In this document: piece after piece, positions 1 through 64,000 of the stretch
How the letters are laid out: every line of letters starts with the position of its first letter
Numbering within the stretch: the stretch's first letter is position 1
Assembly (NCBI RefSeq): GCF_027941915.1
Contig: NZ_CP116009.1
Coordinates: 3,658,001-3,722,000, forward strand
Direction of reading: 5' to 3'
DNA: 64,000 nt
Source: Ramlibacter tataouinensis
Lineage (GTDB): Bacteria > Pseudomonadota > Gammaproteobacteria > Burkholderiales > Burkholderiaceae_C
Notes under the pieces: generated by a model
What the model was told of the DNA's origin: nothing
Databases searched by the model: none
What the model saw: only the letters and a program-made list of their open reading frames with translations
Position numbers and translations under genes: made by a program

Positions 1-1
1 C

Positions 2-916
2 TTCCTGGAGCACCGGCTGGGCGCCGCGCGCGTGGGCGTGGTCGGCCTGGACGCGGTGTTCGTGACGGAGCCGCTGGGCGTGGCGCCGCACGCCGGCTGG
101 ACCCAGGTCACCGAGGCGCTGCCCGAGGTGCGGTTCGTCGACGTGAGCATGGCTTTCGCCAACGCCGTCCTGCCGCGCAGCCAGGAGGAACTGGTCCTGC
201 TGCGGCGCGCCGCCGCGATCGGCGAAGTCGCCACGCGCGCCTTCGTCGAACAGGCGGTGCCCGGCGCCCGCGAAAGCGAGGCCTTCGCTGCGGTGATGCA
301 GGCCATCTACTCGCTGGGCGGCAACGTCACGTCGCCGACCATGATCCTGCGCAGCGGCCCCGAGTCGCTGGGCTGGTATTCCCCCGAGTGGCTCTGGATG
401 GGCGGCGAGCCGAGGCGGCTGGAGCGGGGCGACATGATCGCCGCAGAGATCTTCCCGACCTACGGCGGCATGGAGTCGCAGCAGCAGTTGGCCGTCAGCA
501 TCGGCCCGGCCACCCCGACGCAGAAGATGCTGGGGGCGGTCGCCCGCGAGTCGTACGAGGCCGGGCTGCAGGCGATCCGCCCGGGCGCCTCGTTCGCCCA
601 GCTGTGCGAGCTCATGCAGCAGCCGCTGCGCGCGGCCGGATGCTGGAACATCGGACCACTGGTGCAGACCGTGCCGGTGATCTACAACAGTGCGCAGATG
701 GTCGGCGCAGCGGACCAGCCGGGCCTTGCCGGCATTCCATTGCCCCCGGTCGTGCCGATCACCGGCGACTTCGAACTGCGGGAAGGCATGGTGCTGGCGA
801 TGGAACCCAACGCCCTGAAAGACAAGGAGCGCGTGTGCATCGGCGGTACCGTGGTCGTCACTGCAGACGGCTGCGAAGAGCTGAACGAACTGGCCAACTG
901 GCTGATCGAGACCTGA
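2..916 (+). CDS. M24 peptidase-like (creatinase/Xaa-Pro aminopeptidase fold) protein, 5' partial
   Basis: The reading frame is already open at the left edge, so the start lies outside the window; the first in-window start codon is the GTG at 32. About 300 C-terminal residues of a pita-bread M24 domain are visible. The usual metal ligands look replaced: the first Asp strand reads GDMIAAEIFPTYGG (E instead of D), the active-site HG(I/V)G motif is absent, and only one C-terminal Glu (AMEPN) remains because the second is replaced in CIGGTVVVT. This resembles creatinase, which works without metal. It precedes a tripartite-transporter/amidase cluster, so a role in breaking down an amide or peptide-like nutrient is an inference. 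The fold call is good; the substrate is unknown. Confidence 0.8.
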   Translation, partial: FLEHRLGAARVGVVGLDAVFVTEPLGVAPHAGWTQVTEALPEVRFVDVSMAFANAVLPRSQEELVLLRRAAAIGEVATRAFVEQAVPGARESEAFAAVMQAIYSLGGNVTSPTMILRSGPESLGWYSPEWLWMGGEPRRLERGDMIAAEIFPTYGGMESQQQLAVSIGPATPTQKMLGAVARESYEAGLQAIRPGASFAQLCELMQQPLRAAGCWNIGPLVQTVPVIYNSAQMVGAADQPGLAGIPLPPVVPITGDFELREGMVLAMEPNALKDKERVCIGGTVVVTADGCEELNELANWLIET

Positions 917-1262
917 GCGGCGGCTGGCGAATGCCCGGAAGCCGCCTCGTAGGCGCTCGGGCTGATGAGCCAGTTCCTGGCCGCCGCGATGGTGCCGGTG
1001 CTGGCTTGCATCGCGTTGCTGATGACCATGGTCTGCCGCCTCTACCGGGTCGGCCCGCCCGGCAGCCTGTTCTTCGTGATGGCAGCGGCGATCGCCCCTG
1101 CAGGTGCCGCTGATGGTCGGCCTGCTGACCATGGGCGGCCTGCTGCCTTGCACAGCCCGCGATTTCGCCTTCGTGCCAGTGGGTGGATGCGGCGGTTGAT
1201 GCCGCCCCTTGTGCGCCGCTGACAGCCCGACGACGCCCCGACGTGCCCATCGAGGCAAGAGT
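917..1262. other. 346-bp gap; possible decayed small membrane protein
   Basis: No intact gene is recognised. From an ATG at 965 the plus strand reads a hydrophobic stretch (ACIALLMTMVC, then GSLFFVMAAAI). After a one-base shift near 1100 it continues as another hydrophobic run (PLMVGLLTMGGLLP) to a TGA at 1197. This could be a frameshifted gene for a small multi-pass protein, or chance in high-GC sequence. I cannot assign a family. Confidence 0.25.
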
Positions 1263-2336
1263 TCACGCCGTGGCCACCGTCCCGGCGACTGCCTGCCCGA
1301 ATGCCCGGCAGCCGATGTGGCCGCCGATGTCACGCGTGCGCGTGGCCGGGTTGGCGAGCACGCGGTCCACCGCGGCGGCGATTTCGTCGCGGACCCGCTG
1401 CCAACCGGCGTGCCGCTGCTGGTCGCCAACCCATCCCACCAGCATCGCCACCGAAAGGATCATGGACGTTGGGTTGGCGACGTCCTGGCCCGCGATGGCC
1501 GGCGCGGAGCCGTGCTGGGCCTGGGCACAACACAGCTCGTCGTTGGCCATCATCGATCCCGCCAGCCCCAGGCTGCCGGAAAGCTCGCTGGCCAGGTCGG
1601 ACAGGATGTCGCCGTACAGGTTGGTCGCAACCAGCACGTCGAAGCGTTCCGGCTCGCGCACCAGATGGGCGGTGGCGGCATCCACGAGCAGGTCGTCCAG
1701 CTGCACCTGCGGGAAGTCCCCGGCGACGTGGCGCACCGCCTCGAGGAACAGGCCATCGGTCATGTGGAAGCTGTTGGCCTTGTGGATCGCCGTCACCTTC
1801 TTGCGACGGGTCATCGCCAGCTCGAAGGCCGCGCGGGCGATGCGCTCGCTGCTATGCCGCGTGATCTTGCGGGTGGACAGCGCCATGTCGGGGCTGGGCA
1901 TCACCTCGCCCCACCCGCGCGTCATGTTGCGGTCGGGGTAGAAGCCCTCGGTCGCCTCCCGCATGATGACCAGGTCCATGCTGCGGCCCTCGCGCAGGTT
2001 GGACGGCAGGAAGGGGCGGGTGCGCGCCGGCCGCACGTTCGCATACAGGTCCAGGCCGACCCGGAACGCCGCCGACACGTTGCGGCCGCCTTTTTCCGGC
2101 GCCGGGTAGTCGGCATGCGACTGCGTCCCGAGGATGACCCCGTCGTACCCGCGCGCGCGCTGCAGCACCTCGTCCCGCAGCGTGGTGCCGTGATCGCGCA
2201 GGCTGTCGAAGCCCACGCTGTCGTAGTCGAGACTCAGTTCCAGGCGGTGGCGCTGCGCGGCCGCAGTCAGCACCTGGACCGAGGCCTCGACGATTTCGGG
2301 GCCGATGCCGTCGCATGGCAGGACGAGGAGCCGCAC
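1263..2336 (-). CDS. Isocitrate/isopropylmalate dehydrogenase family protein
   Basis: A 357-residue NAD-dependent beta-decarboxylating dehydrogenase. The N-terminus LPCDGIGPEIV is the nucleotide-side signature and NLYGDILSDLASELSGSLG (about residues 240-260) is the family signature that binds metal and 2-oxo/hydroxy acid. The length fits tartrate/D-malate and isopropylmalate dehydrogenases. The start is a GTG 8 bases after the TGA of the upstream receptor gene, so the two are probably cotranscribed. Beside a Bug receptor and amidase, rather than leuC/leuD, a tartrate or malate-like catabolic substrate is likelier than leucine synthesis. That substrate is inferred. Confidence 0.82.
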   Translation of the reverse strand: MRLLVLPCDGIGPEIVEASVQVLTAAAQRHRLELSLDYDSVGFDSLRDHGTTLRDEVLQRARGYDGVILGTQSHADYPAPEKGGRNVSAAFRVGLDLYANVRPARTRPFLPSNLREGRSMDLVIMREATEGFYPDRNMTRGWGEVMPSPDMALSTRKITRHSSERIARAAFELAMTRRKKVTAIHKANSFHMTDGLFLEAVRHVAGDFPQVQLDDLLVDAATAHLVREPERFDVLVATNLYGDILSDLASELSGSLGLAGSMMANDELCCAQAQHGSAPAIAGQDVANPTSMILSVAMLVGWVGDQQRHAGWQRVRDEIAAAVDRVLANPATRTRDIGGHIGCRAFGQAVAGTVATA

Positions 2337-2344
2337 GGCGATGC

Positions 2345-3382
2345 TCAGTCGACCTTGATGCCCTTGTCGCGGATCAGCTTCGTCCAGCGCTGGCTCTCGG
2401 TTTCGACGAAGCTGGAGAAGTTCGCGGGGGTGCCGCCGCCGACTTCGGCTCCCTGGTCGGCCACGACCTTGCGGTAGGCCGGGTCCTGGGTGGCACGGTT
2501 CACTGCTTCGTTGAGCTTGGCGATCACCTCGGGCGGTACGCCCTTGGGTGCGATCACGCCGAACCAGTTGGAAGCGTTCATGGTCGGGTAGCCCAGCTCG
2601 GCGAAGGTCGGCACGTCGGGCAGTGCCGGCAGGCGCTTTTCGGCCGTGACCGCCAGGATGCGGATGCGCGGGCTATCGCCAGTGGCGTGCGGGATGAACA
2701 GGCTGGCCAGGTCCATCATGAAGTCGGTGCTGCCCCCCATGATGTCGTTGATGGCCGGGGCGCCGCCGCGATAAGGGACGTGCACCGCGTCGAACTTGGC
2801 CGTGTCCTTGAACAACTCGGCGACCAGGTTGGAGGCTCCGCCGGCGCCGGTGGATGCATAGCTGAAGCCGCCTGGCTTGCGCTTCGACCAGGCCAGGAAC
2901 TCCGCCAGCGTCTTGTAGGGCGCGGATGCGGAGACCCCGAGCACGAGCGGGCCCTTCTCGAGCAACGCAATGGGCTCGAGGTCCTTCTTCGGGTCGTAGG
3001 CCAGCTTGCCGTACAGCGCCTGGTTCACCGACATGGGCGCGAAATTGCCCAGGCCGATCATGTAACCGTCCGGCTTGGCGGTGGCGATCGCCTGCGTGCC
3101 GATGTTTCCGCTCGCGCCGGGCCTGTTCTCGACGACGACGCGTTGGCCGAGATAGTCTTCCATCTTCTTGGCAAGCTGTCGCGAGCGCGTGTCCGAGCTG
3201 CCCCCGGCGGCGTACGGCACCACGAAGACGATGGGCTTGGACGGGTAGCTCCCTGCCTGGGCCCATGCGCCGGGGGCCATGGTGGCCGCCGCTGCGGCGA
3301 GCATGCAGGCGGACCACAGGCGGCGCGTCACGCGGGTCTGCACCGAGGTGAGGGAAGGACAGGAGCGAAGGATCGACTGCAT
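2345..3382 (-). CDS. Bug-family tripartite tricarboxylate transporter substrate-binding protein
   Basis: A 345-residue periplasmic receptor. The N-terminus has basic residues, a hydrophobic run and a cleavage-like GAWAQA site near residue 42. The mature part starts with YPSKPIVFVVPYAAGGSSD, typical of Bug (Bordetella uptake gene) proteins, and carries LGQRVVVENRPGASGNIG and the family VPTFAELGYP motif. The start chosen is ATG 3380-3382 because it gives a proper signal peptide; the frame is open further upstream without one. It belongs to an amidase-receptor-dehydrogenase run regulated from a divergent LysR gene. The TctA/TctB membrane partners are not nearby, which is common for this expanded family. 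Confidence 0.9.
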   Translation of the reverse strand: MQSILRSCPSLTSVQTRVTRRLWSACMLAAAAATMAPGAWAQAGSYPSKPIVFVVPYAAGGSSDTRSRQLAKKMEDYLGQRVVVENRPGASGNIGTQAIATAKPDGYMIGLGNFAPMSVNQALYGKLAYDPKKDLEPIALLEKGPLVLGVSASAPYKTLAEFLAWSKRKPGGFSYASTGAGGASNLVAELFKDTAKFDAVHVPYRGGAPAINDIMGGSTDFMMDLASLFIPHATGDSPRIRILAVTAEKRLPALPDVPTFAELGYPTMNASNWFGVIAPKGVPPEVIAKLNEAVNRATQDPAYRKVVADQGAEVGGGTPANFSSFVETESQRWTKLIRDKGIKVD

Positions 3383-3452
3383 GGGCCTTTGGTAAGAGTG
3401 GTTGGGAAGAATGAAAACCGGTGTCGGGCGGATGTCGATGGGAGGGCAGCGC

Positions 3453-4712
3453 TCAGGCGGCCAACGCGCACGCGGACGCTCCGCGTTCGTCGACAACCGG
3501 GTGCAGCACGCGGGCCCAGGCCAGCAGCTCGCCATCCGCATTCCAGGGGGCGACCAGCTGCACCCCCATCGGAAGCCCCTCGTCCGTGAAGGAGGTCGGC
3601 AGGTGCAGGCAGGGCCAGCCCAGCAGCGACCAGGCCTTGTTGAAGCTGGAGTCGCCGGTGCTGTGCAGGCCCTCGGGTGCCGGGCCGGGTGCGCTGAACG
3701 TGAGGACGAGGTCCGCCTCGCCGAACTGCGAGTGCCAGCGCTGGCGCTGCTCCGCCTGGAACGCACGCATCAGCAGGTAGCGCTCGGCCGGGATCGCCAA
3801 GCCGCGGTCCACGGCTGCCAGCAGTTCGCGGCTGAGCGCGTGCGCGGCAACCGACGCAACCGGGAGCAGGCTGCGCGCGAACTCGTAGTGCATCACGGCG
3901 TGGTGGGCTTCCATCCAGCGCGGGGCCTCGGCCAGCTCGCACGGGCCCAGGATCGTGGCGCCACGGGCAGCCAGCCGCTCCCGCGCGCGCTGCACGGTTT
4001 GCGCCGCGCGCGCATCGATCTCGATCCCGGGCACGCGCTCGATCACCGCCACTCGCGGTGCGCGGGCGGGCGCCTGCTGCGCCATGCAGTGGGGCAGCAG
4101 CACCGAGGCGAATTTCCCGATCTCGTCGAAACCCGCGCCGAACCAGCCGACCACGTCCAGGGATTCGCAGGTGATCTTCATGCCGTCGCGTGCCACGGCG
4201 CCGAACGACGGCTTGAACCCCAGGACGCCGCAGAACGCGGCCGGGCGGATCATCGAGCCGCCGGTCTGCGTGCCCAGGGCCGCTGGAACGAGTCCCGCCG
4301 CCACGGCCGCGGCCGAGCCGCTGGAGGAACCGCCGGGCGTGTGGCCGGGGGCGTGCGGATTTCGCGTGGGCCCGGGGTGCACGAACGCGTATTCGGCGGT
4401 CACGGTCTTGCCCACTGGAACCGCTCCCGCGGCGCGCAACAAGGCCACGCAGCTGGCGTCGAAGGCGGCCGGCCGATCCGGCGTGGCCGTGGAGCCGCAT
4501 CGGGTCGCCAGCCCGGCCACGTCGATCACGTCCTTCACGCCGAAAGGCATTCCGGCCAGGGGACCTTCGATGTGCGGGGTTGCCCGCAGCAGGGCTTCGT
4601 CGGCCACGCTCGTGAAGGCGCGCAGCTCGCCGTCGCGTTGTGCGACCCGCTGCAGCGCAGCTGCTGCGGCGGATGGGAGGGACGTGCCAGCGCTTGAAGA
4701 ACCGTTTGCCAT
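3453..4712 (-). CDS. Amidase (amidase signature family)
   Basis: A 419-residue amidase-signature hydrolase that cleaves a carboxamide to acid and ammonia. The Ser-cisSer-Lys triad is visible: Lys in GVKDVIDVAG (about residue 70), the Gly/Ser-rich loop TPGGSSSGSAAAVAAG, and the nucleophile in GTQTGGSMIRPAAFCG. The start is ATG 4710-4712, matching the usual short N-terminus. Only 70 bases separate it from the receptor gene downstream, so an operon is likely. The LysR gene starts 147 bases away on the opposite strand. The substrate cannot be read from the sequence. Confidence 0.88.
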   Translation of the reverse strand: MANGSSSAGTSLPSAAAAALQRVAQRDGELRAFTSVADEALLRATPHIEGPLAGMPFGVKDVIDVAGLATRCGSTATPDRPAAFDASCVALLRAAGAVPVGKTVTAEYAFVHPGPTRNPHAPGHTPGGSSSGSAAAVAAGLVPAALGTQTGGSMIRPAAFCGVLGFKPSFGAVARDGMKITCESLDVVGWFGAGFDEIGKFASVLLPHCMAQQAPARAPRVAVIERVPGIEIDARAAQTVQRARERLAARGATILGPCELAEAPRWMEAHHAVMHYEFARSLLPVASVAAHALSRELLAAVDRGLAIPAERYLLMRAFQAEQRQRWHSQFGEADLVLTFSAPGPAPEGLHSTGDSSFNKAWSLLGWPCLHLPTSFTDEGLPMGVQLVAPWNADGELLAWARVLHPVVDERGASACALAA

Positions 4713-4836
4713 GGGCCGGCGGAGAAAGTCGAAAGCCAGGAGTGGAAGAAACGCCACCGGCTGGGTGCGCCGATGTCGGGGGGCGCGTGGGAAGCCGTGG
4801 TCGGGCGGCATCCTACGGCGTGGATTATTCTCAGTC

Positions 4837-4849
4837 CAATTCGAAATTG
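4837..4849. promoter_or_regulatory. Candidate LysR operator between amidase and lysR
   Basis: CAATT-CGA-AATTG is a perfect 5-base inverted repeat in an AT-rich patch of the divergent intergenic region, ending 10 bases before the LysR start. LysR regulators commonly bind interrupted dyads (T-N11-A) in such divergent promoters and autoregulate. The dyad is seen; its function is inferred. Confidence 0.45.
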
Positions 4850-4859
4850 AGCGCCGACT

Positions 4860-5819
4860 ATGTTGAATCACGACACAATCTTCCTGGACGCCCGGCTGCT
4901 GCAGATCTTCTGCGTCGCGGCGGAGGAACTGCATTTCGGCCGTGCCGCAGAGCGCATGTGCATGAGCCAGCCGCCGTTCAGCCAGCAGATCAAGCGGCTG
5001 GAGAAACTGGTGGAGGCGCAGCTGTTCGTGCGCACGACCCGCTCCGTGCGGCTGACGCCCGCGGGCGAAGTGATGCTCTCGCGCGCCAAGCGTCTGGCCA
5101 GCGATACCGGGCTGATGCTTCGGGCCGTGCGCCAGGCGGCGCGCGGGGAGGCCGGCTCGCTGTCGATCGGGCTGACGATCAGCGCCAACTGCTCGCCGCT
5201 CGCGGAAGCGCTGTACCAGTACCGGATCACGCATCCCCACATCGAGCTCGATCTGCGCGAGATGAACTCCAGCACGATGGAGTCGGCGCTGCGGCTGCGC
5301 CAGATCGACGTCGCCCTGATGCGGCCGGTGCACGTCGATGCCGACATCTCGACAACGGAGGTCTACCGCGAGCCCATGGTGCTGGCCGTGCGCCGCGACC
5401 ACCCCTGGGCCGGGCAGAAGTGCGTGTCGCTGGAGCAGGTGGCCGAGGTGCCGCTGATCGGCTACGAGCAGGCGATCTCGCCTTACTTCCGGCGCATGGT
5501 GCACCAGATGTTCGCCCAGACCGCCCGGCCCCCGCGCATCGTCCAGGAAAGCGCCGTGCCGACCAACCTGACCCTCGTCGAGGCCGGCGTGGGGGTGGCC
5601 ATCGTTCCGCTCACCATCTTGCGCGCGCGCAGCGATACGCTGACCTACGTCCCGCTGCACGACCGCTCGATGACGCAGGCCGTCACCGTGATGGCGATGC
5701 TGCGTTCGCACCCCAACCCGGCCGCCAACGACCTCGCCGCGACCATGCTGAACGTACAGGCGGACCTGGCGGGCCGGAGCGCGAAGAAGCAAGTCCGTCG
5801 CAAGAACAGGGGTAGCTGA
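4860..5819 (+). CDS. LysR-family transcriptional regulator
   Basis: A 319-residue LysR regulator. The N-terminal winged helix-turn-helix covers about residues 12-70 (LLQIFCVAAEELHFGRAAER, then SQPPFSQQIKRLEKLV and RLTPAGE). The C-terminal effector domain starts near residue 95 (GSLSIGLTISANCSPL) and includes the usual EAGVGVAIVPL strand near residue 245. It is divergent from the amidase-receptor-dehydrogenase run and very probably controls it in response to the transported or hydrolysed compound. ATG 4860 directly precedes the domain and fits the family length. Confidence 0.92.
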   Translation: MLNHDTIFLDARLLQIFCVAAEELHFGRAAERMCMSQPPFSQQIKRLEKLVEAQLFVRTTRSVRLTPAGEVMLSRAKRLASDTGLMLRAVRQAARGEAGSLSIGLTISANCSPLAEALYQYRITHPHIELDLREMNSSTMESALRLRQIDVALMRPVHVDADISTTEVYREPMVLAVRRDHPWAGQKCVSLEQVAEVPLIGYEQAISPYFRRMVHQMFAQTARPPRIVQESAVPTNLTLVEAGVGVAIVPLTILRARSDTLTYVPLHDRSMTQAVTVMAMLRSHPNPAANDLAATMLNVQADLAGRSAKKQVRRKNRGS

Positions 5820-6013
5820 CCTTCGTGACTGGCCAAGACTCAGGTGAAGCTGGCATCTCCACGGCGACGCGATCCCCGCTGCTCGGCCGTGGCACGGTAG
5901 TGCTCACTGGTCAGCAAGGCTTGCCGGGGCGGCGCCTCATCGAGCCCGGCGAAGCGGGCTTTTGGATAAAGTGAATGTCGCGCGTGTGAATGCGGATGCC
6001 ATGAAGACGCGAG

Positions 6014-7199
6014 ATGAAAAGTAACCGGCGCCAACCGGCGACCAGCGGCACCGACATCGGTCGGCGGCTGCGTGACAAAGAGGCGATCCACGAAAACGAG
6101 GAGCGCCTGCGGCTGGCCATGGAAGTCGCCGATCTCGGCACCTACGACTGGGACCTGCCCGCCGGGATGATCCGCTGGTCGGGCAAGGTTTGCGAGGTGT
6201 TCGGCTTGCCGGCAGATGTGCGGGTGACCCCGGACAAACGGGCGGCGCTGATCCACCCCGACGACCGCGAGCGTGCGCTGGGGCTCTTCGCGGCTGCCGC
6301 GGAGCCGGCCAGCGGGGGCGCGTACCGGGCCGAATACCGGGTCCTGCCCGCTGACGGCAGTCCGGAGCGCTGAGTCGCTGAACGTGGCCAGGTGCTGTTC
6401 GACCGCGCGGGGCGCCCGCGACGTTTCATCGGCGTGGTCGTGGACAACACCGCGCACAAGCACGCCGAATTCGAGCGCGAGCGGCTCATGCGGGAGCTCG
6501 AGCAGGCGGTTCGCACCCGTGACGACCTTCTCGCCATCGTCTCCCACGACCTGCGCAGCCCGTTGGGCACGATCAGCCTGGCGGCAGAGCTGCTGGCGCG
6601 AGAGGCCGATGCCGACGGCGACGGCCGCGGCCGCAAGCCCGTGGAGACCATCCTGCGCGCCAGCAGTCGCATGAAGCAGCTGATCGGAGACCTGCTGGAC
6701 ATGGCGAGCACGCAGACGGGGCGTCTTTCGGTGGAATTCGAGGCTTGCGACGCGAAGGCGTTGGCGACCGAGGCGTTCGAGGCGCACGCACCTTCGGCGG
6801 CGGAGAAGGGCATTGAACTCGATGTGCAGCTCGATCTGCACGGCGAGTCCGTCTGCTGTGACCACGGAAGGATCCAGCAGGTGTTCGCCAACCTGATCGG
6901 CAATGCGATCAAGTTCTGCGCGGGCGGCGACACCGTCCGGCTATTGGCTATTGGCGGCACGCGAGCCCGGGGCGGTGCGCTTCTCGGTTGTCGACAGCGG
7001 CCCGGGCATTCCGGCCGAGGCGCTGGCCCACCTGTTCGATCCCTACTGGTCGGCCAGGGAGCACGCGACGATCGGTTCAGGGCTCGGCCTGTTCATCTCC
7101 AACGGCATCGTCGCTGCGCACGGGGGGCGGCTGTGGGTGGAGAGTACCGCCGGGAAGGGAAGTGCCTTCCACTTCACGGTGCCGATGGCACAGGGCTGA
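6014..7199 (+). pseudogene. PAS sensor histidine kinase, broken by a stop codon and a 7-base duplication
   Basis: The parts are in order: a PAS fold (about residues 27-120, ERLRLAMEVADLGTYDWDLP), H-box IVSHDLRSPLGTI, N-box NLIGNAIKF, then DSGPGIP and GSGLGLFISNGI of the ATPase domain. Two lesions break it. An in-frame TGA at 6371-6373 falls exactly where PAS/PAC domains have Trp (SPER-stop-VAERGQVLFD), as from TGG to TGA. A perfect tandem duplication of CTATTGG (6941-6954) shifts the frame inside the ATPase domain. Removing 7 bases leaves 393 codons and restores the ATPase motifs to the first frame. No receiver domain or response regulator is adjacent. The last 26 bases overlap the convergent patatin gene. 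Confidence 0.85.
6941..6954 (+). repeat. 7-base tandem duplication (CTATTGG x2) causing the kinase frameshift
   Basis: Two exact adjacent copies of CTATTGG. With one copy removed, the kinase frame reads VRLLAAREPGAVRFSVVDSG without interruption. This is typical of replication slippage. Confidence 0.8.
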
Positions 7200-8106
7200 G
7201 CCCTGCCGATCGCGGCTGTCCACTGGGTGTGCCGGCTTGCGGCTCGTCCACGTGTGGCCGCAGCGCACCCGGGATGCGCTGCTGCGCAAGTCCGCCGCCT
7301 TCGAGCCAGCGGCGAGTGCCCTGGGCAGCGCGTTCGATCAGGTCGCGTGCGCGGGAGAAGTCGTAGGCCGATACCGCGAGCGGACACAGGGGCGGCACCG
7401 TCGCGACCTCGACGCGGCCGTCCAGCTGCTCCAGGTCGCGCACCAGCTGCCGCGCCACCAGCAGGTTCAGGGCATGGAAGGCGCTCGCGAGCGCGCCCGT
7501 CGGCGGCGTGCTCAGCGCGCATGCAAAGCCGGTGGGCAGGACGACCAGGCGCGTGCACCCGAGCGCCAGCGCCGCCATCACCGGCGTGTTGCTGGCGACG
7601 GCGCCGTCGATCAGGTACTGGTCGCCGATGCGCACCGGCGGAAAGGCGCCGGGAATGGCGCAGCTGGCGAGAATGGCGTCGGCAGCCGGGCCGCACGAGA
7701 GCAGCACCGATGCGCCCGTGAGCAGGTCGGTTGCCGCGACGTGCATCGGAATCACGGTGTCTTGCAGCTGCGAATGGGGCAGGTGCCGCGCCACCAGGCC
7801 GCGCAGCCCGCTCGGGTCGACGAGCGAGGCCGCGCCCCGGAAGACGCCGAACAGGTTGCGCGGCGACAGCGGAAACACGTCGCTGCGCCGCAACCCGCAC
7901 CAGATCGCCTCCAGCCGCGCCACCCCGGCCGGCGTGGGATCGCAGCAGAAATGGATGCCGTTCAGGGAACCGACCGAGGCGCCCACGACCAGGTCCGGCC
8001 GCACGCCGTGCGCCACGAGCTCGCGCAGCATGCCCACCTGGATGGCCCCGAAGCTGCCGCCTCCGGCCAGCACGAAGGCGGTCTTTTCCCGATTGCCGTC
8101 GGCCAT
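7174..8106 (-). CDS. Patatin-like phospholipase (RssA/YchK-type)
   Basis: A 310-residue patatin-fold serine acyl hydrolase. The oxyanion loop GGGSFGAIQVG lies at residues 15-25, the nucleophile elbow GASVGS puts Ser near residue 44, and the catalytic Asp is in the DGAVASN motif of the second half. No signal peptide or membrane segment is seen. ATG 8104-8106 follows GAAGGA at good spacing and lies 14 bases after the reductase stop, so the pair is likely cotranscribed. The C-terminal 30 residues are Pro/Ser/Gly-rich and probably disordered. The lipid substrate is unknown. Confidence 0.85.
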   Translation of the reverse strand: MADGNREKTAFVLAGGGSFGAIQVGMLRELVAHGVRPDLVVGASVGSLNGIHFCCDPTPAGVARLEAIWCGLRRSDVFPLSPRNLFGVFRGAASLVDPSGLRGLVARHLPHSQLQDTVIPMHVAATDLLTGASVLLSCGPAADAILASCAIPGAFPPVRIGDQYLIDGAVASNTPVMAALALGCTRLVVLPTGFACALSTPPTGALASAFHALNLLVARQLVRDLEQLDGRVEVATVPPLCPLAVSAYDFSRARDLIERAAQGTRRWLEGGGLAQQRIPGALRPHVDEPQAGTPSGQPRSAGLSPVPSAP

Positions 8107-8120
8107 GGCGATGGCGTCCT

Positions 8121-8843
8121 TCAATAGCCGTAGAACTCCTCGCTGCGGATGTCGTCGCCGTCGACCCCGGCGCGCTCCAGCGTGTTGCGCAGCGCGCCCA
8201 CCATGGCCGGCGGACCGGCCACGTAGTACACGGGAGCCGGCAGCTCCGCGGCGATCCGCTTCAGCAGGGCTTCGTCGATCGGGCCGGTCCTGCCCATCCA
8301 CGGCAGGCGCGACTCTTCCAGCCGCGTCATGGTGGCGACCAGCCGGAAGTTGCGGTTGTCGCCTTCCAGCCGCTGCAGTTCGGTGAGGAACGCGCTGTCC
8401 TCGGGCCGCCGGTTGGAATACAGCAGGACCAGGCGCTGGGGCAGGGCGTTCCGGGTGGCGTGCCGCAGGATGCTCATGAAGGGCGTGATGCCGATGCCGC
8501 CGGCGATGAACACGGCGGCCCGTTCCTGCTTGTTGTGCAGGGTCAGCGAGCCGAAGGGTCCGTCGATCTCGGCCTGGCCCCCGATGGGCAGGCGCGCCAG
8601 CGCCTGCTTGAACGCGCTGTCGCGCATGCGCGTGGCCACCACCAGCTCGTCTTCGTGGGGCGCGCTGACGATGGAAAAGGCATGGCGCGCGCCGTCCGTG
8701 CCGGCGACGGCCGGATCCGGCAGGATCAGGTCGATGGCCTGGCCCGGCCGGAAGCTGAACCCGGCCGGCTTGTCGAAATGAAAGGCCGTCGTGCCGTGTG
8801 CAACTTCCTCGCTGCGCTGCAGGCGGATCGCCATGGTCGTCAT
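8121..8843 (-). CDS. FAD/NAD(P)-binding ferredoxin reductase-like oxidoreductase
   Basis: A 240-residue ferredoxin-NADP-reductase-fold protein. The FAD domain has FRPGQAIDL and RHAFSIVSAP (an RxFS version of RxYS). The NAD(P) domain has FIAGGIGITPFMSILRH near residue 110 and YVAGPPAMVGAL near residue 205, and the protein ends with the family-typical EEFYGY. There is no 2Fe-2S cysteine cluster, so a separate ferredoxin or oxygenase would take the electrons. ATG 8841-8843 is chosen because CAGGAG sits about 8-12 bases upstream. It is the first gene of the pair with the patatin. Confidence 0.85.
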   Translation of the reverse strand: MTTMAIRLQRSEEVAHGTTAFHFDKPAGFSFRPGQAIDLILPDPAVAGTDGARHAFSIVSAPHEDELVVATRMRDSAFKQALARLPIGGQAEIDGPFGSLTLHNKQERAAVFIAGGIGITPFMSILRHATRNALPQRLVLLYSNRRPEDSAFLTELQRLEGDNRNFRLVATMTRLEESRLPWMGRTGPIDEALLKRIAAELPAPVYYVAGPPAMVGALRNTLERAGVDGDDIRSEEFYGY

Positions 8844-8988
8844 GATGCTGCTCCTGGGCCGCTGGGTGGGGCGCGGCGGGTCCGGGCCTGTTGCCTCGTG
8901 GCCCTTGGACACTCGCGGGCCCTCGGAAGTGACAAACCCCTGAGCGCTGCATGGTGGCTGGATTCGGCGGCAGCGTCACCGCTCCCCC

Positions 8989-9351
8989 TCAGTCCAGCGT
9001 GAAGGCCTGGCGAAACACCTCGCAGAAGTCGCGCGAACCGCCGACCGTGAGCGCCAGCGTGATGCCGCCGCCGCTACCGCTGGGGAGCAGGATCACGCGC
9101 CCGGAGGCCGCGTCATAGGTCACGCCGAGCGGATCATCCGTTTCGCTCGCCCCCTGCAGGTCGAAGTCCCACGAGCCGGCGTCTACCGCTGCGTCCGGGG
9201 GCCCGAACGCCTGGTGGCCCCAGCCCAGCACGGCCTCGATTTCGCCGAGCAAGGCGGGTACCCGCTCGGGCAGCACCCAGGCCATGGCGTCGAAGCTGCC
9301 GGAGCCGCTTTCCTCGTCGGTGAAGTCGAACAGCAGGTAATCGAGTTGCAT
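8989..9351 (-). CDS. Conserved hypothetical protein, about 120 aa
   Basis: An acidic cytoplasmic-type protein beginning MQLDYLLFDFTDEESGSGSF. It has a Gly/Ser-rich loop (LPSGSGGG) near the end and no membrane segment or signal peptide. An in-frame GTG at 9364-9366 would add five residues; ATG 9349-9351 is preferred for the conserved-looking start. It faces the reductase/patatin pair on the same strand across a 145-base gap. No function can be assigned. Confidence 0.6.
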   Translation of the reverse strand: MQLDYLLFDFTDEESGSGSFDAMAWVLPERVPALLGEIEAVLGWGHQAFGPPDAAVDAGSWDFDLQGASETDDPLGVTYDAASGRVILLPSGSGGGITLALTVGGSRDFCEVFRQAFTLD

Positions 9352-9445
9352 GGGCGGAGCATGCACCCTGGCGGCGGCGCCGGCGATGCCGCCGGCGAGC
9401 CGCGGTGACCGGCTAGCATCCCAACCTCATGTATTGGGAGGGCGG

Positions 9446-10078
9446 ATGAACCGCATGGCCGTCATCGACTTCGAGACCACCGGCTTGTCGCCAGCCATGG
9501 GCGACCGGGCGACCGAAATCGCGATCGTGCTGCTGGAGGGAACGAAGGTCGTCGGACGGTTCCAGTCGCTGATGAACGCGGGGGTGCGGATCTCCCCCTT
9601 CATCGAGAACTACACAGGCATCAGCAACGAGATGATCCGGGCCGCACCGCCGGCCGCCGAAGTCATGGCGCAGGCGGCAAGTTTCGTGCAGGGTGCGCCG
9701 CTGGTGGCGCACAACGCGTCGTTCGACCAGCGCTTCTGGGCCGCGGAACTGGGCCGGCTGGGTGGGCAGGCGAGCACGGAGCCTTCATTCGCCTGCACCA
9801 TGCTGCTGTCGCGACGCCTCTATCCCCAGGCCGGCAGCTACCGGCTCGGTGCCCTGGCATCCTTCCACGCCCTCCCTTTCGCGGGGCGGGCCCACCGGGC
9901 GATGGCCGATGCCGAGGTCGCCGCGGCGCTGCTGTCCCGGATCCAGGGGGACATCCGGCGCGACTACGATGTCGAGGACGCCCCGCACGACCTGCTGGTG
10001 AAGCTGCAGCGAAGCCAGCGCAAGGCCGTGCCCGAGGCGATCCGGAGGTACTTCCAGGTGTCGAGGTCGCATGTCTGA
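9446..10078 (+). CDS. 3'-5' exonuclease, DnaQ/epsilon-like (DEDDh)
   Basis: A 210-residue exonuclease with all three motifs: ExoI VIDFETTGLSP (residues 5-15), ExoII VAHNASFDQRFW near residue 90, and ExoIII HRAMADAEVAAALL near residue 150, whose His-x4-Asp makes it the DEDDh type. It removes 3' nucleotides from DNA or RNA; the size fits a stand-alone domain. ATG 9446 follows GGGAGGG. Its stop overlaps the next gene's ATG by 8 bases, implying coupling. Confidence 0.9.
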   Translation: MNRMAVIDFETTGLSPAMGDRATEIAIVLLEGTKVVGRFQSLMNAGVRISPFIENYTGISNEMIRAAPPAAEVMAQAASFVQGAPLVAHNASFDQRFWAAELGRLGGQASTEPSFACTMLLSRRLYPQAGSYRLGALASFHALPFAGRAHRAMADAEVAAALLSRIQGDIRRDYDVEDAPHDLLVKLQRSQRKAVPEAIRRYFQVSRSHV

Positions 10079-10787
10079 GGAGCCGCAGCGTCTTTCCAAG
10101 GTGGTCGCGGCCCGGGTGCCCTGCTCGCGCCGCGAAGCCGAGCAGTACATCGCCGAAGGCTGGGTGCGGGTGGACGGCCAGCGGGTGGAAGAGCCTCAGT
10201 TCCGCGTCGCGGATGGGCAGCGCGTCGAAGTCGATCCGCAGGCCCGGCTGCAGCCTCCGGAGCCCGCGACCCTGCTGGTGCACAAGCCTGCGGGCATGGC
10301 GACCGAGCAGGCGAGGGCCTTGCTGGGCGCGCCCGCCCACTGGACCGGGGACTCGTCCGGCATCCGGCGGGTCAAGAGCCATGGGGTCGGGCTGGTGGCC
10401 CTGCTGGCGCTGCCGCCGCAGGCCAGCGGGCTGTCGGTCTTCAGCCAGGACGGGCGCATCGTGCGCAAGCTGCAGGAGGAGGCCGGCCTCATCGAGCAGG
10501 AGCTGGTGGCCGAAGTGGCCGGCACCCTGGCACCCGGCGGCCTGGAGCGGCTGTGCCGCGGCCTGGTGCGGGACGGCCAGCCGTTGCCGCCAGCCAGCGT
10601 GAGCTGGCAGAGCGAGACGCGCCTGCGCTTTGCCGTCAAGGGCATCGCCCCGCAATGGGTGCCCTGGATGTGCGAGCAGGTGGGCCTGAAGCTCACTTCG
10701 CTCAAGCGCATCCGCATCGGCCGCGTGCCCATGGCCGGCCTGCCGCCGGGCCAGTGGCGCTACCTACCGCGGGGCGACCGGTTCTGA
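10071..10787 (+). CDS. Degenerate RsuA/RluF-type pseudouridine synthase with S4 RNA-binding domain
   Basis: 238 residues. An S4 domain (about 5-55, SRREAEQYIAEGWVRVDGQ) is followed by an RluF-like body starting LLVHKPAG. The family's catalytic loop GRLDxxTxGL is replaced by ALPPQASGL, so the essential Asp is missing. The family NRQIRRMC segment reads APQWVPWMC, while the surrounding MCEQVGL and IRIGRVPMAGLPPGQWR match the family well. The frame is intact, so this looks like a non-catalytic RNA-binding relative rather than decay. It overlaps the exonuclease gene upstream by 8 bases and the convergent monooxygenase by 24. Confidence 0.82.
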   Translation: MSEEPQRLSKVVAARVPCSRREAEQYIAEGWVRVDGQRVEEPQFRVADGQRVEVDPQARLQPPEPATLLVHKPAGMATEQARALLGAPAHWTGDSSGIRRVKSHGVGLVALLALPPQASGLSVFSQDGRIVRKLQEEAGLIEQELVAEVAGTLAPGGLERLCRGLVRDGQPLPPASVSWQSETRLRFAVKGIAPQWVPWMCEQVGLKLTSLKRIRIGRVPMAGLPPGQWRYLPRGDRF

Positions 10788-12443
10788 CCCGCTGACACGG
10801 GCGAGCACGGCGTCGGCGGCCGCGCCGTCGTGCCCGCGCCAGGCCACGATCTGGTCGGGCCGGATCAGCGCCAGCGGAGCCTGGTACAGCTCCCGCAATT
10901 GCGGCTGCGCGTGGCGCACCACCCGCAGGTCCATCCCGCGCGCGGCCGCCGCCCGTTCGAACGCGCGGGTGTCCGGCGCATCGGTGCCGAGCGCCAGCAG
11001 CGTCCATTCGAAGTTGAACGTGTCGTACAGCGAGCGGCCGTCGTCAAGCCACGCGTGCGGCGCCCGCCCGCCCGGGCAGGCGCTGGGCGTGTAGGCATTG
11101 GGCTCGTCCGGCGGCGGCGTGCTGCCGTCGGGCACGATGGCCGGCGAGCCGTCGTAGCGGGTGCCGAAGGTCACGCCGGGGATGTTGAACTCCAGCCGGG
11201 CGTGCGCGTTCAGGTGCTCCGCAGCTGCGGCGCGGGCAGCGTCGCCGCGCGGGCCTTCGGCTTCCAGCTCGGGCGAGGCGGCGAACAGTCCCACCGAATC
11301 GGCGAAGCGACGGGCATAGCCGGTGTTGCGCTGCGCCGCCGGCTGGCGCTCGGGCCCGTAGCTGTCCAGCAGGGCTTCGCCGGCCTGGCCGCGCAGCACA
11401 TGGGCCAGCTTCCAGCCCAGGTTCACCGCGTCCTCGACCGCGGTGTTGTAGCCCAGGCCACCGGTGGGCGTGAACAGGTGGGCCGCATCGCCGCCGATGA
11501 ACACGCGGCCCTGGCGGAACCGGTCGGCCACCAGCGAATGCCCGGCCACCCAGGTGCCGACCGACAGCACCTCGATGGCGATGTCCCTGCCGAACGCCTG
11601 CGCGAAGACGCGGCGCGCATCGGCCTCGGTCCAGTCGTCGGCGTTCTCGTGCGGGTGCACCGCGGCGTGGAAGGCGTACTCGGCCACGCCGTCGACGGCG
11701 GCCATGAAGGCGCGCCGCTCGTGGTTGACGGTCACGTGCATCCAGGCCGGGGGGTGCGGCATCTGCCGTTGCAGCTCGGGCGCGCGCAGGTACACGGCGA
11801 ACATCTTGCCGCCCATGAAGTCGCGCTGCACGCCGGTCATGCCGGTCCATTCGATGCCGAGCCGGCGGCGGATGCTGCTGCGCGCGCCGTCGGCGCCCAC
11901 CAGGTAGCGGGCACTCACCGTGACGCCCGCCCCGTCGCCGCCGGCCACCGGCCGGATCGTGGCCCGCACGCCCTCGCCGGTGTCCTCGAAGTCTTCCAGC
12001 CGCCACTGGTAGCGGATGTCGCACGACGGCCACTCCTTCGCGTGGCGCAGCAGCACGGCCTCGACGTACTTCTGCGAGATGCGGTGCGGCAGCTCGGCCG
12101 CGCTCCAGGAGCCGGCCATCGACCGGATCCGGCTCACGGCTTCGCGCGCGGTGGGCAGCGCCAGGCGCGCCAGCTCGTGGCCGGCGTAGCGGGTGAAGTA
12201 GGCGATGTCGGTCGGGTGGTCGGCCGGCAGGCCGAGGAAGCGGATCTCCTGCGCGAAGCCCAGCCGCCGGAAGTGCTCCATGGTCCGCGCCTGGGTCGCA
12301 TTGGCCTGCGGGTTGAAGGCGGTGCCGGGCTTGGGGTCCACCAGCAGGCAGCGCACGCCGCGCCGCCCCAGCTCGTTGGCCAGCATCAGGCCGCAAGGGC
12401 CGCCGCCGGCGACCAGGACATCGGTGGTGAATTCGTGCTGCAT
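10764..12443 (-). CDS. FAD-dependent aromatic monooxygenase (PheA/TfdB/MhpA type)
   Basis: A 559-residue flavoprotein hydroxylase. The dinucleotide fold VLVAGGGPCGLMLANELGRR is at the N-terminus, YLVGADGARSSIRRRLG supplies the DG motif near residue 190, and GDAAHLFTPTGGLGYNTA is the GD motif near residue 320. The C-terminal thioredoxin-like tail is present, as in phenol/resorcinol hydroxylases. It diverges from a hydroxyquinol-type dioxygenase/maleylacetate reductase pair, so it probably hydroxylates a phenol (for example resorcinol) to hydroxyquinol. The start is ATG 12441-12443, just before the FAD motif. Confidence 0.88.
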   Translation of the reverse strand: MQHEFTTDVLVAGGGPCGLMLANELGRRGVRCLLVDPKPGTAFNPQANATQARTMEHFRRLGFAQEIRFLGLPADHPTDIAYFTRYAGHELARLALPTAREAVSRIRSMAGSWSAAELPHRISQKYVEAVLLRHAKEWPSCDIRYQWRLEDFEDTGEGVRATIRPVAGGDGAGVTVSARYLVGADGARSSIRRRLGIEWTGMTGVQRDFMGGKMFAVYLRAPELQRQMPHPPAWMHVTVNHERRAFMAAVDGVAEYAFHAAVHPHENADDWTEADARRVFAQAFGRDIAIEVLSVGTWVAGHSLVADRFRQGRVFIGGDAAHLFTPTGGLGYNTAVEDAVNLGWKLAHVLRGQAGEALLDSYGPERQPAAQRNTGYARRFADSVGLFAASPELEAEGPRGDAARAAAAEHLNAHARLEFNIPGVTFGTRYDGSPAIVPDGSTPPPDEPNAYTPSACPGGRAPHAWLDDGRSLYDTFNFEWTLLALGTDAPDTRAFERAAAARGMDLRVVRHAQPQLRELYQAPLALIRPDQIVAWRGHDGAAADAVLARVSGSEPVAPR

Positions 12444-12472
12444 GCGTCGGGCCAGGGATAGACTGATCGATC

Positions 12473-12510
12473 CGTCATCCCGCGAAGCGGAGATCCAGCG
12501 CAACGCGCGA
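12473..12510. repeat. Dispersed intergenic repeat, copy 1
   Basis: CGTCATCCCGCGAAGCGGAG followed by ATCCAGCGCAACGCG. It matches the copies at 41416, 45938 and (inverted) 46016. It has a small internal dyad around GCGAAGC and lies in the divergent promoter region of the hydroxyquinol genes. Confidence 0.6.
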
Positions 12511-12552
12511 GTGCGAAGGGGCCGGCCCGGCCCAGTTTATCTGCCCAGCTCC

Positions 12553-13425
12553 ATGCGAAACATCGACGAGAACACCATCACGCCCGCCGTCCTCGCCGCG
12601 ATGGCCGATTGCCCCAGCCCGCGCCTGAAGGCCATCATGGATTCGCTGGTGCGGCACCTGCACGACTTCGCGCGCGAGACCCAGCTGACCGAACAGGAGT
12701 GGGAGGCCGGCATCCGCTTCCTGACCCAGGCCGGCCACATCACCGACGACCGGCGCCAGGAGTTCATCCTGCTGTCCGACGTGCTCGGGCTGTCCACGCT
12801 GGTCACCGCGCAGAACAACGCCAAGCCCGCCGGTTGCACCGAGGCGACCGTGTTCGGCCCGTTCTTCGTCGAGGGGGCGCCGCGCATGGACAACGGCGCC
12901 GACATCGCCAACGGCGCGCAGGGCACGCCCTGCTACGTCAGCGGCCAGGTGCGCGGCATCGGCGGCGAGGCCGTCGCCGACGCGGTGATCGACGTCTGGC
13001 AATCCGACGAGCAGGGCTTCTACGACGTGCAGCAGCCCGACGCCGCCGGCGCGCACACGCATCGCGCCCGCGCGCAGCTGCGCAGCGACGCGCAGGGCCG
13101 GTTCCACTTCCGCTCCATCCTCGCCCACTGCTACCCGATCCCGCACGACGGGCCGGTGGGCCGGATGCTGCAGGCACTGGGCCGCCATCCGTGGCGGCCG
13201 GCGCACCTGCACTTCATGATCGCGGCGCCCGGCTACGAGCGGCTGATCACCCACGTGTTCCGCGACGGCGATGCCTACCTCGATTCCGATGCGGTGTTCG
13301 GCGTGCGCCAGAGCCTGGTGGCCGACTGGCAGCGGCACGAAGCGGATGCGCAGCACCCGCACGAGGGCGGCTACTACACGCTGGCCTACGACTTCGTGCT
13401 CAACCCCGCCGGCGGGGCCGCGTGA
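12553..13425 (+). CDS. Intradiol ring-cleavage dioxygenase, hydroxyquinol 1,2-dioxygenase type
   Basis: A 290-residue non-heme Fe(III) dioxygenase. The N-terminal helical dimer domain covers about residues 20-100 (ITPAVLAAMADCPSPRLKAI). The catalytic domain supplies the expected Tyr, Tyr, His, His ligands in QGFYDVQQPD, AHCYPIPHDGPVG and WRPAHLHFMI. Hydroxyquinol enzymes share this size and the GPFFVEGAP motif. The product, maleylacetate, is the substrate of the next gene, whose ATG overlaps this stop (TGATG). ATG 12553 gives the normal N-terminus. Confidence 0.9.
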   Translation: MRNIDENTITPAVLAAMADCPSPRLKAIMDSLVRHLHDFARETQLTEQEWEAGIRFLTQAGHITDDRRQEFILLSDVLGLSTLVTAQNNAKPAGCTEATVFGPFFVEGAPRMDNGADIANGAQGTPCYVSGQVRGIGGEAVADAVIDVWQSDEQGFYDVQQPDAAGAHTHRARAQLRSDAQGRFHFRSILAHCYPIPHDGPVGRMLQALGRHPWRPAHLHFMIAAPGYERLITHVFRDGDAYLDSDAVFGVRQSLVADWQRHEADAQHPHEGGYYTLAYDFVLNPAGGAA

Positions 13426-14507
13426 TGCGGAGCGAGCGCGACTTCACCTGGGAGGGGCGGCCGGGCCGCGTCGTCTTCGGCGCCGGCAGCCTGCAGCACC
13501 TGGAGCGCGAGGTGCAGGCGCTGGGCGCCAGCCGCGCGCTGGTGCTGTGCGGGCCGCAGCAGCGCGCCACGGCCGAGGCCCTGGCGGCCCGCCTCGGGCC
13601 GCGGGCGGCAGGGGTGTTCGATGGCGCGGCCATGCACGTGCCGATCGAAGTTGCGCGCCAGGCCCGCGCGCTGGCCCGGCAGGCCGGCGCCGATCTTGCC
13701 ATCGCCGTCGGCGGCGGCTCCACGATCGGGCTGGCCAAGGCCATCGCGCTGGCGTCGGGGCTGCCCATCCTGGCCATCCCGACCACCTACGCCGGCAGCG
13801 AGATGACGCCGATCCACGGCATCACCGAGGGCGGGTTGAAGAAGACCGGCCGCGATGCACGCGTGCTGCCGCGCTGCGTGATCTACGACCCCGACCTGCT
13901 CGCCAGCCTGCCGGCGGCGCTGGCCGTCACCAGCGGCTTCAACGCGATCGCGCACGCGGCCGAGGGGCTGTATGCGGCCGACGGCAATCCGGTCATGGAC
14001 CTGATGGCGCAGGAGGGCATCCGCGCCACGGCGGCCGCGCTGCCGTTGCTGGCGAACGGCACCGACGACGAGCGCCGCCCGGCCCGCGCCGACGCCCTGT
14101 ACGGCGCCTGGCTGTGCGGCACGGTGCTCGGCTCGGTGGTCATGGGCCTGCACCACAAGCTGTGCCATACCCTGGGCGGCAGCTTCGACCTGCCGCACGC
14201 CGAGACCCACACCGTGATGCTGCCGCACACGCTGGCCTACAACGCCTCGCACGCGCCGCAGGCCCTGGCGCGCATCGCCGGCGCGCTGGGCGCCCCCGGC
14301 AACGCGCCCGAGGCGATCTTCCGGCTGCAGCAGGCCACCGGCGCGCCGACCTCCCTGCGCGAGCTCGGCATGCCGGAAAGCGGCCTCGACCGCGTGGCGG
14401 AGCTGGCGGTGCAGACGCCGTATCCCAATCCGCGTCCGCTGGAGCGCGGCGCCTTGCGGGCGCTGCTGCAACGCGCGTACGACGGGGCGGGGCCGCAGGC
14501 CCGATGA
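13425..14507 (+). CDS. Maleylacetate reductase (iron-containing alcohol dehydrogenase family)
   Basis: A 360-residue NAD(P)H-dependent reductase of maleylacetate to 3-oxoadipate. It has VVFGAGSL at the N-terminus, the nucleotide-binding AVGGGSTIGLAKAIAL near residue 90, PTTYAGSEMTPIHGITEGG, and the metal-region HHKLCHTLGGSFDLPHAETH near residue 240. It overlaps the dioxygenase upstream (TGATG) and the DUF1232 gene downstream (ATGA). With the dioxygenase it completes the lower hydroxyquinol pathway feeding the beta-ketoadipate route. Confidence 0.92.
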   Translation: MRSERDFTWEGRPGRVVFGAGSLQHLEREVQALGASRALVLCGPQQRATAEALAARLGPRAAGVFDGAAMHVPIEVARQARALARQAGADLAIAVGGGSTIGLAKAIALASGLPILAIPTTYAGSEMTPIHGITEGGLKKTGRDARVLPRCVIYDPDLLASLPAALAVTSGFNAIAHAAEGLYAADGNPVMDLMAQEGIRATAAALPLLANGTDDERRPARADALYGAWLCGTVLGSVVMGLHHKLCHTLGGSFDLPHAETHTVMLPHTLAYNASHAPQALARIAGALGAPGNAPEAIFRLQQATGAPTSLRELGMPESGLDRVAELAVQTPYPNPRPLERGALRALLQRAYDGAGPQAR

Positions 14508-14911
14508 CGCCCAGCCTGCCCGGCCGCCTGCGCGCATGGGCCCGCGGCATCAAGCGCGATGCCGTGGCGCTCTGGTTCGCCTCGCGGCATCCGCGCACGC
14601 CGCTGGCCGCCAAGGCCCTGTGCGTGTTCGTGGTGGCCTACGCCCTCAGCCCGATCGACCTGGTGCCCGACTTCATCCCGGTGCTGGGCTACGTCGACGA
14701 CGTCCTGCTGCTGCCGGCGCTGATGTGGGTTGCCCTGCGCCTGATCCCCGCCGACGTGATGCAGGAATGCCGGACGCGAAGCGACGAGTGGCTGCACGAG
14801 CGCGGGGCCCGGCCGCGCAGCGTCCTCGGTGCGGCCCTGGTCGTCGCCATCTGGGCAGCGGTGGGCTGGGCCGGTTGGCTGTGGTGGTCGGGCCGCCCCG
14901 GCGGCGGCTGA
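14504..14911 (+). CDS. YkvA/DUF1232 family membrane protein
   Basis: 135 residues with the DUF1232 core YALSPIDLVPDFIPVLGYVD near residue 50, which forms a hydrophobic hairpin with the flanking KALCVFVVAYALS and LLLPALMWVALRLIP. A further C-terminal membrane segment (LGAALVVAIWAAVGWAGWL) follows. The function of the family is not established. The ATG overlaps the stop of the maleylacetate reductase gene; this is probably just translational coupling. Confidence 0.8.
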   Translation: MTPSLPGRLRAWARGIKRDAVALWFASRHPRTPLAAKALCVFVVAYALSPIDLVPDFIPVLGYVDDVLLLPALMWVALRLIPADVMQECRTRSDEWLHERGARPRSVLGAALVVAIWAAVGWAGWLWWSGRPGGG

Positions 14912-15061
14912 AGGTGCGCCCCAGGAAGCAGGCCCGCAAGCGCCCCATCCATGCTCCTACAGCCGGTGCCGGCGGTCTCGCACCGCCGGCCGCAACCGCA
15001 TCCGATGCCGGCACTGCCCGGCCTGCCTAAGGTGGTGGCATCGAGTGAATGGAGTACTTCG

Positions 15062-15241
15062 ATGCCCGACGACGCCGATGCCCCCTGCGCGAACGAGTTG
15101 CTGGTGAGCCTCGAGGACGAATGGGAGCGGCGCAACTGGATGCGCTGGCTCGGCTGCAGCGAACAGGAACTGCAGCACGCGGTCGAATCGATCGGCCCCG
15201 ATGCCGACAACGTCCGGCGCTTCCTGCGGCAGGCGCGTTGA
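15062..15241 (+). CDS. DUF3606-type small protein
   Basis: A 59-residue cytoplasmic protein with the DUF3606 pattern: ERRNWMRWLGCSEQELQHAV, then an IGPDADNVRRFL tail. The start ATG 15062 has GGAG about 10 bases upstream. An in-frame upstream ATG at 14951 would add a Pro-rich, non-conserved extension and is not preferred. DUF3606 proteins are common near stress genes, as here beside Hsp20; the role is unknown. Confidence 0.7.
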   Translation: MPDDADAPCANELLVSLEDEWERRNWMRWLGCSEQELQHAVESIGPDADNVRRFLRQAR

Positions 15242-15325
15242 AACCGCCGCCGCGCCGGCGCGCGCATGGATGACGGCATCGGCCGGCCATCCGTGCATGG
15301 CAGCAGCGGGCGCGGCGGCGGCGGC

Positions 15326-15727
15326 TCAGCCCGCGCGCACCTCGACGCGGCGGGGCTTTGCCTCTTCCGACTTCGGGATCGTCAGGCGCAGCACGCCGTC
15401 CTTGAGCTGGGCCTCGATGCGCGAGGCGTCCAGTTCCCGGCTCAAGGTGAACTCGCGCCGGTACGCGGCCAGCCGCGCCTCGCCGTACACCATGTCGATC
15501 TCGGCCGGCGCCGGCACTTCGGCGGTGCCTTCGATCACCAGGCTGTCGCCGTCCACGCGCACCCCGAGCCGCTCGCGGCTGACGCCCGGCAGGTCGGCCA
15601 GCAGGGTGATCCCTGCGTCGTCCTCGAACACGTCCACGGGCGGCACGGCGTACGACTGCCTGTTGCTCTCCGGCGTGGCGGAAGCGCCGACCTCGCGGCG
15701 CGGGGTGGTTTGCATGTCGTTGCTCAT
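15326..15727 (-). CDS. Hsp20/alpha-crystallin family small heat shock protein (second of pair)
   Basis: 133 residues. The alpha-crystallin domain spans about residues 30-125 and includes ADLPGVSRERLGVRVDGDSL and the C-terminal LKDGVLRLTIPK strand. The protein holds unfolding proteins as an ATP-independent chaperone. The start ATG 15725-15727 has a strong AGGAGG 7 bases upstream; a start five codons earlier would bury that site. It lies 11 bases after the first Hsp20 stop, forming a two-gene operon under the sigma-32-like promoter at 16244-16272. Confidence 0.92.
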   Translation of the reverse strand: MSNDMQTTPRREVGASATPESNRQSYAVPPVDVFEDDAGITLLADLPGVSRERLGVRVDGDSLVIEGTAEVPAPAEIDMVYGEARLAAYRREFTLSRELDASRIEAQLKDGVLRLTIPKSEEAKPRRVEVRAG

Positions 15728-15738
15728 CGCAGCCTCCT

Positions 15739-16185
15739 TCACTGAACTTCGATGCGGCGCGGCCGGGACGACTCGCGCTTGGCCACCGTGATGCGCAGGA
15801 TGCCGTCGCGGTAGCTGGCTTCGATCTTCGCGGGGTCGGCCTCCTGCGGCAGGTTGACCACGCGCCGGAACGGGCCGGTGAAGCGCTCGCGCGCATAGAC
15901 GCTCGAGCCCTCGTCGCGGGGTACCGCATCGGGACGCTCGCCGGCGATGACCAGCAGGCCGCGGTCGGCCGTGACCTGCAGCGTCGCCGGGTCCAGCCCG
16001 GGTGCGAGGGCCATGATCTCCACCGATTCGGGCGTGGTGCCCACGTTGATCACCGGGAAGGCCGCCCCGGCCAGCGATCGGATGCTGGTCCGGTCCATGG
16101 GACGGAAGACCTGGTCGAGGAGGCTCTGCAATCGGTTGAGCTCCCCGAAGACGTCCGCGGCAGGTCTGAATGATGCGTGCAACAT
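15739..16185 (-). CDS. Hsp20/alpha-crystallin family small heat shock protein (first of pair)
   Basis: 148 residues. The N-terminal arm FGELNRLQSLLDQVFRPMD is typical of class A bacterial sHSPs. The alpha-crystallin domain (about 45-145) has ALAPGLDPATLQVTADRGL and the closing YRDGILRITVAKRE. The start ATG 16183-16185 follows AAAGGAG. The pair of divergent sHSPs probably co-assemble, as IbpA/IbpB do, though these two differ clearly in the N-terminal arm. It is the promoter-proximal gene of the operon. Confidence 0.92.
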   Translation of the reverse strand: MLHASFRPAADVFGELNRLQSLLDQVFRPMDRTSIRSLAGAAFPVINVGTTPESVEIMALAPGLDPATLQVTADRGLLVIAGERPDAVPRDEGSSVYARERFTGPFRRVVNLPQEADPAKIEASYRDGILRITVAKRESSRPRRIEVQ

Positions 16186-16243
16186 CGCTGCGCTCCTTTG
16201 AAGTCTGTCAGGTGAACCGCGCGGCGGAGGCCGCGCAGCGCCG

Positions 16244-16272
16244 ACATAGCGGCGCGCGGGCGGTTTTTCAAG
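16244..16272 (-). promoter_or_regulatory. Sigma-32-like heat shock promoter for the Hsp20 pair
   Basis: On the minus strand CTTGAA (16267-16272) is separated by 15 bases from CGCTATGT (16244-16251). This agrees with the RpoH consensus CTTGAA-N13-15-CCCCATNT and lies 59 bases upstream of the first Hsp20 ATG. The match is seen; use by RpoH is inferred from the genes it precedes. Confidence 0.7.
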
Positions 16273-16423
16273 AACCCGCCAGGCAGGCCGCCGCAGCGGG
16301 GCCATGCGACGCGGCCGAGCCGGTTGTTCCTACGCCGGGCGGCGGTCCGGCCCGACCTGGAGCGGACCCCGATCGAGCGAGAGTAGCCCGCAGAGCCGGC
16401 CGCGCCGGCGCCGCGTGACTGCC

Positions 16424-16885
16424 ATGGCTTCTCCCGCTGTCCTCCTGCTGTCGATCGGCCTGCTGCTGGCGGGCGGTGCCGCCTCGGCCGGCGGCGCGGC
16501 CCGCGGCGACGGCGCGCGCGCGGCCCGCCTCGACCATTCCGGCCGCAAGCAGGTGGGCGAGGCTTCGTTCTATGCGCGCAAGTTCGCCGGCCGCCCGATG
16601 GCCGACGGCACGCCGATGGACCCGCACGGCGACAACGCGGCCAGCCGGACGCTGCCGCTGGGCACCACCGCCACGGTCACCAACCTGGACACGGGCCAGC
16701 GGGCGGTCGTCACCATCCAGGACCGGGGGCCGTTCGTCGAAGGCCGCATCGTCGACCTGTCGCCGGCCACCGCGCGGCGGATCGGGCTGGAGCCGGAGGA
16801 GGGCGTGACCACGGTGGAGGTCGCGCCGATCGCGGTGCCGCAACCCGACGGCAGCGTGCGGCTGGGCGCCGGCGCCAGCCGCTGA
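16424..16885 (+). CDS. RlpA-like double-psi beta-barrel protein
   Basis: 153 residues with a signal peptide (VLLLSIGLLLAGGAASAGG) and one RlpA/double-psi beta-barrel domain: GEASFYARKFAGRPMADGTP, ASRTLPLGTTATVTNLDTG and IQDRGPFVEGRIVDLSPATA. In RlpA this domain cleaves glycan strands lacking stem peptides; the acidic residues around DRGPF are present. No lipobox Cys and no SPOR domain are present, so it is a free periplasmic version rather than the septal lipoprotein. ATG 16424 is chosen because the signal peptide starts there. Confidence 0.82.
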   Translation: MASPAVLLLSIGLLLAGGAASAGGAARGDGARAARLDHSGRKQVGEASFYARKFAGRPMADGTPMDPHGDNAASRTLPLGTTATVTNLDTGQRAVVTIQDRGPFVEGRIVDLSPATARRIGLEPEEGVTTVEVAPIAVPQPDGSVRLGAGASR

Positions 16886-16972
16886 GCCGCAGCGGCGAAC
16901 CCAGCAAGGGACTGCGCCCGCAAGCAGCTTTGTCCTACAGGGCCGGCGCTCGTCCGTGCCTAGCATGGGGCC

Positions 16973-17266
16973 ATGCGATACAGCCGTGCCGAATACGCCA
17001 AGATGCTGGCGGCCCAGCATGAGGTCGCGCGCGCCGAGGAAGACTACAACCGGCTGCGCGCCGCCTACCTGGAGATCGCCCGCAACGAGCCTGGGCACGA
17101 GGTCGCGCTGGCCATGATCGGCGCCGACATGGACCGCGCCCATGCCCATCTGCAGGTGCTGGTCGGCCTGCCGCAGCTGCCGTTCACGCACGACCCCAGC
17201 CGCACGCTGGCCGCCGAGGCCACGCGCGAGCCCGGCGAGCACGAAAAGGAAAAGGAGAGCGCCTGA
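16973..17266 (+). CDS. Hypothetical protein, 97 aa, helical
   Basis: The first 70 residues are heptad-like and charged (EYAKMLAAQHEVARAEEDYN and similar), suggesting a helical hairpin. The C-terminus is acidic and disordered (EPGEHEKEKES). There is no signal peptide or known domain. It heads a run of five small same-strand genes ending at 18100. No function is recognised. Confidence 0.55.
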   Translation: MRYSRAEYAKMLAAQHEVARAEEDYNRLRAAYLEIARNEPGHEVALAMIGADMDRAHAHLQVLVGLPQLPFTHDPSRTLAAEATREPGEHEKEKESA

Positions 17267-17318
17267 CGGTCGGCGCATGCCGACGGCGTTGGGCCATCGC
17301 CCGGGCGGGCCTGCAAGC

Positions 17319-17519
17319 ATGACTGCCAGCGAGAAACCCGCTTCGAAGCCAGCGCCGGAACGCGTGCCCGGACCGGGCGCGGACGGCGAGCCGGCGCCGC
17401 CCCAGCTCGGCGACGGTTTCTCGCCGCCGGCCGCCCAGCCGCAGGCGCAGCCCGGCGAATCGCTGGCCGACCCGGCCGAGCTGCCCCATCCGGCGCCCTG
17501 GTCCAAGAGCGACTTCTGA
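17319..17519 (+). CDS. Small Pro-rich disordered protein, 66 aa
   Basis: Starts MTASEKPASKPAPERVPGPG. It is almost entirely Pro, Ala, Gly, Glu and Gln and so intrinsically disordered. An in-frame ATG at 17279 would add 13 residues. It lies in a run of tiny same-strand genes; no family is recognised. Coding status rests on the consistent composition across its neighbours and a clean frame. Confidence 0.45.
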   Translation: MTASEKPASKPAPERVPGPGADGEPAPPQLGDGFSPPAAQPQAQPGESLADPAELPHPAPWSKSDF

Positions 17520-17530
17520 CAGGCGCCGGC

Positions 17531-17686
17531 ATGGCCACCCACCCGGTCGAACCCGAAGAGTCCGACGAACCCGGCACCGAAGCGGGCACGCCCAATCCGA
17601 CGCGCCTGCCGGTGGAGCCCGAGTTCGGGCCGATCGAGCCGCCGCCCGAGCCGGGCGAGCCGGTCGGCAAGCCCCCCAAACCCTGA
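17531..17686 (+). CDS. Small acidic/Pro-rich disordered protein, 51 aa
   Basis: MATHPVEPEESDEPGTEAGT at the start, ending in a PPPEPGEPVGKPPKP tail. It starts 11 bases after the previous stop. Pro and Glu dominate and no fold is expected. It is similar in style to the genes on either side, suggesting a family of very small disordered proteins. Confidence 0.45.
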   Translation: MATHPVEPEESDEPGTEAGTPNPTRLPVEPEFGPIEPPPEPGEPVGKPPKP

Positions 17687-17759
17687 TGCCGCTTCGATCC
17701 ACCCCCCGGGGCCAGAAGCCAGGCATCGACCGCTTCCGATCCGAAACAAGGACCCCACG

Positions 17760-17903
17760 ATGAGCACCGCCAATCCCACGGGCATCCCGCGCCTGGAAGC
17801 CGAGGAGCCGGAATTCTCGGTCGAGGAAGACATCCCGACCCCGTCGAACGAGGATCCGGAGGAAGCCGCGCGCCACACCGAGGTGGACGCCGATCGTTCA
17901 TGA
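17760..17903 (+). CDS. Small acidic disordered protein, 47 aa
   Basis: Starts MSTANPTGIPRLEAEEPEFS with many Glu and Asp thereafter. CAAGGACCCCACG precedes the ATG, giving a usable AAGGA site. Its TGA overlaps the ATG of the next small gene (ATGA). No domain is seen. Confidence 0.5.
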   Translation: MSTANPTGIPRLEAEEPEFSVEEDIPTPSNEDPEEAARHTEVDADRS

Positions 17904-18100
17904 GCGGCAGCCACCCCGTTCCCGCCGCGCAGCCCACGGCGCCCCCGAAGCCGACCGATCCGGAACCGCCGGTCCCGGCCAACACGGAGCCGCCCAAGCC
18001 CACCAATCCGGAGCCGGTGCACAGCCGGCAGCCGAAGGACCCGGAGAAGCACCACAAGCCGGAGCCCGACGACGGGCATTCGGAGCATCCGATGGAGTAG
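17900..18100 (+). CDS. Small Pro-rich disordered protein, 66 aa
   Basis: Starts MSGSHPVPAAQPTAPPKPTD. It contains repeated PKPT(D/N)PEP units (residues about 15-40) and a His/Lys/Asp-rich end (KHHKPEPDDGHSEH). It is translationally coupled to the preceding gene by ATGA. The repeats PPKPTDPEP and PPKPTNPEP indicate internal duplication. Function unknown. Confidence 0.5.
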   Translation: MSGSHPVPAAQPTAPPKPTDPEPPVPANTEPPKPTNPEPVHSRQPKDPEKHHKPEPDDGHSEHPME

Positions 18101-18124
18101 GCGCCCCGCGGCGCGGCGCGGCGC

Positions 18125-18853
18125 TCAGGCCAGCAGCCCCTGAACTTCCTCGTCCAGCCCGGTGGCCGGCGTTGCCTTCGCCAGTGCCATCCAGACGCCG
18201 AACGGCAAGGCACTGCGTCGCGCCCGCGGCGCCGCCCGCGCCACCACCAGCCGCTCGCCCTCGGCCACCAGCACGCCGCAGCTCTCGGGGATTTCCTCCG
18301 GCGCCGCGATGCAGCGCCCGCGGGCATCGCATCCCAGCACGTACCAGCACTCGCCCAGGTCCAGGTAGGCCGCGCGCTTGTCCTGCTGGCGCAGGTCGGA
18401 CAACAGGTCGGCGCGGCGCACCTTGACCTCGTGCACCACCGGCTCGACGTACTCGGCGACCGAGGTGTTGCGGATCGAGAAGACGTCCGGCCGGGCCATG
18501 CACCAGCGCGCCTCGGACCCGTCACCGGCCGCGGGCACCTGCGCGCGCAAGGACAGCCCGCGCCAGGCCAGGCGGCCGGCGCGGCCCATCTCGCGCGCCA
18601 CTCGCTCGACCAGCGCCTCGTGCGCCGACAGCCGCGCGCGGTTGCCGGCCAGCACATCGGCCATCAGTTGCAGCCCGGCGGCGGTGACGCGCAGCGACTC
18701 GTGGCCGGACGGCGCCAGCACCCGGTGCAGCAGGCCGGCCGCCAGCAGCTCGATCTCCAGCGTGTCCTGGCAGGGCCAGCCGGCCGAGCGATAGACGTCG
18801 CGCAGCCGCCGGGCATGGGCGCGGCTCAGGGACGGCGGGCTGTGCTGGGGCAT
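18125..18853 (-). CDS. Hypothetical protein with PD-(D/E)xK-like motif
   Basis: A 242-residue cytoplasmic protein. The first half looks like a winged-helix domain (AHARRLRDVYRSAGWPCQDT, with helices to about residue 90). The second half has RPDVFSI, then about 14 residues later VVHEVKVRRADLLSDLR, then RAAYLDLGECWYVL. This D...ExK spacing with following basic helix resembles MmcB/VRR-type nuclease domains. The nuclease reading is an inference from motif spacing only; Lys and acidic residues are intact. It stands alone, between small genes. Confidence 0.55.
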   Translation of the reverse strand: MPQHSPPSLSRAHARRLRDVYRSAGWPCQDTLEIELLAAGLLHRVLAPSGHESLRVTAAGLQLMADVLAGNRARLSAHEALVERVAREMGRAGRLAWRGLSLRAQVPAAGDGSEARWCMARPDVFSIRNTSVAEYVEPVVHEVKVRRADLLSDLRQQDKRAAYLDLGECWYVLGCDARGRCIAAPEEIPESCGVLVAEGERLVVARAAPRARRSALPFGVWMALAKATPATGLDEEVQGLLA

Positions 18854-19001
18854 GCGGCGATGTTAGGGGTTCCCGCCTGGCGCCTTCCGCGGCCCGGCGG
18901 CGTCCTGCAGCACCGCCGCAACCTCTCCCGTAGGCAGCCGCTGACGACCGGTAGCGCCCTCCGCCGATGACCCGGGGCGCCGCCGTTCACAGAATGTCGC
19001 C

Positions 19002-19310
19002 ATGGCAGAGAAAGCCACCTACGGCATCACCGCGCTGCGCTATGCGGGGACGCAGGTCGTCGAGGCCATGATGGGCCTGATCGACTCGGCCAGCGCCCGC
19101 TGGGACCTGCGGCCGGCGCCCACGCGCGTGTCCGAGGTGGTCGACCGCCTGGTCGAGGGCGACACCGTGATCAGCCTGTTCCCCGACGACGAGGGCGGCC
19201 TGCAACCCGGCCCCGAGGTCAAGGTCGACGTGCTGCCCGGCGGTACCGAAGCGCTGGTGCTCGCCGACGAGCGCGACGGCCGCCGGCTGGACGACCTGCC
19301 GCGCTTCTGA
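19002..19310 (+). CDS. Conserved hypothetical protein, 102 aa
   Basis: A compact, acidic protein (MAEKATYGITALRYAGTQVV). It has an amphipathic N-terminal half and a beta-rich second half ending RRLDDLPRF. No signal peptide, membrane segment or known motif was recognised. It precedes the 440-base regulatory gap of the exopolysaccharide locus but is probably unrelated. Confidence 0.55.
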   Translation: MAEKATYGITALRYAGTQVVEAMMGLIDSASARWDLRPAPTRVSEVVDRLVEGDTVISLFPDDEGGLQPGPEVKVDVLPGGTEALVLADERDGRRLDDLPRF

Positions 19311-19439
19311 GCGCCCGGCCGGAAGGCGGCCGTCCGCTCCAACGCTTCGGCACTCCCAATCCCGCGCCGGCCTTTCCGAACACTTCCTCTCTGGCCGCTG
19401 CACCTGGTAGCGGTCCGCCAGGCACGGTTACATACCGGT

Positions 19440-19461
19440 TGTGTCGAATTCCCCCGACACA
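19440..19461. promoter_or_regulatory. Inverted repeat TGTGTCG-N8-CGACACA
   Basis: Perfect 7-base arms with an AT-containing spacer, 290 bases upstream of epsA. Candidate operator for a dimeric regulator; the cognate protein is unknown. Confidence 0.4.
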
Positions 19462-19505
19462 CCGATGCGCCGGTGACGACAGCAAGGGGCGGGTGGAGCC
19501 TACCC

Positions 19506-19530
19506 GGTGTGCATGTCCATTTTTCACACC
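19506..19530. promoter_or_regulatory. Inverted repeat GGTGTG-N13-CACACC
   Basis: Perfect 6-base arms around an AT-rich spacer (CATGTCCATTTTT). It lies 45 bases after the first dyad; both share TGTG/CACA half-sites, suggesting the same regulator. Confidence 0.4.
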
Positions 19531-19750
19531 ATCACGGCTGCGGAATACGAAGCGTGAACCAGTCCGTGAAGTCGCCCTCTTTCATGTCGGAAACCCCCTG
19601 TCAAGCCGACCGTGGCACAGGGGCAACGGGCTTCACACCTGGTTTCGCAGCGCAATGCGAAGACACGCTTGCTGACGCCTGCGCGCGCCGAAAAGTGTTT
19701 CGGTTCATGTCGGCGGCCTGCGCCGCCCGGACCAACGACGGGAGAGCCTC

Positions 19751-20539
19751 ATGATCACCACGCCAGCCGTTCCGGACGTCGATCCGGTCGAGTTCCTCAA
19801 GATTGCCGGCCAGGGTGCGCAGCTGCGCACCCACGCGGACCTCTGGCGCTGGCTGCAGGGGGACGTGCAGAAATGGCTGCCGCACGACATCCTGCTGGTG
19901 GGCTGGGGCGACTTCCGCGCCGGCGACCTGCAGTACGACATCGTCTCCAGCCTGCCGGGCCTGCGCACCCACCTGTGCCCGGCCTCGCGCATCGCGCCGC
20001 TGGTCAACTACTTCCGCGACTGCTGGGTGGCCGCCCAGTCGCAGCCGTGCGAGCTCGACATCTCCGGCTGCGGCCCGCTCCTCGGCGAGGCGGGGCAGGG
20101 CTGGGCGCCGGCCCCCGGCACGCCGGGCATGCACTCGGCGCTGGTGCACGGCGTGGGCGACTCGCGCCTGGGCGGCGAACGCATCTTCGCGGCCCTGAGC
20201 AGCGAGCCGGCGCAGCCCGCCGGTGCCGCCGCGCTCAAGCTGCTGGTGCCCTTCGTCGATTCCTCGCTGCGCCGCATGCCGCCGGCCCCGATGCGCCAGC
20301 CCGGCGCCGAGCGCAGCCAGGTCGAGCACCTGGTGGTGCGCCTGGGCCAGCTGTCCGAGCGCGAACGCCAGATCATGGTCTGGGTCGCGATGGGCAAGAC
20401 CAACCCGGAGATCGGCTGCATCCTGCGCATCAGCGAGTTCACGGTGAAGAACCACATGAAGAGCATCTTCAGCAAGCTGGACGTGACCAACCGCGCCCAG
20501 GCCGTGGCCCGCCTCACCCGGATGGCCGCGTATGCCTGA
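19751..20539 (+). CDS. epsA: LuxR-type regulator EpsA of exopolysaccharide locus
   Basis: A 262-residue regulator. The N-terminal 190 residues match the EpsA-type sensory domain (starting WRWLQGDVQKWLPHDILLVG). A C-terminal LuxR helix-turn-helix follows (about 195-255: LSERERQIMVWVAMGKTNPE, then FTVKNHMKSIFSKLDV). EpsA regulators are found at the head of betaproteobacterial exopolysaccharide (methanolan-like, XrtB-associated) loci. The stop overlaps the next start by 8 bases. ATG 19751 follows GGGAGAG. Confidence 0.85.
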   Translation: MITTPAVPDVDPVEFLKIAGQGAQLRTHADLWRWLQGDVQKWLPHDILLVGWGDFRAGDLQYDIVSSLPGLRTHLCPASRIAPLVNYFRDCWVAAQSQPCELDISGCGPLLGEAGQGWAPAPGTPGMHSALVHGVGDSRLGGERIFAALSSEPAQPAGAAALKLLVPFVDSSLRRMPPAPMRQPGAERSQVEHLVVRLGQLSERERQIMVWVAMGKTNPEIGCILRISEFTVKNHMKSIFSKLDVTNRAQAVARLTRMAAYA

Positions 20540-21992
20540 AGCAGAGCGCGTCCTCGGGGCCGCCGCGGCTTCCGGGGCACCGCCCGCCACCGCACCGCCG
20601 CCGCCCGCGCCGGCCCTGCCGGGGTCGGCCGTCTTCAGCCACAGCCGCCTGCTGCGCGCGTTCGAGGCCTTCGTCGAGCCGCTGGCCACCGTGCTGTCGC
20701 TGTGGGCGCTGGTGCTGTTCTTCGAAGGCGCGCTGGCGCCGCGCTGGGTGGGCCTGTCGATCGTGTCGTTCGCGCTGGTCTATCCCGGGCGGCCGCAACT
20801 GCGCGCGTCGGCCGCCCGGGTGGTGGCCGACACGGTGCTGGCCTGGGCCTGGACCTGCGGCCTGCTGCTGGCCACCGGCTACGCGATCGACGCCCTGGCG
20901 AGCTTCTCGCGCGAAGTGGTGCTGAACTGGCTGTGGCTGGCGCCGGCCTCGCAGCTGGCGGCCCACTGGGCCCTGCGCGCGGCCGCCCCGCACCTGATCC
21001 GGCTGCAGGGGCCGCCCCTGCGCGCGGTGGTGGTGGGCATGAACGAGCAGGGCGGCTCGCTGGCCGACCGGCTGTCGATGGCGCACTACACCGGGGTGGA
21101 GCTGCTCGGCTTCTTCGACGACCGCACGCCCGACCGCATCCACGGGCGCGGGCGCCACCGGATGCTGGGGCGCATCCAGGAGATCGCCGAGTACGTCAAG
21201 CACCACAACGTGCAGCTGGTGTACCTGTCGCTGCCGATGGCGTCGCAGCCGCGCATCAAGCTGCTGCTGGACGCGCTGAAGGACACCACGGCCTCGGTCT
21301 ACTTCGTGCCGGACATGTTCGTGACCGACCTGGTGCAGGGCCGCACCGACTCGATCTGCGGCATGCCGGTGATCTCGGTGTGCGAGACCCCCTTCCGCGG
21401 ACCCAACGCGGTGGTCAAGCGGGCCAGCGACATCGTGCTCGCTGTTGCAATCCTGCTACTGGTTTCGCCGCTGATGCTGGCGATCGCCGCGGCGATCAAG
21501 CTGACGTCGCCGGGGCCCGTGATGTTCCGCCAGCGCCGCTACGGGCTGTGGGGCCAGGAGATCATCGTCTACAAGTTCCGCTCGATGACGGTGGCCGAGG
21601 ACGGCGCCGTGGTCACCCAGGCGCGCCGCGACGACGCCCGCGTCACCCCGCTCGGTCGCTTGCTGCGCCGCACCTCCATGGATGAGTTGCCGCAGTTCCT
21701 CAACGTGCTGCAGGGGCGCATGAGCATCGTCGGGCCGCGCCCGCATGCCGTGGCGCACAACGAGTTCTACCGGCCTCTGATCAAGAGCTACATGATCCGC
21801 CATAAGGTCAAACCCGGAATCACGGGTTGGGCCCAGGTCAATGGCTGTCGCGGCGAGACCGACTCGCTGCAAAAGATGGAAGCGCGCATTCGCTGCGATC
21901 TCGACTATCTGCGAAACTGGTCACTGCGGTTGGACCTCTACATCATCCTGAGGACCATCCGCCTGGTGTTCAAGGATGGCGCGGCTTATTGA
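20532..21992 (+). CDS. Undecaprenyl-phosphate sugar phosphotransferase (polyisoprenyl-phosphate hexose-1-phosphate transferase)
   Basis: A 486-residue WbaP/WcaJ-type initiating enzyme. It has several N-terminal membrane segments, a central nucleotide-fold domain (RAVVVGMNEQGGSLADRL, about residue 165) and a C-terminal bacterial sugar transferase domain. That domain starts KRASDIVLAVAILLLVSPL and includes VYKFRSM, RTSMDELPQFLNVLQG and the closing GITGWAQVNGCRG. It puts the first sugar-phosphate on undecaprenyl phosphate at the inner membrane. The N-terminal 30 residues are Ala/Pro-rich. It is coupled to epsA by overlap. Confidence 0.92.
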   Translation: MPEAERVLGAAAASGAPPATAPPPPAPALPGSAVFSHSRLLRAFEAFVEPLATVLSLWALVLFFEGALAPRWVGLSIVSFALVYPGRPQLRASAARVVADTVLAWAWTCGLLLATGYAIDALASFSREVVLNWLWLAPASQLAAHWALRAAAPHLIRLQGPPLRAVVVGMNEQGGSLADRLSMAHYTGVELLGFFDDRTPDRIHGRGRHRMLGRIQEIAEYVKHHNVQLVYLSLPMASQPRIKLLLDALKDTTASVYFVPDMFVTDLVQGRTDSICGMPVISVCETPFRGPNAVVKRASDIVLAVAILLLVSPLMLAIAAAIKLTSPGPVMFRQRRYGLWGQEIIVYKFRSMTVAEDGAVVTQARRDDARVTPLGRLLRRTSMDELPQFLNVLQGRMSIVGPRPHAVAHNEFYRPLIKSYMIRHKVKPGITGWAQVNGCRGETDSLQKMEARIRCDLDYLRNWSLRLDLYIILRTIRLVFKDGAAY

Positions 21993-22095
21993 GCACTAGC
22001 ACCAATGAGCCATTGTCCGCCCGTGAGCCTGTGCGCGACCATGCCGAGCATGAGCCAGTGTGTGCGTCGCCGGGCGTTCTTGTGAGAGAACACCA

Positions 22096-23418
22096 ATGAA
22101 GAAACCTTCCATCCGGCCCGTGATGACAGCCGTGGCGGCAGCCGCCTGCCTGCTCCCGATGGCGCTGCACGCTCAAACCACCCTGCAGTCCCCAGGCGGC
22201 CTGGGCGAGTCGGCGGCCCAGCCGGCGGGGCAGTCCATGGGCACCCCGATGGGGCAGTCCATGGCCGTGCCCATGGCGGTGCCGATGTCGCCCGCGCAGG
22301 CCATCTCGCAACCGTACTCGCCGGTGTCCTCCGGCGCCGACCAGCGCGAGGGCTTCCAGTTCCGCGCCACCGCGGGCGTCGAGCGCGACAACAACGTGCT
22401 GCGCACCAACGGCGGCGAGATCTCCGACACCATCACCGGGCTGGGCCTGGGCCTGCGCTTCCAGAAGCGCGTGAGCCGACAGCAGTTCGTGGTGGATGCC
22501 GAGGTCAACCACTACAACTTCGACAAGATCGGCACCGACTACAACACGCTCAACTACTCGGCGGCGTGGCAGTGGCAGGCCGGCGAGCGGCTCGAGGGCA
22601 TCCTCAGCGCCGACCGCCGCCAGTTCCGCGACGTCACCTCCAACGGCGTGATCGCGGGCATCAACCGCCGCACCGAGCGCAACGAGCTGTTCGAGGCCGG
22701 CTACAAGCTGGGCGCCTCCTGGCGCGTGCTGGGCGGCCTGCAGCACAACGCCACCCGCAGCAGTGACCCGACCGCCTGGGACGGCAGCCTGAGCCAGAGC
22801 AGCGTGCGCGTGGGCGTGGGCTACGAGCCGGCCACCGGCTCCAGCGTGGCGCTGCGCTTTCGCCGCGGCAACGGCGAGTACATGAACTCGCCGGTGGCCG
22901 CCGACTTCGACGACAACGAGATCGAGGCGACCGTGCGCTGGGCGGTCTCGCCCAAGACCTCGGTCGATGCGCGCCTGGCCCACCTGGACCGCGAGCACTC
23001 GGGTGCGCCGACGCGCGACTTCAGCGGCGTGGTCGGCTCGCTCGGCGTCAACTGGGGCATCACCGCCAAGACCAGCCTGGCCGCCGGCTACGCGCGCGAC
23101 CTGGGCAGCTACCTGTTCGGCACCGGCGGCCACCTGTCCAGCGACCGCTGGTACGTCGGCCCGGTCTGGCGCCCGACCGAGCTGATCTCGGTGAACCTGC
23201 GCTACGAGCACGAGACCCGCCGCTGGGAGGACGTGACCGGCAGCGCCGATGCCGGCCGCCGCGACAAGTTCAACGTCGGCGCGCTGGGGGTCGAGTGGGC
23301 GGTGCGCCGCTCCGTCACCCTGGGCGCGCAATACCGCCACGAGCGCCGCTCGTCGTCGCTGCCCATCTTCAACTACCGCGCCAACGTGATCGGATTGACG
23401 GCCAAGCTGACGATCTGA
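22096..23418 (+). CDS. epsL: Outer-membrane beta-barrel protein EpsL
   Basis: 440 residues with a signal peptide (AVAAAACLLPMALHAQ). An unusual Met/Pro-rich tandem segment follows (about residues 45-75, GQSMGTPMGQSMAVPMAVPM), then about 16 alternating aromatic beta strands ending in NVIGLTAKLTI. EpsL-type proteins are the putative outer-membrane porin or secretin partner of the EpsE channel. ATG 22096 is preferred over an in-frame GTG at 22060 because the signal peptide begins there. It lies 103 bases after the phosphotransferase gene. Confidence 0.85.
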   Translation: MKKPSIRPVMTAVAAAACLLPMALHAQTTLQSPGGLGESAAQPAGQSMGTPMGQSMAVPMAVPMSPAQAISQPYSPVSSGADQREGFQFRATAGVERDNNVLRTNGGEISDTITGLGLGLRFQKRVSRQQFVVDAEVNHYNFDKIGTDYNTLNYSAAWQWQAGERLEGILSADRRQFRDVTSNGVIAGINRRTERNELFEAGYKLGASWRVLGGLQHNATRSSDPTAWDGSLSQSSVRVGVGYEPATGSSVALRFRRGNGEYMNSPVAADFDDNEIEATVRWAVSPKTSVDARLAHLDREHSGAPTRDFSGVVGSLGVNWGITAKTSLAAGYARDLGSYLFGTGGHLSSDRWYVGPVWRPTELISVNLRYEHETRRWEDVTGSADAGRRDKFNVGALGVEWAVRRSVTLGAQYRHERRSSSLPIFNYRANVIGLTAKLTI

Positions 23419-23463
23419 CGCGCCGCGCGGGCAACCGCAGGCTTATTGCAAGGGAGAGAAACG

Positions 23464-24351
23464 ATGAAAAGCGTGTTCCGAAACCTGGGCGGGCTGCTGC
23501 TGGCAGCCGGGATGGCGCTGGCGGCCCAGGCCGCCGGGCCGTCCCCCCGTGGGGCGGCCGCGCCGGCCGCCGCCGCAACCGGCGGCAGCGACACCGGGGC
23601 CGCCGCCAGCAAGGGGGCCCCGAGCGCCGACTACCGGCTCGGCCCGGGCGACCAGATCCGGGTGCAGGTCTACCAGAACCCGGACCTGTCGATCGAGGCA
23701 CGCGTGTCCGAGCAGGGCACCATCAACTACCCGCTGGTGGGGTCCGTCAACCTCGGCGGCTCCACCATCTCCCAGGCCGAGAACAAGATCGCCTCGGCGC
23801 TCAAGAACGGCCAGTTCCTCAAGCAGCCGCAGGTCAACATCGTGCTGCTGCAGGTGCGCGGCAACCAGGTGGCGGTGCTCGGGCAGGTGCAAAAGCCCGG
23901 GCGCTTTCCGCTCGAGACCACCAACACCCGGGTGAGCGACCTGCTCGCCGCCGCCGGGGGCGTCACCCCGATGGGCGACGACACCCTGATCGTCACCGGC
24001 ACGCGCAGCGGCCAGCCGTTCCGCAAGGTGATCGACATCCCGGCCCTGTTCCTCAACCAGCGCGGCCAGGACGACATCCAGGTGCAGGGCGGCGACACCC
24101 TGTACGTGGCCAAGGCGCCGGTCTACTACATCTACGGCGAGGCCCAGCGCCCCGGCCCCTACCGCATCGAGCGCGGCATGACCGTGCAGCAGGCGGTGGC
24201 CCAGGGCGGCGGCCCGACCCCGCGCGGCAGCCTCAACCGGCTGCGCCTGTCGCGCACCGGGCCGGACGGCAAGCAGGTCGAGGGCGACGCCAAGCTCAGC
24301 GACCCGGTGCTGCCCAACGACGTGATCTACGTGCGCGAGAGCCTGTTCTGA
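23464..24351 (+). CDS. epsE: Polysaccharide export protein EpsE (Wza/OPX family)
   Basis: 295 residues. A signal peptide ends about AAQAAG; no lipobox Cys is present, unlike E. coli Wza. After an Ala/Gly linker comes the polysaccharide export domain (YRLGPGDQIRVQVYQNPDLS, then VSEQGTINYPLVGSV). Two SLBB-type domains follow (VAVLGQVQKPGRFPL, and YYIYGEAQRPGPYRIERGM). It forms the periplasm-to-outer-membrane channel with EpsL. AAGGGAGAG precedes ATG 23464. Confidence 0.9.
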   Translation: MKSVFRNLGGLLLAAGMALAAQAAGPSPRGAAAPAAAATGGSDTGAAASKGAPSADYRLGPGDQIRVQVYQNPDLSIEARVSEQGTINYPLVGSVNLGGSTISQAENKIASALKNGQFLKQPQVNIVLLQVRGNQVAVLGQVQKPGRFPLETTNTRVSDLLAAAGGVTPMGDDTLIVTGTRSGQPFRKVIDIPALFLNQRGQDDIQVQGGDTLYVAKAPVYYIYGEAQRPGPYRIERGMTVQQAVAQGGGPTPRGSLNRLRLSRTGPDGKQVEGDAKLSDPVLPNDVIYVRESLF

Positions 24352-24382
24352 CCCCGCCGCCGGAACGAAGGAAGGCCCGCCC

Positions 24383-25786
24383 ATGAACCTCTACCAATTC
24401 CTGTCCATCCTGCGTGCCCGCCGCACGATGGCCTTCATGATCTTCGTGACCACCATCGCCCTGGCCCTGGCCTGGGTGATGCTGCGGCCGAAGAACTACA
24501 CCGCGCACGCGCCCATCCTGGTGGACCTGCGCGCCAACGACCCGCTGGCCCAGCCCAACTACCAGAGCATCGTGCCGCAGGCCTACATGGCCACCCAGAT
24601 GGACATCGTGCGCAGCACCCGCGTGGCCGAGCAGGTGGTCGAGGCGCTGGGCCTGGAGAAGGACCCGAAGTCGACCGAGGCCTGGCGCAGCGCCGGCGGC
24701 AGCGGCACGCTGAAGTCCTGGCTGGCCGGCGAGCTGCAGGCCGACCTGGAGGTCAAGCCGGCGCGCGAGAGCAACATCATCAACATCTCCTACACCGCGC
24801 CCAACCCGGCCGAGGCGGCCAAAGTGGCCAATGCGTTCTCGCAGGCCTACCTGGACACGGCGCTGGACATCAAGACCGACCCGGCCAAGAAGTACTCCAC
24901 CTGGTTCGAGGAGCAGCTGAAGTTCGCGCGCGACCGGCTCGAGCAGGCGCAGGGCGCGCTCACCGCCTACCAGCAGCGCACCGGCGTGATCAGCGCCGAC
25001 GGCGTCGACATGGAGACCCAGCGCCTGAACGAGCTGTCGTCCCAGCTCACGCTGGTGCAGGGGCAGCTCACCGACGTCGCCAACAAGCGCGCCGCCTCGG
25101 CCGCCAGCATCTCCGAGGCGATGAACAGCCCGCTGATCAACACGCTCAAGGCCGACATCGCCCGCCAGGAGGCACGCGTGCAGGAGGCCAGCGCCAACCT
25201 GGGCGCGCGGCATCCGCAGATGGTGCGCATGCAGGACGAGCTCAACGCCATGCGCGCGCGCCTGCGCACCGAGACCTCCAGCATCGGCAGCGCCGTCGAC
25301 ACCGCCTACCAGGTGGGCCGCGCCCGCGAGAAGGAACTGCAGGCCGCAGTCAATGCGCAGCGAGGCCGGGTGATGCAGTTCAACCGCTACCGCGACGAGC
25401 TCAACGTGCTGCGGCGCGACCTCGACGCCGCCCAGCGCGCCTACGAGCAGGTCAGCGAGCGCGCCTCGCAGTCCAAGCTGCAGGCCCTGACCAACCAGAC
25501 CAACATCCAGCGCCTGGCCACCGCGGTGGAGCCGCTCAAGCCCACCGGCCCCAGCGCCCGGCTGGCGCTGGCGCTGGCCGCCTTCGCCGGCGCGCTGCTG
25601 GCGATCGCCGGCGCGGTGCTGGTGGAGCTGCTCAATCGCCGCGTGCGCTCGGTCGACGACCTGGCCATCGCCACCCACCTGCCGATCCTGGCGACCGTGC
25701 CGGCCCACGACGGCCGCGAGTCGCTCAAACGACTGGCGCAGGCGCCCACGCGACCGGCGCTGGCCTACCAGGGGAGCCTCGCATGA
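24383..25786 (+). CDS. epsF: Chain-length determinant protein EpsF (Wzz/PCP family)
   Basis: 467 residues. TM1 (about 18-38, FMIFVTTIALALAWVML), a long periplasmic coiled-coil region (residues 170-400, many Gln/Ala/Arg heptads), and TM2 near 405-430 (ALALAAFAGALLAIAGAVLV). A PTGPSARLAL Pro-rich segment precedes TM2, as in polysaccharide co-polymerases. It sets chain length and couples export to the EpsG kinase-like protein, whose ATG overlaps this stop by 4 bases. Confidence 0.9.
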   Translation: MNLYQFLSILRARRTMAFMIFVTTIALALAWVMLRPKNYTAHAPILVDLRANDPLAQPNYQSIVPQAYMATQMDIVRSTRVAEQVVEALGLEKDPKSTEAWRSAGGSGTLKSWLAGELQADLEVKPARESNIINISYTAPNPAEAAKVANAFSQAYLDTALDIKTDPAKKYSTWFEEQLKFARDRLEQAQGALTAYQQRTGVISADGVDMETQRLNELSSQLTLVQGQLTDVANKRAASAASISEAMNSPLINTLKADIARQEARVQEASANLGARHPQMVRMQDELNAMRARLRTETSSIGSAVDTAYQVGRAREKELQAAVNAQRGRVMQFNRYRDELNVLRRDLDAAQRAYEQVSERASQSKLQALTNQTNIQRLATAVEPLKPTGPSARLALALAAFAGALLAIAGAVLVELLNRRVRSVDDLAIATHLPILATVPAHDGRESLKRLAQAPTRPALAYQGSLA

Positions 25787-26688
25787 ACAGCCAGATCCTG
25801 CCGCTGCACCGCGAGCTCGACCTCGTGGGCCCGCCCGGGCGCGACCCGGCCCTGCCCATCGGGCACCTGCTGGTCGACGCCGGCCGCCTGACCCACGACG
25901 AGGCCGAGCGCATCCACGACTACCAGATGAAGGTCGGCCTGCCGTTCGGCGAAGCCGGCATCTCGATGGGGCTGCTGACCGACGAGGACGTGCGCCATGC
26001 GCTGGCTCTGCAGTTCGGCCACGCCACCATCTCGCCGGATGCCGGCCTGGGCAAGGACCTGGTCGCCGCCTACGAGCCCGACAGCCCGGCGGTGGAGCAC
26101 CTGCGCAGCCTGCGCGCCCAGCTCACGCTGCGCTGGTTCGACAACGAGGTGCAGCACCAGTCGGCGCTGGCCATCGTCAGCCCCGGCCACGGCGAGGGCC
26201 GCAGCTACATCACCGCCAACCTGGCCGTGCTGTTCGCCCAGATGGGCAAGCGCACGCTGGTGATCGACGCCGACCTGCGGCGGCCGCGCCAGCACCGCAT
26301 CTTCGGCCTGCCCGGCAAGATCGGCCTGTCGGCACTGCTGGCCGGCCGCGCCGGGGCCGAGGTGATGTGCGACATCAAGCCGCTGCCCGGCCTGACGGTG
26401 CTGCCGGCCGGCGTGCTGCCGCCCAACCCGCAGGAGCTGCTGTCGCGGCCGCAGTTCCAGCGGCTGGTGCAGTCGCTGCGCGGCATGTACGAGGTGATCC
26501 TGGTCGACACGCCGGCCGCCGGCTCCTGGGCCGACGCCGAAACCGTGGCCGCCCGCGCCGGCGCGGCGCTGATGGTGACCTGCCGTGACCGCAGCTCCAT
26601 GCCGCGCGTGATCAAGCTGTCGGAAGACCTGCGCGAGTTCGGCGTCACGGTGGTGGGCGCCGTCCTCAACGGGGCAGGAGCCGTCTGA
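25783..26688 (+). CDS. epsG: Chain-length-associated tyrosine-kinase-like ATPase EpsG
   Basis: 301 residues of the BY-kinase/ParA-like fold. The Walker A loop reads SPGHGEGRSYITANLA, with Arg where most P-loops have Lys; GDGRS/GEGRS variants occur in EpsG proteins. Walker A' TLVIDADLRRPRQH (near 165) and Walker B VILVDTPA (near 245) are intact. An N-terminal 90-residue region (LLVDAGRLTHDEAERIHDYQ) is like the GspE N-terminal domain. No C-terminal Tyr cluster is seen. It is cytoplasmic, working with EpsF, and coupled on both sides by overlaps. Confidence 0.88.
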   Translation: MNSQILPLHRELDLVGPPGRDPALPIGHLLVDAGRLTHDEAERIHDYQMKVGLPFGEAGISMGLLTDEDVRHALALQFGHATISPDAGLGKDLVAAYEPDSPAVEHLRSLRAQLTLRWFDNEVQHQSALAIVSPGHGEGRSYITANLAVLFAQMGKRTLVIDADLRRPRQHRIFGLPGKIGLSALLAGRAGAEVMCDIKPLPGLTVLPAGVLPPNPQELLSRPQFQRLVQSLRGMYEVILVDTPAAGSWADAETVAARAGAALMVTCRDRSSMPRVIKLSEDLREFGVTVVGAVLNGAGAV

Positions 26689-27476
26689 TGGCCACGGCGC
26701 TGCCGTCCCCCACGCGGGACTGGCAGATGCGCTGGTACCAGCTCGTGCGCTCGATGGCCCGGATCCACAGCCCGGGCGGCGAGGAGCAGCTGCTGGACTG
26801 GCTGCTGCGGCCGGGCGAGGCGCGCGTGCTGGCCTTCGTCAACGCGCATGCCATGAACATGGCGGCCGAGTCCGAGCCGTTCTACCAGTCGCTGATGTCG
26901 GCCGACCTGGTGGTGCGCGACGGCATCGGCGTGTCGCTGCTGATGCAGCTGCTGAACCAACCGCCGGGCCAGAACCTGAACGGCACCGACCTGATCCCGC
27001 GGCTGCTGGCGCGCGCCAACGGCCTGGGCATCGCCTTGTTCGGCACCAGCGAGCCCTGGCTGGCGCGGGCGCAGCAGGTGGTGCGCGAGCGGCTCTCGCC
27101 CGCGAGCCCCTGCGTGGCGCTGAACGGCTTCCTGCCGCTGGACGACTACATCCGGCTGGCCGCGCAGTGCCGCCCGCGCGTGATCGTGCTGGGCATGGGC
27201 ATGCCGCGGCAGGAGGAGGTCGCGCTGGCGTTGCGCGGCGCGCTGGGCGGCCCCTGCCTGATCGTGTGCGGCGGTGCCATCCTCGACTTCCTCGGCGGCA
27301 AGGTCACGCGGGCCCCGCGCTGGATGCGCCGCAGCGGCCTGGAATGGGCCTATCGCCTCGGCCGCGAGCCGCGCCGGCTGTGGCAGCGCTACGTGCGCGG
27401 CAACCCGGTGTTCCTGCGCCGTGCCTTCGCCATGGTCCAGCGCTCCATCCGGCGCGGCTGGCCGGCCGTGGCGTAG
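26688..27476 (+). CDS. WecB/TagA/CpsF family glycosyltransferase
   Basis: 262 residues (GT26). Characteristic segments are VLAFVNAHAMNMA, ADLVVRDGIGVSLLMQLLN, LNGTDLIPRLL, VIVLGMGMPRQEEVAL and APRWMRRSGLEWAYRLGREP near the end. It transfers a sugar (ManNAcA- or GlcNAc-type) from UDP donor to the lipid-linked glycan. The start overlaps the EpsG stop by one base (TGATG). It is the last gene of the rightward eps operon. Confidence 0.9.
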   Translation: MATALPSPTRDWQMRWYQLVRSMARIHSPGGEEQLLDWLLRPGEARVLAFVNAHAMNMAAESEPFYQSLMSADLVVRDGIGVSLLMQLLNQPPGQNLNGTDLIPRLLARANGLGIALFGTSEPWLARAQQVVRERLSPASPCVALNGFLPLDDYIRLAAQCRPRVIVLGMGMPRQEEVALALRGALGGPCLIVCGGAILDFLGGKVTRAPRWMRRSGLEWAYRLGREPRRLWQRYVRGNPVFLRRAFAMVQRSIRRGWPAVA

Positions 27477-27606
27477 GCCTCATCAATTCCCACTGACGCA
27501 CACCGTCGCTGCTGAGGCAGGACAGCGCAGCTACGGCTGGTTACGCTGGCGCAATGCACCGGCTCGTCCTGCTCCGTTCGCCATGCCCCTTCGCTGGGGC
27601 GATTGC

Positions 27607-29025
27607 ATGAACGCCGACGCGCTGGTCGTCGGCGCCGGCATCGCCGGGCTGCGCTGCGCCCTGGCGCTGGCCGATGCGGGACTGAAGGTGGTGGTGCTGG
27701 AAGCCGCCCCGCACGCCGGCGGCCGGGCGGCGAGCTGGGCCGACGACACCACCGGCCTGCAGGTCGACACCGGCCCGCAGGCGATCAGTTCCGAGCACCG
27801 CAACTTCATCGCCATGCTGCAGCGCCTGGGCACGGCGCAACAGGTGCAGTGGCAGCGCAGCCCGCTGCTCACCGTGGTCGATGCCAAGGGCGTGCTGCGC
27901 GTGCCCAGCCCGCGCCTGCCGCCGCCGCTGCACGGCTTGGCGCTGCTGCCGGGCGTGCTCACGCGCCTGTCGCTGCGCGAGGGCTGGTCGCACCGCGCCA
28001 TCGCCTGGCGCGCCGCCCGCATGGACGAGCGCAGCGTGCGCGACCTGGACGCCGATGACGCCCATGCCTTCCTGCGCGAGATGGGCGTGAGCCCGGCCGC
28101 GATCGACTGGTTCTGGCGCTCGGCCATGCTGGCGCTGCTGAACGTGCCGCTGGAGCAGTGCTCGGCCGCTTCCATGATGCGGGCCTGGCGGCTGCTGCTC
28201 GGGCGCAGTGGCTGGCACTTCGGCTTCCCGCGGCTGGCGCTGTCGCAACTGTTCGTGCCGGGTGCCTGCCGCGCGGTGATGCGCTCCGGCGGCCAGGTGC
28301 TGTTCGGCGCGCGCGTGCGGCGGCTGCAGCTGGCGGGGGGGCGCTTTGCCCGCGTCGAGGTGGAGGGCGGCCCTTCGATCGCCGCGCCGCACTGCGTGCT
28401 GGCGCTGCCGCCGCAGGCGCTGGCCGCGGTGGCCGGCGCCAGCGACGAGGCCGCACTGGCGCCGCTGGCGACGGTGGCGCGCTACTTCCGCGCCAGCCCC
28501 TGCATCAGCACCTACCTGTGGTTCGACCGGCCGGTCACGCGCGAGCGCTTCTGGGCGCGGGCCTGGACCTGCCAGGGCCTGAACACCGCGTTCCACGACC
28601 TGTCCAACATCCGGCCGGCGCTGGCCGGCCGCGGCGCCGTGATCGCGGCCCACGCGGTCGGGCCGAGGGCGCGCCAGGACTGGGACGATGCCCGCATCGT
28701 CCTGCAGACCACGCAGGAGGTGCGGGAGTTCGCGCCGGCCGCGCGCGAGGCCAAGGTGATGCATGCGCGCGTGCACCGCACGCCGATGGCGGTGCCGCAG
28801 CCGCGCCCCGGCACCGAGGCGCTGCGGCCGGCTGCTGCCACCCCCGTGCCCGGGCTGTGGCTGGCCGGCGACTGGACCGATACGGCGCTGCCGTGCTCGA
28901 TGGAAAGCGCGACGCGCTCCGGCGCGCTGGCGGCCGAAGCGCTGCTGGCGGCCCTGGGCCGCCCGGTGAAGCTGTCGCTGGAAGCGCCCGACACCCGCGG
29001 CGTGGTGCGCTGGTGCCGGGCCTGA
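27607..29025 (+). CDS. FAD-dependent amine oxidase/desaturase, HpnE-like
   Basis: 472 residues. The N-terminal Rossmann motif ALVVGAGIAGLRCALALADA and LEAAPHAGGRAASW are typical of phytoene-desaturase/amine-oxidase flavoproteins. The C-terminal FAD motif is GLWLAGDWTDTALPCSMESA near residue 420. Overall it most resembles hydroxysqualene dehydroxylase (HpnE), which with HpnC/HpnD makes squalene; those partners are not in the window. ATG 27607 directly precedes the FAD motif. It stands between the two eps blocks; a link to them is not evident. Confidence 0.8.
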   Translation: MNADALVVGAGIAGLRCALALADAGLKVVVLEAAPHAGGRAASWADDTTGLQVDTGPQAISSEHRNFIAMLQRLGTAQQVQWQRSPLLTVVDAKGVLRVPSPRLPPPLHGLALLPGVLTRLSLREGWSHRAIAWRAARMDERSVRDLDADDAHAFLREMGVSPAAIDWFWRSAMLALLNVPLEQCSAASMMRAWRLLLGRSGWHFGFPRLALSQLFVPGACRAVMRSGGQVLFGARVRRLQLAGGRFARVEVEGGPSIAAPHCVLALPPQALAAVAGASDEAALAPLATVARYFRASPCISTYLWFDRPVTRERFWARAWTCQGLNTAFHDLSNIRPALAGRGAVIAAHAVGPRARQDWDDARIVLQTTQEVREFAPAAREAKVMHARVHRTPMAVPQPRPGTEALRPAAATPVPGLWLAGDWTDTALPCSMESATRSGALAAEALLAALGRPVKLSLEAPDTRGVVRWCRA

Positions 29026-29100
29026 CGGCGGGGCCGCGCTTGGCTTGGCGGCCCGGACGGCGGCCTCAGCCGGTGCCGCCGCTGCCGACGCCGTCGCCCG

Positions 29101-30414
29101 TTACGGGTTCCACCAGTTGCCCGAGGCGACGATCATCGGGATCAGCTGCAGCTCGGAGTCGTAGTAGTCGGTGGTGAAGTTGCCGGCGTTCCAGTTCCAC
29201 AGGTTGTCCAGGAAGCCCTGGAAGCGCGGGTCCACCATCGCGCCGCACAGCATCGGGCCGATCATGCCTTCGGGCTCGTAGCTGCGGTTCATCGCGAAGC
29301 CGTCCAGGTGGTAGCCGGCCGAGATGCGGTTGGCCTGGCCGCCGGTGTCGCGCTCGATGAAGCTCACCAGCTTGTTGCACACGTCGCGCCAGCGCGTGTC
29401 GCCCGAGGTCACGTAGTCGGTGCCCCAGCGCCACGGGTTGCGCTGCGCGTTGGCGAAGTAGTAGCCCTCGGTGTCGACGAAGTCGCCGTAGCCGCCCGGC
29501 GAGGGGATCGGGTTGGCAGTGTCGGTGTGGATGATGAAGTCGGGCATCAGGCCGCAGTTGGGCGAGAACACCGACTGCATGCGGTCGACCAGCTGGTACG
29601 AGCGGTCGATCGCGCGGTCCCACAGGGCATCGCCGGTGGCGCGCTTGAACGCGCGGAAGTGGCCGGTCATGTAGTCCGAGGTGCGGCTCACGTGCGGGGT
29701 GGCCATGCCCTTGGTCGTGCCGTCGGGCTTCATGTTCCAGGCGGCCATCGCGTTGATGGTGTTGATCGCCTCCTGCTTGTAGTTCCAGCCGCTCGACGAG
29801 CCCCACTGGCGGTCGGCCATCAGCAGCGCCATGGCGATGTCCAGGTCGCCGTCCATGGCGTTCCAGCCGCCGCCGGCAGCGTCGGTCGACGAGCCGTCGA
29901 TGGTCAGGCGCCAGTCCAGCAGCCAGCGCCCATGCTCGGGGATGCTGTAGGCCGGGCGGGCGCGCACGGTGGTCAGCAGGCCGTCGAAGAGGGAGCGGGC
30001 CTGCGGGTCGTGGCCGGCCATCAGCACGGTGATCAGCATGCCGTAGCCGATGCCCTCGGACACCGTGAGGTAGGCGCCGGAGTTGCCGAACTTGACGGCC
30101 TTGCCGCCGCGCACGGTGGGCACGTCGACGATGGCGCGCGCCTTCCAGGCGTCGTACGAGCGGCGGATCACCGCGTCCATCTGGTCGGCGCTGGCCGACG
30201 GCAGGATGCCGGCGACATACGGGTCCAGGCGCGCGCCGAAGGGGTAGGTATCCGGGCCGTCCACCGCGCGGCGGCTGGTGCTGCCGGGGCCGATGCCGTC
30301 CGCGGTCACGCCGGTGGAGAGCTCGCTGCCGCCGCCTCCACCGCCGCCGCAGGCGGCAAGGGCCAGAGTCAGGGCCGAGGCTGAACCGGTGCGCAGGAAG
30401 AGTCGTCTTTGCAT
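29101..30414 (-). CDS. Glycoside hydrolase family 8 lipoprotein
   Basis: 437 residues. The N-terminus MQRRLFLRTGSASALTLALA leads to Cys22 (a lipobox) followed by seven Gly and a Ser/Thr linker, so it is exported, possibly by Tat (RR) and lipid-anchored. The (alpha/alpha)6 domain has the catalytic acid Glu120 in VSEGIGYGMLI and the Asp motif MDGDLDIAMALL (about 187-198). GH8 enzymes cut beta-1,4-glucan, xylan or chitosan. In BcsZ-like fashion it may trim the exopolysaccharide made here; this is inferred from location at the end of the leftward eps block. Confidence 0.85.
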   Translation of the reverse strand: MQRRLFLRTGSASALTLALAACGGGGGGGSELSTGVTADGIGPGSTSRRAVDGPDTYPFGARLDPYVAGILPSASADQMDAVIRRSYDAWKARAIVDVPTVRGGKAVKFGNSGAYLTVSEGIGYGMLITVLMAGHDPQARSLFDGLLTTVRARPAYSIPEHGRWLLDWRLTIDGSSTDAAGGGWNAMDGDLDIAMALLMADRQWGSSSGWNYKQEAINTINAMAAWNMKPDGTTKGMATPHVSRTSDYMTGHFRAFKRATGDALWDRAIDRSYQLVDRMQSVFSPNCGLMPDFIIHTDTANPIPSPGGYGDFVDTEGYYFANAQRNPWRWGTDYVTSGDTRWRDVCNKLVSFIERDTGGQANRISAGYHLDGFAMNRSYEPEGMIGPMLCGAMVDPRFQGFLDNLWNWNAGNFTTDYYDSELQLIPMIVASGNWWNP

Positions 30415-30878
30415 TCTTGGGCTTGTTGGGTAAGGCGGCCTGGGCGGACAGCGGGGCTGCCGCGCACCTGTTGACCAGGTTGGAAGATGTGCCTCGGCGC
30501 CGGCGGCCCGTCCGGTGCCGCGGTGTGTCGCGGGCGAGAGTCCGGTGCGGCTGCGGGGGTGGCTGCCTCAGCGAGGAGCCCGGACTGTAGTAGGCGCAGT
30601 CCGACAAAACGGCGGGGCGCCGTCCTGCAAAAGTAACGAATGGGAGCGACTGTCGGGCTGCCGCTGGCGCGGCCGTAACAGCATCTTCAGGGGGCGCGCC
30701 GAACCCTGTTCATGCGAACAGGACAACGGCTGGGAAAGCGGCTGCGTCAGGCTCTGCAGCTGGTGCAGCCCAGCACGCGGCCGCGGCAGGGGCCGAGCTC
30801 GAGGCGGCCAGGGAGGCCGGCCCGACAAATCGGGTTACGACAATTCGAGCCGCACAAGTTACGTTTGTTAGCGGCGCG
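30415..30878. other. 464-bp gap between GH8 and acetyltransferase genes
   Basis: No gene is recognised. It contains the palindrome at 30706-30721, a TAAC/GTTA-containing AT-richer edge at 30830-30880, and presumably the GH8 promoter. Open frames here have no recognisable protein character. Confidence 0.4.
30706..30721. promoter_or_regulatory. LexA-box-like palindrome CTGT-N8-ACAG
   Basis: All eight conserved bases of the E. coli/betaproteobacterial LexA consensus are present, with extended arms CCTGTTC/GAACAGG. It is about 290 bases upstream of the GH8 start. The inner eight bases are not the AT-rich alternation preferred by LexA, so another dimeric regulator is equally possible. Confidence 0.35.
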
Positions 30879-31925
30879 TTACGACGAGGCGCGCCTCAGG
30901 TGGCGCAACAGCGGCCGGGCCGGCGCGGCCAGGGGCGAGGTCCGGACCCAGGCGCCGACGCGTTTCTTGAGCTGGCGCGCCAGCGTGAGCGGGGTCGGCC
31001 GGCTGACGATGCCTTCCAGCAGCGGCCAGCTGCAATCGGCGAAGCTGCGCTTGTAGCGCTCGTCGCCCTTGCCCAGGTCCAGCAGGGCGTGGCCCTGCGC
31101 GGCCGCCGCGCGCGCCACTTCCAGCAGCAGCAGCGAGCCGGGCGAGTACGGCGCGTGCGCCTGGCTGTAGACCGGGAACCACCAGTGCAGCACCTCGGGC
31201 GTGTGCATGCCGAAGTGCGCCGCCACCAGCGTGTCGCCCGCGTGCAGGGTGGACAGGCAGCCGCCGAAATCCGCATCGTCGGTGTCGCGCACCCGCCGCA
31301 CCAGCGTCCGTGTCCACTCCCATGCAAAGAAGTCGAGCTGGCCGGTGCGCCGGCACTGCTCGGACTTGAGCCGGATCACCTCGTCGAAGGCCGCCGTGTC
31401 GCCGCCGCGCAGTTCGAACCGCAGCGGCCCCGCTTCGCGCTCGAGCTTGCGCAGCTTGCGCGGCAGCGTGGCCAGCGAACTGCCCTGGTCGAGCTTGGCC
31501 TGCAGCCAGGCCGGGTAGCCGCGCGACAGGTCCAGCCCCGGGGAACTGGCGCAGGTCACCGGCACCGGTGGGCGTTGCCAGGCCGCGAGGTGGTCGAACT
31601 GCCAGAACGACAGTCGGCAGCCCTTGAGCAGCTCGGCCCAGTCCCAGCGCGTGCCGGGCGCGGCCACCACGCCGTGGTGGTCCGACAGGCGCCCGCCGGC
31701 CGGCTGGCCGGCGCCCATCCGGTGCTGGAAAGGGAAGAAGCCGACCACCTTGTGGCCGTCTTCGAGCACTGCGACGCGCACGTCGGGCCGCGCGGCGGCG
31801 GCCGCCTGCGTGAACTGCCACGAGAAGCAGGGGCTGGCCAGGCTGGGATTGGCCTTTTGCAGGGCACGCCAGCGGGCCCGCTCGGGCGGCCCCAGTTCAT
31901 GCGCCCGGATCACCGAAATCTTCAT
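30879..31925 (-). CDS. GNAT/FemAB-like acyltransferase of polysaccharide cluster
   Basis: 348 residues resembling the BioF2/FemAB-type double-GNAT proteins of exopolysaccharide loci. The first half has FSWQFTQAAAAARPDVRVAV and the second FEVIRLK-like helices, followed by ADFGGCLSTLHAGDTLVAAH and SPGSLLLLEVARAAAAQG (the acetyl-CoA site region). ALLDLGKGDERYKRSF near residue 285 is the family's conserved block. It probably acylates a sugar or amino-sugar of the repeat unit. ATG 31923-31925 is chosen. Confidence 0.8.
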   Translation of the reverse strand: MKISVIRAHELGPPERARWRALQKANPSLASPCFSWQFTQAAAAARPDVRVAVLEDGHKVVGFFPFQHRMGAGQPAGGRLSDHHGVVAAPGTRWDWAELLKGCRLSFWQFDHLAAWQRPPVPVTCASSPGLDLSRGYPAWLQAKLDQGSSLATLPRKLRKLEREAGPLRFELRGGDTAAFDEVIRLKSEQCRRTGQLDFFAWEWTRTLVRRVRDTDDADFGGCLSTLHAGDTLVAAHFGMHTPEVLHWWFPVYSQAHAPYSPGSLLLLEVARAAAAQGHALLDLGKGDERYKRSFADCSWPLLEGIVSRPTPLTLARQLKKRVGAWVRTSPLAAPARPLLRHLRRASS

Positions 31926-32005
31926 GGCTCTTGTTCGTCTCCCGGTGTTCGAGGCGCCGCGGGGGAGGGCGCCGCCTGCGCCCGCGCGCTGCGTCGCCCG
32001 CCTGC

Positions 32006-33013
32006 TCAATGGGCCGCGGCCACGGCGCGGACACGGCTGCGCGCCTGGCTTTCCTGTTCCAGGAACCAGGCCGCTGCCTCCTGCAGGGCGGCCGGGTACG
32101 GTGTCCAGTCCAGGCGCAGCTCGCCGGTGGCCGCGCGCGCATCCAGGTGCAGGTGCCGCTGCCACAGCGCCACCAGCCCCGGCGTGATCGGTTCGGGCAG
32201 GCCGCGCGGCGCGCGGCCCAGCCGCTGCAGGCCCTTGCGCAGCAGGTGCAGCGCCGGGCCGGCCAGGGCTGCGTCCAGCCGCAGCCGCCGCCCCGACAGG
32301 CGGCGCACCGGGGTGGCGCCGATCGCCAGCGCGAGGTCGATGAAGTACTCGTTCCAGCGCGGGCTGTCGGGCGCGGCCAGGTTGAAGCTGCGCCGCTCGC
32401 CGCGCGCCAGCGGCAGCTCGAGCGAGCGCAGCGCGGCGGTGCAGACGTCGTCCACGTGCACGAGGTTGGACCAGCCATCGCCCGCCACGCCCAGGTCGCC
32501 CAGCCGGCCGGCGCGCAGCCAGCGGCCGATCCGGCCGACCCACAGTTCGCTGCCGGGGCCCCACACGCAGCCCGGCCGCAGCACCACGGCCTGGCCGCCG
32601 CCGCGCGCGAACGCGGTCGCGTGCTGCTCGGCCTGCCGCTTGGCCTGGTCATACCAGCCCAGCAGCGGGCCAGGTGGGGCTTGTTCGGTGATGCGGCCTT
32701 CCAGCGCGCCGTAGGCCGACATGCTGCTCAGGTGCACCAGCCGCCGGCAGCGCGGCGAGGCCAGCGCCGCTTCCGCCAGCACCCGCGCGCCGTCGGCGAT
32801 CGAGGTGCCGTCGCCGGCGACGCAGTTGACCACCGCATCCATGCCGCGCAGCGCCTCCTGCACCGCGGCGCGATCGCGCGCATCGACGCGCAGCAGGCCG
32901 TCGGCCGGCACGGCGCGCGAGGAGGCCACGATCGCCTCGTGGCCGGCGGTCCGCAGCAGCGCGACCAGCCGAGAGCCGATGTAGCCGCGGCCGCCCAGCA
33001 CCAGCACCTTCAT
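32006..33013 (-). CDS. NAD-dependent epimerase/dehydratase (extended SDR)
   Basis: 335 residues. The NAD motif is VLVLGGRGYIGSRLVALL at the N-terminus (GGxGxxG). Catalytic residues are Ser in HLSSMSAYG and Tyr-x3-Lys in WYDQAKRQA. The substrate half includes NLVHVDDVC. It would modify a nucleotide sugar (epimerisation, dehydration or reduction) for the neighbouring transferases; the exact sugar cannot be read. It lies 55 bases after the GMC oxidoreductase gene on the same strand. Confidence 0.85.
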   Translation of the reverse strand: MKVLVLGGRGYIGSRLVALLRTAGHEAIVASSRAVPADGLLRVDARDRAAVQEALRGMDAVVNCVAGDGTSIADGARVLAEAALASPRCRRLVHLSSMSAYGALEGRITEQAPPGPLLGWYDQAKRQAEQHATAFARGGGQAVVLRPGCVWGPGSELWVGRIGRWLRAGRLGDLGVAGDGWSNLVHVDDVCTAALRSLELPLARGERRSFNLAAPDSPRWNEYFIDLALAIGATPVRRLSGRRLRLDAALAGPALHLLRKGLQRLGRAPRGLPEPITPGLVALWQRHLHLDARAATGELRLDWTPYPAALQEAAAWFLEQESQARSRVRAVAAAH

Positions 33014-33068
33014 TCGGAAACCTCCGTGCTGCGCACTGCGGTATTCGCCTTGGGAGCGGCCCTGCGGC

Positions 33069-34754
33069 TCATGCGAACACCTCCTCGGCCGCGGCCCGGC
33101 GCGGCTGCAGGCGCCGGGCCAGCCGGTCGGCCAGGCGCAGCGACAGCGCCACGATGGTCAGCGTCGGGTTGGCCTGGCTGGAGGTCGGGAACACCGCGCT
33201 GCCGGCCACGTACAGGTTGTCCACCCCGTGCAGCTTGCAGTCGGCATCGACCACGCTGGTGCGCGGGTCGCTGCCCATGCGGGCCGTGCCGACGTGGTGG
33301 CCGCCATAGGCGCCGTAGCGCAGCAGGTCTTCTTCCAGCGTGGCCGGGTCGTACTCGAAGCGGCCGACGCCGGTGCGCGCCAGTTCGGCGGCGATCAGGT
33401 CCAGCGTGCGCGCGATCGACTCGATGTCGCCGCGCCCGTAGCGCCAGTCCACCCGCAGCTTGCGCATGCCCAGGGCATCGACCGCGGACGTCAGGTGCAC
33501 CCGGCTGGAGGCCAGCGGCTGCTGCTCGCCCTGCACCTCCAGGCTGAAGCGGTTGCTGCGGTTGCGCAGGATCACCGAGGGGAACTTGCGCTGCGCCAGG
33601 GTGCGCTTGCGCAGCCAGTGGGCCAGGAAGGCGGCAGTGTCGCCGGGGTCGCGTGCGACGTTCAGCGCATGCCGTGCCCAGTCGGCGGCGCTGAGCGGCT
33701 GCGTGTCGCGCAGCCGCTTGCCGTACTCGTAGCTGATCAGGCCCTTGGCCAGCAGCAGCCCCGACAGCACGCCGCTGCGGTGCGCCGGGTCGGTGATGCG
33801 GGGGAAGTGCAGGCGCGCCACCGCGTTGAGCAGGCCGTGGCGGCGCTGCTGCACCGGATCGATGGCGATGCGGCGGCGGCAGTAGACGCCGTCGGCCGCC
33901 ACCTCGTAGCCGTGGCGCACGCCATCGACGCTGCCGGCCACGGTGAGGGTGCCGACGTTGCCGGCGATGTGGCACTGGTAGTAGCGGCCGACCACGTCGT
34001 GCGCATTGCCCACGCCCTGCGGCGCCACGTCGCTGGAGTGCAGCAGCAGCCGCGCCGTCTCGAGTCCGCCGGCAGCCAGCACCACGGCCCGCGCCGCCAC
34101 CTGGAAGCGGTTGCCGGCCAGCGTGGCGACCTCGAGCGCGCGCACGCCGCTGCCGCTCGCATCGAGCCGGATCGCGGTGCAGTGCGCGCCGGACAGCACG
34201 CGCACGTCGGGCGCGACCTCCAGCCGCTTGCGGTAGCGCACGCCGAAGTCGGTCGGGCAGGAAAAGCGCTCCAGCCCGTGGGTGCGGACGATGTCGCTGT
34301 CGAAGCCGGCGAACAGCGGCGGCGCCAGCGGCAGCGCGGTCCGCGCGTCGTAGGCATAGCAGCCGGCTTCGGCCCAGGCGTTGGCCCGCGCGTAGTAGGG
34401 CTGCAGCCCTTCGTGCGAGATCGGCCAGCCGCTGTGCGGCACCCAGGACCGGGCCTCGAAGTCGATCGGATCGAACGGCATGCAGCGGCCGCCCCACAGG
34501 CTGGTGGAGCCGCCCAGGCCGCGCAGGCGGTAGCGGTGCAGCGGGCTGTGCAGGCGCTCGTCGGCCACCTCGCCTTCGTAGTGCGCCTGGGCCTGGCCGT
34601 CGCGCGTGCGCTCGCCGGCCTCCAGCAGCAGCACCGACAGGCCGCGACCGGACAGCGACAGCGCCAGCGGGATGCCGGCGGCGCCGGCACCGACCACGCA
34701 GACGTCGGCGTCCAGCACGGTGCCGCGCGGCACGGCGTTGGCGTGCCCGATCAC
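33069..34754 (-). CDS. GMC-family FAD oxidoreductase
   Basis: 561 residues. FAD-binding N-terminus ADVCVVGAGAAGIPLALSLS and LEAGERTRDG, the GMC signature-like RGLGGSTSLWGGRCMPF near residue 75, and a C-terminal GMC domain with GGHHVGTARMG and NLYVAGSAVFPTSSQANPTL. It oxidises a hydroxyl group, probably of a sugar or lipid-linked sugar given the context. The GTG start (34752-34754) overlaps the preceding glycosyltransferase stop (GTGA), which settles the start. Confidence 0.88.
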   Translation of the reverse strand: MIGHANAVPRGTVLDADVCVVGAGAAGIPLALSLSGRGLSVLLLEAGERTRDGQAQAHYEGEVADERLHSPLHRYRLRGLGGSTSLWGGRCMPFDPIDFEARSWVPHSGWPISHEGLQPYYARANAWAEAGCYAYDARTALPLAPPLFAGFDSDIVRTHGLERFSCPTDFGVRYRKRLEVAPDVRVLSGAHCTAIRLDASGSGVRALEVATLAGNRFQVAARAVVLAAGGLETARLLLHSSDVAPQGVGNAHDVVGRYYQCHIAGNVGTLTVAGSVDGVRHGYEVAADGVYCRRRIAIDPVQQRRHGLLNAVARLHFPRITDPAHRSGVLSGLLLAKGLISYEYGKRLRDTQPLSAADWARHALNVARDPGDTAAFLAHWLRKRTLAQRKFPSVILRNRSNRFSLEVQGEQQPLASSRVHLTSAVDALGMRKLRVDWRYGRGDIESIARTLDLIAAELARTGVGRFEYDPATLEEDLLRYGAYGGHHVGTARMGSDPRTSVVDADCKLHGVDNLYVAGSAVFPTSSQANPTLTIVALSLRLADRLARRLQPRRAAAEEVFA

Positions 34755-35998
34755 GGCGCGATCCCTCCGGCCGGCGCCTCGCGCGGCCGCCGCGGCGCCG
34801 CTCCCCGCGGCTGCGCCGGGGCATCCGGCGCCGGCGCCGACTGCGCGCTCAGGCCGAAGTGCCGCTGGTGGATGCGAGCGATGGCGGCCGAGAAGCGCGC
34901 CAGCGAGAAGCGGGCCTCGTGCAGCGCACGGCCGTTGTGCTCCAGGCGCTCGCGCAGCTCGGGTTCGGCCAGCACCTGGCCCAGGCCGCGGGCGATGCTG
35001 GCCGGATCGCCGGGCTCCACGAACACGGCGTCGCGCAGGTGGGCCAGCACGTGCGGGATCTCGCCGACCGGCGTGCACACCACCGCCACGCCGTGCGCCA
35101 GCGCCTCGAGGATCGCCAGCGGCAGGCCTTCGTCGTAGGACGGCAGCACCAGCGCATCGGCCTCGGCCAGCAGCCGGCCCAGCTGCGCCTGGTCGGCCCA
35201 GCCGTGGAAGTGCACCCTGTGCGCCACCCGCAGCCGCTCGGCGTGCGCCGCATAGCCGGCCGTGTCGCCGCCGCCGGCGAGCGTCAGGCGCAGCGGCAGG
35301 CGGGCCAGCGCCGGCTGGGCCAGTGCCTGCAGCAGGTCGGCCACGCCCTTGCGCTCGGACAGGTTGCCGACGAACAGCACCTGAAACGCCTCGCGCTCGC
35401 GGGCCCTGCGGCGCGGCACGGCCGGATCGGGCACGCCGTTGATGACCACCTCGACCCGTTCGGCCGGCACCCGCAAGTCGCGCGTGACGAAGGCGGCCGA
35501 CACCTGGCCCAGCACCACGCAGGCGCGCGGCAGCGAGAAGATCCAGCGCACCAGCGCCTGCAGCGGCCGCGGCAAGCGCGCATAGCTGTGGTGCAGCTGC
35601 GCCGCGTGCAGGTGCAGCACGGTCGGGATGCCCAGCGCGCGGCAGGCCACCAGCACAAGGGACTCGCGCACGAAGTCCAGCCGCTCGGCCATGTTGACGT
35701 GCACGCCGGCCAGCTGCCCGCCCAGGCGCGCGCGCGCCAGTTGGACCACCGCGCGCAGCACCTGCAACAGCGAGGCGGCGGCGTTGCCGCTGCCGCGCGT
35801 GTCCAGCGGCCGCAGCACCGGCCCGCCCTCGGCTGCGGCCTGCGACTGGATCAGGTAGTCGGCGACCTTGAACATGCCGCCGCCCACCGGGGTCCAGGGC
35901 ACGGCGATGTAGATGAAGCGGCCCGGCTGCGCGCGCGTCTCGCCGGCATCGCGGGAGGGGAGGTCGAGGGTGGAGGAGCGGTCCATCGGCCGGGTCAT
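34751..35998 (-). CDS. Glycosyltransferase family 4
   Basis: 415 residues, GT-B fold. The N-terminal half has VPWTPVGGGMFKVADYLIQS and VLHLHAAQLHHSYARLP. The C-terminal GT4 domain has LFVGNLSERKGVADLLQAL and the nucleotide-sugar EX7E motif in LPSYDEGLPLAILEALAHGV. It adds one sugar to the lipid-linked repeat unit. The start ATG overlaps the upstream GT2 stop (ATGA); the C-terminal 30 residues are Pro/Ala-rich and disordered. Confidence 0.9.
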   Translation of the reverse strand: MTRPMDRSSTLDLPSRDAGETRAQPGRFIYIAVPWTPVGGGMFKVADYLIQSQAAAEGGPVLRPLDTRGSGNAAASLLQVLRAVVQLARARLGGQLAGVHVNMAERLDFVRESLVLVACRALGIPTVLHLHAAQLHHSYARLPRPLQALVRWIFSLPRACVVLGQVSAAFVTRDLRVPAERVEVVINGVPDPAVPRRRAREREAFQVLFVGNLSERKGVADLLQALAQPALARLPLRLTLAGGGDTAGYAAHAERLRVAHRVHFHGWADQAQLGRLLAEADALVLPSYDEGLPLAILEALAHGVAVVCTPVGEIPHVLAHLRDAVFVEPGDPASIARGLGQVLAEPELRERLEHNGRALHEARFSLARFSAAIARIHQRHFGLSAQSAPAPDAPAQPRGAAPRRPREAPAGGIAP

Positions 35999-37053
35999 GA
36001 GCACATTTCCTGGCCGTGGCGGGCCGCGGGGTGGGGGTCCTTGATCACGAGGCTGGGGATCAGCGCCCGCGGCGGGCGGCGCGGCGCCAGCAGGCCGCGC
36101 ACCACCCCGGCCGCGTGCACGTTCCAGGCCAGCACGGAATAGACGGCGCGGGCGAGCGAGCGCTTGCGCCAGGCCATCGTGGCGAACGGCGCCGCCAGCA
36201 GCGCGGCGAACAGCAGCGCGGCGCTGCGCTGCGGCAGGGGCCACAGCGGCGCGCTGGCCAGCAGCAGCCACCAGCCGATCACCGCCAGGTACAGGCGCAG
36301 CTCGCGCAGCCCGCGCAGCACCGCCCGGGCATGGCCCTGGCCGAGCGCCGCGCGCAGCACCTCGCCGGCGCCGCACGCATAGCGCGTGCGCCAGCGGCGC
36401 AGCAGCAGGCGGTAGGGCGGCGAATCATGGCCGTAGTGGGTGACGGCATCGATCGGCAGCCGCCACAGCTTCCAGCCGCGCGCGCGCAGCCGCACCGCCA
36501 GGTCGAATTCCTCGTAGCTGTGCAGGTTGCGGTCGGAGAACCAGCCGGCCTCCTCGATGGCGCAGCGCCGGTACAGCCCGCCGCCGTCCAGCCGGTCGAC
36601 CGGCCCGGGCGCGCGGTGCGCTTCGCTGCGGCGGCTGCGCTCGGTGCGTTCGCGGTACTCCAGGCTTTCGGTGTTGAGCTCCACCACGCGCCCGGCCACG
36701 CCGGCGATCTCGGGGTGCTGGGCCAGGAACGCCAGGGCCTGCTCGAGGAAGCCGGGCACCATCTTCATGTCGCCGTCGATGATCTGCACGTATTCGCCGT
36801 CGGCGTGCTGCCAGCCCAGCTGGGGGCCGGTGCCGCAGCTGCGCTCGGCCGGTCGCGCCAGCTGCACGATCCGGATCGGGTAGCGGGCCGCCACCTGCAC
36901 GGTCCGGTCGGTCGAGGCCGAGTCGGCCAGCACCACCTCACCGTCCAGTCCGGCCAGCGCGGCCAGGCAGCTCTCGATCGCCGCGGCGATGTTCGCCTCC
37001 TCGTTGAGCGCCTTGATGACGATCGAGACGCGGCAGGGCGAACTGCGGGTCAT
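35995..37053 (-). CDS. Glycosyltransferase family 2 with C-terminal membrane segments
   Basis: 352 residues. GT-A motifs: VSIVIKALNEEANIAAAIES, ADSASTDRTVQ, and the metal-binding DGDM in QIIDGDMKMVPGF. Two hydrophobic segments (about 255-295: LRLYLAVIGWWLLLASAPLW and SAALLFAALLAAPFATMAW) anchor it in the membrane. It is coupled by ATGA overlaps with genes on both sides, in the middle of the leftward eps block. Confidence 0.9.
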   Translation of the reverse strand: MTRSSPCRVSIVIKALNEEANIAAAIESCLAALAGLDGEVVLADSASTDRTVQVAARYPIRIVQLARPAERSCGTGPQLGWQHADGEYVQIIDGDMKMVPGFLEQALAFLAQHPEIAGVAGRVVELNTESLEYRERTERSRRSEAHRAPGPVDRLDGGGLYRRCAIEEAGWFSDRNLHSYEEFDLAVRLRARGWKLWRLPIDAVTHYGHDSPPYRLLLRRWRTRYACGAGEVLRAALGQGHARAVLRGLRELRLYLAVIGWWLLLASAPLWPLPQRSAALLFAALLAAPFATMAWRKRSLARAVYSVLAWNVHAAGVVRGLLAPRRPPRALIPSLVIKDPHPAARHGQEMCS

Positions 37054-38012
37054 GGGCCCTCCGGCGAGAACACCTCGGCGCTGCGCAGGCGCCAGCGCTG
37101 CCAGCTGTCGGCCACGCGCGCCGGCATGAACAGGGCCATCAGCAGCGTCAGCTGCCAGCGCCGCGTCAGCGCCACCCGGCGCGCGTCGAGCAGGAAGCGC
37201 AGCGCGGTGCGGCGGTCGCCCAAGGCCAGCGCTTCGCGCGCCAGCGTCACCTCCTGCTGGCCGACGAACCACAGCGCCGATTCGCGGTGCCGCGGCGGGA
37301 TGCGGCCGGCGCGCGCGTCGTCGCGCATCTGCTGCAGGAAGCGCGGCAGCGTGTGGCGCGGCTGGCGCGCCGACAGGCTGTCGGACAGCACGCGGTTGGC
37401 CGCGAACGGCGCGTTGACGATCGCCACCGGCGAGGTGTCGGCGACCCGGAACCACAGGTCCAGGTCCTCGCCGTAGTGGTCGCCCTCGGCGAAGCACGGC
37501 TGCATGTCCTTCAGCCGCGCGGCGCGGATCGCCACGCTGCTGCTGCAAAAGGGCGAGGTGCGCATCCAGCGCTGGCGCAGGTCGTCCACCACCTCGACCT
37601 CGTAGAAGTTGTCGGTCACCGGCCAGGGCTCGGGATCGGCGCCCATCAGGTGCGGCACCTTGCGGAAACCGGTGCCCAGCAGGTCGGCCTCGGGGCAGGC
37701 CTGGTGCGCCTGGGCCAGCGCGGCCAGCATCTCGGGGTGGTACCAGTCGTCGGCATCGAGCAGGGCGATCCAGTCGCCGCTGGCCTCGGCGATGCCGCGG
37801 TTGCGCGCGGCCGAAACGCCCGCGTTGGACTGGCGCAGCAGCCGCACGCGCGGGTCGCCGATGCTTTCGACCGCGGCGGCGCTGCCGTCGGTGGAGCCGT
37901 CGTCGACCACGATCACCTCGTGCGGCGGCAGCGTCTGGGCCAGCACCGAGCGCACTGCGCTGTGCACGTAGCGGGCCTTGTTGTACAGGGGCATGACGAC
38001 GGAAAACTTCAT
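37050..38012 (-). CDS. Glycosyltransferase family 2
   Basis: 320 residues. N-terminal GT-A domain with FSVVMPLYNKARYVHSAVRS, VDDGSTDGSAAAVES, NAGVSAARNRGIAEA and the DxD motif in ALLDADDWYHPEM. The C-terminal 100 residues are helical (REALALGDRRTALRFLLDAR). Soluble or peripheral. The ATG (38010-38012) overlaps the ligase gene's stop (ATGA). Confidence 0.9.
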   Translation of the reverse strand: MKFSVVMPLYNKARYVHSAVRSVLAQTLPPHEVIVVDDGSTDGSAAAVESIGDPRVRLLRQSNAGVSAARNRGIAEASGDWIALLDADDWYHPEMLAALAQAHQACPEADLLGTGFRKVPHLMGADPEPWPVTDNFYEVEVVDDLRQRWMRTSPFCSSSVAIRAARLKDMQPCFAEGDHYGEDLDLWFRVADTSPVAIVNAPFAANRVLSDSLSARQPRHTLPRFLQQMRDDARAGRIPPRHRESALWFVGQQEVTLAREALALGDRRTALRFLLDARRVALTRRWQLTLLMALFMPARVADSWQRWRLRSAEVFSPEGP

Positions 38013-39451
38013 GGCGCGGTCCTGGTCCTGAGGGTCGGTTCGATCGGCACCACCGGCGCCGCGCGCGCCTGCACGCGGGCAGCCGCGCCGGATGCGACGG
38101 CGACGATGAGGAGGAAGTGGGTCATCACGTGGCTGCCGTAGTCGATCAGGATCAGCGGCACCTCGCTGATCGACAGCAGGGCCTGGCTCACGTACAGCGC
38201 CAGGCTCAGCCCGCCGGTGGCGCGCGCGTAGCGGAACGCCATCACGGTCAGCACCAGGGCGTACAGCACCAGGCCGACCGCACCCACCGTGCCGGAGCGC
38301 GCCAGCGTGTCGATCATCTGGTTGTGGGCGTGGGTGGCCTGCGGCATGCCGATCGCCTCGCGGTAGCCAGCGTCCCACAGCGTCAGGCCGTAGCCGAACA
38401 CCGGCTGGCGCGCCCATTCCTCCATGGCCACCACCCAGATGCGGTCGCGGCCGGTCAGCGAGGCGAGCTGGGCGCCTTCGCGGGTGTCGAAGAAGTCGGT
38501 GATCGCCGTCGGCAGGTCGAACGCCAGCACCGCCACCAGCGCCGCCAGCACCGCGCCGATCACCAGCAGGCACAGGCCGACGCCGAACGAGCTGCGGCGC
38601 GGGTCGCCGGCGCGCTGCATGGCGTCGGGCGCGCGCCGCACCGCCATCAGGCAGGTGCCGCTGAGCAGGAAGCACAGCCAGGCCGTCTTGGACTGCGCCA
38701 GGAACAGCGCGCCCAGCCCCAGGCCCCAGCAGGCCGCGTTGAGCCAGCCGTGCTTGAGGGGCCGCGCCCACAGGATCACCAGTGCGGTCTGCGCCAGCAT
38801 GCCCATGCCGACCGCGTGCGTGGCCAGCCCGCCGAAGCGCGGCAGGCCGGGGATCAGGCCCTGCGTGTACGAGGTGTCCAGTACCAGCGAGGGCATCACC
38901 GGGATCAGTGCGGCGCTGGCCAGCAGGAAGACGAACAGCGCGTTGCGCGTGACCGCGAAGATGCGCTCGCGGTCGCCGGGGCCGGCCAGTGAGCAGGCCA
39001 GGCCCAGCAGGAGCGGGTAGAGGTATTCGTGCGACAGGCTCGGGTGCGAGCTGAACACCGCCGGCGCGGCCACCGTGGTCAGCCAGAAGAACAGGAAGGT
39101 CCACGTCAGCATCGGCGCCGGCACCGGCTTGCGCTGCACGACGTGGCTGACCATGCGTTCCAGGCACACCGCGATCAGCATCAGCGAGACGCCGCGCTGG
39201 ACCCAGGCCAGCAGCGGATGGCGGGTCGATTCCACCAGCGACTGGACTTCGCGCTGCAGTGCCAGGAAGGACTGGGTCAGGTCGCGGCCGGACAGCAGCA
39301 CCTCCATCGCGGAGAGCACCAGCAGGGCCGGGAACACCAGCCACACCAGGCCGTCGCGGCCCAGCTTGAACGGCTCGGGGCGCGCCGTTTCGCGCGCGGT
39401 CACCGTGGTGGCTTCGGCGGCGCCCGGCCGGCGCACGGTCTTGCGGTTCAT
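38009..39451 (-). CDS. O-antigen ligase/Wzy-like polymerase
   Basis: 480 residues with about 11-12 hydrophobic segments and the O-antigen-ligase (Wzy_C) core: LTGRDRIWVVAMEEWARQPV, GYGLTLWD, and the conserved His in QATHAHNQMIDTLARSG. It would polymerise the flipped repeat units on the periplasmic side. A charged, Thr-rich N-terminal tail of about 30 residues precedes the first membrane segment. It is coupled to the flippase gene by a 4-base overlap. Confidence 0.88.
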   Translation of the reverse strand: MNRKTVRRPGAAEATTVTARETARPEPFKLGRDGLVWLVFPALLVLSAMEVLLSGRDLTQSFLALQREVQSLVESTRHPLLAWVQRGVSLMLIAVCLERMVSHVVQRKPVPAPMLTWTFLFFWLTTVAAPAVFSSHPSLSHEYLYPLLLGLACSLAGPGDRERIFAVTRNALFVFLLASAALIPVMPSLVLDTSYTQGLIPGLPRFGGLATHAVGMGMLAQTALVILWARPLKHGWLNAACWGLGLGALFLAQSKTAWLCFLLSGTCLMAVRRAPDAMQRAGDPRRSSFGVGLCLLVIGAVLAALVAVLAFDLPTAITDFFDTREGAQLASLTGRDRIWVVAMEEWARQPVFGYGLTLWDAGYREAIGMPQATHAHNQMIDTLARSGTVGAVGLVLYALVLTVMAFRYARATGGLSLALYVSQALLSISEVPLILIDYGSHVMTHFLLIVAVASGAAARVQARAAPVVPIEPTLRTRTAP

Positions 39452-40944
39452 GGATGCACCTCCGGACCGGCGGCGGCCCAGCGCGGCCCCGGCAGCAGGC
39501 GGGCGAGCACGCCGCGCGCCTCGGGGCCCAGCACCTGCGGACGGGCGAACACCAGCGCAGCCACGACGGCGGCGCCGGTGCCGGCCCCGGCCAGCAGCGT
39601 CAGCAGCGGATGACCCAGCGGCGCGGCGGCCGCGCGTCCGGCCATCACCGCGGCGCCGGCCAGGGCGCCGAGCGCCACGCCGCGCAACGCGAACGGCAGC
39701 AGCTCGCGCCCGCGCATCTGAAAGGCGGCCAGGCAGGTGGCGACCACCACGCCGGCGCGGGCGAAGATCAGCACCGCCGAGGCGAACACCACGGCATGCA
39801 GGCCGCCGTGCAGCGCCAGCAGCCACCAGGCGGGCAGCGCCAGCAGCAGCAGCGGCAACTGCAGCGCGGCTTCCAGGTGCTTGCGCTGCGTGTTCCACAG
39901 CACCGGCGTGGACAGGCCCAGGCAGGCCCAGGCCGGCACGCACAGGAACAGCACGGCCATCACCCAGCCGGCATCCAGCCAGGCGCTGCCGTACAGCACG
40001 CGCACCAGGTCGCCGGCCAGCAGCGACATCATCACGGCGGCCGGCGTCAGCAGCACCAGCACGCAGGCCAGCACCGTCAGCCAGACGCGGGCCAGCTGCT
40101 GCGGCTCGTCCTGCAGGCGCGCGCCGGCGGCCAGGAAGGTCGGCTGCATGGCGTGCACCAGCAGCACGTTGGGGATCGAGGCGATGTTGTAGGCCACGCC
40201 GTAGAGGCCCACCGCATGGGTCGTGAGCAGGCGGCCGATCACGATGCGGTCCATGTTGGACAGCAGCCAGTTGACGATGTTGGTCAGGAACACGGTGCGG
40301 CCGGTGTCCAGCGTGTCGCGGGCCAGCGGGTGGTGCAGCAGCGGGCGGATCGAGTGCGGGCGGGCGGCGAAGGCGCCGACCAGCGCGACTGCGGCCTGCA
40401 CCACGCAGGCGGCGGCCAGCGCCTGCGCGCCGTAACCCTGCAGCGCCATCGGCACGCCCACCACGAGGTAGCCGGCGGCGTAGCTGGCCATCTGCAGCAG
40501 GCCGAGCACGCGGAAGTTGAGGTCGCGCTGCAGCAGGCAGGTGGCCGGCCCGGCCAGCGCCATCAGCAGGCAGGCCGCGGCCAGCCAGTGCACCATGTGC
40601 TCGATGCGGGCGTCGCCGAAGTAGCTGGCGATCCAGCCGGCGCTGGCGTACATCGCGCCGGCGCACAGCACGCCGGCGATGAGCTGCCAGGTGAAGGCGA
40701 AGCGCACGTCCTCGGCGTCCACCTCCTTCTGCAGCATCAGGATGTAGCTGAAAGCGTTGCCCGACAGGAAGGCCGCGAACGTGAGCACCACCAGCCCGAT
40801 GCCGTAGACACCGTAGTTGCCGGGGCCCAGCAGCCGCGCGAGCACGACCTGCGCCACGAACTGCAGCACGAAGCGGCCCGCGGTGGTGAGCGCGCTCCAC
40901 TTGAACGCGCGCTCGGCGAGCGATCGGAGGGCACCCGGCGTCAT
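39448..40944 (-). CDS. Polysaccharide flippase (Wzx/MOP superfamily)
   Basis: 498 residues with 12-14 predicted membrane segments. The N-terminus has the family look FKWSALTTAGRFVLQFVAQV, then VLARLLGPGNYGVYGIGLVV, and a central LLSNMDRIVIGRLL. It moves undecaprenyl-linked repeat units across the inner membrane. The start is ATG 40942-40944, overlapping the stop of the small exported-protein gene (ATGA). Long open sequence upstream of this start belongs to another frame. Confidence 0.9.
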   Translation of the reverse strand: MTPGALRSLAERAFKWSALTTAGRFVLQFVAQVVLARLLGPGNYGVYGIGLVVLTFAAFLSGNAFSYILMLQKEVDAEDVRFAFTWQLIAGVLCAGAMYASAGWIASYFGDARIEHMVHWLAAACLLMALAGPATCLLQRDLNFRVLGLLQMASYAAGYLVVGVPMALQGYGAQALAAACVVQAAVALVGAFAARPHSIRPLLHHPLARDTLDTGRTVFLTNIVNWLLSNMDRIVIGRLLTTHAVGLYGVAYNIASIPNVLLVHAMQPTFLAAGARLQDEPQQLARVWLTVLACVLVLLTPAAVMMSLLAGDLVRVLYGSAWLDAGWVMAVLFLCVPAWACLGLSTPVLWNTQRKHLEAALQLPLLLLALPAWWLLALHGGLHAVVFASAVLIFARAGVVVATCLAAFQMRGRELLPFALRGVALGALAGAAVMAGRAAAAPLGHPLLTLLAGAGTGAAVVAALVFARPQVLGPEARGVLARLLPGPRWAAAGPEVHP

Positions 40945-41261
40945 CGCTCGCCCGCGTCCCAGCGCCGCAGCACGATGCCGGCCATCAGGGCCAGCGCCGC
41001 CAGCAGCATGCCCCGGGTGGTCTGGCGTTCGGGCTCCGTGTCGGAGGCAGGCGGCGCCTCGTCGTCCTGCAGCGCGACGACGACGACGGGGCCGTGCCCG
41101 GCTGTGCCCCTGGCAGCTGCCTTGGCCGGCGCGGCCAGCGTGGCGTGCAGCACCGGCTGCGGCCCGGGCGTTGTTGCCTGTGCGGGTCCCGCGGCAGGCC
41201 CGCCGGCCCAGGCCGGCTGCAGAGCCATGCAGAGCATGAGCGCGGGGAGGGTTCGGTGCAT
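40941..41261 (-). CDS. Small exported protein with C-terminal membrane anchor
   Basis: 106 residues. A signal peptide (MHRTLPALMLCMALQPAWA) is followed by an Ala/Pro-rich linker, an acidic EAPPASDTEPERQ segment, then GMLLAALALMAGIVLRRWDA, i.e. a hydrophobic span followed by RR and a short tail. The design (exported, disordered, C-terminal TM plus Arg) recalls exosortase sorting tails, but the Pro-Glu-Pro signature is missing. It is the first gene of the leftward eps operon. An in-frame ATG at 41285 would add eight residues before the signal peptide. Confidence 0.6.
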   Translation of the reverse strand: MHRTLPALMLCMALQPAWAGGPAAGPAQATTPGPQPVLHATLAAPAKAAARGTAGHGPVVVVALQDDEAPPASDTEPERQTTRGMLLAALALMAGIVLRRWDAGER

Positions 41262-41415
41262 CACTTCGTCCTGGCCATCCGTCATTGCAGACGATTCTCA
41301 AACAACCCCCTTCCCCAATGGGGCGATGCATCCAGGGGGGTCATGGCTCTTTCAGGCTATTGCCGGAAGAGCTTGGCGGATGGGTTGCGCGGATGGGCTT
41401 GCGGCACGCGATTCG

Positions 41416-41446
41416 CCACCCCCGCGAACGCGGAGGGTCCACGCAG
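41416..41446. repeat. Dispersed intergenic repeat, diverged copy 2
   Basis: CCACCCCCGCGAACGCGGAG then GGTCCACGCA. It matches the repeat at 12473 and 45938 with several substitutions and keeps the GCGAA-centred dyad. It sits in the gap between the small exported-protein gene and the EamA gene. Confidence 0.45.
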
Positions 41447-41523
41447 GCGCCCACACGCATTGCGCGTTGGGCTTCCCGCTCTTGGGTTGGCGGGAGCGAC
41501 TCTTGCTGGGGTTGCGGCTGGGC

Positions 41524-42435
41524 CTAAGCCGTCCTCATCCGTCCCCAGCGCAACAGGCCGGTGGACAGCGCGGTGCCGATCACGATCACGGCGGCGCACA
41601 CCACCATCCACGCGGTCACCGCCTCGGCCAGGAACAGCACGCCGTAGAGCACGGCGAACACCGGCACGACGAAGGTGACGGCCAGCGCGCGCGCCGGGCC
41701 CGCTTCCTCGATCAGCCGGAAGTAGAGGATGTAGGCCAGGCCGGTGCAGACCACCGCCAGCGCGACCAGCGCGAGCCAGGCCCGCGCACCGGGCAGCTGC
41801 TGCGGCCAGTACCAGATCGCCGGCAGTGCGAGCGCGGCGGTGGCGCCGAGCTGGCTGCCCGCTGCGGTCATCAGCGGCGGCAGGCCGGACAGGTACTTCT
41901 TGGTCGCGCTGGCGGCGATGCCGTAGCAGAGCGTCGCCAGCAGGCAGGCGGCCACCGCCCAGCCGGGCGCGGCCGTCGCGGTAGCGAGCGTGAAGCTGGA
42001 CTTGTCGGTCGCCAGCAGCGCCACGCCGGCGAAGCCGACGACCAGCCCGAGCGCGCGCACGGGCGCGGGCCTGTCCTTCAGCCAGGCCCAGGCGATCAAG
42101 GCGCCGAACAGCGGCACGGTGGCGTTGAGGATGGCCGACAGCCCGGTGGTGATCGACATCACCGCAAACGAGAAGAGAGCGAACGGAATGCCCGAGTTGA
42201 CCAGCCCGACCGCGCACACCCGGAACCAGTGCTTCCGTAGTTGCGGGCCCAGCCCGCGCCAGACCACCAGCGGCAGCAGGAAGGCAGCGGCGATGGCCAC
42301 GCGCAAGGCCGCGGTCGCGACCGGGCCGAACTCGACCACGGCCAGCCGCATGAACAGGAAGGAGCCGCCCCAGATCGCGGCCAGCAGCACGAAGTCGATC
42401 ACCCAGGCGCGCGGCCCGCGCCGGCCGGCGCTCAC
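41524..42435 (-). CDS. EamA/DMT-superfamily transporter
   Basis: 303 residues with ten hydrophobic segments in two EamA repeats; the first begins VIDFVLLAAIWGGSFLFMRL and the second LATLCYGIAASATKKYLSGL. It is probably an inner-membrane metabolite or amino-acid exporter. The GTG start (42433-42435) overlaps the TGA of ogt (GTGA). Regulation is therefore tied to the DNA-repair genes upstream, an unexpected pairing. Confidence 0.85.
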   Translation of the reverse strand: MSAGRRGPRAWVIDFVLLAAIWGGSFLFMRLAVVEFGPVATAALRVAIAAAFLLPLVVWRGLGPQLRKHWFRVCAVGLVNSGIPFALFSFAVMSITTGLSAILNATVPLFGALIAWAWLKDRPAPVRALGLVVGFAGVALLATDKSSFTLATATAAPGWAVAACLLATLCYGIAASATKKYLSGLPPLMTAAGSQLGATAALALPAIWYWPQQLPGARAWLALVALAVVCTGLAYILYFRLIEEAGPARALAVTFVVPVFAVLYGVLFLAEAVTAWMVVCAAVIVIGTALSTGLLRWGRMRTA

Positions 42436-42926
42436 ATGAGCCCCTCGATGCGCAGCAAGGCGGTCTTGCGCTCCAGCCCGCCCGCATAGCCGGTCAGCGA
42501 GCCGTCGGCGCCCAGCACGCGATGGCAGGGCACGACGATGCAGACCGGGTTGCGGCCAACTGCGGCGCCGACGGCACGCACCGCGGTGCTGCGGCCGATG
42601 CCGGCCCCGAGCTGGCCATAGGTGCGGCGTTCGCCGCACGGAATGCGAAGCAGGGCCTGCCAGACCGACTGCTGGAACGGCGTGCCGCCCTGCAGGTCCA
42701 GCGGCAGGTCGAACGTCGTGCGGCGGCCGGCGAAGTACTCGTCGAGTTGCCGCATGGTGCGGACCAGCACCGGGTGCGCGGGGTCGAAGCGCCAGCCGGC
42801 GGCATCGGGATGGTGGCGCTGGCCGTCGAACCACAGGCCGGCCAAACCGCGGTCGGTGGCCGCGAGCAGCATGCCGCCCAGCGGGCTGGAGTGGCGCGCG
42901 GCCACCAGGGAGGGATCGAATTTCAT
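42432..42926 (-). CDS. ogt: Methylated-DNA-protein cysteine methyltransferase
   Basis: 164 residues. A suicide acceptor of methyl groups from O6-methylguanine. The active-site motif IVVPCHRVLGADG is near residue 135 (PCHRV), preceded by the DNA-binding YGQLGAGIGRSTAVRAVGAA helix-turn-helix and followed by LTGYAGGLERK. The N-terminal ribonuclease-like domain is present, so it is full Ogt. The start overlaps the stop of the Ada-AlkA fusion gene (ATGA), making a repair operon. Confidence 0.92.
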   Translation of the reverse strand: MKFDPSLVAARHSSPLGGMLLAATDRGLAGLWFDGQRHHPDAAGWRFDPAHPVLVRTMRQLDEYFAGRRTTFDLPLDLQGGTPFQQSVWQALLRIPCGERRTYGQLGAGIGRSTAVRAVGAAVGRNPVCIVVPCHRVLGADGSLTGYAGGLERKTALLRIEGLM

Positions 42927-44443
42927 GGTCGGGTGCCCGGTGGAGGGGGAAGGGCCAGGCCGGCCCAGGCGCGGACCACGGCGTAGCTGCGCCAGGGCTT
43001 CCAGGCCTGCGAGGCGGCTTCGGCGGCGCGCGCGGCCTGGCGCTGGTGCTGCACGCCCAGCGCTTTCTGCAAGGCGACGTCGCCGGCCGGGAAGGCATCG
43101 GGCCAGCGCAGGGCGCGCATGGCGATGTACTGCGCCGTCCAGTCGCCGATGCCGGGCAACTGCTTCAAAGCGTGGATCGTCGCCTGCACGTCGGCGCCGC
43201 CGTGCAGCGGCAGCGTGCCCGACTGCACGGCGCGCGCCAGCGCGACGATGGCGGCCTGCCGCTGGCGCACGATGCCCAGCGTGCCGAGCGGGTCGCCCTC
43301 GGCGTGGGCCAGCGCCGCCGGTGTCGGGAACAGCCGCGTCAGGCCGGGCTGCCCGGTGTCGACCGGCTCGCCGAAACGTTCGACCAGCCGGTGCGCCAGG
43401 GTGCGGGCGGCGGCCACGGTGATCTGCTGGCCGAGCACGGCGCGCACCGCCAGCTCCCAGCCGCTGAAGGCGCCCGGCACGCGCAGCCCGTCGCGGCCGG
43501 GGAAGGCCTCGTGCAGCACCGCATTGACCGCCAGCGGATCGCAGTCCAGGTCGAGCGCGGCGCGCGTGCGGCGGATGACCTGGGGCAGCGCCTCGTGCAG
43601 CGATTCGCTCACGCGCAGCAGCAACTGGTGGTGCGCGATGTCGAAGCGCGCCTCGATCCAGCCGGCGTGCTCGCGCCCGGCGACGCTGGCCTGCAGCGTG
43701 CGCAGCAGGCGGCCGCCGGCCGGGTCGGGCACCACGAGTTCCATGCCGGCGATGGCGCGCTGGCCGAAGAAGCCCAGCATGGCCGCGGTGTCGTAGGGCG
43801 GCCGCCAGCCCAGCCGCACCTGCAGGCCTTCCTGCCCGGGCTGTGCGCCTTCGCGCCGCAGCCGCGTCGGCGCCAGGCCGTAGTGCTGCACGAAGGCGGC
43901 ATTGAACCGGCGCAGGCTGCCGAAGCCGCTGACCAGCGCCACCTGGGTGATCGGCAGCCGGGTGTCGGCCAGCAGCTGCTTGGCGGTGAGCAGGCGGCGC
44001 GTCTGCAGGTACTGCAGCGGCGAGACGCCGAACTGGGCCTCGAAGATGCGGCGCACGTGGCGCTCGCTCACGCCCAGCCGTGCCGCCAGGTGCTCGACGG
44101 TCGGAACCGAGCCGTTCCAGGCCTCGGGCTCGTCCAGCAGCCGGGCCGCCTGCTGGGCCAGGATGCTGCCGGCATCCTGCATCGACCAGGCCAGCGCATG
44201 CGGCGCCAGCTCGGGCCGGCAGCGCAGGCAGGGGCGGAAACCCGCCCGCTCGGCCTGCGCGGCGTGGGCGAAGAAGCGGCAGTTCTCGCGCCGCGGCGTG
44301 CGCACCTTGCAAACCGGACGGCAGTAGATGCCGGTCGAGGTGACGCCGGTGAAGAAGCGGCCGTCGAAGCGCGCGTCGCGTGCCTTCAGCGCCAGGTAGC
44401 AGGCGTCGGGCTGGAGCGTGTCTTCGGGGGGCATGGCGCTCAT
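42923..44443 (-). CDS. Ada N-terminal/AraC/AlkA fusion: regulator and 3-methyladenine DNA glycosylase
   Basis: About 506 residues. An Ada zinc domain (TGIYCRPVCKVRTPRRENC and FRPCLRCRPE, four Cys) with the methyl-acceptor Cys, an AraC helix-turn-helix (about 115-200, HVRRIFEAQFGVSPLQYLQT), then AlkA N-terminal and HhH-GPD glycosylase domains (VLGQQITVAAARTLAHRLVE; hairpin QLPGIGDWTAQYIAMRAL; catalytic Asp in DAFPAGD). It senses methyl damage and excises alkylated bases. Three closely spaced ATGs (44446, 44443, 44434) leave the exact start open. It heads the operon with ogt and EamA. Confidence 0.9.
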   Translation of the reverse strand: MSAMPPEDTLQPDACYLALKARDARFDGRFFTGVTSTGIYCRPVCKVRTPRRENCRFFAHAAQAERAGFRPCLRCRPELAPHALAWSMQDAGSILAQQAARLLDEPEAWNGSVPTVEHLAARLGVSERHVRRIFEAQFGVSPLQYLQTRRLLTAKQLLADTRLPITQVALVSGFGSLRRFNAAFVQHYGLAPTRLRREGAQPGQEGLQVRLGWRPPYDTAAMLGFFGQRAIAGMELVVPDPAGGRLLRTLQASVAGREHAGWIEARFDIAHHQLLLRVSESLHEALPQVIRRTRAALDLDCDPLAVNAVLHEAFPGRDGLRVPGAFSGWELAVRAVLGQQITVAAARTLAHRLVERFGEPVDTGQPGLTRLFPTPAALAHAEGDPLGTLGIVRQRQAAIVALARAVQSGTLPLHGGADVQATIHALKQLPGIGDWTAQYIAMRALRWPDAFPAGDVALQKALGVQHQRQAARAAEAASQAWKPWRSYAVVRAWAGLALPPPPGTRP

Positions 44444-44548
44444 CATAGGTGCGCGCCCGGTGCGGACTCGCCATTTCCGGACATGTGCCTGCGGCCGGCC
44501 TGCCTAGAATGGCCGGCTTCCCTTCACGCACCACAGGCAGTCCTCCCC

Positions 44549-45931
44549 ATGCAAGTCGACGCATCCATCTTCAAGGCCTACGACGTCCGCGGCATCGTGC
44601 CCGCGACGCTGGATGAGGCGGTCGCCGAAGGGCTGGGGCGGGCCTTCGGCACGCTGGCGCGCAAGGAAGGCGAGACCACGGTGGCCGTGGGTCGCGACGG
44701 CCGGCTGTCGGGGCCGTCGCTGTCGGCGGCGCTGGTGCGCGGCCTCGTGGCGGCCGGCGTGGACGTGATCGACGTCGGCGTGGTCACCACCCCCATGCTG
44801 TACTTCGCCGGCAGCACGTTGTGCAACAGCGGCATCCAGGTCACCGGCAGCCACAACCCCAAGGACTACAACGGCTTCAAGATGGTGCTGGCCGGCCGCG
44901 CCATCTTCGGCGAGGAGATCCAGGCCCTGCGGCGCGTGATGGAGCAGGAGGCGTGGGACACCGGCGGCAGCGGCAAGGTGCGCAACATCAACGTGTTCGG
45001 GCCGTATCGCGACCGCATCGCCGGCGACGTCAAGCTGGCGCGGCGCATGAAGATCGTGGTCGATTCCGGCAACGGCGTGGCCGGCGCCTCGGCCCCGGCC
45101 ATCTTCCGCGCGCTCGGCTGCGAGGTGATCGAGCTGTTCAGCGAGGTCGACGGCAACTTCCCGAACCACCACCCCGACCCGAGCAAGCCGGAGAACCTGA
45201 AGGACCTGATCGCCGCGCTGCAGTCCAGCGGCGCCGAGCTGGGGCTGGCCTTCGACGGCGACGGCGACCGGCTGGGCATCGTCACCCGCAGCGGCCAGAA
45301 CATCTTCCCCGACCGGCAGATGATGCTGTTCGCGCGCGACGTGCTCAGCCGCGTGCCGGGCGGCACCATCCTGTTCGACGTCAAGTGCACGCAGCGGCTG
45401 GCGCCGGTCATCCGCGAGGCCGGCGGCACGCCGCTGATGTACAAGACCGGCCACTCGCTGATCAAGGCCAAGATGAAGGAAGTCGGCTCCCCGCTGGGCG
45501 GCGAGATGAGCGGGCACGTGTTCTTCAAGGAGCGCTGGTTCGGCTTCGACGACGGCACCTACGCCGGCGCCCGCCTGCTGGAGATCCTGTCGCGCGAGGC
45601 CGACCCGAGCGCGGTGCTGGAGGCGCTGCCCACCAGCTTCTCGACGCCCGAGCTGAACGTGAAGTGCGCCGAGGGCGAGCCGCACCGGCTGGTGGCCGAG
45701 ATGATGGCCAAGGCGCAGTTCGCGTCGCCGGCCGAGGTGTCGACCATCGACGGCGTGCGGGTGGACTGGCCCGACGGCTTCGGCCTGGTGCGCGCGTCCA
45801 ACACCACGCCGGTGCTGGTGCTGCGTTTCGAAGGGCAGACCGAGGCGGCGCTGCACCGCATCGAAGGCGAGATGCTGGCGCTGCTGCGCAGCGTCAAGCC
45901 CGATGCGCAGTTCGCCGCGGCGGGGCACTGA
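44549..45931 (+). CDS. Phosphomannomutase/phosphoglucomutase
   Basis: 460 residues, alpha-D-phosphohexomutase family (AlgC/ManB). The phosphoserine loop is TGSHNPKDYNGFK near residue 100, the metal loop FDGDGDRLG near 240, the sugar loop GGEMSGHVFF near 325 and the phosphate-binding RASNTTPVLVLRFE near 420. It supplies mannose-1-P or glucose-1-P for LPS and exopolysaccharide, matching the neighbouring waaC/waaA genes and the eps region. ATG 44549 starts the standard FKAYDVRGIVP N-terminus. Confidence 0.93.
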   Translation: MQVDASIFKAYDVRGIVPATLDEAVAEGLGRAFGTLARKEGETTVAVGRDGRLSGPSLSAALVRGLVAAGVDVIDVGVVTTPMLYFAGSTLCNSGIQVTGSHNPKDYNGFKMVLAGRAIFGEEIQALRRVMEQEAWDTGGSGKVRNINVFGPYRDRIAGDVKLARRMKIVVDSGNGVAGASAPAIFRALGCEVIELFSEVDGNFPNHHPDPSKPENLKDLIAALQSSGAELGLAFDGDGDRLGIVTRSGQNIFPDRQMMLFARDVLSRVPGGTILFDVKCTQRLAPVIREAGGTPLMYKTGHSLIKAKMKEVGSPLGGEMSGHVFFKERWFGFDDGTYAGARLLEILSREADPSAVLEALPTSFSTPELNVKCAEGEPHRLVAEMMAKAQFASPAEVSTIDGVRVDWPDGFGLVRASNTTPVLVLRFEGQTEAALHRIEGEMLALLRSVKPDAQFAAAGH

Positions 45932-45937
45932 GTTTCT

Positions 45938-46052
45938 TGTCATCCTCCGCGAAGGCGGAGGATCCAGCGCAACGCGCTCCCGCCTTCCCGTAGCCGCCGC
46001 CTTCGCGCGGCGTGACCGCGTTGCGCCGGGTCCCCGCCTGCGCGGGGACGAC
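45938..46052. repeat. Two inverted copies of the dispersed intergenic repeat
   Basis: Copy 3 at 45938-45976 (TGTCATCCTCCGCGAAGGCG, then GAGGATCCAGCGCAACGCG) faces copy 4 at about 46016-46052 on the opposite strand (read in reverse: TCGTCCCCGCGCAGGCGGGG, then ACCCGGCGCAACGCG). Each has its own small hairpin, and together they form a large imperfect inverted repeat around a 40-base centre. It lies between the phosphomannomutase and waaC genes and may act as a terminator or mRNA-stability element. Confidence 0.65.
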
Positions 46053-46077
46053 GGCGACTTGGCCCGACAATGCCCCC

Positions 46078-47064
46078 GTGGACATCCTCATCGTCAAGCT
46101 CTCGTCCCTCGGCGACGTGGTGCACGCCATGCCGGCGCTGCAGGACCTGCGCGCGGCGCGGCCCGATGCGCGCATCGACTGGGTGGTCGAGCGCGCCTTC
46201 GCCCCGCTGGTGCGGCGCTGCGAGGGCGTGAACCGGGTGATCGAGCTGCAGATGCGCCGCTGGCGCAAGGCGCCGCTGGCGCCGGTGACGCGGCAGGAAT
46301 GGCGCGCGTTCCGCCAGGAGCTGCAGGCCCATCCCTACGATGCGGTGCTCGACCTGCAGGGCCTGACCAAGTCGGCGCTGGTCGCCCACACCTCGCGCCT
46401 GGCCGCCGGCGGCCGGCGCTTCGCGCTGGCCAACCGCACCGACGGCTCCAGCTACGAAGCGCCCACCCGCTGGGTGGCCGACGTGGCGGTGCGGGTGCCC
46501 GCCCGCAGCCACGCCGTGCAGCGCTCGCGCGAGCTGTGCGCAGCGGCGCTGGGCTACGAGTTGCCGCCGGTCCTGCACTACGGCCTGCGCGCCGAGCCGC
46601 AGCGCGACCCGGCCGACGCCCGCCCCTGCATCGCCTTCGTGCACGGCACCTCGCGCGACGACAAGTGCTGGCCGCAGGACCACTGGATCGACCTGGGCCG
46701 CCGGCTGGTCGGCGAGGGTTTCTCCATCGGCCTGCCGCACGGCAGCGAGGCCGAGCGGCAGCGCAGTGAAGCGATGGCGGCGGCGATCGGCCCGCACGCG
46801 CACGTGTGGCCGCGCCTGGACCTGGGCGCGCTGGCCGACCGGCTGGCTGCGTGCGCCGGCGTGGTCGGCGTCGACAGCGGGCTGAGCCACATCGCGGTGG
46901 CCCTGGCGTTGCCGCACGTGCAGATCTACAACTTCGACACCGCCTGGCGCACCGGCCCGGACGTGCCCGGCGTGCCGCCGGGGCGCCAGCGCAGCGTGTA
47001 TGGTTCGCCGTGCCCGTCGCCGGCCGCCGTGTGGGACGCGTGGCGGGCCGTCAGCCCCCGATGA
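46078..47064 (+). CDS. waaC: Lipopolysaccharide heptosyltransferase I
   Basis: 328 residues, GT9 family. The N-terminal signature ILIVKLSSLGDVVHAMPALQ, the central VHGTSRDDKCWPQDHWIDLG and the C-terminal GVDSGLSHIAVAL are typical of WaaC, which adds the first L-glycero-D-manno-heptose to Kdo2-lipid A at the inner membrane's cytoplasmic face. The start is a GTG (46078) giving VDILIVKL. The stop overlaps the waaA start (ATGA). Confidence 0.93.
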   Translation: MDILIVKLSSLGDVVHAMPALQDLRAARPDARIDWVVERAFAPLVRRCEGVNRVIELQMRRWRKAPLAPVTRQEWRAFRQELQAHPYDAVLDLQGLTKSALVAHTSRLAAGGRRFALANRTDGSSYEAPTRWVADVAVRVPARSHAVQRSRELCAAALGYELPPVLHYGLRAEPQRDPADARPCIAFVHGTSRDDKCWPQDHWIDLGRRLVGEGFSIGLPHGSEAERQRSEAMAAAIGPHAHVWPRLDLGALADRLAACAGVVGVDSGLSHIAVALALPHVQIYNFDTAWRTGPDVPGVPPGRQRSVYGSPCPSPAAVWDAWRAVSPR

Positions 47065-48344
47065 TCCGACGCTTCTATTCGCTGGTGATGCGCGGCGCGC
47101 AGCCCCTGCTGCGCCGCAAGCTGCGTCGCCGCGGCGCGGCCGAGCCGGGCTACCTGGAAGCGGTCGACGAACGCTTCGGCATCTACCAGGAACCGGCCGT
47201 GCCCGGCGCCCTGTGGGTGCATGCGGTGTCGCTGGGCGAGACGCGCGCGGCGGCGATCCTGGTGCAGGCGCTGCGCGAGCGCCAGCCGTCGCTGCGCCTG
47301 CTGCTGACGCACGGCACCGCCACCGGCCGCGCCGAGGGCGCCAGGCTGCTGCAGGACGGCGACGTGCAGGCCTGGCTGCCCTGGGACACGCCGCAGGCGG
47401 TGCAGCGTTTCCTGGCGCATTTCCGGCCGGCCGCCGGCGTGCTGATGGAAACCGAGGTCTGGCCCAACCTGGCCGAAGCCTGCCGGCGCGCGCACGTGCC
47501 GCTGGCGCTGGCCAATGCGCGCCTGTCCGACAAGTCGCTGCGCCAGGCGCTGCGCATGAAGCGGCTGGCGCACCCGGCCTACGCGTCGCTGCGCGCCGTG
47601 TGGGCGCAGACCGAGGCCGACGCGCAGCGGCTGGCACGCACCGGCGCCCGCGTCTCCGGTGTGTTCGGCAACCTCAAGTTCGATGCGGATCCCGACGAGG
47701 ACCAGCTCGCCCAGGGGCGGCAGTGGCGGCAGGGCCAGGCACGCCCGGTGCTGATGTTCGCCAGCTCGCGCGAGGGCGAGGAGGCGCAGCTGCTGCGCGT
47801 GCTCGCCGCGGCGCGTGCTGCGGACGAAGCCATGGGGCAGGGTGTGCAGTGGCTGCTGGTGCCGCGCCATCCGCAGCGCTTCGACGAAGTGGCCGCGCTG
47901 GCGCAGCAGGCCGGCCTGTCGGTGTCGCGCCGCAGCGCGTGGCCGCGGGAAGAGGGTCCGCAGCGCGCCGACGTCTGGGTCGGCGATTCGCTGGGCGAGA
48001 TGGCGCTGTACTACGGCCTGGCCGACGTCGCGCTGCTGGGCGGCAGCTTCCTGCCGCTGGGCGGGCAGAACCTGATCGAGGCCGCCGCCTGCGGCTGCCC
48101 GGTGGTGATGGGGCCGCACACCTTCAACTTCGCCGAAGCCGCCGACAACGCCCAGGCCGCCGGTGCCGCGCTGCGCGTGGCGTCGCTGGACGAAGGCGTG
48201 CGCGCCGCGGTGCAGCTGGCGCTCGATGCGCCACGGCGCGCAGCGCATGCGCAAGCCGCCCTGCAATTCGCAGCCGCCCACCGCGGCGCCGCCGACCGCA
48301 CGGCGCAGGCGGTGCTGAAGCTGGTTCGTCCTTTCTCGAAATGA
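47061..48344 (+). CDS. waaA: 3-deoxy-D-manno-octulosonic acid transferase
   Basis: 427 residues (KdtA, GT30). A short N-terminal anchor (IRRFYSLVMRGAQPLL) is followed by WVHAVSLGETRAA, LTHGTATGR, METEVWPNLAEACRR and ARLSDKS. The C-terminal domain has LLVPRHPQRFDEV and LGGSFLPLGGQNLIEAAACG. It transfers Kdo from CMP-Kdo to lipid A precursor. It is coupled to waaC by a 4-base overlap. In related genomes tolC often follows it; here unrelated genes do. Confidence 0.93.
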   Translation: MIRRFYSLVMRGAQPLLRRKLRRRGAAEPGYLEAVDERFGIYQEPAVPGALWVHAVSLGETRAAAILVQALRERQPSLRLLLTHGTATGRAEGARLLQDGDVQAWLPWDTPQAVQRFLAHFRPAAGVLMETEVWPNLAEACRRAHVPLALANARLSDKSLRQALRMKRLAHPAYASLRAVWAQTEADAQRLARTGARVSGVFGNLKFDADPDEDQLAQGRQWRQGQARPVLMFASSREGEEAQLLRVLAAARAADEAMGQGVQWLLVPRHPQRFDEVAALAQQAGLSVSRRSAWPREEGPQRADVWVGDSLGEMALYYGLADVALLGGSFLPLGGQNLIEAAACGCPVVMGPHTFNFAEAADNAQAAGAALRVASLDEGVRAAVQLALDAPRRAAHAQAALQFAAAHRGAADRTAQAVLKLVRPFSK

Positions 48345-48382
48345 CGCCAGACTCCCGGAAACAACGAAGCCCCCACCCGCCC

Positions 48383-49111
48383 ATGATCGCCATGCACCCG
48401 CAAGACTTCGAAGCCCCCGTCATCCGCCAGCTGCGCGAAGACCTCGCCCTCGCCCTGCGCGCGGCCGCGCACCACGGGCTGGCCGAGGGCGTGTGCAACC
48501 ACTTCAGCGTGGAACTGCCGGACGGCTCCGGCCGCTTCCTGCTCAACCCGCGCGGGCTGCTGTGGCAGGAGATCGGCGCCGACGACATCGTGATGGTCGA
48601 CGGGCACGGCGAGAAGCTGGCCGGCCGCCACGCGGTGGAGCCGACCGCCATGTTCATCCACGCCGCCGTGCACCGCATCGCCGGCAAGGCCTGCGTGCTG
48701 CACACCCACATGCCGTACGCGACGGCGCTGACGCTGACCGCGGACCGCGCGCTCGACACCACGCTGTCGCAGAACGCGATGCGCTTCCACGACCGCGTCG
48801 CGATCGACGACGCCTACAACGGCCTGGCGCTGGACACGTCCGAGGGCGAGCGCATCGCCCGCGCGATGGCCGGGCGCGACGTCGCCTTCCTCGGCAACCA
48901 TGGCGTGATCGTCTGCGGCGACCGGATCGCCCACGCGTACGACGACCTGTACTACCTGGAGCGCGCCTGCCTGCACCAGGTGCTGGCTCAATCGACGGGC
49001 CGGCCGCTGGCGCCGGTGGCGGCCGAGCTGGCCCATAAGGTGGGCCAGCAGGCGCAGGGCGAGCGGCTGCAATCCGAGCTCTTCTTCGAGGCGCTGCGGC
49101 GCCTGCTGTGA
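48383..49111 (+). CDS. Class II aldolase/adducin family protein
   Basis: 242 residues. AEGVCNHFSVEL and FLLNPRGLLWQEIGADD are the substrate-phosphate loops, HTHMPYATALTLTADR carries the two zinc His, and GNHGVIVCGDRIAHAYDDLY the third. It may be an aldolase or epimerase acting on a hydroxy-acid or sugar phosphate. An in-frame ATG at 48341 overlapping the waaA stop (ATGA) is an alternative start giving 14 more residues; the family's conserved N-terminus favours 48383 or 48392. Confidence 0.85.
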   Translation: MIAMHPQDFEAPVIRQLREDLALALRAAAHHGLAEGVCNHFSVELPDGSGRFLLNPRGLLWQEIGADDIVMVDGHGEKLAGRHAVEPTAMFIHAAVHRIAGKACVLHTHMPYATALTLTADRALDTTLSQNAMRFHDRVAIDDAYNGLALDTSEGERIARAMAGRDVAFLGNHGVIVCGDRIAHAYDDLYYLERACLHQVLAQSTGRPLAPVAAELAHKVGQQAQGERLQSELFFEALRRLL

Positions 49112-49302
49112 ACGCGATTTCCTCACGGTAGCGTTGCGGCGGCCCCGCAGCGCGGGCTCGGCGGTACAGTAGGCACCCCGGAACTACGCACTCGCTGCAG
49201 ACCGGCACGAGCCCCTGGGTACGGCGATGTCCGCCAAGCCCCACCCGAGCGGCCCCAGCGGGGCTGTCCCTTTCGAGGTGACTCGCGGCCGGCGATCCCC
49301 TG

Positions 49303-51576
49303 ATGAAAGCCTTCAACCTCCAGCTCCGCTTCCTGCTTCCGTTGATCGTCGTCCTGGTCGCCGCGGCCTACCTGGCGCTGCCCGTGATGGACCGCCTCAC
49401 GCTGCGCTGGTTCGCGCGCGACATGAACATGCGCGGCAACCTGGTGGCCAACACGATGTCGGAATCGATCGCCGACGCGCTGCAGGACCCGAAGGGCCGC
49501 AAGCTGCAGGCCCTGTTCAACCGGGCGGTGGAAGACGAGCGGATGGTGGCGATCGGCTGGTGCTCGCCGTTCGGCGAGCTGATGGTGCGCACCGCCAACT
49601 TCCCGCGCGACCTGAACTGCAGCGCGGCCGAGCAGCTCAGCGCCGAGCCCGACCCGCAGCTGCGCCTGCCGAGCGGGCCGGTGTACGTCAGCTCGCACCC
49701 GGTGCGCGCGGAGTCCGGGCCGGTGGGCCAGTTGATCCTGATGCACGACCTGAGCTTCATCGACCGCCGAAGCCAGGACACGCGCCGCTACCTGATCATC
49801 CTGATCGCCGGCCTGGGCGTGATCATCGCGCTGGTCACCATGGCCGTCGCGCAGCTGAGCTGGCGCGGCTGGGTCTCGGGCACGCGGGCGCTGCTGCGCG
49901 GCGAGGGCCTGATCCGCCCGCTGGGCGGCGGCGCCCCCGAGCTGGAGCCGATCGCGGCCGAGCTGCGTTCGCGCCTGCGCGACCTGGAGGACGAATACCG
50001 CCGCAGCCAGATCCAGGAAGCCGGCTGGGACGCCCCGCGCCTGCAGGCGCTGCTGCGCAGCCAGTTGCGCGGCGACCAGGTGATCGTGGTCTCCAACCGC
50101 GAGCCCTACATCCACGAGCGCAGCCCCGACGGCAAGACCTTCGTGCGCCGGCCCGCCAGCGGGCTGGTGACGGCGGTCGAGCCGGTGATGCGGGCCTGCT
50201 CGGGCACCTGGATCGCGCACGGCAGCGGCAGCGCCGACCGCGAGGCGGTGGACCGGCACGACCGCGTGCAACTGCCCCCCGGCAAGAGCGAATACCAGCT
50301 GCGCCGCATCTGGATGACCGAGGAGGAGGAGCAGGGCTACTACTACGGCTTCGCCAACGAGGGCATGTGGCCGCTGTGCCACGTGGCGCACGTGCGGCCG
50401 GTGTTCCGCGAGTCGGACTGGGAGGCCTACCGCGCGATCAACCAGCGCTTCGCCGACGCGGTGGTGGCCGAGGCGCGCAGCGAAGACCCGATCGTGCTGG
50501 TGCAGGACTACCACTTCGCGCTGCTGCCGGCCATGGTGCGCGCCAAGCTGCCGCGCGCGACCATCCTGACCTTCTGGCACATCCCCTGGCCGAACCCGGA
50601 ATCGTTTGGCATCTGCCCGTGGCGCCAGGAGATCCTGGAAGGCCTGCTGGGCAGCACCATCATGGGCTTCCACACGCCGTTCCACTGCAAGAACTTCATC
50701 GACGCGGTCGACCGCTACCTGGAGGCGCGCATCGAGCACGAGCACTCCACCGTGTCGTACCGCGGCGAGCAGACCTTCGTCGAGGCCTACCCGATCTCGA
50801 TCGAGTGGCCCTCGGCGCTGCAGGTGCAGCAGCTGCCGTCACCGCAGGAGTGCCGGCGCCAGGTGTGCGAGGCGCTGGACATCCCCGGCTCGCACCACAT
50901 CGCCGTGGGCGTGGACCGCTTCGACTACACCAAGGGCATCCTGGAGCGCATGCATGCGGTCGAGCGCCTGCTGGAGAAGTACCCGCAGTGGCGCGACCGC
51001 TTCACCTTCGTGCAGGTGGCCGCGCCCACGCGCGCGCAGCTGGAGGAGTACCAGTCCTTCCAGCAGCGCATCACGCAACTGGCCGAGCGCATCAACAAGC
51101 GCTTCGGCAGCAAGGGGTTTGATCCGGTGCGGCTGCTGGCCCAGCACCACGAGCACGACCAGGTCAACCGCCTGTACCGCGCCGCCGACGTCTGCCTGGT
51201 CACCAGCCTGCACGACGGCATGAACCTGGTGTGCAAGGAATTCGTCGCCGCCCGCGACGACGAGCAGGGCGTGCTGATCCTCAGCCGCTTCGCCGGCGCC
51301 GCCCGCGACATGCCCGAGGCGCTGGTGGTCAACCCCTACCACGTCGAGGAAGTCGCCGATGCGCTGCACCGCGCGCTGGTCATGCCCGCCGCCGAACAGC
51401 GCGAGCGCATGTCCAATCTGCGCAGCACGGTGCGCGAGTACAACGTCTACCGCTGGGCGGGGCGCATGCTCACCGACGCGGCGAGGTGGCGGCTGCGCGA
51501 GCGCATCTCGGAGCGCGTGCAACGGCACGGGGGGCGCGGGGAGAACACGAACGGGCGGGGGCGGATGGTGGCGTAG
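49303..51576 (+). CDS. otsA: Membrane-anchored alpha,alpha-trehalose-phosphate synthase with sensor-like N-terminus
   Basis: 757 residues, far longer than the roughly 470 of ordinary OtsA. TM1 (about 8-28), a periplasmic domain of about 130 residues, TM2 (about 163-185) and a HAMP-like linker (186-235) precede a GT20 domain from about 258. That domain has VVSNREPYI, the donor-site segments [16 protein letters not shown] and [10 protein letters not shown], then [16 protein letters not shown] and [15 protein letters not shown]. It makes trehalose-6-phosphate from UDP-glucose and glucose-6-phosphate. The layout suggests activity controlled by a periplasmic (perhaps osmotic) signal. No otsB lies nearby. 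Confidence 0.9.
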
Positions 51577-51592
51577 GGGGCGGTTCCGCCCC
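51577..51592 (+). terminator. Hairpin after otsA
   Basis: GGGGCGG-TT-CCGCCCC, a perfect 7-base stem immediately after the otsA stop, followed by TTGCTTG. The T-run is weak, so termination efficiency is uncertain. Confidence 0.45.
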
Positions 51593-52052
51593 TTGCTTGA
51601 AGTGAGGGTGATGGTGCGGCGCCGCATGGGATGCGGTCGCCGCGTCAGCGTACTGGCAGCCGCCCTGCCTTCCATGCCGTCCCTGCCGTCGCTGTCTTCT
51701 AGGCGCCCCCGTTGGGGTTTTGCCTGTGGACGGCAAGACCGCGGTCCCTACGATGCCTACCCAACGACCGCGCTGCAGCGCGGCATGGAGGAGGGGAGAC
51801 ATGCGGTGGACCGCTGGCGGGGGCTTTTCCTCGCTGTTCAATTCCACGGGCAAGAACGGCCTGCGACGACGGAGTTGGGGTCGGGAGTTATCTGACCTGC
51901 ATATGCGGCGGGCAGGTTCGCATTTCCTTCGAGATCAACAACTTGCCGTGACTTCCATGGCAGCTTTATTCCGCGCCTGCGGGGTTGCAGGTCCGGATTT
52001 GCGGCATTGGGCTGCGCGCGAGGCGCGGCCGACATTACGTTAGCCCTCAGCG
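51593..52052. other. 460-bp region left of the cassette array
   Basis: No recognisable gene. Base composition falls from GC-rich to mixed across the region, marking the left border of the cassette array. A possible reading frame from an ATG at 51801 gives no recognised protein. The region ends with an attC/attI-like core GTTAGCC at 52039-52045, eight bases before the first cassette gene. I looked for an integron integrase gene here on both strands and saw none. Confidence 0.4.
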
Positions 52053-52727
52053 ATGAACCGCCAGCGAATTCCCCGGGTCCCTAGGTGGAAACAAGCCTTG
52101 GCAATCGCGTGCATGGTCTACGCAGCCACCGTCTGGGCTTTGCCCGTGTTCATGTTGCCATTCGTGAACATCCTTCCCTTCGTCCACGAGAGGGGAGTTG
52201 TCGACCGGCTGTTCTTCTCGATGGCAGGGAGCGCATTACTTGTCGCAGTTCTGTTGGGGCTGAACGGGGGAAGGCCGCCGAAGGAAGCGTCTGTTGGTGG
52301 AACCACTCGGCAGAAGGTCCTTCACTGGATCGGGGTAATCAGCGGCCTCGCTATGTTCACGTACTCGGGCGCGGCCCTTAGTCCCAACCTGTTCGGAATC
52401 ACAACGAAGCTCCTTCCGCAACAAACCTACACCGCACGAGTTTCCATTGACTCAGCGGAGTACTACGGCTCGCGGTACAAGTCTGTGGCCTTGGAGTACC
52501 GGGACGACATCACGAGAGAACCTCGCCACCTCGTGATTTCGAAGCGCCTCTTTGATTACCCTCACCTCAAGTCCGGCGATGTAGTTGAACTGCGCGGACG
52601 AAGGACTGTCCTTGGGGACTATGTGGACGGGCTCTCGCTTCGGCAGAGGGCTAACAGGTCGATCGACGCGGACGTCCTATCGGCGGGCTCCGCCCGCCTT
52701 CTGGCCGCCGGTCATCTCCGACGTTAG
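52053..52727 (+). CDS. Cassette 1: membrane protein with soluble C-terminal domain, 224 aa
   Basis: Three hydrophobic segments (about 13-40, VYAATVWALPVFMLPFVNIL; about 53-70, FFSMAGSALLVAVLLGL; about 90-110, VLHWIGVISGLAMFTYSG). A beta-rich domain follows (YTARVSIDSAEYYGSRYKSV) and the LKSGDVVELRGRRTVLGDYV segment near 180-200. No known family is recognised. The start is 8 bases after the GTTAGCC core. Oddly, the frame does not stop at the R'' box but runs through the entire attC site and ends in the R' TAG, so the last 25 residues are attC-encoded. Confidence 0.65.
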   Translation: MNRQRIPRVPRWKQALAIACMVYAATVWALPVFMLPFVNILPFVHERGVVDRLFFSMAGSALLVAVLLGLNGGRPPKEASVGGTTRQKVLHWIGVISGLAMFTYSGAALSPNLFGITTKLLPQQTYTARVSIDSAEYYGSRYKSVALEYRDDITREPRHLVISKRLFDYPHLKSGDVVELRGRRTVLGDYVDGLSLRQRANRSIDADVLSAGSARLLAAGHLRR

Positions 52728-52729
52728 AC
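52649..52729 (+). other. attC site 1 (81 bp)
   Basis: R'' GGCTAAC at 52649-52655 and R' GTTAGAC at 52723-52729, complementary except one base. A perfect central hairpin GGCGGGC-TCC-GCCCGCC and the half-site AGGTCGATCGA lie between. Length and layout fit a folded single-strand attC recombination site. Confidence 0.82.
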
Positions 52730-52744
52730 ATCAGAGGGCCACGT

Positions 52745-53209
52745 ATGGACATCGCATCGGTTACTGCGGCTCTGGGCAGCATCAAGACTGCGACAGACAT
52801 CGCGAAGTTCATTCGCGAGAGCGATCTGTCAATCGAAAAGGCGGAGTTGAAGCTGAAGCTCGCGGACCTGATGAACGCGCTTGCGGATGCGAGGATCGAA
52901 GTAGCGGAGATTCAGCAGGCCGCGGCCGAAGCTGAAAGCCAGATCAAAGACTTGAAGACACAACTTGCCATTCGCGCAAAGGTGAAGTGGGAAGAGCCTC
53001 TCTACTGGCTCGAAACCGAGTCGGGCCGCGACGGGCCCTTCTGCCAGCGTTGCTATGACACAGAGGAAAAGCTGGTGCGACTCCAGGGCAGCGGGGACGG
53101 GCACTACTCGTGCCGCGCGTGCAGGTGCGGCTACACCACCCCAGCTGCCCGTGCCCGAGAGGAGGCCGCGATGCGCGAGCACCAAGCACGCGGATCGGAC
53201 TACTTCTGA
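52745..53209 (+). CDS. Cassette 2: coiled-coil plus zinc-ribbon protein, 154 aa
   Basis: The N-terminal 85 residues form a long coiled coil (LIEKAELKLK-type heptads, EIQQAAAEAESQIKDLKTQL). The C-terminus has a four-Cys zinc ribbon, CQRCYDTEEKLVRLQ with CRACRCGYTTP, ending in a charged tail. It is cytoplasmic. Such coiled-coil/zinc-ribbon proteins recur in cassette arrays and near prophages, but no function is known to me. The ATG lies 15 bases after the R' core of attC site 1; the stop is one base before the next R''. Confidence 0.65.
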   Translation: MDIASVTAALGSIKTATDIAKFIRESDLSIEKAELKLKLADLMNALADARIEVAEIQQAAAEAESQIKDLKTQLAIRAKVKWEEPLYWLETESGRDGPFCQRCYDTEEKLVRLQGSGDGHYSCRACRCGYTTPAARAREEAAMREHQARGSDYF

Positions 53210-53210
53210 T

Positions 53211-53291
53211 GTCTAACATGGCAGTCGACACGGACGTACTCGCGGCACGCTGTCGCGTGCCTATGGTCCGCCGGTCACTTCTACGTTAGAC
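53211..53291 (+). other. attC site 2 (81 bp)
   Basis: R'' GTCTAAC (53211-53217) and R' GTTAGAC (53285-53291) are exact reverse complements. The centre holds the perfect hairpin GGCACGC-TGTC-GCGTGCC. The right half CCGCCGGTCA is shared with attC site 1. This is the best attC in the window. Confidence 0.88.
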
Positions 53292-53292
53292 C

Positions 53293-53712
53293 ATGAGTGA
53301 CGGCGGTTCGTATTCGACAGCAGCAGGAGAGCACTTGGTGCTCGGACAGCTGTTGCGTCTCGGTGTGAGTGCGTATCTCGCTCAAGGTCCCACTCAAAAA
53401 GGGTGGGACATCATTCTCAAGCGTGGTGACGAACTGAAGACCGTTCAAGTAAAGACCATTAGCTGGCCGAAGGAGAAGGCTGTAAACGGCAAGCTCACCT
53501 CTGGCTTCGACTACCTGGTCGTGGTTCTTCTTGACCGGGACAAGACCCACCCGAGGTACCTGGTGTTCGCCGCACATGAAGTCGAGCAGTTCCTCTCGAA
53601 AGAAAATCCAGAACGCCAGACCAAAGCACGGACCCTTACCGTCAGTAATCACAAGCTGGAGCCGGACGGTTCCTTGCAAAAGTATGAGAACAATTGGCGG
53701 GTCATGGTCTAA
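53293..53712 (+). CDS. Cassette 3: PD-(D/E)xK-like nuclease, 139 aa
   Basis: A short restriction-like fold: Glu in AAGEHLVLGQLLRLGV, Asp in KGWDIILKRGD, then the QVK version of ExK in LKTVQVKTISWP, followed by FDYLVVVLLDRD and a C-terminal helix. This E-D-QxK pattern is found in Hjc/resolvase-like and predicted restriction endonucleases. It would cut DNA; an anti-phage role is inferred from the cassette setting. The ATG starts two bases after the R' core, and the TAA is inside the next R'' (GTCTAAC), the classic cassette layout. Confidence 0.7.
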   Translation: MSDGGSYSTAAGEHLVLGQLLRLGVSAYLAQGPTQKGWDIILKRGDELKTVQVKTISWPKEKAVNGKLTSGFDYLVVVLLDRDKTHPRYLVFAAHEVEQFLSKENPERQTKARTLTVSNHKLEPDGSLQKYENNWRVMV

Positions 53713-53751
53713 CAGGTCGTTCGATACGGGCGGGCAACGCAGACATTAGGC
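53707..53751 (+). other. attC site 3, shortened (45 bp)
   Basis: R'' GTCTAAC (53707-53713) followed by AGGTCGTTCGA, as in attC site 1, and R' ATTAGGC (53745-53751) with a G-to-A first base. At 45 bases it is shorter than ordinary attC sites and the right half-site is missing, so it has probably suffered a deletion. Confidence 0.65.
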
Positions 53752-53770
53752 CGCACAGGAAAGATTCAGC

Positions 53771-54373
53771 TTGATCATCGAGTGCTCAAATTGTCGTCAG
53801 TACGTGGACGCGCGAGAGACCGGGTCGTACTGGCGTCACTTCGATGGACGGGAGCCGTCCCGGCGCTACACCCTGCTTGCTTGCGCTCAATGCCAGGAGC
53901 CAATCCTCGTCGGTCAAACGAACATCGGAAACATGGCAGAGGGTGACAAGTGGGATACGCCCTTCGTCGTCCATCCTCAGGGTGATATCCGTGTCAATCC
54001 GAGCGCACCCAGCGAAATCCGCGCCGCTTTTGAGGAAGCCTGCACGTGCTATCGCACGCAGGCGTACACCGCCTCAGCCATTATGTGCCGCAAGACACTC
54101 GAAGGCGTCTGTGCCGCTCATGGGGTAGAGGAGCGAAATCTCAGCGCGTCATTGCGGAAGATGAAGGAACTGACCCTCATCGACGATCGATTGTTTGAGT
54201 GGTCGGATGCGCTGCGTGTCGTCGGCAACGAAGCCGCGCATGGTGTTCGCGTCGCAATCTCGCAGCCAGACGCAAAGGACGCGATCGAGTTCACGAACGC
54301 CATCCTGGACTACCTCTTCTCGTATCGGGACCGTTTCGAACAATTCAAGAAGCGTCGCGGCAATGCGGCCTAA
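53771..54373 (+). CDS. Cassette 4: zinc-finger DUF4145/HEPN-like protein, 200 aa
   Basis: Two CxxC pairs near the N-terminus (IIECSNCRQYV and LACAQCQEPIL) form a zinc ribbon. Residues 85-190 match DUF4145: YTASAIMCRKTLEGVCAAHG, then DALRVVGNEAAHGVRV, whose R-x3-N-x3-H pattern is HEPN-like. HEPN proteins are often RNases or RNA-binding members of defence and toxin systems. The start is TTG 53771 with AGGAAAG upstream; no ATG lies between it and the zinc ribbon. The TAA falls in the R'' box GCCTAAC. Confidence 0.7.
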   Translation: MIIECSNCRQYVDARETGSYWRHFDGREPSRRYTLLACAQCQEPILVGQTNIGNMAEGDKWDTPFVVHPQGDIRVNPSAPSEIRAAFEEACTCYRTQAYTASAIMCRKTLEGVCAAHGVEERNLSASLRKMKELTLIDDRLFEWSDALRVVGNEAAHGVRVAISQPDAKDAIEFTNAILDYLFSYRDRFEQFKKRRGNAA

Positions 54374-54440
54374 CCTCGTTCTGCCCGACGTGCTGCAGAG
54401 CTTCCTCCGCTCCCGCAATCTGGTAAACATCAACCTAGGC
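54368..54440 (+). other. attC site 4, degenerate (about 73 bp)
   Basis: R'' GCCTAAC overlaps the cassette 4 stop. The right core reads AACCTAGGCC where AACGTTAGGCC is expected, i.e. one base lost and one changed. No strong central hairpin is visible. It is likely a decayed site. Confidence 0.5.
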
Positions 54441-54465
54441 CTGGAACCACTCAAGAGCAAGCGCA

Positions 54466-54849
54466 ATGCACCTCGTAACGCGTTATCGAATCACTGATGC
54501 GACTGCGGCGGCTGAAGTTCGGTCACTTCCGGCTCTTTCAGAGATTCCCTACTTTATGCGTCACCACCGTGGTCGCCTGCGCTACATCGATGACATGGTC
54601 GCCATGGCTTCAAACCGCGCTCACGCGCACCCTACATTTGTCCGACTTAGCGCATTCCACCGACACGAAACGACATACGCAGCTATCGACGCACTTGCGC
54701 CACCCTTGGCAGAGTTCTTCATACATTCGGACATTCTGCCGGTGCTGGAACCCATTTTTTTGCGCTACAGGGATCGTCTTGAAGAACTATCGCCGCGGCT
54801 TTATCGGCAGTTCGCCGAGCGTGGAATACTGATTCCGAGAGAGGTCTAA
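54466..54849 (+). CDS. Cassette 5, first gene: unknown protein, 127 aa
   Basis: No family recognised. It has a helical, moderately basic N-terminal half (RSLPALSEIPYFMRHHRGRL) and a His-rich patch (AFHRHETTYAAIDALAPPLA), ending RDRLEELSPRLYRQFAERGI. No membrane segment. An in-frame ATG at 54556 is an alternative start. The stop is two bases before the next gene's GTG, so the two genes form one cassette and are co-translated. No nucleotidyltransferase (MNT) motif is present. Confidence 0.55.
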   Translation: MHLVTRYRITDATAAAEVRSLPALSEIPYFMRHHRGRLRYIDDMVAMASNRAHAHPTFVRLSAFHRHETTYAAIDALAPPLAEFFIHSDILPVLEPIFLRYRDRLEELSPRLYRQFAERGILIPREV

Positions 54850-54851
54850 AG

Positions 54852-55250
54852 GTGAAGACGCGGTTTATTCGTGTTGCGGAGCGCTCAACTGAGGCCGGAG
54901 ACGCAGCGCTCTCGGCCGGAACTCATGAGAAGGCGAGCTTTCTCGCGTACCACGCCTTCGAGTCGTCCGGATCTGCGCTCGGAGTGCACGTCGGCTTCGA
55001 TATGGGAAAGACTGTGTCGCATCCGACAAAGATCAAGCGCTTCCAGCATGCGGCGAAGCAGGTTGGAATATCAAAACAAGTCGCCCTGTTGGCCGTGCGG
55101 CTGGCGCCCATGCGAAACAGGTTCCTTTATCCCGAGGAACTTCCAGATGGGAGCATCATCGCGCCAGAGGACCAGATCACGCCCGCAAAAGCGGCACAGT
55201 TGGTGAAGGAGGTGAAGCACATGGTGCAAGCAGTTAAAACCAAGCTGTGA
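54852..55250 (+). CDS. Cassette 5, second gene: HEPN-like protein, 132 aa
   Basis: The helical layout matches HEPN domains: ERSTEAGDAALSAGTHEKAS, then FLAYHAFESSGSALGVHVG, HPTKIKRFQHAAKQ, the RNRFLYPEE turn and a last helix (ITPAKAAQLVKEVKHMVQAV). The catalytic Rx4-6H of RNase HEPNs is not clear (RNRFLYP lacks His), so a non-nuclease role is possible. It starts at GTG 54852 with GAGAGAGG upstream. The pair with the preceding gene has the size and spacing of a toxin-antitoxin-like module. Confidence 0.6.
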   Translation: MKTRFIRVAERSTEAGDAALSAGTHEKASFLAYHAFESSGSALGVHVGFDMGKTVSHPTKIKRFQHAAKQVGISKQVALLAVRLAPMRNRFLYPEELPDGSIIAPEDQITPAKAAQLVKEVKHMVQAVKTKL

Positions 55251-55254
55251 CGCT

Positions 55255-55320
55255 GCCTAACAGATCGTTCGACGAGGACACGGAGCTTGCCTCGCTTTGG
55301 TCGACACTCTCACATAACGG
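55255..55320 (+). other. attC site 5, left half clear
   Basis: R'' GCCTAAC (55255-55261) followed by AGATCGTTCGACGAGGACAC, matching the left halves of sites 1 and 3. The right part has GGTCGACACTCTCAC, but the expected GTTAGGC core is replaced by ATAACGG near 55314-55320. The right boundary is therefore approximate. Confidence 0.5.
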
Positions 55321-55431
55321 AGAGTGCGGTCAATGCGACGACCGTTCGGGTCGGTCACGTTCACGGACTCCAGTCAGGCCCGCGTCAGCCGACACGCTGT
55401 GCGCCTAATTGAGTCTCAAGTCAGCTTGCAC

Positions 55432-55689
55432 ATGACCGAACGTCGCAGAGTAGTCCTGTGGCTTGGCCTCGCCCTGTCACTGCCAGCCGCCGCATACGCG
55501 AGCCTGGGCTTCGTCTATTTCGTCTGGCTCGAGGGCTTGCAGCAGTGGCCCGCCGGGAGAGCCGGCCTCTTGGCGGTTGGCGCCTTGGCCCTTGGCATCC
55601 TTTGTGCCGGCACTTTCATCTATTGCCTGGTGTCGTTGATCAGGAACGCGCGCCGCCCAGATCCGGATAACCAGGGTCCAGCCACCTGA
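55432..55689 (+). CDS. Cassette 6: small two-TM membrane protein, 85 aa
   Basis: MTERRRVVLWLGLALSLPAA begins the first membrane segment (about 7-30). A second follows (about 42-68, AGLLAVGALALGILCAGTFI), then a basic cytoplasmic tail (LIRNARRPDPDNQ). No family recognised. An in-frame ATG at 55324 would add 36 residues without conserved character. The 180 bases before the start hold the rest of attC site 5 and no other gene. Confidence 0.5.
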   Translation: MTERRRVVLWLGLALSLPAAAYASLGFVYFVWLEGLQQWPAGRAGLLAVGALALGILCAGTFIYCLVSLIRNARRPDPDNQGPAT

Positions 55690-55771
55690 CGGCGGGCGAC
55701 ACGGGCGCACAAGTCCCGCCGTGCGCATCGAGCACGTCCCGCATGAGCGCCGGCCACGTCCAACGTTAGAA
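55684..55771 (+). other. attC site 6, putative (88 bp)
   Basis: R' GTTAGAA (55765-55771) is preceded by CCGGCCACGTCCAAC, like the right half of site 1. The left box ACCTGAC differs from RYYYAAC by one base and contains the stop TGA of cassette 6. A strong stem ACGGCGGG/CCCGCCGT sits in between. Confidence 0.5.
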
Positions 55772-55775
55772 GCTC

Positions 55776-56225
55776 GTGTTCCTTCGCGCCGTCCTCGCCT
55801 TCCTCGCACTACCAGGCATCGTCGCGTTTGCCATTCCCCTCGCTTGGGTACTCGCCGCTTCCGATGCGCAAGTCGTATGGCCGCTTGGCCTCGTCCCGCT
55901 GGGCATCGGTTGCATCGGCCTGCTGTGGTGCGTGCGGGACTTCTACGTCCAGGGCAAGGGCACCCTCGCTCCCTGGTCGCCTCCGGCCCATCTGGTGGTC
56001 GTCGGCCTGTACCGCTACACACGCAATCCCATGTATGTCGCGGTCCTTCTGATCCTGGTGGGATGGGCGGCATCGTTCGGGGTGGCGGGGCTCTATGTGT
56101 ACGCCGCGGTGGTGGCGGTCGCGTTCCACCTTCGCGTCGTCCTGGGTGAAGAACCCTGGCTCGCGCACAGGCACGGCGAGCAGTGGCACGAGTACGCCCG
56201 GCGGGTCCCGCGCTGGATCTGGTGA
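55776..56225 (+). CDS. Cassette 7: isoprenylcysteine carboxyl methyltransferase (ICMT)-family membrane protein
   Basis: 149 residues with about four membrane segments. The C-terminal ICMT/PEMT-like methyltransferase signature is clear: GLYRYTRNPMYVAVLLILVG, then GEEPWLAHRHGEQWHEYARR-type ending (E-E-P-x-L and Y-x3-V-P-R). It binds S-adenosylmethionine within the membrane; the substrate is unknown. The GTG start (55776) lies only four bases after the R' core GTTAGAA. Composition is more GC-rich than the other cassettes. Confidence 0.75.
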   Translation: MFLRAVLAFLALPGIVAFAIPLAWVLAASDAQVVWPLGLVPLGIGCIGLLWCVRDFYVQGKGTLAPWSPPAHLVVVGLYRYTRNPMYVAVLLILVGWAASFGVAGLYVYAAVVAVAFHLRVVLGEEPWLAHRHGEQWHEYARRVPRWIW

Positions 56226-56270
56226 ACACCATGCGGACCGTTGCTGCTTCTGCCTATGCCGCCCGGAAAG

Positions 56271-56705
56271 ATGGCTGACGACCTCTCACCCCGGCTCGCG
56301 GCCGTGGTCGACGCCTTGCCCTTGCGGCCCGGCATCCGTGTCCTGGAGATCGGTTGCGGGCCGGGTGCGGCTGCGCGTGCCATCGCCCGGCGCATCGGCG
56401 AAGGCTATGTGCTCGGTATCGACCGCTCGGCCAAGGCCATTGCCCAGGCCCGCGCGAGCTCTACGGCGGAGATAGCCGCCGGCCGCCTGGGCTTTCGCGT
56501 CGCTGCCATCGAGGCGTTCACGCTCGAGCCTGGCGAGCCACCGTACGACATCGCCTTTGCCGTGCGGGTCGGCGCGCTCGATGGACGCCATCCCGAGCTC
56601 GAGCAGGCAGCGCTCAGCCGGATCGCCAGCGCGCTGCGCCCGGGCGGCCGCCTGGTCGTGGACGGCGGCGAACCTCTGCGGGAGGTTCGGCTGGGCGCGC
56701 CCTAA
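56271..56705 (+). CDS. Class I SAM-dependent methyltransferase, 144 aa
   Basis: A short methyltransferase. Motif I is VLEIGCGPGAAARAIARR and the acidic end of strand 2 is VLGIDRSAKAIAQAR; strand 4 AFAVRVGALD and strand 5 ALRPGGRLVVDGGEP follow. The C-terminal substrate part is missing compared with full-size relatives. Upstream in-frame starts (ATG 56256, TTG 56241) are possible. The stop lies in an R''-like CCCTAAC, which suggests it is cassette cargo with a lost attC. Confidence 0.75.
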   Translation: MADDLSPRLAAVVDALPLRPGIRVLEIGCGPGAAARAIARRIGEGYVLGIDRSAKAIAQARASSTAEIAAGRLGFRVAAIEAFTLEPGEPPYDIAFAVRVGALDGRHPELEQAALSRIASALRPGGRLVVDGGEPLREVRLGAP

Positions 56706-56768
56706 CATGGCGCTTCCGTGTCGCGCCTGCTGGCGTCCACCAGTCGCGCCCCTGAAGCGGAGACCTCC

Positions 56769-57803
56769 ATGCCCACCGACACCGACCTGCATCACCTGCG
56801 CCGCTGCATCGAACTGGCCGCCGAGGCGCTGGAGGCGGGCGACCAGCCGTTCGGCTCGGTGCTCGTGGGCGCCGACGGGCGCAGGCTGGCCGAGGAGCGC
56901 AACCGCGTCGGGGGCGGTGACGAGACCCGGCACCCCGAATTCGAGCTCGCGCGCTGGGCCGCCGCGAACCTGAGCCCCGCCGAGCGCGCGGCCGCCACCG
57001 TCTACACCTCGGGTGAGCACTGTCCGATGTGCTCGGCCGCGCATGGCTGGGTGGGGCTGGGGCGCATCGTCTTCGCCACCTCCTCGCAGCAGCTGTCGGG
57101 CTGGCTGGCGCAGATGGGCGTGCCCGCGTCGCCGGTGCAGGCCCTGCCGATCCGGCAGGTGGTGCCCAGCCTTGGCGTGGAAGGCCCGGTGCCGGAGCTC
57201 GCCGAGCCGGTGCACGAGCTGCACCGGCGCTTCCACCAGCAGCCGCCGCGGCCAAGCCTGGGGGAGGGCGCAGGTGATGCGGCCGCAGCCGCGGCGCCCG
57301 ACTTCCCGATCGAAGGCGGCTGCGATTGCGGCGCCGTGCGCTACCGCATGGCCACGGCGCCGCTGTTCGTGCATGCCTGCCACTGCCGCTGGTGCCAGCG
57401 CGAATCGGGCAGCGCCTTCGTGCTCAACGCGATGATCGAGTCGGACCGGGTCACGGACCTGGGCCAGGCGCCCGAAGTGATTCAAACGCCGTCGGCCAGC
57501 GGCCGCGGCCAGCTCATCGCGCGCTGCCCGCACTGCAAGATGGCGCTGTGGAGCCACTATGCGGGCGGCGGGACGCGCGCGAAATTCGTGCGCGTCGGCA
57601 CGCTGGACCAGCCCGACCGGCTGCCGCCGGACATCCACATCTTCACCCGGTCCCGCCAGCCGTGGGTGGTCCTGCCGCCGGGCACGCCGGCCGTGCCGGC
57701 GTACTACGATCGAAACGCGTACTGGCCGCCGGAAAGCCTGGCGCGCTGGCAGGCGCTGCAGGCGGGGCCAGGTGGAGCACCGGCCGATGTGGGCGGCAGA
57801 TAG
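56769..57803 (+). CDS. Cytidine/guanine deaminase-like domain fused to GFA (CENP-V) domain
   Basis: 344 residues. Residues 1-150 are a deaminase-fold enzyme: PFGSVLVGADGRRLAEERN, the zinc His and proton-shuttle Glu in RHPEFELARWA (HPE instead of HAE), and the Cys pair in SGEHCPMCSAAHGW. Residues 175-300 are a glutathione-dependent formaldehyde-activating-like domain: GGCDCGAVRYRM, CHCRWCQRESGSAF and CPHCKMALWSHY (seven Cys for zinc). An Ala-rich linker joins them and the frame is uninterrupted, so this is a true fusion. Substrates are unknown. Confidence 0.85.
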   Translation: MPTDTDLHHLRRCIELAAEALEAGDQPFGSVLVGADGRRLAEERNRVGGGDETRHPEFELARWAAANLSPAERAAATVYTSGEHCPMCSAAHGWVGLGRIVFATSSQQLSGWLAQMGVPASPVQALPIRQVVPSLGVEGPVPELAEPVHELHRRFHQQPPRPSLGEGAGDAAAAAAPDFPIEGGCDCGAVRYRMATAPLFVHACHCRWCQRESGSAFVLNAMIESDRVTDLGQAPEVIQTPSASGRGQLIARCPHCKMALWSHYAGGGTRAKFVRVGTLDQPDRLPPDIHIFTRSRQPWVVLPPGTPAVPAYYDRNAYWPPESLARWQALQAGPGGAPADVGGR

Positions 57804-57812
57804 GAGCGCACG

Positions 57813-58157
57813 ATGGGAAACGAACACGAGGCACACGAGACGAAGGGCGTGACGGTGGCTCTGCTGGCGACCGTCGACCTCGGCCCCGAGATCGAGGGCA
57901 TGGCGGGCCGCCAGCTGCGGATGCGCAAGGTGACCATCGAGCCGGGCGGCGTCTTCGGGCCGGTGCACGACCACAAGGACCGGCCGGGCACCGTCTACAT
58001 CCTGCAGGGAACGATCACCGACCACCGCAACGGGGTGGCCACCGACTACGGGCCGGGCGTGGGCTGGCCCGAGGACAGGAACACCGTCCACTGGCTGGAG
58101 AACCGGGGAACGATCCCGGCGGTGGAGATCTCGGTCGACATCGTCAAGCAGCCGTAA
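57813..58157 (+). CDS. Cupin-domain protein
   Basis: 114 residues, one conserved barrel. The metal-type first motif reads GPVHDHKDRPGTVYILQG (H-x-H-x6-Y, Glu position replaced by Thr/Val region) and the second motif runs NTVHWLENRG. The N-terminus AHETKGVTVALLATVDLGPE is typical of the short cupins near efflux or oxidative genes. It starts nine bases after the fusion gene. Function unknown; probably a small metal-binding enzyme or sensor. Confidence 0.75.
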   Translation: MGNEHEAHETKGVTVALLATVDLGPEIEGMAGRQLRMRKVTIEPGGVFGPVHDHKDRPGTVYILQGTITDHRNGVATDYGPGVGWPEDRNTVHWLENRGTIPAVEISVDIVKQP

Positions 58158-58170
58158 GCCCACGCCCGCC

Positions 58171-58710
58171 ATGCAAGACCGCGACGAACTGCTCCAAATG
58201 CTGAAGGCCCGGTTCGAGAAGAACATGCATCGCCACCCGGGCGTCGCATGGCCCGAGGTGCAGGCCAGGCTGACAGGCAACTCTGCCGCGCTGGCATCGC
58301 TGCTGGCGATGGAAACGTCCGGCGGCGAACCCGATGTGATCGGCCAGGCCGGGGAGGGCGGGCAGTTCCGGTTCTGCGATTGCTCCCCGGAGAGCCCGGC
58401 CGGGCGCAGGAGCCTCTGCTACGACCCGGGGGCACTCGAGTCCCGCAAGGAGAACAGGCCGCAAGGCAGTGCCCTCGGGATGGCCGCCTCGATGGGCATC
58501 GAGCTGTTGACGCAAGCGCAGTACCGGGAACTGCAGCAGCTCGGTGAGTTCGATACCAAGACGTCGAGCTGGATCGACACACCGGCCGATGTCCGCTCGC
58601 TCGGCGGTGCCCTGTTCTGCGATCGCCGGTACGGCATGGTGTTCGTGTATCACAACGGCGCGCAGTCGTACTACGCCGCGCGCGGGTTCCGCGGCTCGCT
58701 GCGCGTGTGA
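58171..58710 (+). CDS. DUF4256 family protein
   Basis: 179 residues of the DUF4256 type: LKARFEKNMHRHPGVAWPEV, GGEPDVIGQAGEGGQFRFCD, then CSPESPAGRRSLCYDPGALE and LTQAQYRELQQLGEFDTKTS, ending with FVYHNGAQSYYAARGFRG. No catalytic role is established for the family. It is 13 bases after the cupin gene, and its TGA overlaps a GTG of the next gene (GTGA). Confidence 0.8.
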   Translation: MQDRDELLQMLKARFEKNMHRHPGVAWPEVQARLTGNSAALASLLAMETSGGEPDVIGQAGEGGQFRFCDCSPESPAGRRSLCYDPGALESRKENRPQGSALGMAASMGIELLTQAQYRELQQLGEFDTKTSSWIDTPADVRSLGGALFCDRRYGMVFVYHNGAQSYYAARGFRGSLRV

Positions 58711-58721
58711 GCGCAAGTTCC

Positions 58722-59075
58722 ATGATCGATCGGCTCTTCGTCTACGGCACGCTGGCACCGGGTCGCTCCAATGCGCATGTGCTGGCCGATGTGGCGGGCA
58801 CCTGGGAGCCGGCCACGGTGCGCGGGCGGCTGCTGCCGCAGGGGTGGGGCGCCGCTGCCGGCTGGCCCGGCATCATCCCGGACCCGCGCGCCGGCGAGGT
58901 CCGGGGCCTCGTCTTCAGCTCTCCCGCCTTGCGGGCCGACTGGCCGCGCCTGGACGAGTTCGAAGGCCCCGGCTACCAGCGCGTCCTGGTTTCGGCGAAG
59001 CTCGACACCGGATCGGAGGTGCAGGCCTACGTGTACGCACTCAGCAGCACGCCGCCGGAGACGGACGGAAGCTGA
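58722..59075 (+). CDS. Gamma-glutamylcyclotransferase (AIG2-like) family protein
   Basis: 117 residues. It begins MIDRLFVYGTLAPGRSN with the substrate-binding YGTL loop. The catalytic Glu is likely in RLDEFEGPGYQRVLV, followed by QAYVYAL. Such proteins act as gamma-glutamylamine or gamma-glutamyl cyclotransferases. An upstream GTG (58707) overlapping the previous stop would add five residues (MSASS); ATG 58722 is used because the conserved N-terminus begins there. Confidence 0.8.
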   Translation: MIDRLFVYGTLAPGRSNAHVLADVAGTWEPATVRGRLLPQGWGAAAGWPGIIPDPRAGEVRGLVFSSPALRADWPRLDEFEGPGYQRVLVSAKLDTGSEVQAYVYALSSTPPETDGS

Positions 59076-59138
59076 CGGTTCCCCTGGGCGCGGACGGCAT
59101 CCGTACGCCCGCGCCCGCAGACCCCGCAGGAGCATGCC

Positions 59139-59549
59139 ATGCGAAGCACCAGCTGGTACACCCGGTTCGCGCGGGCGGCGGCCTATTTCTGTGGCCGCCC
59201 GCGCGTGTTCACTTTGGCGGTCGCCGTCGTCGGCGTCTGGATCGTCACGGGGCCGCTGTTCGGCTTCAGCGACACGTGGCAGCTGGTCATCAACACCGGC
59301 ACCACGATCGTCACGTTCCTGATGGTGTTCCTGATCCAGAACACCCAGAACCGGGACACCGAGGCGATCCAGATCAAGCTGGACGAGTTGATCCGCGCGA
59401 CCCAGGGGGCGCACAACGCCTTGCTCGACCTGGAGGAACTGGAGGACCAGGCGATCGACGCCTTCCGGGCGAAGTACGAGGCACTGGCCGCGGCCGCACG
59501 GGCGGGCGTGGGCCAGGGCAGCTTCGACACCGGTACACCGGAGCCGTGA
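59139..59549 (+). CDS. Low-affinity iron permease family protein
   Basis: 136 residues. Two membrane segments (about 22-40, [20 protein letters not shown]; about 48-68, [20 protein letters not shown]) and the family hallmark [20 protein letters not shown], followed by a helical tail. Despite the family name, bacterial members of this small type have no proven transport function. It is alone, 63 bases downstream of the cyclotransferase gene. Confidence 0.8.
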
Positions 59550-59733
59550 GGGTGGGCACGAGCTGTGCTGGCATCATCCGGCCCTCTGGTCCCTGCTGCC
59601 CGAGAAGGTCGAGCCCCGCATCGCGGTGCCGCACTGGCCGCAGTTCCTGCGCGGGTGCGTGCGTTACCGGCAATCGCTCGATGAGCAGGCACCGGCTGCG
59701 CCGAGAACGGATGAGGAGAGCGGGCCGGCATGA
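59548..59733 (+). pseudogene. Possible 3' remnant of a gene
   Basis: A frame without a start reads HELCWHHPALWSLLPEKVEP and then AVPHWPQFLRGCVRYRQSLD before a TGA at 59731. The Trp/His/Pro-rich, protein-like composition suggests the C-terminal end of a lost gene. It overlaps the last two bases of the preceding gene. No family named. Confidence 0.3.
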
Positions 59734-59814
59734 CGCGTCTGTCGAAATCCGGCGGCCCGGATCGTCGTGGCAGCAGGGGAGCGCCGCTCCCTGTCCATTC
59801 AGAAGGAGAACGCA

Positions 59815-60249
59815 ATGCGATTCATGGTGATGGTCAAGGCCACGGCCGACAGCGAGGCCGGCGTGATGCCCTCGGAGCAGTTGTTGGCCGAGATGGGGCG
59901 CTTCAACGAAGAGCTGGTCAAGGCCGGCGTGATGCTGTCCGGCGAAGGGCTGCACCCCAGCGCCAAGGGCGCTCGGGTGCGCTTCGCCGGGCGCGACCGC
60001 ACGGTCGTCGATGGCCCGTTCGCCGAGACCAAGGAGCTGGTCGCCGGCTTCTGGATCTGGCAGTGCGCGTCGATGCAGGAGGCCATCGACTGGGTCAAGC
60101 GCTGCCCCAATCCCATGCCCGGCGAATCGGAGATCGAGATCCGGCGCATCTTCGAGGCCGACGACTTCGGCGAGGCCTTCACGCCCGAGTTGCGCGAACA
60201 GGAAGACAGGCTGCGCGACGAGCTCGCCCGCAAGGCCGCAAGCCAGTAG
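59815..60249 (+). CDS. YCII-related (DGPF-type) protein
   Basis: 144 residues, dimeric alpha/beta ferredoxin-like fold. It starts MRFMVMVKATADSEAG and contains the diagnostic VDGPFAETKELVAGFWIWQC segment near residue 65 and NPMPGESEIEIRRIFEADDF near the end. YCII-type proteins are small enzymes or regulators, often next to extracytoplasmic sigma factors, though none is seen here. A strong AGAAGGAGA precedes the ATG. Confidence 0.85.
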   Translation: MRFMVMVKATADSEAGVMPSEQLLAEMGRFNEELVKAGVMLSGEGLHPSAKGARVRFAGRDRTVVDGPFAETKELVAGFWIWQCASMQEAIDWVKRCPNPMPGESEIEIRRIFEADDFGEAFTPELREQEDRLRDELARKAASQ

Positions 60250-60280
60250 CGGCCGGGCTCTTGCAGGCGGCCCCGGGTCC

Positions 60281-60595
60281 ATGATCTTCGCCCTCTGCGT
60301 CGCCGAGCGCAGGCTGCTGGTCTTCGAGGCCGAGGTTGCGGCGATCGCGCACGCCGAAGACAGCGACGGGACCGCCTGGCAGTTCTTCGATGCGGCCGGG
60401 CTGCCGCTGGAGGTGGTGACGGCCGGCGAGCACCCGCGCTGCTTCTTCGTCGCGCCGGACACGCTGTACCTGCGGGCTGCCGACCGCCAGGCCGGCCTGG
60501 CGCAGCGCCTGCATGAAGTGGCGGCGGTGCAGGGGCCGGCCCCGCTCGACAGCGTGCAGGGCGTGCGCGACTGGCTGCGCCGGTCGAAGGCTTGA
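60281..60595 (+). CDS. Hypothetical protein, 104 aa
   Basis: Begins MIFALCVAERRLLVFEAEVA and has a compact alternating alpha/beta pattern, ending with a helix (SVQGVRDWLRRSK). No membrane segment, signal or known motif. It starts 31 bases after the YCII gene on the same strand and may be cotranscribed. Confidence 0.5.
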   Translation: MIFALCVAERRLLVFEAEVAAIAHAEDSDGTAWQFFDAAGLPLEVVTAGEHPRCFFVAPDTLYLRAADRQAGLAQRLHEVAAVQGPAPLDSVQGVRDWLRRSKA

Positions 60596-60678
60596 GGGCG
60601 GCGGCCTTTCGCATCACGCGACACTGCCACACGCGCGCGACCACGCGTGCCGTCACGCGATTGCGCTAGGCTCGGACC

Positions 60679-60966
60679 ATGCCATCCGTGTCGCCGCTCG
60701 CCACCGCCGTCATCGTGATCGGGGCCACCTTCGGCCTGGCCCTGGTGCTGGGTGCGCTCACGCGCAACACCTTCTTCTCGCTGGTGGCGCCGCTGGCGGT
60801 GCCGGTGCTGGTGGTGGCCACCGAGTTGCGCGGGTCGATGCGGGGCGACGAGCTGCTGGCGGCGCTGCCCTACCTGGCCGGCGGGGCGCTGCTGTCGATC
60901 GTGGTGGCCATGGCCGGGGTGTACGCCGGCCGCTGGCTGCGCGGCAAGCTGTCCGCGCGGCGCTAG
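60679..60966 (+). CDS. Small three-TM membrane protein, 95 aa
   Basis: Hydrophobic segments at about 7-28 (LATAVIVIGATFGLALVLGA), 33-50 (FFSLVAPLAVPVLVVATEL) and 64-85 (LAGGALLSIVVAMAGVYAGR), ending with a basic tail RGKLSARR. No family recognised. Confidence 0.55.
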   Translation: MPSVSPLATAVIVIGATFGLALVLGALTRNTFFSLVAPLAVPVLVVATELRGSMRGDELLAALPYLAGGALLSIVVAMAGVYAGRWLRGKLSARR

Positions 60967-60993
60967 ATTGCCGCGGCGCCGGCTGCGGCAAGC

Positions 60994-61479
60994 TCAGGGC
61001 TTGCCCACGTGCCGCAGTCGCTCCCGCGCCTGCGAGCGGGAGATGCCCAGCTGCCGCGCCAGGGCCGTCACGGCCGCCTCCTCGCGTTCGGATGCGGAGT
61101 GGTGCGCCAGCCGCTGCAGGGCCTGCCGCATGCCTTCGATCAGCGGCCGGATCACCTGGAAGGGATGCAGGTTGAATTCCGCCGCCCGCGCGACGGCGGT
61201 CCGGATCGCCAGCGACACCGCCGCCACCGGGCTGATGCCTTCGGCCACCGCCTGCTCGAGCGCCCGGTTGATGGCGCCCACCGCGCGGTGTTTCGCCAGC
61301 ACGGCACCCGGCGAGTCGGGCACGGAAAGTTCGGGGGGATGGAGTCGGGCCAGCAGTCCCAGCGAGGCGGTGGCCATCGCGATGGCGGCGGCGCGCGCGT
61401 CGGCCTGGATCAGGTCCGCCATGCGGTCGAGGATCAGGGCCTGGATCTCGCGGCGCTGCGGGTCGGTCTGTTCCGGCAT
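60994..61479 (-). CDS. Hypothetical helical protein with C-terminal HTH-like motif, 161 aa
   Basis: Almost all helical (ILDRMADLIQADARAAAIAM and following). The end, ALARQLGISRSQARERLRHV, reads like a helix-turn-helix recognition segment. No sensory domain is recognised. It is convergent with the small membrane-protein gene. It could be a small DNA-binding protein; this is a weak inference. Confidence 0.5.
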   Translation of the reverse strand: MPEQTDPQRREIQALILDRMADLIQADARAAAIAMATASLGLLARLHPPELSVPDSPGAVLAKHRAVGAINRALEQAVAEGISPVAAVSLAIRTAVARAAEFNLHPFQVIRPLIEGMRQALQRLAHHSASEREEAAVTALARQLGISRSQARERLRHVGKP

Positions 61480-61597
61480 CGATGTCCCCCTGGCTGAACG
61501 GGGCCGATGCTAGCCAGTGCTACCTCTGGTTGCAACAAAAAGTGGAACGATGAGCCCACGCGATGCAAGGTTGAGTTGGCGCGGAGCACCCCCTCGG

Positions 61598-61615
61598 GCC
61601 CGGCCTGCACCGGGC
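61598..61615 (-). terminator. Hairpin at the end of tolC
   Basis: GCCCGG-N6-CCGGGC overlaps the first base of the tolC stop codon. It lacks a T-run, so a factor-independent terminator is doubtful. Confidence 0.25.
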
Positions 61616-62940
61616 TACTTCACCACCAGCGCATTGAGCCGCGCCAGGTCCTCCGGGACCAGCGTGCCGTTGGCCTGGCGCAGGCGCAGGTGGCCGAGCA
61701 GCACGTTGTAGCGGGCCTGTGCCAGGTCGCGCTTGGTCTGGAACAGCTGGCTCTGCGCGTTCAGCACGTCGATGTTGATGCGCACGCCGACCTGGTAGCC
61801 CAGGCGGTTGGCGTCCAGCGCCAGCTGGCTGGACGCCTCGGCGGCTTCCAGCGCGCGCACCTGGCCCTGGCCGGAGAGCACGCCGAAATAGGCGGTGCGG
61901 GTGGCCTGGGCCACGTTGCGGCGCGCGGCCTCCAGGTCGGCCTGCGCCTTTTCTTCCAGCGACAGGGTCTCGCGCACCCGGTTCTGGGTGGCGAAGCCGG
62001 CGAACAGGGGCAGGTTGAAGGTCACGCCGAGCTGGCCCACGTTGCTGCGGTTGTCCAGCGCGCTGGTGGTGCTGCCGCCCAGGTTGCGCTGCACGCCGTA
62101 GCTGGCGGTCAGGTCCAGCGTGGGCTTGTGGCCGGCCTTGGCCTTCTCGATCTCCCACTCGGCAATGTCGAGCGCGGTGCGGGCCTGCTGGATCACCGGG
62201 CTGGCCCCTTCGGCCTGCGACACCCAGGCTTCCGCGCTGGCGGGCTCGGGGGCCGGCACGTTCAGCGGCGCGGCCAGCGGCGTCGGCTGCGCATCGGGCT
62301 TGCCGGTCAGCGTCTCCAGCGCCAGCCGGCGCACCCGCAGGTCGTTCTCGGCCTGGATCTCCTGCGCGGTCACCAGGTCGTAGCGCGCCTGCGCCTCGCG
62401 GGTGTCGGTGATGGTGGCGGTGCCGACCTCGAAGTTGCGCTTGGCCGAGGCGAGCTGCTCGCCCACCGCGGTCTTTTGCGCCCGCACGAAGGCCAGCGTG
62501 TCCTGCGCGGCCAGTACGTCGAAGTAGGCCTGGCTCACGCGCACGATCAGGTCCTGCGCGGCGGCCGTCAGCTGCGACTGGGCCAGCTCGGCCTGCAGCT
62601 TGCCCTGCTGCCAGGTGGCCCAGTTGGCCGGGCGGTACAGCGGTTGCGAGGCGGCGATGCTGGCCGTGCGGGTGCCGAAGCTGCGGTCGGTCGGGGGGGT
62701 GTTGACGTCGAGGCTGGAGCGGCTCACGCCGGCCGACAGGTTGGCGCTGGGCAGGATGCCGGCGCGGGCCTGCTCGGCGCGCGCCAGGTTGGCGTCGTAC
62801 TGCGCCTTGGCCGATTGCCAGGCGGCGTCGTGGGCGCGCGCCGACTCGTACAGCTCCAGCAGGCTTTGCGCACCCGCGGGTGCGGCCGCGAAGGCGGCGA
62901 CCAGGGCCGCTGCCAGGGGGAGTCGCCGTGAAGCTGTCAT
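61615..62940 (-). CDS. tolC: TolC family outer-membrane efflux/secretion channel
   Basis: 441 residues. Signal peptide to about AAPAGAQ (residue 25), then two outer-membrane-efflux repeats with long alpha-helices and short beta strands (SLLELYESARAHDAAWQSAK; VGQLGVTFNLPLFAGFATQN; VLNAQSQLFQTKRDLAQARY). As in TolC, it would form a trimeric channel for type I export or RND pumps; no pump genes lie nearby. It lies 48 bases after the rhodanese gene on the same strand. Confidence 0.92.
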   Translation of the reverse strand: MTASRRLPLAAALVAAFAAAPAGAQSLLELYESARAHDAAWQSAKAQYDANLARAEQARAGILPSANLSAGVSRSSLDVNTPPTDRSFGTRTASIAASQPLYRPANWATWQQGKLQAELAQSQLTAAAQDLIVRVSQAYFDVLAAQDTLAFVRAQKTAVGEQLASAKRNFEVGTATITDTREAQARYDLVTAQEIQAENDLRVRRLALETLTGKPDAQPTPLAAPLNVPAPEPASAEAWVSQAEGASPVIQQARTALDIAEWEIEKAKAGHKPTLDLTASYGVQRNLGGSTTSALDNRSNVGQLGVTFNLPLFAGFATQNRVRETLSLEEKAQADLEAARRNVAQATRTAYFGVLSGQGQVRALEAAEASSQLALDANRLGYQVGVRINIDVLNAQSQLFQTKRDLAQARYNVLLGHLRLRQANGTLVPEDLARLNALVVK

Positions 62941-62988
62941 TCGTCCGTCCTTGCTCGAGTTCTGTCGGTCGATTCGGTGGTGGGGGCT

Positions 62989-63324
62989 TCAGTAGCGCGG
63001 CACGGCGCAGTCGCGCTCGAGCGACCAGGCGTCGATGCCGCCCACGATGTTGGCCACGTGCTCGAAGCCGTTGTGCGCCAGGAACATCGCCACCCGCTGG
63101 CTGCGTGCGCCGTGGTGGCACAGGCAGGCCACCGGCCGGTCGGCATCCAGTTCGGCCAGCCGGGCCGGGATCTCGTTCATCGGGATGGCCACGACCTCGA
63201 AGCCGGCCGGCGCCACGCTGGCCGCGCGCAGCTCCGGCGCCTCGCGCACGTCCAGCACGAGGCCGTTGCCGCCCTGGGCGGCCAGCCAGGCGTCGAGGTC
63301 GGTGGGGCGGACCTGGTCGATCAT
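62989..63324 (-). CDS. Rhodanese-like domain protein
   Basis: 111 residues, one rhodanese domain. N-terminal LVLDVREAPELRAA and the active-site loop CLCHHGARSQRVAMFL, with the catalytic Cys two residues after the first Cys and the usual C-x-x-G-x-R-S shape. Sulfur-transfer or redox role in the cytoplasm. Its ATG shares one base with the Pcm stop (TGATG). Confidence 0.9.
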   Translation of the reverse strand: MIDQVRPTDLDAWLAAQGGNGLVLDVREAPELRAASVAPAGFEVVAIPMNEIPARLAELDADRPVACLCHHGARSQRVAMFLAHNGFEHVANIVGGIDAWSLERDCAVPRY

Positions 63325-64000
63325 CAGAACTTGAAGCGCGAGGGCTCAGGGAAGTTCAGCAGGCGCGGCGCCAGCGTGTCCCAGGGCTGCGCCGTGGTGA
63401 AGGTGGCGTCGCCGGTGCGGGTGATGATGGTGGCGCGCATCACCGGCTCGTCGCCGGTGATGGTGGCGAGGCGGCCGCCCGGCTTGAGCTGCTGCAGCAG
63501 CGCCTGCGGCACCTCGGCCACCGAGCCGCTGAGCAGGATCACGTCGAACGGGCCTTCGGCGGCCAGGCCGCGCGAGCCGTCGGCCTCGCGCACTTCGCAG
63601 TTGCGCACGCCGGCGCGCTGCAGGTTCTCGCGCGCCATGCGGGCCAGCTCGGGCTCGATCTCCAGCGTGATCACGCGCTGGGCGCGCGCCGCCAGCAGCG
63701 CCGCCATGTAGCCGGAGCCGGCGCCGACTTCGAGCACCTTCTCGTGGCCCTGCAGCTTCACGTCCTGCACCAGGCGCGCTTCGACCTTGGGCTCCAGCAT
63801 CACCTGGCCCAGGCGCAGCGCCTCGTCGCGCTCGCCGCGCAGCGGCAGCATCATGTCCACGAAGGCCAGCGCCCGGTGCCGGGGCGGCACGAACTCCTCG
63901 CGCCGGATCTGCGCCAGCAGTTGCAGGATCGGCTCGTCCAGCACATCCCAGGGGCGGATCTGCTGCTCGATCATGTTGAAGCGGAGTTCGGCAAGGGTCG
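63324..64000 (-). CDS. pcm: Protein-L-isoaspartate O-methyltransferase, 5' partial
   Basis: The frame continues to the right edge, reading ...LAELRFNMIEQQIRPWDVLD, so the start is outside; ATG at 63972-63974 is probably internal. SAM motif I is VLEVGAGSGYMAALLAARAQ, with the post-I acidic LEIEPELARMAREN and motif II DVILLSGSV. It repairs isoaspartyl residues in damaged proteins, or is a family member with another substrate. The Pcm-rhodanese-TolC order is a conserved betaproteobacterial block. Confidence 0.9.
   Translation of the reverse strand, partial: TLAELRFNMIEQQIRPWDVLDEPILQLLAQIRREEFVPPRHRALAFVDMMLPLRGERDEALRLGQVMLEPKVEARLVQDVKLQGHEKVLEVGAGSGYMAALLAARAQRVITLEIEPELARMARENLQRAGVRNCEVREADGSRGLAAEGPFDVILLSGSVAEVPQALLQQLKPGGRLATITGDEPVMRATIITRTGDATFTTAQPWDTLAPRLLNFPEPSRFKF

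Follow-up and report, generated by a model that had tools for sequence, protein, structure and literature searches.

The window (the whole 64,000-nucleotide stretch of DNA that was analysed) encodes a two-TM sensor and a GT20 trehalose-6-phosphate (T6P) synthase domain on one chain, as the earlier note had claimed, and this is borne out by a predicted Cache fold, two TMs, an invariant cysteine pair, an intact active site and conservation of the fusion. Judged by its sequence conservation, this is a conserved receptor-enzyme architecture, and we found no published description of it in the literature searched, which was covered mostly through titles and abstract openings and included few subscription papers. 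With a probability of about 60%, we read the protein as a T6P synthase located at the inner membrane that carries a built-in receptor and is under periplasmic control. Its features are listed in Table 1.

Table 1. Features of the sensor-synthase gene in window coordinates, with the evidence for each.
Feature	Coordinates	Strand	Evidence
Whole ORF, membrane-sensor trehalose-6-phosphate synthase, 757 aa + stop	49303..51576 (ATG to stop, stop included)	+	ORF call, full-length relatives
TM1 core, approximately residues 10-29	49330..49389	+	hydropathy; helix 2-59 in AlphaFold2 model; N-terminus presumably inside
Periplasmic single Cache/PDC-type sensor domain (predicted), residues 30-160	49390..49782	+	AlphaFold2 block pLDDT 89-97 (residues 31-150); VIA-align matches CitA, WalK/YycG, DcuS, CusS
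Cys87 codon, first Cys of invariant pair	49561..49563	+	85/85 rows (82 distinct proteins)
Cys106 codon, second Cys of invariant pair, putative disulfide	49618..49620	+	85/85 rows
TM2, approximately residues 161-185	49783..49857	+	hydropathy; helix 151-198 in model
Cytoplasmic HAMP-like linker, residues 186-256: end of helix 151-198, loop, helices 212-237 and 244-255	49858..50070	+	AlphaFold2 model; loop pLDDT <50
GT20 trehalose-6-phosphate synthase domain, residues 259-726	50077..51480	+	Pfam; active-site residues; fold Z 45.8 to 5jio

Hydropathy analysis revealed two hydrophobic segments in the window protein (windows over residues 1-34 and 160-187) and none in its GT20 half, and across the full-length relatives exactly two TMs were called in 84/85 rows, three in the remaining one and a C-terminal TM in 0/85; a membrane topology with the GT20 domain in the cytoplasm would fit this pattern. 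These rows were selected heuristically from 101 loci with more than 50% identity as full-length and free of internal stops, leaving out 16 loci (12 whose extended match was interrupted by a stop and 4 that were too short), and they comprise 82 distinct proteins, the window’s own counted, with three rows being second copies of a genome from two collections. A start far upstream is impossible because the stop-to-stop frame is only 764 aa, against 757 aa for the ORF. A start inside the GT20 domain, which the earlier note had named as a finding that would undo its claim, is excluded, as is a chance or artefactual fusion, because the N-terminal 255 residues align in register in all 85 rows (82 distinct proteins) and the periplasmic part gave dN/dS values under 1 in each of five same-genus pairs (about 0.34, 0.52, 0.32, 0.28 and 0.81; Nei-Gojobori). 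Since dN/dS of the GT20 part was lower still in every one of these pairs (Nei-Gojobori), the periplasmic part appears to be under selection while evolving faster than the enzyme. On the strength of these alignments, the sensor-bearing N-terminal half of the ORF is genuine.

The earlier note had likened the N-terminal 255 residues to the input half of a chemoreceptor or histidine kinase, and the predicted Cache fold, the two TMs and the cysteine pair support that likeness. An AlphaFold2 model of residues 1-256 built from 53 sequences (pLDDT 85) starts with one long and one short helix, which are followed by a PAS-like sheet, another long helix and finally a pair of helices; the underlying alignment of N-termini comprised the window protein and 52 of 59 eligible ATG-start loci. 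VIA-align matched this model to CitA (8biy, Z 10.8, 108 residues, 2.8 A), YycG (5is1, Z 10.5) and DcuS (3by8, Z 10.1), these three spanning 108-123 residues, and also to WalK (Z 10.3), LuxQ (Z 10.2) and CusS (Z 9.5). The top VIA-align row, a WalK-YycH integrative model with Z 11.6, was set aside for its rmsd of 15.7, and the same model was the single match of Foldseek alone at E ≤0.001. Searching the PDB with a sequence profile of the N-terminus returned 0 matches, and the Cache call therefore rests on the predicted fold together with sub-threshold Pfam matches. The curated Pfam Cache cut-off was never reached, all Cache, PAS or CHASE4 matches lying below threshold: with E up to 1, CHASE4 appeared in 4/53 N-termini, and dCache_1 appeared in one distant relative (8.2e-06, 26.0 bits against a cut-off of 45). 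The Pfam family matched by most N-termini at E up to 1 (17/53) was Adeno_E3B, an unrelated-looking TM family. For residues 30-160 the prediction is thus a single Cache/PDC sensor fold, and by hydropathy this domain occupies the whole extracytoplasmic stretch between the two predicted TMs.

The periplasmic part holds exactly two cysteines within residues 30-160 in 85/85 rows. The pair is present in all 85 rows and in 4/4 alpha-type relatives, and both cysteines are missing in 9/9 members of the other Cache branch, a distribution in which the two residues evidently come and go together. Cys87 and Cys106 may form a disulfide that locks the Cache domain. They are among 15 invariant columns in the alignment of 53 N-termini, and R80, G125 and D149 of the periplasmic part are likewise invariant in the alignments of 53 and 51 sequences.

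The HAMP-like linker proposed in the earlier note held up in its position and layout after TM2 but not as HAMP homology. No Pfam match to HAMP (PF00672) was found in the window protein; HAMP was absent among the 25 listed of 26 Pfam families matched by the 53 N-termini at E up to 1, and it appeared in 1/10 distant relatives scanned, at 13.3 bits against a cut-off of 25. Aligning the linker with HAMP profiles from the same genome (hhalign) placed it correctly after TM2 with weak probabilities of 1.7% and 3.8% (E 0.03 and 0.011). HAMP as a proven domain was rejected on these weak Pfam and hhalign results. Elsewhere in the window’s genome (G000:C1:162451-165369, minus strand), an open frame of 2244 aa with 11 consecutive HAMP matches encodes a poly-HAMP protein.

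The putative membrane-bound synthases occur in three forms. Form (a), with a Cache domain and the cysteine pair, comprises 80 loci that by record name belong to Betaproteobacteria (52), Desulfuromonadia (9), no stated class (8) and six other classes (11), although many of these records are metagenome-derived and single odd names may be binning errors; the four alpha-type relatives also belong to this form. Form (b), with a Cache domain and no cysteines, was found in 9 genomes of the window’s class (L146-L154), and its Cache branch is homologous to that of form (a) over 241 columns (probability 97.9%). Form (c) consists of one hydrophobic helix and no periplasmic domain ahead of a GT20 half that is still 54-59% identical, and comprises 9 genomes of one family (L158, L159, L121-L129; G488 and G533 among them), with hydropathy computed for two. 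Form (c) is a natural sensor-less version of the fusion enzyme. As a separate observation, the linker of L146-L154 is more HAMP-like (ERPL...), and these loci have GH15 nearby in 6/9 cases and an otsB-like match in 9/9 (tblastn).

In a first tree of 83 GT20 rows (quick method, no bootstrap; two of its 11 one-TM rows duplicate genomes already included), a branch with support 100 separated forms (a)-(c) and ot_L164 from the remaining rows. The row ot_L164 lies within the membrane clade at the end of a very long branch, has no evident TM and is of unsure placement. A second tree, with haloarchaeal and Deinococcus enzymes added and ot_L164, five other long rows and seven thinned rows removed, again recovered the 50 membrane rows as one group (support 98) adjoined by those added unfused enzymes, and a single origin holds for the rows kept in that tree. 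By these phylogenies, the fusion proteins are a GT20 clade apart from canonical OtsA. Because form (c) is nested within this clade, its sensor was most simply lost, a polarity of gain and loss that depends on the root of trees that are themselves unrooted.

Within the window’s class, a GT20 match was present in at least 56/370 genomes and extended into the N-terminal half in at least 18 (the window’s genome included), both being lower bounds because scoring was limited to two candidates per genome. A phylum sample contained a GT20 match in 143/397 genomes, with the two-TM form in at least 5 (the window’s genome included) and the one-TM form in at least 9. Burkholderiales, the order within which the earlier note had proposed to look for the fusion, is too narrow a scope; as far as the sequence records go, the pairing of sensor and GT20 is old and widespread. 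Several Ramlibacter are among the named relatives of the window protein. The fusion was found in 19 of 37 same-genus genomes (as a fragment in one and split over two frames in another) and was not found in the other 18, near-complete G030, G033 and G035 among them; one genome of this set shares its protein with Caenimonas koreensis (L019, L077). A canonical GT20 accompanies the fusion in 18/19 of these fusion-bearing genomes, G005 being the exception. Of 16 genomes of unstated completeness that were chosen because they carry the fusion, 12 yielded a single PF00982 gene, namely the fusion itself, and many environmental bacteria may therefore have it as their main T6P synthase.

The main rival to periplasmic control is that the N-terminus serves chiefly as a membrane anchor or dimerisation device at the inner membrane, with a Cache fold that is structural or vestigial and does not signal. 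Form (c) keeps this account alive, since there a single helix replaces the Cache part and the GT20 half is retained. We nonetheless consider anchoring alone less likely than periplasmic control, because an invariant cysteine pair, the invariant R80, G125 and D149, a predicted sensor fold and 130 conserved periplasmic residues are not needed for a mere anchor.

The catalytic half is a GT20 enzyme whose active site is, at the level of its residues, complete. GT20 is the sole family above its Pfam cut-off in the window protein (PF00982, E 7.8e-128, 427.6 bits against a cut-off of 32.5), and the full-protein model (51 sequences, pLDDT 87) superimposes on the T6P synthase 5jio (Z 45.8; 456 residues, 2.2 A). 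The 11 positions ascribed to the active site of E. coli OtsA are identical in 85/85 rows (P0001 included) and in 9/9, 4/4 and 2/2 rows of the smaller sets. Two further positions near the active site deviate, G to S286 (so that GG reads SG) and G to A305, and a nearby WFGWSG stretch reads WIAHGSG. Among 23 matched PDB sequences, none aligned upstream of query residue 256 in its best stretch. The protein missed the NCBIfam cut-off of the OtsA equivalog TIGR02400 (443.9 bits against 564.85), in agreement with a separate GT20 clade, and also that of the bifunctional TPS/TPP model (493.2 against 634). These shortfalls, together with the SG and WIAHGSG substitutions, could be taken to mean that a different GT20 enzyme stands under sensor control, with an acceptor and product that are a related sugar phosphate and not glucose-6-phosphate and T6P. 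We regard this as improbable, because the glucosylglycerol-phosphate synthase model scores lowest of all (310.8 bits) and the neighbours are OtsB (21/21 scanned) and a trehalase-like GH15; T6P is the product that the sequence strongly suggests.

The earlier note had stressed that no otsB adjoins the gene, which is true of the window, where a search rejected a hidden otsB close by, but not of the family or of the genome as a whole. The window’s genome, a single contig of 4.47 Mb, has a single otsB at a distance of 1.17 Mb from the fusion, which is part of a canonical otsB-GH15-otsA cassette (L115) whose OtsA is 33% identical to the fusion protein. Among loci with at least 2.5 kb on each side, otsB was present in 50/59, always on the same strand and within 300 bp in 46, and a trehalase-like GH15 was present in 34/59. 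OtsB queries were trimmed at the DxDG motif to guard against out-of-frame overlap with the 3' end of the fusion, which left the 50/59 unchanged and shifted the count over all loci from 66/80 to 65/80. These queries came largely from the same loci; the identity of OtsB rests on PF02358 in 21/21 proteins scanned, of 55 in the cluster; the GH15 neighbours carried PF00723 and TREH_N in 3/3 scanned. Emphasis on the absent otsB is thus misleading, as most examined relatives have otsB next door.

The nine well-flanked loci without otsB are L032, L033, L048, L052 and L057 (Ramlibacter or close), L065, L077 (Caenimonas), L080 and L098, and otsB was found within 1.5 kb downstream in 0/18 other same-genus loci, some of whose genomes overlap with those nine. 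All 37 same-genus genomes searched (completeness at least 95%) nevertheless contain otsB. The Ramlibacter fusion gene is an orphan, usually a second synthase, and must use OtsB encoded elsewhere. A second, lower-scoring otsB was seen in five of these genomes (G009, G011, G015, G811 and G819), and the one in G009 shares a contig with the fusion gene, approximately 0.29 Mb away. In L078, L088, L096, L102 and L106, otsB and GH15 are apparently joined in one frame of approximately 830-870 aa directly downstream of the sensor-synthase, with the GH15 part found by Pfam (two scanned) and the OtsB part by tblastn. Upstream of the window gene lie a heptosyltransferase (PF01075), a Kdo transferase (PF04413) and a class II aldolase (PF00596), none of them trehalose-related, and a DUF4145 protein at window positions 53771-54373 (plus strand), among small ORFs at approximately 52053-55250, is of a size unlike the upstream envelope-polysaccharide genes.

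No neighbour cluster besides OtsB and GH15 exceeds 9/82 loci, and no constant partner gene is therefore seen nearby. This absence, the retained active-site residues and the otsB that adjoins in most relatives examined make inside-out signalling the least probable account, namely that GT20 reports sugar-phosphate or UDP-sugar status and a periplasmic output recruits a partner as in LapD, even though the fold recurs in a periplasmic output domain of LapD type (4u64, Z 8.8) and Arthrobacter OtsA has a second role linked to T6P according to its abstract (PMC5685639).

Returning to periplasmic control, the architecture and its conservation suggest that the periplasmic sensor regulates GT20 activity, and the direct periplasmic control of trehalose synthesis put forward in the earlier note is plausible. 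A periplasmic signal, for which a small ligand, pH, redox or envelope state are candidates, would change the conformation of the Cache domain; this change would move TM2 and the HAMP-like linker, whose movement would raise or lower T6P synthesis by the cytoplasmic GT20, and OtsB would then convert T6P to trehalose. Sensing is not essential to the enzyme in the one-TM lineage, because the catalytic domain is kept there without a periplasmic domain. We give even odds to the broader proposal that the whole GT20 subfamily is a one-component receptor-enzyme in which a Cache signal sets the rate of osmolyte synthesis without a kinase, second messenger or transcription step, its spread taking in Pseudomonadota and Desulfuromonadia and, if the names of records that are in part of metagenomic origin are followed, Nitrospira, Gemmatimonadetes, Acidobacteria and Bdellovibrionota. 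Bacterial trehalose synthesis is usually discussed as being under the control of gene expression and metabolite allostery; if sensory control is true, an external signal would act directly on the trehalose-making enzyme. Ready-made handles on the sensing question are the cysteine pair, the pocket of the Cache domain and the one-TM version that occurs naturally.

Compared with known systems, the fusion resembles OtsA of E. coli and its mycobacterial counterpart (5jio) in its GT-B fold, its 11 active-site positions and, in most fusion relatives examined, its otsB linkage, and differs in its separate clade, its score below the OtsA equivalog cut-off and an N-terminal half upstream of residue 256 that none of the 23 matched PDB sequences reaches. 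GSU2337 of Geobacter sulfurreducens is annotated as a T6P synthase beside the T6P phosphatase GSU2336 and is said to be ‘containing a domain’ with 37% identity to its M. tuberculosis counterpart (PMC2700814); because of that wording and the Geobacter relatives L061, L063 and L064, it is probably a member of the fusion family, and the passage that describes it is silent on the N-terminal half (PMC2700814). Arthrobacter OtsA, an osmotic stress sensor, likewise ties a trehalose synthase to stress sensing, but it works through the T6P level and self-assembly, and its abstract mentions no membrane sensor domain (PMC5685639). The input half, a predicted TM-Cache-TM-linker fold, is like that of CitA/DcuS/WalK-type sensor histidine kinases, whereas the output is a biosynthetic glycosyltransferase and not a kinase, cyclase or chemotaxis domain. 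The outputs given in the relevant part of a Cache survey are MCP, HK, GGDEF/EAL/HD, phosphatase, cyclase, STK, TF and ion channel, that is, signalling outputs only, bar one family viewed as a cut-off sensor (PMC4822843). The fusion chain differs from those Cache signalling proteins in having no known signalling output domain, and is thus a counter-example to the statement there that Cache domains occur with signalling outputs (PMC4822843); if the one-component reading is true, the protective metabolite would itself be the output of this Cache receptor.
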